15,719 nt of DNA from Candidatus Termititenax sp. Lineage in GTDB: Bacteria > Margulisbacteria > Riflemargulisbacteria > GWF2-35-9 > DYQY01. The notes below the pieces were generated by a model. The model saw only the letters and a program-made list of their open reading frames with translations, made no database searches and had not been told where the DNA came from. Shown piece after piece: positions 1 through 15,719 of the stretch. The position numbers and the translations under genes are program-made. The stretch covers positions 1-15,719 of the forward strand of contig DYQY01000024.1 of assembly GCA_020719045.1 (NCBI GenBank), given 5' to 3'. Position 1 is the first letter of the stretch. The number at the start of each line of letters is the position of its first letter.

Positions 1-3000
1 CCAACACTAAACACCTGTTTTTCAGTTTTTGATATTTTCTGAAATTCAGTTTTAGCAGTTTTAAGTGAGCCGATAAGTCCTTTTTCATCAAACACCGGTT
101 TGAAAAGTATTTCGCCTTTCTCGTTTTTTAACTTGAATTGGTCTTTATACAAATCATTCACAATAGTTTTAGATTGCTCTGGCGATTTACCAGCTTTCAC
201 TAACTCTTCGTATTTCTTTTTAGCCTGCTCTACCAATGCGATTTCAGTTTCAATAGCTGCTATACGAGGATTTACGGTTGATGCACCGCCAGGTTTCTTT
301 TCCTTATCAATCAACTCTCCATAATAATCAAGTATCTGTTTTTGAAGTTTGCTTTTCTTTGTTAACTCTGTGACTTCTTGACCAAGCTCTGTTCTGCTTC
401 CACCGTTTTTTATAGATTCATTTGTTTTTGCAATTTTATCCAACGTGTCTTTATAGTCAGATGATACTTGGTCTAAATATTCTTGTGGAGATGTATTATC
501 CCTAACAAACATATTGTCAAACAACTTAACATCCTTTTTATTGGTGTTTATTGTAGCTTGAATCATGTTGTTTACAGTGTTTTCAAACGAAGATGAATCC
601 AGCATTGCCATCTCTTTGTTTATTTGAGAAATAGCCATTTTAAGCTGTGTAACGCTCGATTCTTTGCCTTCAAATTCAATTACAGACGATTGCTTTCCAT
701 TCTTAGTTGTAGTAATTTTCTTTGTAGCATTCTGTATGTACTCCAAATACTCATTATACTTTTCCTTTGCTATCTTTGCTTTTTTCTCATTAAACTCAAA
801 TGTGGATTCTCCAGCACCTTGTTTTAATTCTGATTGAGCTTCCTTTATCGCTTCTTTTACATCAGAAAATCCTTTAGTGTAAGAATACATTGCTTTTTTA
901 GTAGGAATATCCAACTCTGATGTTTTATCTTTAATGTCTTTCAGTGCATCTAATACGCCTTGAAGTTTCTCTTTAAATGTGACATCTGTAGTTCCTTTAA
1001 AAATATCTTTAAGCCCAAGGGATTTAAGCACATCGCTTAATTTTTGTATTGGAGTTAAGCCTTTCAATCCATCTTTTTCGACATCTGCTAAAAATATCTT
1101 CAATACCTGTCTTGCATCTGTAGCACTAACTCCAGCCTTTTCCAATATCTTTTGAAGCTTTTCAAGTTTTGGTGATATTTTATCGTCTACATTTTTATTG
1201 ATGGCATCCAATGCTTTCTCTTTGGTCTTCGCCTCTATGTAAGCATTAATGGTAGATGTAACCTCTTTATAATTACCATTCAATGCTTTTAAGCCTTCAA
1301 CGGTAAGTAGTTGTTGTGGAAGTATTTCACCGTAAATATTTTTCAATGATTTAAGCGCGTTATCTTGCTCTATGACCGTGCTTGTAGTCGATGTGATAGT
1401 ATCTGCTAAACCTTCGAATCTATTCTCTAATCTAGCAGCTTCTATCGCACCATCGGCTCCAATTTTTTTAATCTCTTTTCCTAATGCGTTTACTTTATCT
1501 TTAAATATACTAAACGATAATGCAAGAGTAGTTATTAACGATATTAATGTAATAATCCATCCAAGTGGATTTGTAGTCATCATTGCAGCAAAAAATCCTT
1601 TAGTAGCTATAGTTGATGTGTTTACAGCAGCTGTGTAAATTTTTTGAGCTGCTGCATTTGCCATTGTTGCACTCATGCCTTGGCCTTGCAAAACAACACT
1701 TATTTCTTGTTGTAAATTAGCTAATTTTTGAGCATCATTCCCAGCCTTCAACACCATATTTTTAATGGTAAGCGATGCAATTTCCATATTATTTAACTGG
1801 GTTTTTTTCCCGGACATAAATAAAGTCAAAGCATCGGATGCCGCAAGCGATTTTGAATACATCAATGCGGAACTTTGAATGCCAATTTTCCGTGTTTCAA
1901 GAGCTATCTGTCGCTCATTATCTGCAATTTGCTTATTTACAAGTGCTTGGCTTAATCCATAGTATTCTAATTGCGCATTTTGTACCATATTCAATCCAAG
2001 CATACTGGCCTTATATACTCCAATTGTAGTTATTACAGGTAAGATTACAGCAGCAATTTCCTTCCAGTTCCTCGCCATAGCCGTAAGCATATCAATAGAA
2101 CCTTTTAATATACCATTCATTGGTTCACTACTACCAATACCTGCAAACATAATCTGATAAGCATCAGTTAAGTTGCTTATCTTACCAGCCAGCGTCTCAG
2201 CTTGTATTCCTTGCATATTGTAGAACATGCCTCCTTCGCCCGACATATCGGCAAAAATATCTTTCACCATTTCGAAAGATACCATGCGCTCCGAAATTTT
2301 ACCAAACACTTCACCAGTACTTACAACACGACCTTCAAGTTCTGTAAATTTATCGGCCAACAATGCCACCAATGGAATACCTGCCTCGGTAAATTGTCGA
2401 AGTTCTTGACCTCTCAACACAGATGCAGCACTTACCTGACCATAAGCGAGAATAATGCGGCTCATATCCACACCAAGCCCAGCCGAAACATCAGCTAAGT
2501 TTTTCATGGTATCGTAAAGCGTATCGGTTTCAATTCGGTATGCTGCCAATTGCTTTGTATAACTCAATAAGTCGCCAAATTTAAATGGAGATACAACTGC
2601 CAAGTTTTTAACTTGTCCGAAAATCTCATTTGCTTTATCGGCACTTTGAATAATAGCTGCCAATGATTTTTCTTGTAATTCAAATTGCCCGGTAACTTCT
2701 GCAATGCTTTTCACTAATCGACCAGCTTCATAGAGAGATATGTAAGTAGCTGCCATGTTTCGCAAATTCGAAATAACGGTGCTTTGCTTATCAAATGCTG
2801 CGGTTTCGTTATTGATAGCTTTTGTTTTTTGCTCACTAATGCCAAGCGCACGAGCATTTTCAGCTGACAATTCTGCCTGCTTTTTATTTATAGCACTTAT
2901 CGAGTTTGCATATCCGGGGTCGGTTCTATTTAATGCATCGCGCCTACGTGCCAATTCAGCCATCAATACATTTGCCTCTTGTATAGATTTTGGGTTGATT

Positions 3001-3884
3001 TGCAGTAAACTATCAAGGCTACGATTACCGAAACCTGAACGAAGTGTTGCTAACTTTTGAGTAAGCCTATTCAATTCTTCATTTGCAGTTCTGAAAGCAC
3101 CGTTCAATTTTTCATCATTCATTCCAACCTTACTTGCGGTATTGCTGAAAATCTGCATTGATTGATTTAGCCTTTGAATTTTTTTCTCAATCTCTTCAAT
3201 GCTGCCTTCTTTCATGCCAAATACATCTTTGGTATTTGTTTTCGAAAGCGCATTTTTTGTAAGTTTCGCATTTTCAGCCTCTACTTGCTTGTAGTACTCA
3301 CGCATTTGAAGTAGCGTGAAATTAGTCGTAGTAAGCTCTGAATTTAGCTTTTGAACGTTAGCTGGAGCACCGCCAAGTTGAATGTTATTCAGCTTATCCA
3401 TAGCTGCTTGTATTAAAACAGCCTCCTTCTTTAAATCTTCAATCCAACCTAATTGAATTGTAGTTTCAGCTCTTGGTTTTTTCTTCTCGGTAATTCCAAT
3501 AAGATCATATTCAATATCGGACATTTCCTTTTTTATCTGCTCAAGCCTTTTCTTCATACCATCAAGTGCGGCATTTTTATCCGACTGATTAGCGTTGTAG
3601 AAGTTTTTAGCCCTAGCTTCAAGCTCCTTATAATACTCCGACATTTCTTTCAGCGTACTATTAACCTTTTCGTTTTGAGCTACCTTTTTATTGGATGTGT
3701 TTGCATTTAACTCATTGCTTGTGTACTTCTCAGCTTCGGCTCCCATTTTAATGACTAACTTCTGTTTATCGAGCAGCGCTTGCCAACTATCTGATAATGC
3801 TTTTATTTCTGCGGTCGCATTAGTACCGCCGGTCTTTACATCGAACTTTACACCGTATTCTAATTGTAAATCATTGTTAGCCAT
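1..3884 (-). CDS. Tail tape measure protein (C-terminus beyond left edge)
   Basis: This protein fills the tail tube, sets tail length and is usually ejected with the DNA. I read a continuous frame of 1,294 codons from the ATG at 3884 to the window edge, checking the phase at several points. Residues 1-370 are Lys/Glu/Gln-rich and largely helical. Residues about 377-580 resemble the conserved tape-measure domain, with segments such as ELQEKSLAAIIQSADKANEI and GQELRQFTEAGIPLVALLAD. Two hydrophobic segments follow at about 609-632 and 774-795 (NPLGWIITLISLITTLALSF), as is usual in tape measures. The rest is a long coiled-coil-rich region (repeated Lys-Glu helices). The start lies 4 nt after the stop of the preceding chaperone frame, the standard gene order in siphophages. 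The size, domain and position make the assignment firm; the true C-terminus is not visible. Confidence 0.93.
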   Translation of the reverse strand, partial: MANNDLQLEYGVKFDVKTGGTNATAEIKALSDSWQALLDKQKLVIKMGAEAEKYTSNELNANTSNKKVAQNEKVNSTLKEMSEYYKELEARAKNFYNANQSDKNAALDGMKKRLEQIKKEMSDIEYDLIGITEKKKPRAETTIQLGWIEDLKKEAVLIQAAMDKLNNIQLGGAPANVQKLNSELTTTNFTLLQMREYYKQVEAENAKLTKNALSKTNTKDVFGMKEGSIEEIEKKIQRLNQSMQIFSNTASKVGMNDEKLNGAFRTANEELNRLTQKLATLRSGFGNRSLDSLLQINPKSIQEANVLMAELARRRDALNRTDPGYANSISAINKKQAELSAENARALGISEQKTKAINNETAAFDKQSTVISNLRNMAATYISLYEAGRLVKSIAEVTGQFELQEKSLAAIIQSADKANEIFGQVKNLAVVSPFKFGDLLSYTKQLAAYRIETDTLYDTMKNLADVSAGLGVDMSRIILAYGQVSAASVLRGQELRQFTEAGIPLVALLADKFTELEGRVVSTGEVFGKISERMVSFEMVKDIFADMSGEGGMFYNMQGIQAETLAGKISNLTDAYQIMFAGIGSSEPMNGILKGSIDMLTAMARNWKEIAAVILPVITTIGVYKASMLGLNMVQNAQLEYYGLSQALVNKQIADNERQIALETRKIGIQSSALMYSKSLAASDALTLFMSGKKTQLNNMEIASLTIKNMVLKAGNDAQKLANLQQEISVVLQGQGMSATMANAAAQKIYTAAVNTSTIATKGFFAAMMTTNPLGWIITLISLITTLALSFSIFKDKVNALGKEIKKIGADGAIEAARLENRFEGLADTITSTTSTVIEQDNALKSLKNIYGEILPQQLLTVEGLKALNGNYKEVTSTINAYIEAKTKEKALDAINKNVDDKISPKLEKLQKILEKAGVSATDARQVLKIFLADVEKDGLKGLTPIQKLSDVLKSLGLKDIFKGTTDVTFKEKLQGVLDALKDIKDKTSELDIPTKKAMYSYTKGFSDVKEAIKEAQSELKQGAGESTFEFNEKKAKIAKEKYNEYLEYIQNATKKITTTKNGKQSSVIEFEGKESSVTQLKMAISQINKEMAMLDSSSFENTVNNMIQATINTNKKDVKLFDNMFVRDNTSPQEYLDQVSSDYKDTLDKIAKTNESIKNGGSRTELGQEVTELTKKSKLQKQILDYYGELIDKEKKPGGASTVNPRIAAIETEIALVEQAKKKYEELVKAGKSPEQSKTIVNDLYKDQFKLKNEKGEILFKPVFDEKGLIGSLKTAKTEFQKISKTEKQVFSV

Positions 3885-3888
3885 AATG

Positions 3889-4173
3889 TTATGTTTTGTT
3901 TAGTTCGTTTCTAATTTGTTCAATTCTATCATCAACCGATACAGTTGGGTTTAATCCGAACCGCTTCAACGTATTTTTAAATTCCTCTTCCGATTTCGGC
4001 TCTTTCGCTGTCCTATTGTCATCTTCCTTCTTTTTTGTGTCGTAGTCAACTCTCGTTTTATCGAGAAGCATTACACTCTGTTTGGTTATTCCATCAATAA
4101 AATGGAACTTCAAATAAGCCCAAATACCACCGTAGGGATAAATCTCCATCATTAGCGAATTGTCGAGCGACAT
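3889..4173 (-). CDS. Downstream tail-assembly chaperone frame (lambda T-like), probably made by -1 frameshift
   Basis: The 94 codons from the ATG at 4173 encode a charged protein (a KKKEDDNRT-type linker, then a helical NTLKRFGLN...RIEQIRNEL tail). It lies between the 146-aa chaperone gene and the tape measure, the position of the T part of lambda gpG/gpGT. The same frame continues upstream without a stop from this ATG back to 4281. It crosses a T9 run that forms an in-phase slippery heptamer for the 146-aa gene. The main product is therefore probably a fusion, and the ATG at 4173 may not be a real start. No sequence motif identifies it alone; the call rests on gene order and the frameshift arrangement. 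An independent small protein remains possible. Confidence 0.75.
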   Translation of the reverse strand: MSLDNSLMMEIYPYGGIWAYLKFHFIDGITKQSVMLLDKTRVDYDTKKKEDDNRTAKEPKSEEEFKNTLKRFGLNPTVSVDDRIEQIRNELNKT

Positions 4174-4190
4174 CTGAAAAAGCGATGGAA

Positions 4191-4631
4191 CTATTTTTGA
4201 TCCATTTTTATCATCTGTATCCGGCTCGCCATCAGGTTTCTTGCAGATATTGAGCCTTTCAAAAAAAAAGCCTGTTCCGGGTTATTTAATCCGGTGTCGA
4301 TAATTCCGCTAAAAACCTCGGTAGTTTTAAACATTCGTAGGTATCTCCAATGGATTGCATGTACGAATGGGATATACGATAATGCATTAAGCATTAGGTA
4401 GCTAGCAATTCGCACATCGCTATTTTTGATTTTACGTAATTGCTTTTTGTGGTTTTTCTCTTTCGAGTAATTCACATCGTAAAGTATGTCGATTATATTA
4501 TCGAGCACTTTACGTTTGGTATCAGATAGCTTGTATTTTTTACCTAATATCTGAACTTCTACTTTAGCCCCTTTTTCAATTCTATGCGAAATGGATGCTA
4601 TCTGATTTATTAATTCTTCTTGGTTGGTCAT
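4191..4631 (-). CDS. Tail-assembly chaperone, upstream frame (lambda G-like)
   Basis: This 146-aa, mostly helical, basic protein lies between the major tail protein and the tape measure, where siphophages encode the chaperone that keeps the tape measure soluble and recruits tube subunits. The middle is helical (KRKVLDNIIDILYDVNYSKE) and is followed by a hydrophobic stretch (YLMLNALSYIPFVHAIHW). At residues 121-124 the codons are GCT TTT TTT TTG, which contain a T TTT TTT slippery heptamer. Translation in the zero frame ends at the TAG at 4191, 23 codons after the slip point. A -1 slip would instead give a 247-aa G-T fusion. Sequence similarity to known chaperones is not obvious to me; such proteins diverge quickly, so the call relies on position and the frameshift. 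Confidence 0.78.
   Translation of the reverse strand: MTNQEELINQIASISHRIEKGAKVEVQILGKKYKLSDTKRKVLDNIIDILYDVNYSKEKNHKKQLRKIKNSDVRIASYLMLNALSYIPFVHAIHWRYLRMFKTTEVFSGIIDTGLNNPEQAFFLKGSISARNLMASRIQMIKMDQK
4223..4256 (-). promoter_or_regulatory. Possible weak stem-loop downstream of the slippery site
   Basis: GGCTC (4256-4252) can pair with GAGCC (4227-4223) around a 24-nt loop. The stem starts 6 nt after the heptamer, the spacing usual for frameshift-stimulating structures. It has only 5 bp and the loop is large, so it may be chance or part of a larger fold such as a pseudoknot. Confidence 0.3.
4263..4269 (-). promoter_or_regulatory. Slippery heptamer T TTT TTT for -1 frameshifting
   Basis: On the minus strand nine T residues (4269 to 4261) follow GC. 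In the zero frame they read GCT TTT TTT TTG, so the heptamer fits X XXY YYZ exactly and both the P- and A-site tRNAs can re-pair after slipping back one base. The -1 frame then reads TTT GAA AGG CTC and enters the downstream ORF. Confidence 0.8.
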
Positions 4632-4645
4632 ATAGTATTTTATTA

Positions 4646-4678
4646 AAAAAGGGCGAGCAGTTATTGCCCGCCCTTTTT
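4646..4678 (-). terminator. Hairpin terminator/attenuator between tail tube and chaperone genes
   Basis: On the minus strand an A-run, a GC-rich stem (GGGCGGGC pairing with GCTCGCCC, one mismatch), a short loop and a T-run lie 23 nt after the stop of the major tail protein gene. This has the form of an intrinsic terminator. No new promoter is evident before the chaperone gene at 4631, so it probably works as a partial terminator that lets the tube protein be made in excess over the chaperones and tape measure. The A-run also makes it usable from the other strand. Confidence 0.75.
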
Positions 4679-4701
4679 AGGTTTTATGAAAATTGAATCT
4701 C

Positions 4702-5289
4702 TTATACGTTTACATCGGCTTCGCCACGGATAACCATAACGGTAGAAAGTGTAGCAGTTGAGATGTCCTGTGCTGTAACTGTACATTTGATTGCAAGAAC
4801 TTTGCTATCCAAAATCATTGTCGAAACAATTTTAGCTTTTGGGAAAAGTATTGCTTGGTTTGCAACATCGTTCAACACCATGATAGGGCATTCCAAAATT
4901 GGAAGTGAGTTTCCAAATCCGGTAGCAGTTGAACTCACTGCAAATACATCATCAACTCCAAACGTAGGAGTTTTGTCTGTTGCTGCTAACAGCTTTTGTA
5001 GAGCTTCTGCTGACGTGTTGTAGCAAATAAACTCGAACTTGTTGGTTCCGGCAACTGCTGTTGAAACCACTACAGCGCCCTTTTCATTTTTTACCAATGT
5101 TTCGGTAGGGGCATCACCTGTAAAGTTGGTAGAATCCAACTTAATATCATTGAGAGATTTCCAACCATCAAACGAAGCTATCGTGGCTGTCGCATAATCA
5201 GGGATGGCGGTAGTTGCAATTGCAACCTCCGAGATGCCACTAAAAATAGTTGATACGGCATCTAATTTTGTAATTTGTTTTGCTGGCAT
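4702..5289 (-). CDS. Major tail (tube) protein
   Basis: This 195-aa protein is rich in Thr, Ala, Val and Ser, with few charged residues after the first third and alternating hydrophobic residues that suggest a beta-sandwich tube subunit. Opening residues MPAKQITKLDAVSTIF and the FDGWKSLNDIKLDSTNF segment are consistent with phage tail tube proteins. It comes after the tail-terminator gene (12-nt gap) and before the chaperones and tape measure, the canonical place for the tube protein. A strong hairpin right after the gene fits a highly expressed structural protein. I do not see an Ig-like extra domain. The family call is by position and composition, so moderately firm. Confidence 0.78.
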   Translation of the reverse strand: MPAKQITKLDAVSTIFSGISEVAIATTAIPDYATATIASFDGWKSLNDIKLDSTNFTGDAPTETLVKNEKGAVVVSTAVAGTNKFEFICYNTSAEALQKLLAATDKTPTFGVDDVFAVSSTATGFGNSLPILECPIMVLNDVANQAILFPKAKIVSTMILDSKVLAIKCTVTAQDISTATLSTVMVIRGEADVNV

Positions 5290-5301
5290 GATAATTTATT
5301 T

Positions 5302-5709
5302 TTAAAACGTTTTAAATACCAAATTAATGACTTTTGAAGAGTAGCCTTCTGAAAGCCCACGACCACTATAAACCATATTATCCTTATCAAGACTGAATCG
5401 GTAGCTTCCACTTGTTGCGGTTTTTCCATTGAAAAATAAGTCCTCAAACTTCTTTAAAATCAATGTTTCCTTTTTAGTGTTAACTGCCATTGTTGACAGC
5501 AATTTTACGTTTATAGAGATAAGTGCAACTCCATTTACTATACTCACATTTTCAGTTTCGGACTTTAACGATCCATTTTGAATTAGTTCGATATAGCTAT
5601 CTGGTAACCCACTTGTAGGCTTACTACCTTCGTATATCACACAATCAACACCTGCTGATACAAGTACCGTTTTTAATGCTGATAGTGGCGAAATATCTGA
5701 TAGTTTCAT
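5302..5709 (-). CDS. Tail terminator / tail completion protein (gpU/SPP1 gp17-like position)
   Basis: A 135-aa protein that probably caps the head-proximal end of the tail tube. The N-terminal half has a helix followed by the pattern ALKTVLVSAGVDCVIYEGSK...PDSYIELIQNG, typical of small alpha/beta tail-terminator proteins. The second half has alternating strands (ALISINVKLLS) and a helix (KKETLILKKFEDLFF), ending in KVINLVFKTF. The start overlaps the stop of the upstream gp10-like gene by 4 nt (ATGA), which suggests translational coupling. It directly precedes the tube protein, as expected for this role. The exact family is inferred from size, layout and order. Confidence 0.65.
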   Translation of the reverse strand: MKLSDISPLSALKTVLVSAGVDCVIYEGSKPTSGLPDSYIELIQNGSLKSETENVSIVNGVALISINVKLLSTMAVNTKKETLILKKFEDLFFNGKTATSGSYRFSLDKDNMVYSGRGLSEGYSSKVINLVFKTF

Positions 5710-6206
5710 CTGTTTACTCTTTGAAATGTTATGTTTGTATGACTTGTCGAAACTTTCGCAATAGTGTTAAGTCGATTTACGATGCTGTTCGAGAAATAAC
5801 TTTGGTGCTTATCAACTATACCAGCGTAAGGCATGGCCGAAAATAATACCAAATAGTAACCTCCATCTTTAAATTTACCGGCTGCATGTTCTATTGCTTT
5901 TGGCAATAAATCTTTGCCCCAGTAGTCTCCTCTCTCAAATCCACGAAGTCCGATATTTACGCGAGGCTCTGTTGCTATTGGATTTGGAATTAATCGGATT
6001 AATCTATCACCGCTGTAAACAGCAATTCCAGTACTATCCTTTAAGTTTCCAGTGTCCACCGGTATGATATTCGAGCTATTTATCTGTTCAAATAAATCTC
6101 TGGCAATACCTTCAATTATAGCAATCACATCCTTTACAACCACCGTGCTCGATGTCGCTCCACCGAATCTTCGAACTCCCTCTTTTATTACATCGTAATT
6201 ACTCAC
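5706..6206 (-). CDS. HK97 gp10-like tail/neck completion protein
   Basis: This 166-aa protein carries the segment IPVDTGNLKDSTGIAVYSGD at about residues 48-67. It matches the 'P-V-D-T-G-x-L-x-x-S' signature of the HK97 gp10-like family of neck or tail-completion proteins. Before it is a helix (KDVIAIIEGIARDLFEQINS). After it comes GYYLVLFSAMPYAGIVDKHQ, the usual Y-A-x-x-x-x family element. It overlaps both neighbours by 4 nt. The family probably acts at the head-tail junction or early in tail assembly; the exact step is not settled for most members. Confidence 0.8.
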   Translation of the reverse strand: MSNYDVIKEGVRRFGGATSSTVVVKDVIAIIEGIARDLFEQINSSNIIPVDTGNLKDSTGIAVYSGDRLIRLIPNPIATEPRVNIGLRGFERGDYWGKDLLPKAIEHAAGKFKDGGYYLVLFSAMPYAGIVDKHQSYFSNSIVNRLNTIAKVSTSHTNITFQRVNR

Positions 6207-6535
6207 TCTACACCGCTTTTAAGCCAAATGCATGTATCTTCAAAGTCTGATAAACTCTCAAATTGACCAATCGTATATTTCGAAATTCTACCGTTTAGGC
6301 TGGTTACAACCACTTTGTCGTTAATCTCAAAATCTACACTGCATGTCGGAATAAATAATGTCGGACTTGACTGATAATTGCTCACTTTCATTGTTGTATT
6401 GCCGCTGCCTCCATATTGGATTTCGCAAGCTCCAGCATACAATTCTGTGAGTATTTCGTCACCATTTACATCTGTATCTCCTGCAGAGCGAGAGATAACA
6501 CACATATCCGGGTAGTCGTAATCATTAATTTTCAT
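6203..6535 (-). CDS. Head-closure / head-tail joining protein (SPP1 gp16-like position)
   Basis: This 110-aa, beta-strand-rich protein lies between the connector-adaptor gene and the gp10-like gene. That is the place of the head-closure (stopper) protein that seals the portal channel after packaging. Segments such as CVISRSAGDTDVNGDE, LFIPTCSVDFEINDKVVV and SKYTIGQFESLSDFEDTCIW give the alternating pattern of a small beta-barrel. Both ends overlap neighbours by ATGA-type 4-nt overlaps. No catalytic motif is present. The assignment is by gene order, size and predicted fold. Confidence 0.6.
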   Translation of the reverse strand: MKINDYDYPDMCVISRSAGDTDVNGDEILTELYAGACEIQYGGSGNTTMKVSNYQSSPTLFIPTCSVDFEINDKVVVTSLNGRISKYTIGQFESLSDFEDTCIWLKSGVE

Positions 6536-6882
6536 CGTCCGTACAAATTGGCAAATTTCACATTAGTAACCGTTAGCGATTCTTCGCCCCACTTCAATCG
6601 CAACCTATTAGCTTCATTTCTGAAATTAACTCGGTCTGTAATTCCAAATGAGTACGATTTCTCGGTTACAGTTCTATTACCTTTCGTAATCCTTTTACCA
6701 CCTCCATTCGTCACGTTGGCAAGTATCATATACAAGTCTGACAATGCCAAATCTGTATCTTTCTCACTTACCTCCGTGTGCGAACTGGATGGCTCGATTC
6801 CACGACCTGCGAATACACTCTGAAAATTCAAATCTGAAAATTCATATTCAAATTTTCCTTGAAGATATAATTGTATGGTCAT
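6532..6882 (-). CDS. Head-tail connector adaptor protein (HK97 gp6 / SPP1 gp15-like position)
   Basis: The 116-aa product is encoded just after the major capsid protein (11-nt gap) at the start of the neck block, where the adaptor ring protein that docks on the portal is usually found. It has acidic and polar loops, then LALSDLYMILANVTNGGGKR, a basic GNRTVTEKSYSFGITDRVNF strand region, and a C-terminal EANRLRLKWGEESLTVTNVK. The basic middle is not the helical bundle of typical gp6 proteins, so the functional name is only inferred from order; a different neck protein is possible. Confidence 0.5.
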   Translation of the reverse strand: MTIQLYLQGKFEYEFSDLNFQSVFAGRGIEPSSSHTEVSEKDTDLALSDLYMILANVTNGGGKRITKGNRTVTEKSYSFGITDRVNFRNEANRLRLKWGEESLTVTNVKFANLYGR

Positions 6883-6893
6883 GGCTTCTTAAA

Positions 6894-8057
6894 TTAGAGT
6901 ACGTTCAAAATATGGAAATACTTTGGCTTGTCGATTACAGCCAATAACGCTTGCTCTGTATTAAAATACTGAACATTAGTATTGATGTCGCTGTAAGTAC
7001 GCATCAACAGCGAACCGTTGTAATAACGAGCTGTTGCACCTTGGAATCCCTGTGCTGGTAAAATAGGCAATACGTGTTTGATTTTACCAATATTTCCAGA
7101 AGGATAAAGAGATACCACATTTGCAGCAAAAGAGCGCATTTGTGTAGATACCGGTTTCATGGTAGTTTTGTCAAACGTTTCAACTGCAGCAATCTGGTCA
7201 GTCACTTTCAAAGTAGCTTCGAATAAACCTTGGAATGCAGCCACTTTTTGAGTGTAGCTAAGGTTGCTGGCAATTGCTTTAGCCACAATAGCATCAGCTA
7301 CAAGCGGATTCAAGTTATAACCAATAGCAGCCAATACTTTAGTGTGACCTAAAGTTGCTTTCAAAGTCAATTTATCCATTTCAATGGTGATGGCAGAAAC
7401 TCCGGCATCTTGCATTTTTTGGATTTCAGCTTCAATATCAGCAATCGGATCAGCTGCGCTTCCTTCTGTTGCGCGAGTAGAATCAGTCCACCATTTAGCG
7501 GTTCCCGATTTAGTCACGATATTAGCAGCCGGAATCTGTGCAGAGAAAGTGATATTTTTGATACCTCCGGGGTTGTTGGCATCCAATAACTCCAATTTAC
7601 CTCTCGATACCATTTGGTTACGTTGGTAAGAAATAGAGTTAGAGTGCTCACCTAAGAGTTGGTCAACGGTGCGATACAATTGAGAAATTGCAAGATTTAC
7701 GGTAGTGTCGCCACTTGCCATCTGCATTTTCATTAATTCGCGTTGCTCTTTCGAATCGCGTACCAATGCCGATTTTAAAGTCGGGATTGTACCACTCAAT
7801 TGAGAGAACCCTTCGGTAGATTTCATCTTTGCAGGTGAATCCGGGTTCACGTAAGTAGCCATTACATTCAGCTTCAATTCGGCTTGGAATTGTTGATAGG
7901 TATAATCCAACATAGGAGCTACGTCAAATTCAAAACCATCCCACATGGCGGTATTGTATTTGTTAGCAAAATATCCATCAATGAAAGCTTGAAAACTTCC
8001 TTGGTTCACACCTGCTGCCTGCAGCAAGTCGTGATAGTTTAATCCTGTTGCGTTCAT
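6894..8057 (-). CDS. Major capsid protein (HK97-fold)
   Basis: This 387-aa protein has the size and layout of a phage major capsid protein. The N-terminal third (AMWDGFEFDVAPMLDYTYQQ and LNVMATYVNPDSPAKMKSTE) is followed by GTIPTLKSALVRDSKEQREL at about residues 89-108, then a helix (TTVNLAISQLYRTVDQLLGE) that may correspond to the long spine helix. The C-terminal part contains VLAAIGYNLNPLVADAIVAK and a terminal beta-rich segment ending in PKYFHILNVL. It resembles the gpE-type and other Bacteroidota capsid proteins more than HK97 gp5. No protease domain is fused. Its place, after the scaffold and decoration-type genes and before the neck genes, supports the call. Confidence 0.85.
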   Translation of the reverse strand: MNATGLNYHDLLQAAGVNQGSFQAFIDGYFANKYNTAMWDGFEFDVAPMLDYTYQQFQAELKLNVMATYVNPDSPAKMKSTEGFSQLSGTIPTLKSALVRDSKEQRELMKMQMASGDTTVNLAISQLYRTVDQLLGEHSNSISYQRNQMVSRGKLELLDANNPGGIKNITFSAQIPAANIVTKSGTAKWWTDSTRATEGSAADPIADIEAEIQKMQDAGVSAITIEMDKLTLKATLGHTKVLAAIGYNLNPLVADAIVAKAIASNLSYTQKVAAFQGLFEATLKVTDQIAAVETFDKTTMKPVSTQMRSFAANVVSLYPSGNIGKIKHVLPILPAQGFQGATARYYNGSLLMRTYSDINTNVQYFNTEQALLAVIDKPKYFHILNVL

Positions 8058-8059
8058 GG

Positions 8060-8716
8060 TTATTCAGGGGTAAATTTGATCATGGTTAATACATTTTTCA
8101 CACAAGCTGGCATAGGAGGAATCCGGTCAACTAAGATATTTCCATGAAATACACTTGCACCGGTTGCTACCGTTGCACCTGCTCCAATATACACTTCACG
8201 TCTTAAAAGTCCAGTTGGAACAGTTAAGATTGATTTTCCAGAACCGGCTGCTGTTGCACCTACGAGAATATCTCCAACTGCCAAAGCAACTCCCGACCCG
8301 AAAGCGGCAGCACCTACAGTTAATTCATATTTTCCAGATACTAATGCCACAGCGGTAATGGCAATTGCTGTACCTGTAGTTGCCACGGTAGCAGGAGCCA
8401 ACATAATAAAATTGCCAGCAACCGGAACTTTAGCAACTCCAGCTGCTTTTACTTTCACAACTGTTGCAACCGTAGCTGCATAGATGTCAGTAACTTCGTA
8501 AGTAGGTAGAACTGTTAAAACTCCACCAGTAAGGTTCACCGGAGTTCCGGTTGGAATGATCGTGCCGGTTGGATACTCTACTGCAAAATCAGAAACGACT
8601 TTGAAAGTACCTCCGTTATCCTCAATTCCTTCATTGTCGATATTTTTCCAAACCGGAAAAGTACCGCCAAATGATTTACTCTCAGAACCATAAACGCCAT
8701 AATTGTAAGTGTTCAT
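8060..8716 (-). CDS. Head decoration / fibre-type protein
   Basis: This 218-aa protein lies immediately before the major capsid gene (2-nt gap). After a short N-terminus (TFPVWKNIDNEGIEDNGG) it is very rich in Ala, Thr, Val and Gly, with repeated strands such as VEYPTGTIIPTGTPVNLTGG and AIAITAVALVSGKYELTVGA. It closes with DRIPPMPACVKNVLTMIKFT. This composition is common in head decoration and head-fibre proteins that coat capsids, and many Bacteroidota phages carry such a gene next to the capsid gene. The start is preceded by an A-rich leader (AAAAAACAAAGACA), as expected in this phylum. No signature motif was recognised, so the role is inferred from composition and position. Confidence 0.6.
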   Translation of the reverse strand: MNTYNYGVYGSESKSFGGTFPVWKNIDNEGIEDNGGTFKVVSDFAVEYPTGTIIPTGTPVNLTGGVLTVLPTYEVTDIYAATVATVVKVKAAGVAKVPVAGNFIMLAPATVATTGTAIAITAVALVSGKYELTVGAAAFGSGVALAVGDILVGATAAGSGKSILTVPTGLLRREVYIGAGATVATGASVFHGNILVDRIPPMPACVKNVLTMIKFTPE

Positions 8717-8741
8717 TGTCTTTGTTTTTTAGAATTAGTAA

Positions 8742-9383
8742 TTAATCTTTTGGGATAATACCTTTGGCAATCAACTCGTCTTTTTGTTTCGCAAAGTCGG
8801 CTGCTTCAAGGTTAGTTTTTTGTCCTTCGCCTGTAATTGGTTTAACTCCCAGCATACTTCCGATTTCCACACACGTAGCATCAAATTCAGTTTCGGCAGT
8901 GTCTTTCGAAAAATCGAAATTCTTTGCAGCTACTTTAATTAATTCTTCTGTGTACTTAACCTTCATTTTGCCAAAGATTTCATCCCTTTTCTGGGCAATG
9001 GTTTTTGCAGTTTCAGAACTTTCAAGTTTCTTTTGTAGTTCAGTAAGTTTACTTTCAGAGCTTTCTCTGTAGGCTTTAAACCATTCCGGTTCACCTGCTT
9101 TTGCTGCTTCGGCGGCTGCTTCTGCTGCAATCTGCTCTGGGGTTTTTGGCTTAGGATTTTCAAGTTTAAATTCAGAAATCTTAGTAGACACCTCATTTAA
9201 AATTTGACCACCCATAGTCTTGCAAACGCTTGTAGCTATGATAGAAAATGAATCTAAATCTGTTTCTTCTGTTACGTTAACAAATAGTGCTTCTACTGTT
9301 TCGGCAATAGTACGGTCAGTAACCTGCTTATTACTACCTAAATTTGCATTGATTTTTTCAATGACGCTTTGTTTTGTTATCAT
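8742..9383 (-). CDS. Probable capsid scaffolding protein
   Basis: A 213-aa, charged protein with a long Ala/Glu/Lys coiled-coil region at about residues 75-135 (KPKTPEQIAAEAAAEAAKAG, then KLTELQKKLESSETAKTIAQ). It has no obvious catalytic residues. The N-terminus (TKQSVIEKINANLGSNKQVT) and C-terminus (GQKTNLEAADFAKQKDELIA) are helical. Scaffolds are typically small, coiled-coil, charged proteins encoded just upstream of the decoration and capsid genes, as here. I see no protease triad. It is the second gene of the leftward transcript, after the endonuclease relic. Another capsid-internal protein cannot be excluded. Confidence 0.62.
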   Translation of the reverse strand: MITKQSVIEKINANLGSNKQVTDRTIAETVEALFVNVTEETDLDSFSIIATSVCKTMGGQILNEVSTKISEFKLENPKPKTPEQIAAEAAAEAAKAGEPEWFKAYRESSESKLTELQKKLESSETAKTIAQKRDEIFGKMKVKYTEELIKVAAKNFDFSKDTAETEFDATCVEIGSMLGVKPITGEGQKTNLEAADFAKQKDELIAKGIIPKD

Positions 9384-9407
9384 AGGACTTATGAATTTGA
9401 TTAATAT

Positions 9408-9569
9408 TTATAGTTTTTCTATAAGTTGTGTTTTTGAATTTATAGATAATGCTGCTTTTTGATAAGCATTAGCAGCATCTATCTCATTTTTAAAGCTTCC
9501 TAAAAATTTATATTTAGGTTTTATGTATCCCTCGTAATTAGGAATATCCCTCCAAATCTCTTCGCTCAT
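9408..9569 (-). CDS. 53-aa relic of a NUMOD4/AP2-type homing endonuclease
   Basis: An ORF of 53 codons lies at the head of the leftward transcript. The N-terminus SEEIWRDIPNYEGYIK matches the NUMOD4 motif (E-x-W-x-D-I-P-x-Y/F-E-G-x-Y) found at the start of phage HNH homing endonucleases. Residues 20-42 (KFLGSFKNEIDAANAYQKAA) match the last strand and helix of an AP2 DNA-binding domain (L-G-x-F-x-x-x-x-x-A-A-x-A-Y-x-x-A-A), which often ends these enzymes. The HNH nuclease core and the rest of both modules are missing, as if an internal deletion had joined the two ends in frame. It is probably a non-catalytic remnant, though its frame is intact from ATG to TAA and it could still bind DNA. Confidence 0.7.
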   Translation of the reverse strand: MSEEIWRDIPNYEGYIKPKYKFLGSFKNEIDAANAYQKAALSINSKTQLIEKL

Positions 9570-9595
9570 AAAGTTCTTTTATTGCAATTATAATT

Positions 9596-9605
9596 TATAT
9601 GCACT
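9596..9605 (+). repeat. TATATGCACT repeat, third copy, possible operator
   Basis: This 10-mer is identical to the upstream half of the rightward promoter (9723-9732) and differs by one base from that of the leftward promoter (9655-9646, minus). Here it is not followed by TAnnTTTG. It lies just downstream of the predicted leftward start, where an operator could act. Confidence 0.4.
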
Positions 9606-9636
9606 GTTCTTTAATGCATAAATATACATTTTGAAA

Positions 9637-9656
9637 TACAAAGATAGTGTATATAC
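9637..9656 (-). promoter_or_regulatory. Leftward promoter with Bacteroidota -7 element
   Basis: Read on the minus strand, this block is GTATATACACTATCTTTGTA, with TATCTTTG at 9646-9639 as a full TAnnTTTG match. A start near 9633 would give a leader of about 64 nt before the relic ORF and would serve the scaffold, capsid, neck and tail genes downstream. A -33 element is not obvious. Confidence 0.6.
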
Positions 9657-9721
9657 AATAAATATGCATCATTTATGTGTATTTTTTTTATAAATATGCA
9701 AATTTAAGTGTAAAATGTATC

Positions 9722-9741
9722 GTATATGCACTATCTTTGTG
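9722..9741 (+). promoter_or_regulatory. Rightward promoter with Bacteroidota -7 element
   Basis: The stretch contains TATCTTTG at 9732-9739, a full match to the TAnnTTTG -7 element of the Bacteroidota primary sigma factor. A clear -33 TTTG is not visible. Transcription would start near 9745, about 12 nt before the terminase ATG at 9758. A nearly identical block (18 of 20 bases) occurs inverted at 9637-9656. Confidence 0.65.
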
Positions 9742-9757
9742 CTTTAAATATGAATTT

Positions 9758-11380
9758 ATGCTGCTAACAAACGCTCAGTTTCAGAAAATAAAGGATAGAA
9801 AAACAAGCCGTTACCTAAATAATGGCTCGCAGACAAACGCATATCAGTGCAAATCGAAAATTGTCATCTATGCTGGTAATCGTGGAAATGGGAAAACGCA
9901 CTTAATTTTAACCAAAATACTTCCACATATATCACTGCCGGAATATCGTTGCGTGTATATGCGTAAGGAAATTAAAGATGCGAGTGGGGCCGGTGGTATA
10001 GTCGATGCTTCGAAAGGCATATTCTCACAATTCGGAACTTATCTCGAATCGCAAGCAAACATGGTGTGGAAATTTCAATCCGGGGCGAGAGCTTCGTTTA
10101 TGAATTATTCTCCAACTCTCAAAGAATTTCAAGAGGCTATACAAGGAAAAGAATACGCACATATATTTATTGATGAGATTACCCACATAGAAGAGGAAAA
10201 GTTCAACGCGCTATTTGCCAACCTTCGTACTACTTATGGAATCAAAACACAGATATTCGGCACTTGTAATGCTGATGCTGATAGTTGGATTTCAAATCTA
10301 ATAGAGTGGTATATCGACCCGGAAACAGGCTTTCACATACCGGAACGCGATGGCAAAGAGCGTTTCTTTTTTCAATATGGTAATACAATTTCGGAAGCTA
10401 TTTGGGGAAATTCTCGCGAAGAGGTTTACGAATTAGCTAAGGATTACATAGCTCCATTTCTCGACAAGAAAATGCTTAAACATAATTCACCATTAGATGT
10501 GATTATGTCGATTTCTGTTTTCGAAGGTAAAATGTCAGAGAATGAGCGTATTATGAAGTCCGGTGGTGGTGGTGTAGAATATCTCGGACAACTACTTAAA
10601 GGCTCTACAGAAATGAAAAACCGCTATGCAAGAGCGTGTTGGAAAAAGTTAGACATGGGTGATTCGCGCGTGTCAGAGGCAGACATGTATCGCTTTTTCG
10701 AAAATGCATATCGCACTACCGGAACCAAATATGCTTCTATGGATATTTCGGGCGAAGGAACTGATAAGGCTACCTTGTGGATTTGGGATGGTATGCACAT
10801 TAAAAACATCTACACTACAAGCGGACTGAAAGCCAAGGCGCTTTACGAGTGGACTGTTCGGCACTTAAATCAAGAAGGCATTCCAGAGCAAAATTTTATT
10901 TATGATGCCATTGGTGTTGGGTACGCTTTTTCTGGCTATTTCGATGAGGCTGTTAAGTTCGTTTCAAATGCTGCCGTATCTGAAAAAAGTAAGGTGAATG
11001 TTGTTGACAAAAAAATGATTAAGATATACGCCAATGCCAAGGCTGAAATAATTGGCAAATTCTTAGAGGTGCTTAATAATTATAACGATACAGGCGAGTG
11101 CGGAATAAGCATAGAGCCGGAACTATTACAGCGCGAGTTCTATGGAAAAACACTCAAAAACCACTTACTACACGAGCGCAAAGCTATTCGGTGGCGGTCT
11201 GATAAAGATGGTGTGCTTCAATGTATCGACAAAAAAGAAACAAAATCAATCGTAGGCCACTCTGCTGACTTTATTTTCGGGCTTATCTATCGGCTCGGAT
11301 TGGATATAGGTCAATTCAAATATGTACCTATGAGCGTAAACACAAAAGCAAATTTAAAAAAATTCTTCATAAAATTATGA
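9758..11380 (+). CDS. Terminase large subunit (packaging ATPase/nuclease)
   Basis: TerL drives DNA into the procapsid and cuts the concatemer. From the ATG at 9758 it has 540 residues. The ATPase domain shows Walker A GNRGNGKT (40-47), Walker B HIFIDE with D139 and E140, and a coupling motif FGTCNAD (168-173). The C-terminal RNase H-like nuclease shows three acidic positions: YASMD (D329), IYDAIG (D383) and HSADF (D504). The frame is open upstream to 9677, but the promoter -7 element at 9732-9739 lies within that extension, so 9758 is the likely start. The gene opens the rightward operon and is 4 nt from the portal gene. All key residues seem present. Confidence 0.95.
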   Translation: MLLTNAQFQKIKDRKTSRYLNNGSQTNAYQCKSKIVIYAGNRGNGKTHLILTKILPHISLPEYRCVYMRKEIKDASGAGGIVDASKGIFSQFGTYLESQANMVWKFQSGARASFMNYSPTLKEFQEAIQGKEYAHIFIDEITHIEEEKFNALFANLRTTYGIKTQIFGTCNADADSWISNLIEWYIDPETGFHIPERDGKERFFFQYGNTISEAIWGNSREEVYELAKDYIAPFLDKKMLKHNSPLDVIMSISVFEGKMSENERIMKSGGGGVEYLGQLLKGSTEMKNRYARACWKKLDMGDSRVSEADMYRFFENAYRTTGTKYASMDISGEGTDKATLWIWDGMHIKNIYTTSGLKAKALYEWTVRHLNQEGIPEQNFIYDAIGVGYAFSGYFDEAVKFVSNAAVSEKSKVNVVDKKMIKIYANAKAEIIGKFLEVLNNYNDTGECGISIEPELLQREFYGKTLKNHLLHERKAIRWRSDKDGVLQCIDKKETKSIVGHSADFIFGLIYRLGLDIGQFKYVPMSVNTKANLKKFFIKL

Positions 11381-11384
11381 TCCA

Positions 11385-12824
11385 ATGAAACCAAATCAAA
11401 TTAAACAGACAAAGTATTGGTCTTTCCCGGCTCCAAAATCAAGCTACTTAATGGATAGCTACAACGATGCTACGAATCTAAAGTTTACTCAACAAAAGTT
11501 TTATGATGAGTACTTCCCAAGCGGACATCAGATATTCAACCCTCTTATTTATCCAGATATTCCAATAATGGATGGAAAAGAAAAAGTGGTTGGTATGCAT
11601 TATGTAAATCGCATATCGCTACCATTTCAACAAGAATCCGTGGAGATTATCTTAGCGCACCTTTTAGGGAACAAAACACAATTCAAAGACAGTACAGTCG
11701 GTGAAAATAACTTCGAAGCGCTTTCGCAATACAAAGAGTTTTGGGATACTAAAAACATTGATGTACTTCGAAATGATTTGATAAAAAGCATTTTAGCAGT
11801 TGGAGATGGTGCTGTGCTTTTCTATCGCGATACAACTACTAAGGAGTTTAAATGGAAAGTACTTTCGTATCTCGATGGTGAAGAAATTTACGAAAAGAAG
11901 GATAAATATGGCGACCTTGAATACTTTGGCCGGTTCTATTCGTTACTTGACGAAACTGTAACCATTGTAGAGTATTGCGATATAGTTAGCAAAACAAGTG
12001 TGGTTACTCACAAAAATACTGAAAAAGGTTGGGTTGTGATTGATAGCGGTTTACATGGATTTAAGACAATACCGATTGTCTATTACAAAAGAAAAGATGG
12101 TGCTTTCTGGACGCCGGTGCAAAATAATATCCACAACCTCGAAGTGATGTATTCTCGACTTTCAGAGGATAATAGAACCAAGGCAAAAGCTCGCTACCAT
12201 TTAAAAACCGACAATCCAAATGACGTGCAAACCATGTCAGCTGGGACCACTGATATTGTCATTACAGATGCTACCGGTGATTTCAAATTAATATCGGGTG
12301 CTGATATTTCTACACAGTTTAAGTTCGAGTGGGAAACCTCTCTCGAAGTCATATCAAATAAACTTGGTATGGTTTTCCCGAAATCAAAATCGAGTGGTGA
12401 TATGCCTACAGGTTCTATGAAAATGATGTTCTATCCTACTGAACGTATTGCACATCAGTTAATTAACGAATTTAATTCGATTATTGATAAGATAAATCGC
12501 ATTGTGAAAGATGGTATTATGTTTGAAATGCCTGCCATTGCAAATGATATTGCAAAAATGAATATCACTGTATTTATCAAAATGTTCACACCACAAGACG
12601 ATGGTTCAGTTATGACAAGTCTTGGTCAAGCTAAACAGTACGGTTCACTTAGCGCACAAACTATTGCTGAAAATATGCCTTATGCTGCCAATGACGAAGT
12701 GAAGCGGTTGGAGGAGCAGGCTAAAAAAGAAGCTGAGGAGTTGGCAAAACAGGAAGCCGCAATGTCATTAAGTTCACCGGCGCAACCAGTAAAAGATAAT
12801 AACCCTGATAATAACAAAAAGTAA
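11385..12824 (+). CDS. Portal protein (SPP1 gp6-like)
   Basis: The portal forms the 12-fold ring at one capsid vertex through which DNA passes. At 479 aa the length is usual for SPP1 gp6-type portals. The sequence runs through an N-terminal region (YVNRISLPFQQESVEIILAH), a helix-rich wing (IDVLRNDLIKSILAVGDGAV), a beta domain (EFKWKVLSYLDGEEIYEKKD), and a stem/crown part with NIHNLEVMYSRLSEDNRTKA and GSMKMMFYPTERIAHQLINE. The last 45 residues are a Lys/Glu/Ala helix and then a Pro/Asn-rich tail. It follows TerL and precedes the minor head genes, as expected. The stop and the next ATG are 1 nt apart. Confidence 0.88.
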   Translation: MKPNQIKQTKYWSFPAPKSSYLMDSYNDATNLKFTQQKFYDEYFPSGHQIFNPLIYPDIPIMDGKEKVVGMHYVNRISLPFQQESVEIILAHLLGNKTQFKDSTVGENNFEALSQYKEFWDTKNIDVLRNDLIKSILAVGDGAVLFYRDTTTKEFKWKVLSYLDGEEIYEKKDKYGDLEYFGRFYSLLDETVTIVEYCDIVSKTSVVTHKNTEKGWVVIDSGLHGFKTIPIVYYKRKDGAFWTPVQNNIHNLEVMYSRLSEDNRTKAKARYHLKTDNPNDVQTMSAGTTDIVITDATGDFKLISGADISTQFKFEWETSLEVISNKLGMVFPKSKSSGDMPTGSMKMMFYPTERIAHQLINEFNSIIDKINRIVKDGIMFEMPAIANDIAKMNITVFIKMFTPQDDGSVMTSLGQAKQYGSLSAQTIAENMPYAANDEVKRLEEQAKKEAEELAKQEAAMSLSSPAQPVKDNNPDNNKK

Positions 12825-12825
12825 T

Positions 12826-13467
12826 ATGGATAAAATACCAATTATAGATAGAAATAAAACCAAAACGGTTCAAAAAGGTGTCGTTAAGGCTGCAAAGCTA
12901 TCTGACAATAAAGTGGATTTGTTTCGCAGGTTAGCATGTGACCTTTTCGTTACCACTAATAATATGGTTTTGGCTCACGATATGTACAGACGCGTAACGC
13001 TCGGTGCTGATTATAGCGAGATTGCTTCGGCCAATTCAGGCGCAAGTATATTTTTCTCCAAACCGGAAAATGCAAACTATATTGATTCGCGCAGAGCTGA
13101 ATTTGCTAAAAGCGGATTTGATGAGTACTGTAGAATGAAAAATATAGAACACTCTGAGTTTGCTGCTATAAAAAACAAGGAGTATGAAGCTATTGCTAGT
13201 TTATCGCCATCAGAGATTCGTGAAAAAAACTATATCGAGCTTGAAATATTGAAGGAAACAACAAAAGATCCTCAAATTTTAGCACAGATAGTAAAACAAC
13301 AAACAGATCTTATGGATGCTAAACTCAAAGATAAGAGTATAGAGCTTAGCGAAACAGAAAAATACATTCATTATTATCTTCCAGCGGATATATGCGACAA
13401 GTGCCCACATAAGACATTTATCGAAGATAGATACAAAGATTTACCAGATATAGATTTAGAAATATGA
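12826..13467 (+). CDS. Possible terminase small subunit / DNA-binding protein
   Basis: A 213-aa protein of uncertain role between the portal and minor head genes. Residues about 60-93 (GADYSEIASANSGASIFFSK, then PENANYIDSRRAEF) resemble the helix-turn-helix end of small terminase subunits, where 'A-G-Y-S...L-x-K/N-P-x-V-x-x-Y-I-x-x-R' is common. Residues 136-172 are helical with a T-K-D-P turn, as in their oligomerisation domain. The C-terminus has YYLPADICDKCPHK, a single CxxC that could bind metal in a multimer. It overlaps the next gene by 4 nt. No other small terminase is visible in the window. The similarity is judged by eye and could be coincidental; an unassigned head protein is the alternative. 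Confidence 0.5.
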   Translation: MDKIPIIDRNKTKTVQKGVVKAAKLSDNKVDLFRRLACDLFVTTNNMVLAHDMYRRVTLGADYSEIASANSGASIFFSKPENANYIDSRRAEFAKSGFDEYCRMKNIEHSEFAAIKNKEYEAIASLSPSEIREKNYIELEILKETTKDPQILAQIVKQQTDLMDAKLKDKSIELSETEKYIHYYLPADICDKCPHKTFIEDRYKDLPDIDLEI

Positions 13468-14258
13468 CAAAACTCGAAATAGAAAATAAGGTTTACGAAT
13501 ATGCAAAGCGCGTTGATTATAATGTAAAAACAACCGATGCAGAAGTAAAGGATAGAATCAATACAGCCGTTCGCGATATAGTTGCGGTTGCTTTTCTCAT
13601 GTCAGTACAAGGCATGGAATTTCGCTTTGGTATGAATCAAAAAGTGAATTTGATTTTGGCTAAAATGAGAAGCGATATTGAAGCGATAATCAAAAAAAAC
13701 GTTCGTTACACAAAGTCAATTTCGAGAAGGCTCAATCTGTCTATGGATTTGGATATTGAGGATTGGGATTCTGATAGCTGGGTTAATTCCGAAAGATATG
13801 GCAAAACTTATTTGCAGCGATTGGCAGTATATTCTAATCGTCTTAAATTTGAGCTGGAGGCTTTCGTGGCTGTAGGTATGGTCAAAAAACTATCTGAACT
13901 CGAAATCACTAATTGGTTTATGCTGAATATCCAATCGCCTCATACGGTTTCTGAAATACTTGATGCAGAAGGCTATTCAGCTGTAAGGGCGAGTGGCATT
14001 TTAGCGGTTGGCGTGGGCGGCATCACATCGGCATACAAATCAATACTTCGCCTCAATCACGATATGATAATGGCTGGATATGCTATTTCAAATAATAAGA
14101 CATGGGGTAAAAATGGATTGTTTAAATATATCCTCGTTGTTAACGATGCCAAAACGTGCGCTGCTTGTCAAATGAATATCGGTGTTATATTTCCGGCTAA
14201 TGAGTTTGTAACTCCGGTTCATTGTAGTTGTCGCTGTAAAGAGGTTGTAATCATGTAG
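13464..14258 (+). CDS. Minor head protein (Mu gpF / SPP1 gp7-like)
   Basis: This 264-aa protein ends with the signature of the Mu F-like head-morphogenesis family: an Asp and CxxC (NDAKTCAACQMNIGVIFPAN, C232 and C235) followed about 20 residues later by PVHCSCRC (C254, C256, C258). The N-terminal two-thirds are helical (LEIENKVYEYAKRVDYNVKT and later SEILDAEGYSAVRASGILAV). In SPP1, gp7 binds the portal and enters the head in a few copies, helping DNA delivery. It is the last gene of the rightward operon and overlaps the previous gene by ATGA. A terminator hairpin follows at once. The cysteine cluster makes the family call secure. Confidence 0.88.
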   Translation: MTKLEIENKVYEYAKRVDYNVKTTDAEVKDRINTAVRDIVAVAFLMSVQGMEFRFGMNQKVNLILAKMRSDIEAIIKKNVRYTKSISRRLNLSMDLDIEDWDSDSWVNSERYGKTYLQRLAVYSNRLKFELEAFVAVGMVKKLSELEITNWFMLNIQSPHTVSEILDAEGYSAVRASGILAVGVGGITSAYKSILRLNHDMIMAGYAISNNKTWGKNGLFKYILVVNDAKTCAACQMNIGVIFPANEFVTPVHCSCRCKEVVIM

Positions 14259-14265
14259 TCATACA

Positions 14266-14297
14266 AAAAAGGCTGCTAGTTATTTAGCAGCCTTTTT
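14266..14297. terminator. Bidirectional intrinsic terminator between convergent operons
   Basis: A perfect 13-bp stem (A5 GGCTGCTA pairing with TAGCAGCC T5) with a 6-nt loop lies between the rightward head operon and the leftward right-hand cluster. T-runs follow it in both directions. On the minus strand it overlaps the last codons of the 67-aa gene, whose stop lies in the loop. Confidence 0.88.
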
Positions 14298-14483
14298 ATC
14301 CATTTCCTCAATCAATACTTGCACATACGCATACCCAATAGCCTTTCCGAGCAGTATGTTTTTCCTACGAATATCAAACTCTTTATTAAGCGAATCCTCC
14401 ACCGATATACCACTCGATAATTCCATAGCAGATTTCTCTAACTTCGAAATTCTATCGTACAATTGTTGCATTTCTTTTGTCAT
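14280..14483 (-). CDS. 67-aa hypothetical protein
   Basis: I do not recognise this protein. Residues 1-22 form an amphipathic, coiled-coil-like helix (MQQLYDRISKLEKSAMELSS). The rest is helical (RRKNILLGKAIGYAYVQVLI) and ends in a basic DKKAAK tail, which is encoded by one arm of the terminator hairpin. It is the last gene of the leftward right-hand cluster and starts 7 nt after the methyltransferase stop, so it is probably co-transcribed with it. A small phage helper protein that oligomerises through its helix is a guess; nothing points to a function. Confidence 0.7.
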   Translation of the reverse strand: MTKEMQQLYDRISKLEKSAMELSSGISVEDSLNKEFDIRRKNILLGKAIGYAYVQVLIEEMDKKAAK

Positions 14484-14490
14484 AATATAT

Positions 14491-15090
14491 TTAATTTATC
14501 CATTCAATTGTAGTTTTACCGCTAAAGCCTTTTTCCCATACATACCAAGCATAAGCAACAGCCGAGCCACCGCCTTTTATCATACCTTCAAAATCTGCAT
14601 TTTTAGCGCATAGCAGCCGACTACTTGAAACATATATCGTTTTAGGTGGATTTGATTGAAATAACTTTTTACGCGCCTTACCTTCCATAAATTGAAGTTT
14701 AAGAAACATTGCCACCTTATTGCCGGTTCTAATAATTGAAAGTGAGTGTTCTATAAACTCTTTAGCAAATTTATATGGTGGATTTGTTATAATATCACCA
14801 TGGAAACTTTCAAAGTTAAAAAAATCAGCCTTATATCCAAATCCTCTGTCAATTAAATCGCAGCTTTCTACTACATGCCCATGCTTTAATAACCGCTTAG
14901 ATAAATGACCTTCACCACATGCAGGCTCCAATATATGCGTGTCGAAACTTTCAACCTCTAACAATAAATCTATCGCTTTTGGTTCTGTAGCATAAAAATC
15001 ATTTTCTTCACGGTCTTTTCCCGTATGATTTGAAGCTCCTAATGTTTTGTAAATGCTATTTTGATTACCCGTCCAATCTTTGTCTGTCAT
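14491..15090 (-). CDS. Orphan N6-adenine DNA methyltransferase (phage Dam-like)
   Basis: The 199-aa protein carries the class I methyltransferase motifs: the SAM-binding motif LEPACGEG (54-61) and the catalytic NPPY (103-106, in DIITNPPYKFA), which marks adenine-N6 methylation. An N-terminal REENDFYATEPKAIDLLLEV segment before motif I is common in phage-encoded members. The enzyme would methylate adenines in phage DNA using S-adenosylmethionine, possibly to evade restriction or mark DNA for regulation. The target sequence cannot be read from the protein. No restriction endonuclease is nearby, so it appears to be an orphan. It is short compared with host methyltransferases and lacks a large target-recognition domain. 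Confidence 0.85.
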   Translation of the reverse strand: MTDKDWTGNQNSIYKTLGASNHTGKDREENDFYATEPKAIDLLLEVESFDTHILEPACGEGHLSKRLLKHGHVVESCDLIDRGFGYKADFFNFESFHGDIITNPPYKFAKEFIEHSLSIIRTGNKVAMFLKLQFMEGKARKKLFQSNPPKTIYVSSSRLLCAKNADFEGMIKGGGSAVAYAWYVWEKGFSGKTTIEWIN

Positions 15091-15100
15091 AACTCCATTA

Positions 15101-15376
15101 TTAGTTGATTTTTATCACTCGTTTTTTAGTCACTTTTCTAACTGTCTGAATATACGGACAATCTTTAAGTTGTGTAGTTTCCCAGCTTTTCAAATTCACC
15201 TCATTCAATCCGACTTGCTGCATAGATATATCCCTATCAATAGAGCAGCGAAATTGCGAGTAGGTGTCGTTCTTTTCATTGTAGTGTGATTGTTTTACGC
15301 AATTATCACAATTCCTAAATGTCCATGATGTAAATTCAGTACCGTTGCTGAAAAGTGGTTTATCTGTTGTTTTCAT
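15101..15376 (-). CDS. 91-aa cysteine-containing protein, function unknown
   Basis: A small protein with four cysteines (C23, C26, C44 and C73) in the pattern CDNC...C...C, which could bind one zinc ion. The opening TEFTSWTFRNCDNCVKQSHY is followed by a polar stretch, and the basic C-terminus (RKVTKKRVIK) may contact nucleic acid. Small phage proteins with an FxSWxxxNCDxC motif of this kind are known to me as a type but without function. It overlaps the 98-aa gene upstream by 17 nt and is 10 nt from the methyltransferase, so the three are likely one transcript. Confidence 0.7.
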   Translation of the reverse strand: MKTTDKPLFSNGTEFTSWTFRNCDNCVKQSHYNEKNDTYSQFRCSIDRDISMQQVGLNEVNLKSWETTQLKDCPYIQTVRKVTKKRVIKIN

Positions 15377-15656
15377 AAATCTCCGTATTTTTAAATTGAT
15401 AAACCGTTTCTTTGATTATTGGCTCTGGGAATAATTTACGAATATCGTTGTCGGTAAATAAATTCATAAGGTGAAGCATTGTGTAAAACGTTTCTACAGT
15501 ATAGAATATCTTATACCTTGCAATCTCTCGCCTTTTTCTGTCAATAAGCCTTTCTGTAGATAGGCAGAAAACGTAATCACCATAATCGTTTTTAAGTAGC
15601 GTTATAGTTCTGTGAGCATTATTGCTCTTTGTTCGGAGTTGTTTGATTACTTGCAT
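15360..15656 (-). CDS. 98-aa hypothetical protein
   Basis: I do not recognise this basic protein. The N-terminal half has strands (RTITLLKNDYGDYVFCLSTE) and a Lys/Arg-rich turn (RLIDRKRREIARYKIFYTVE). The second half is helical (TFYTMLHLMNLFTDNDIRKL). There is no membrane segment or clear motif. The stop overlaps the start of the cysteine-containing gene by 17 nt, which implies coupled translation. It belongs to the leftward cluster with the methyltransferase, probably an early or accessory set rather than a structural one. The start is preceded by an A/T-rich leader without a Shine-Dalgarno site. Confidence 0.65.
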   Translation of the reverse strand: MQVIKQLRTKSNNAHRTITLLKNDYGDYVFCLSTERLIDRKRREIARYKIFYTVETFYTMLHLMNLFTDNDIRKLFPEPIIKETVYQFKNTEIYENNR

Positions 15657-15667
15657 GTAGTGATTGT

Positions 15668-15719
15668 TTATATTGTTAAATCTAATTCGTATTGTACGTT
15701 TTGCTGAAACTTTTCATTT
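15668..15719 (-). CDS. C-terminal end of another leftward gene (partial)
   Basis: The minus strand from the right edge reads NEKFQQNVQYELDLTI and then TAA at 15670-15668. The residue pattern is protein-like, and the stop falls 11 nt before the next ATG at 15656, a typical operon gap. Only 16 residues are visible, so the identity is unknown and the frame is tentative. Confidence 0.4.
   Translation of the reverse strand, partial: NEKFQQNVQYELDLTI

Follow-up and report, generated by a model that had tools for sequence, protein, structure and literature searches.

How two overlapping reading frames in the tail operon of a Bacteroidota-type phage come to be joined into one protein is the question raised by the DNA analysed here, a stretch of 15,719 nt (hereafter the window) that constitutes an entire contig of a 1.75-Mb genome bin, in which no 16S gene was found. 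The tail-chaperone frameshift is textbook programmed ribosomal frameshifting and is conserved across long-tailed phages. A programmed −1 ribosomal frameshift was also the original prediction for this locus. The −1 relation, the fusion and the G/GT-type position that it described all stand. The ribosome is less secure as the agent, since the run at the crossing is held at 9 or 10 nt in any codon phase.

Anatomy of the overlapping reading frames

The gene termed G (positions 4191 to 4631, minus strand) is a zero-frame ORF of 146 amino acids. Its reading frame, alignment and position mark it as the short form of a putative tail-assembly chaperone. T (3889 to 4281, minus strand), delimited from the frames and the alignment, is an open region of 130 amino acids in the −1 frame, counted from an upstream TAA, and would form the C-terminal part of a G-GT fusion. 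The zero-frame minus-strand codons at the crossing read directly as CCG GAA CAG GCT TTT TTT TTG AAA GGC. Within them, positions 4271 to 4258 (GCT TTT TTT TTG AA) hold nine T residues at 4269 to 4261, flanked by C and G. This T9 tract, which the sequence, its relatives and the survey below mark as a candidate RNA-polymerase slippage site, is the sole A/T run of at least 9 nt in the window.

As predicted, a T_TTT_TTT heptamer lies in exact phase (4269 to 4263), and T_TTT_TTG follows one codon further on. A TAA (4284 to 4282) shuts the −1 frame just upstream, after which that frame stays open from 4281 to a stop at 3891 to 3889, beyond the TAG that ends G in the zero frame (4193 to 4191). The crossing is thereby restricted to 4281 to 4193, and the fusion comprises 121 + 2 + 124 = 247 amino acids. 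Reading of the frames agrees with the original prediction on the TAA, on the −1 frame that runs past the TAG into a 94-amino-acid ORF, and on the length of the fusion. If translated alone, that ORF would start at an ATG (4171 to 4173) that distant relatives do not have. To judge from the codons, the junction A-F-F-F-E would be identical whether one U is inserted (U10) or the ribosome slips in tandem. The 5-bp stem expected 6 nt after the heptamer is also present, as GGCTC (4256 to 4252) and GAGCC (4227 to 4223); this hairpin (4223 to 4256, minus strand) is a possible ribosomal stimulator and occurs in the nearest relatives only.

The pair lies where it was predicted to lie, between genes for the tube and tape measure proteins, the latter identified by family profiles and the former by position only. 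The tape measure gene (3 to 3884, minus strand) runs off the window and matches Pfam PF20155 TMP_3 (E 7.5e-18) and phrog_9959 (E 8.9e-60). The putative major tail (tube) protein gene (4702 to 5289, minus strand) occupies the same place in relatives and had no significant match in family profile searches. Genes for a head-tail adaptor and the major head protein are located further upstream in the operon, and the gene order around G and T is the same in relatives (the Parabacteroides phages PF672P1/P2 and others).

Neither G nor T has a family match in Pfam, PHROGs or NCBIfam. Comparison of their sequence profiles with solved structures gave chance matches only and no solved homologue, and their AlphaFold models are poor (mean pLDDT 54 and 52). 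It is their position that suggests a chaperone function for G and T. If lambda is a guide, the G portion would be expected to coat the tape measure protein and the T portion to bring in the tube protein, with G alone (146 amino acids) made in bulk and the 247-amino-acid G-GT fusion as the minor product.

Three further features of the window were noted. A terminator-like hairpin with T6 (4655 to 4680, minus strand) lies between the tube gene and G, and 42 of 81 relatives have a similar hairpin with a T tract in the 180 nt preceding G, compared with 10 of 410 control windows. This arrangement suggests a reduction of transcription past the putative tube gene. Terminase and minor head genes (9677 to 14258) are on the plus strand, opposite in direction to the minus-strand capsid-tail operon. 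Finally, a short DNA methyltransferase of 199 amino acids (14491 to 15090, minus strand; phrog_799, E 2.3e-63) covers only positions 186 to 380 of the 458-position profile.

The frame crossing in close relatives and in a wider survey

Searches with G and with T recovered 13 viral contigs, giving nine lineages when the window's own is included. The relatives are IMG/VR contigs and one contig from a metagenome-assembled genome (MAG) labelled Bacteroidetes, and homologues of the tape measure occur in Bacteroides, Parabacteroides, Phocaeicola and Riemerella phages. Neither the DNA nor the T sequence detected a relative in the phage collection. Among 74 genomes of the window's own phylum this is the only copy of the pair, and the G profile gave chance matches only among 395 genomes of the related MAG's phylum beyond that MAG.

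All nine close lineages share the two-frame layout, the T run and the −1 relation. G proteins are 42–86% identical (12 sequences from the nine lineages aligned). T is 46–78% identical over the nine and lies in the −1 frame in every one. Eight lineages carry GCT TTT TTT TTG at the crossing, and L018/L019 carry GTT TTT TTT TCG. A distant, co-linear G homologue with weak similarity (23% identity, E 8e-4) is present in phages PF672P1/P2, where the aligned site is CGC TTT TTT TTT CGG. Across these three kinds of site, T9 thus persists in each of the possible codon phases. Conservation of the T run and of the −1 opening in related phages, which had been proposed as a check on the prediction, was thus found in every close relative.

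To place the T9 tract in a wider context, loci were gathered with tape-measure profiles. A chaperone pair was present in 167 loci, representing 108 distinct regions and 82 clusters at 80% identity; a few survey loci with spurious or no pairs were inspected individually. The longest A/T run at the crossing is A9 in 23 clusters, T9 in 16, A10 in 15, and A8 and T8 in one each, such that 54 of the 82 clusters have a run of 9 or 10 and two have a run of 8. No run of 7 or of more than 10 was found at the crossing in any of the 82. In the remaining 26 clusters no run exceeds 6 nt, and an in-phase heptamer of the G_GGT_TTT, A_AAT_TTT, T_TTT_TTC or T_TTT_TTG type is present in 19 of them. The cultured phages PV4-TP1, BI-TP1 and LoVEphage carry A10.

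Run length does not follow the codon phase. The A runs start mainly in phase 1 but also in phases 2 and 3, the T runs start in phases 3, 1 and 2, and the total is 9–10 whatever the phase. Every run of 9 holds an in-phase heptamer, and the phase-3 T9 holds two. In A-run relatives such as L068, L070 and L108, the site reads GGT AAA AAA AAA and a −1-frame TAA lies inside the run start; the crossing there cannot precede the run and must take place either inside it or further downstream. Extensions 5′ and 3′ of the in-phase heptamer trade off as (2,0), (1,1) and (0,2) and sum to 2–3; the extension beyond the heptamer is 2 nt in 39 clusters, 3 in 15 and 1 in two. Were the heptamer alone under selection, with flanks lengthened at random, a run of 7 would be expected most often. 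The other coding sequence of the same loci (554 kb) contains 102 runs of 7, 22 of 8 and none of 9 or more. Because the T9 tract is the only run of its length in the window, because such runs are absent from this other coding sequence, and because the tract recurs in relatives, the arrangement exceeds what chance would produce.

The agent of the frame change

We consider it likely that this G/GT-type chaperone pair changes frame mainly through RNA polymerase slipping on T9. The polymerase would add one U, generating a share of mRNAs with U10, and normal translation would read these mRNAs straight into the T frame. In many bacteria, slippage in coding regions, and its avoidance, begin at about 9 A/T (PMC1088944), and PTR has been described at An>7 and Tn>8 (PMC3711429). 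Single-nucleotide insertions dominate at homopolymers (PMC5574713), and one inserted base leads into the −1 frame, which fits this bias. The features expected of transcriptional slippage are observed at these loci: a run of about 9 A/T at the crossing, a length independent of phase, and avoidance of such runs elsewhere. It is the length signature of 9–10, together with the published thresholds and the lack of general downstream structure described below, that favors the polymerase. Run length, sequence anatomy and conservation of the fusion frame are observations, from which we infer both the identity of the slipping enzyme and the G:GT ratio.

Ribosomal slippage at T_TTT_TTT (or T_TTT_TTG), aided by the downstream hairpin, is a less probable explanation, although one to be taken seriously; for the A-run relatives it would have the ribosome sliding over consecutive AAA codons. 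It is the known mechanism in lambda (PMC5009743), and it is consistent with the in-phase heptamer in every homopolymer lineage and with the hairpin 6 nt downstream in L006–L009. Furthermore, sister lineages carry the classic G_GGT_TTT, A_AAT_TTT and C_CCT_TTT sites at the same place, so that ribosomes of such hosts are evidently capable of shifting on plain heptamers. However, this explanation requires seven in-phase bases, not 9–10 in any phase, and a run of 7 was seen in none of the 82 clusters. In addition, the last heptamer codon invariably ends in the run base, even though E. coli shifts more readily on A_AAA_AAG (PMC5009743).

Many known cases of ribosomal slippage need a stimulator in addition to seven in-phase bases. 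The stem in the window is real but modest (z −1.3); those of L007 (z about −3.7, 10 bp) and L009 (z −3.4) are stronger. The stem was found in L006–L009 only and is absent from L013, L015 and L018, which retain T9, and its covariation is weak (six rows). Across the homopolymer class, a general conserved downstream hairpin was unsupported: mean z is −0.37 downstream, about equal to −0.31 upstream. The heptamer class has modest downstream structure (mean z −1.01).

An internal Shine–Dalgarno stimulator is unlikely. The gene starts are A-rich and without Shine–Dalgarno motifs (10 of 82, vs 10% in shuffled sequence), and Bacteroidia ribosomes do not use these motifs (PMC9976891). A Shine–Dalgarno-like motif is present at 12 of 56 homopolymer sites and 5 of 19 heptamer sites. 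Hosts that ignore Shine–Dalgarno motifs may offer fewer ribosomal stimulators, a possible reason for taking the polymerase route. Even so, ribosomal slippage may operate, either alone or in addition to transcriptional slippage.

The other explanations dispense with recoding. It is very improbable that G (146 amino acids) and an independent 94-amino-acid protein beginning at the ATG at 4173 are two separate genes, even though gene finders annotate isolated relatives in this way. This codon encodes Met in no lineages but the window's own and its three nearest, and it is Leu or Ile in L011–L016 and L018. The T-frame residues S33 and Q36, located past the G stop and ahead of the ATG, do not vary among relatives, none of which closes the −1 frame within the overlap. 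With the ATG unconserved and these residues invariant, a fusion is favored over a free-standing T. Loss of the T run, or a conserved start at 4173, had been named as evidence against a fusion; close relatives keep the run and do not conserve the start. A lambda G/GT-like fusion is therefore very likely to be real, as judged from these alignments. The expectation that simple annotation would list two ORFs and miss the fusion also holds, since PF672P1/P2, PV4-TP1, BI-TP1 and LoVEphage are each annotated with two hypothetical ORFs.

A replication-slippage (phase-variation) tract or an assembly error, with G and T in-frame in part of the population, is scarcely credible: it draws on the near-identical contigs L195 and L196, whose slip runs are A9 and A10 with the A9 copy out of frame, but the −1 relation holds in 80 of 82 clusters, the same length recurs across independent assemblies, and the two apparent +1 exceptions are explained one by one as the A9 copy of an A10 contig (L195) and a spurious pair (L134). 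The L195/L196 difference is located at about position 3416 and truncates G in the A9 copy, and it could be either a natural change in run length or an assembly error.

Evolution of the crossing and comparison with known systems

Since shared ancestry weakens plain counts of clusters, we used a tape-measure tree, a quick one with many weak forks. On this tree the homopolymer lineages show at least 11 changes of phase and 11 of length, and there are at least eight switches between homopolymer and heptamer. When only 10 distinct run states are counted, the probability of observing no run of 7 ranges from 0.0002 to 0.06 with the extension rate that is assumed. L013 and L015, whose chaperones have T9, nest inside an A9/A10 clade, a placement suggestive of exchange of the chaperone cassette independently of the tape measure gene. 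At the same place, less related tape measures are accompanied by C_CCT_TTT (Bacteroides p00, BKO1-TP4), A_AAT_TTT (Riemerella GDF21), T_TTT_TTC (Salmonella SE13) and G_GGA_AAC (Arthrobacter Reedo, where a frameshift is annotated).

On balance, these data make it more likely than not that a large group of Bacteroidota-type siphophages uses polymerase slippage on A9, A10 or T9, with repeated switches to and from ribosomal heptamers. Full-text searches, drawing on few subscription journals, turned up no account of phage tail-chaperone genes using transcriptional slippage, nor of this frameshift in Bacteroides phages. If most of the group does proceed via the polymerase, then conservation applies to the product ratio rather than to the mechanism, and prediction tools restricted to ribosomal heptamers would misassign or miss such fusions. 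Cultured gut phages (LoVEphage, PV4-TP1, BI-TP1 and PF672) very probably encode unannotated fusion proteins. The gene family would also provide a natural experiment on moves between two recoding mechanisms, larger than that offered by dnaX.

The closest functional parallel is the G/GT tail-assembly chaperone of lambda (Levin 1993; Xu 2004; reviewed in PMC5009743). In both systems two overlapping ORFs lie between the tube and tape measure genes, the second is in the −1 frame, and short and fused products are expected. Lambda has its own type of heptamer, in contrast to the homopolymer of 9 described here, and no chaperone family of Pfam, PHROG or NCBIfam resembles G or T in sequence. The slippage sites of Thermus dnaX and Shigella mxiE/spa13 (PMC1088944, PMC5009743) resemble the present one in that about 9 A/T in a coding region give a second product. 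In contrast to those genes, the pair described here belongs to a phage structural operon, would yield a C-terminal extension and is known from DNA sequence alone. Insertion sequence (IS) elements with A9/T9 slippage (PMC1088944) also link two overlapping ORFs through a slip run, although they encode a transposase and do not serve tail assembly. Among bacteria, dnaX homologues use either transcriptional slippage or ribosomal frameshifting (Larsen 2000, as cited in PMC3711429), as we propose for these phages, where many apparent switches have occurred within one phage gene family.
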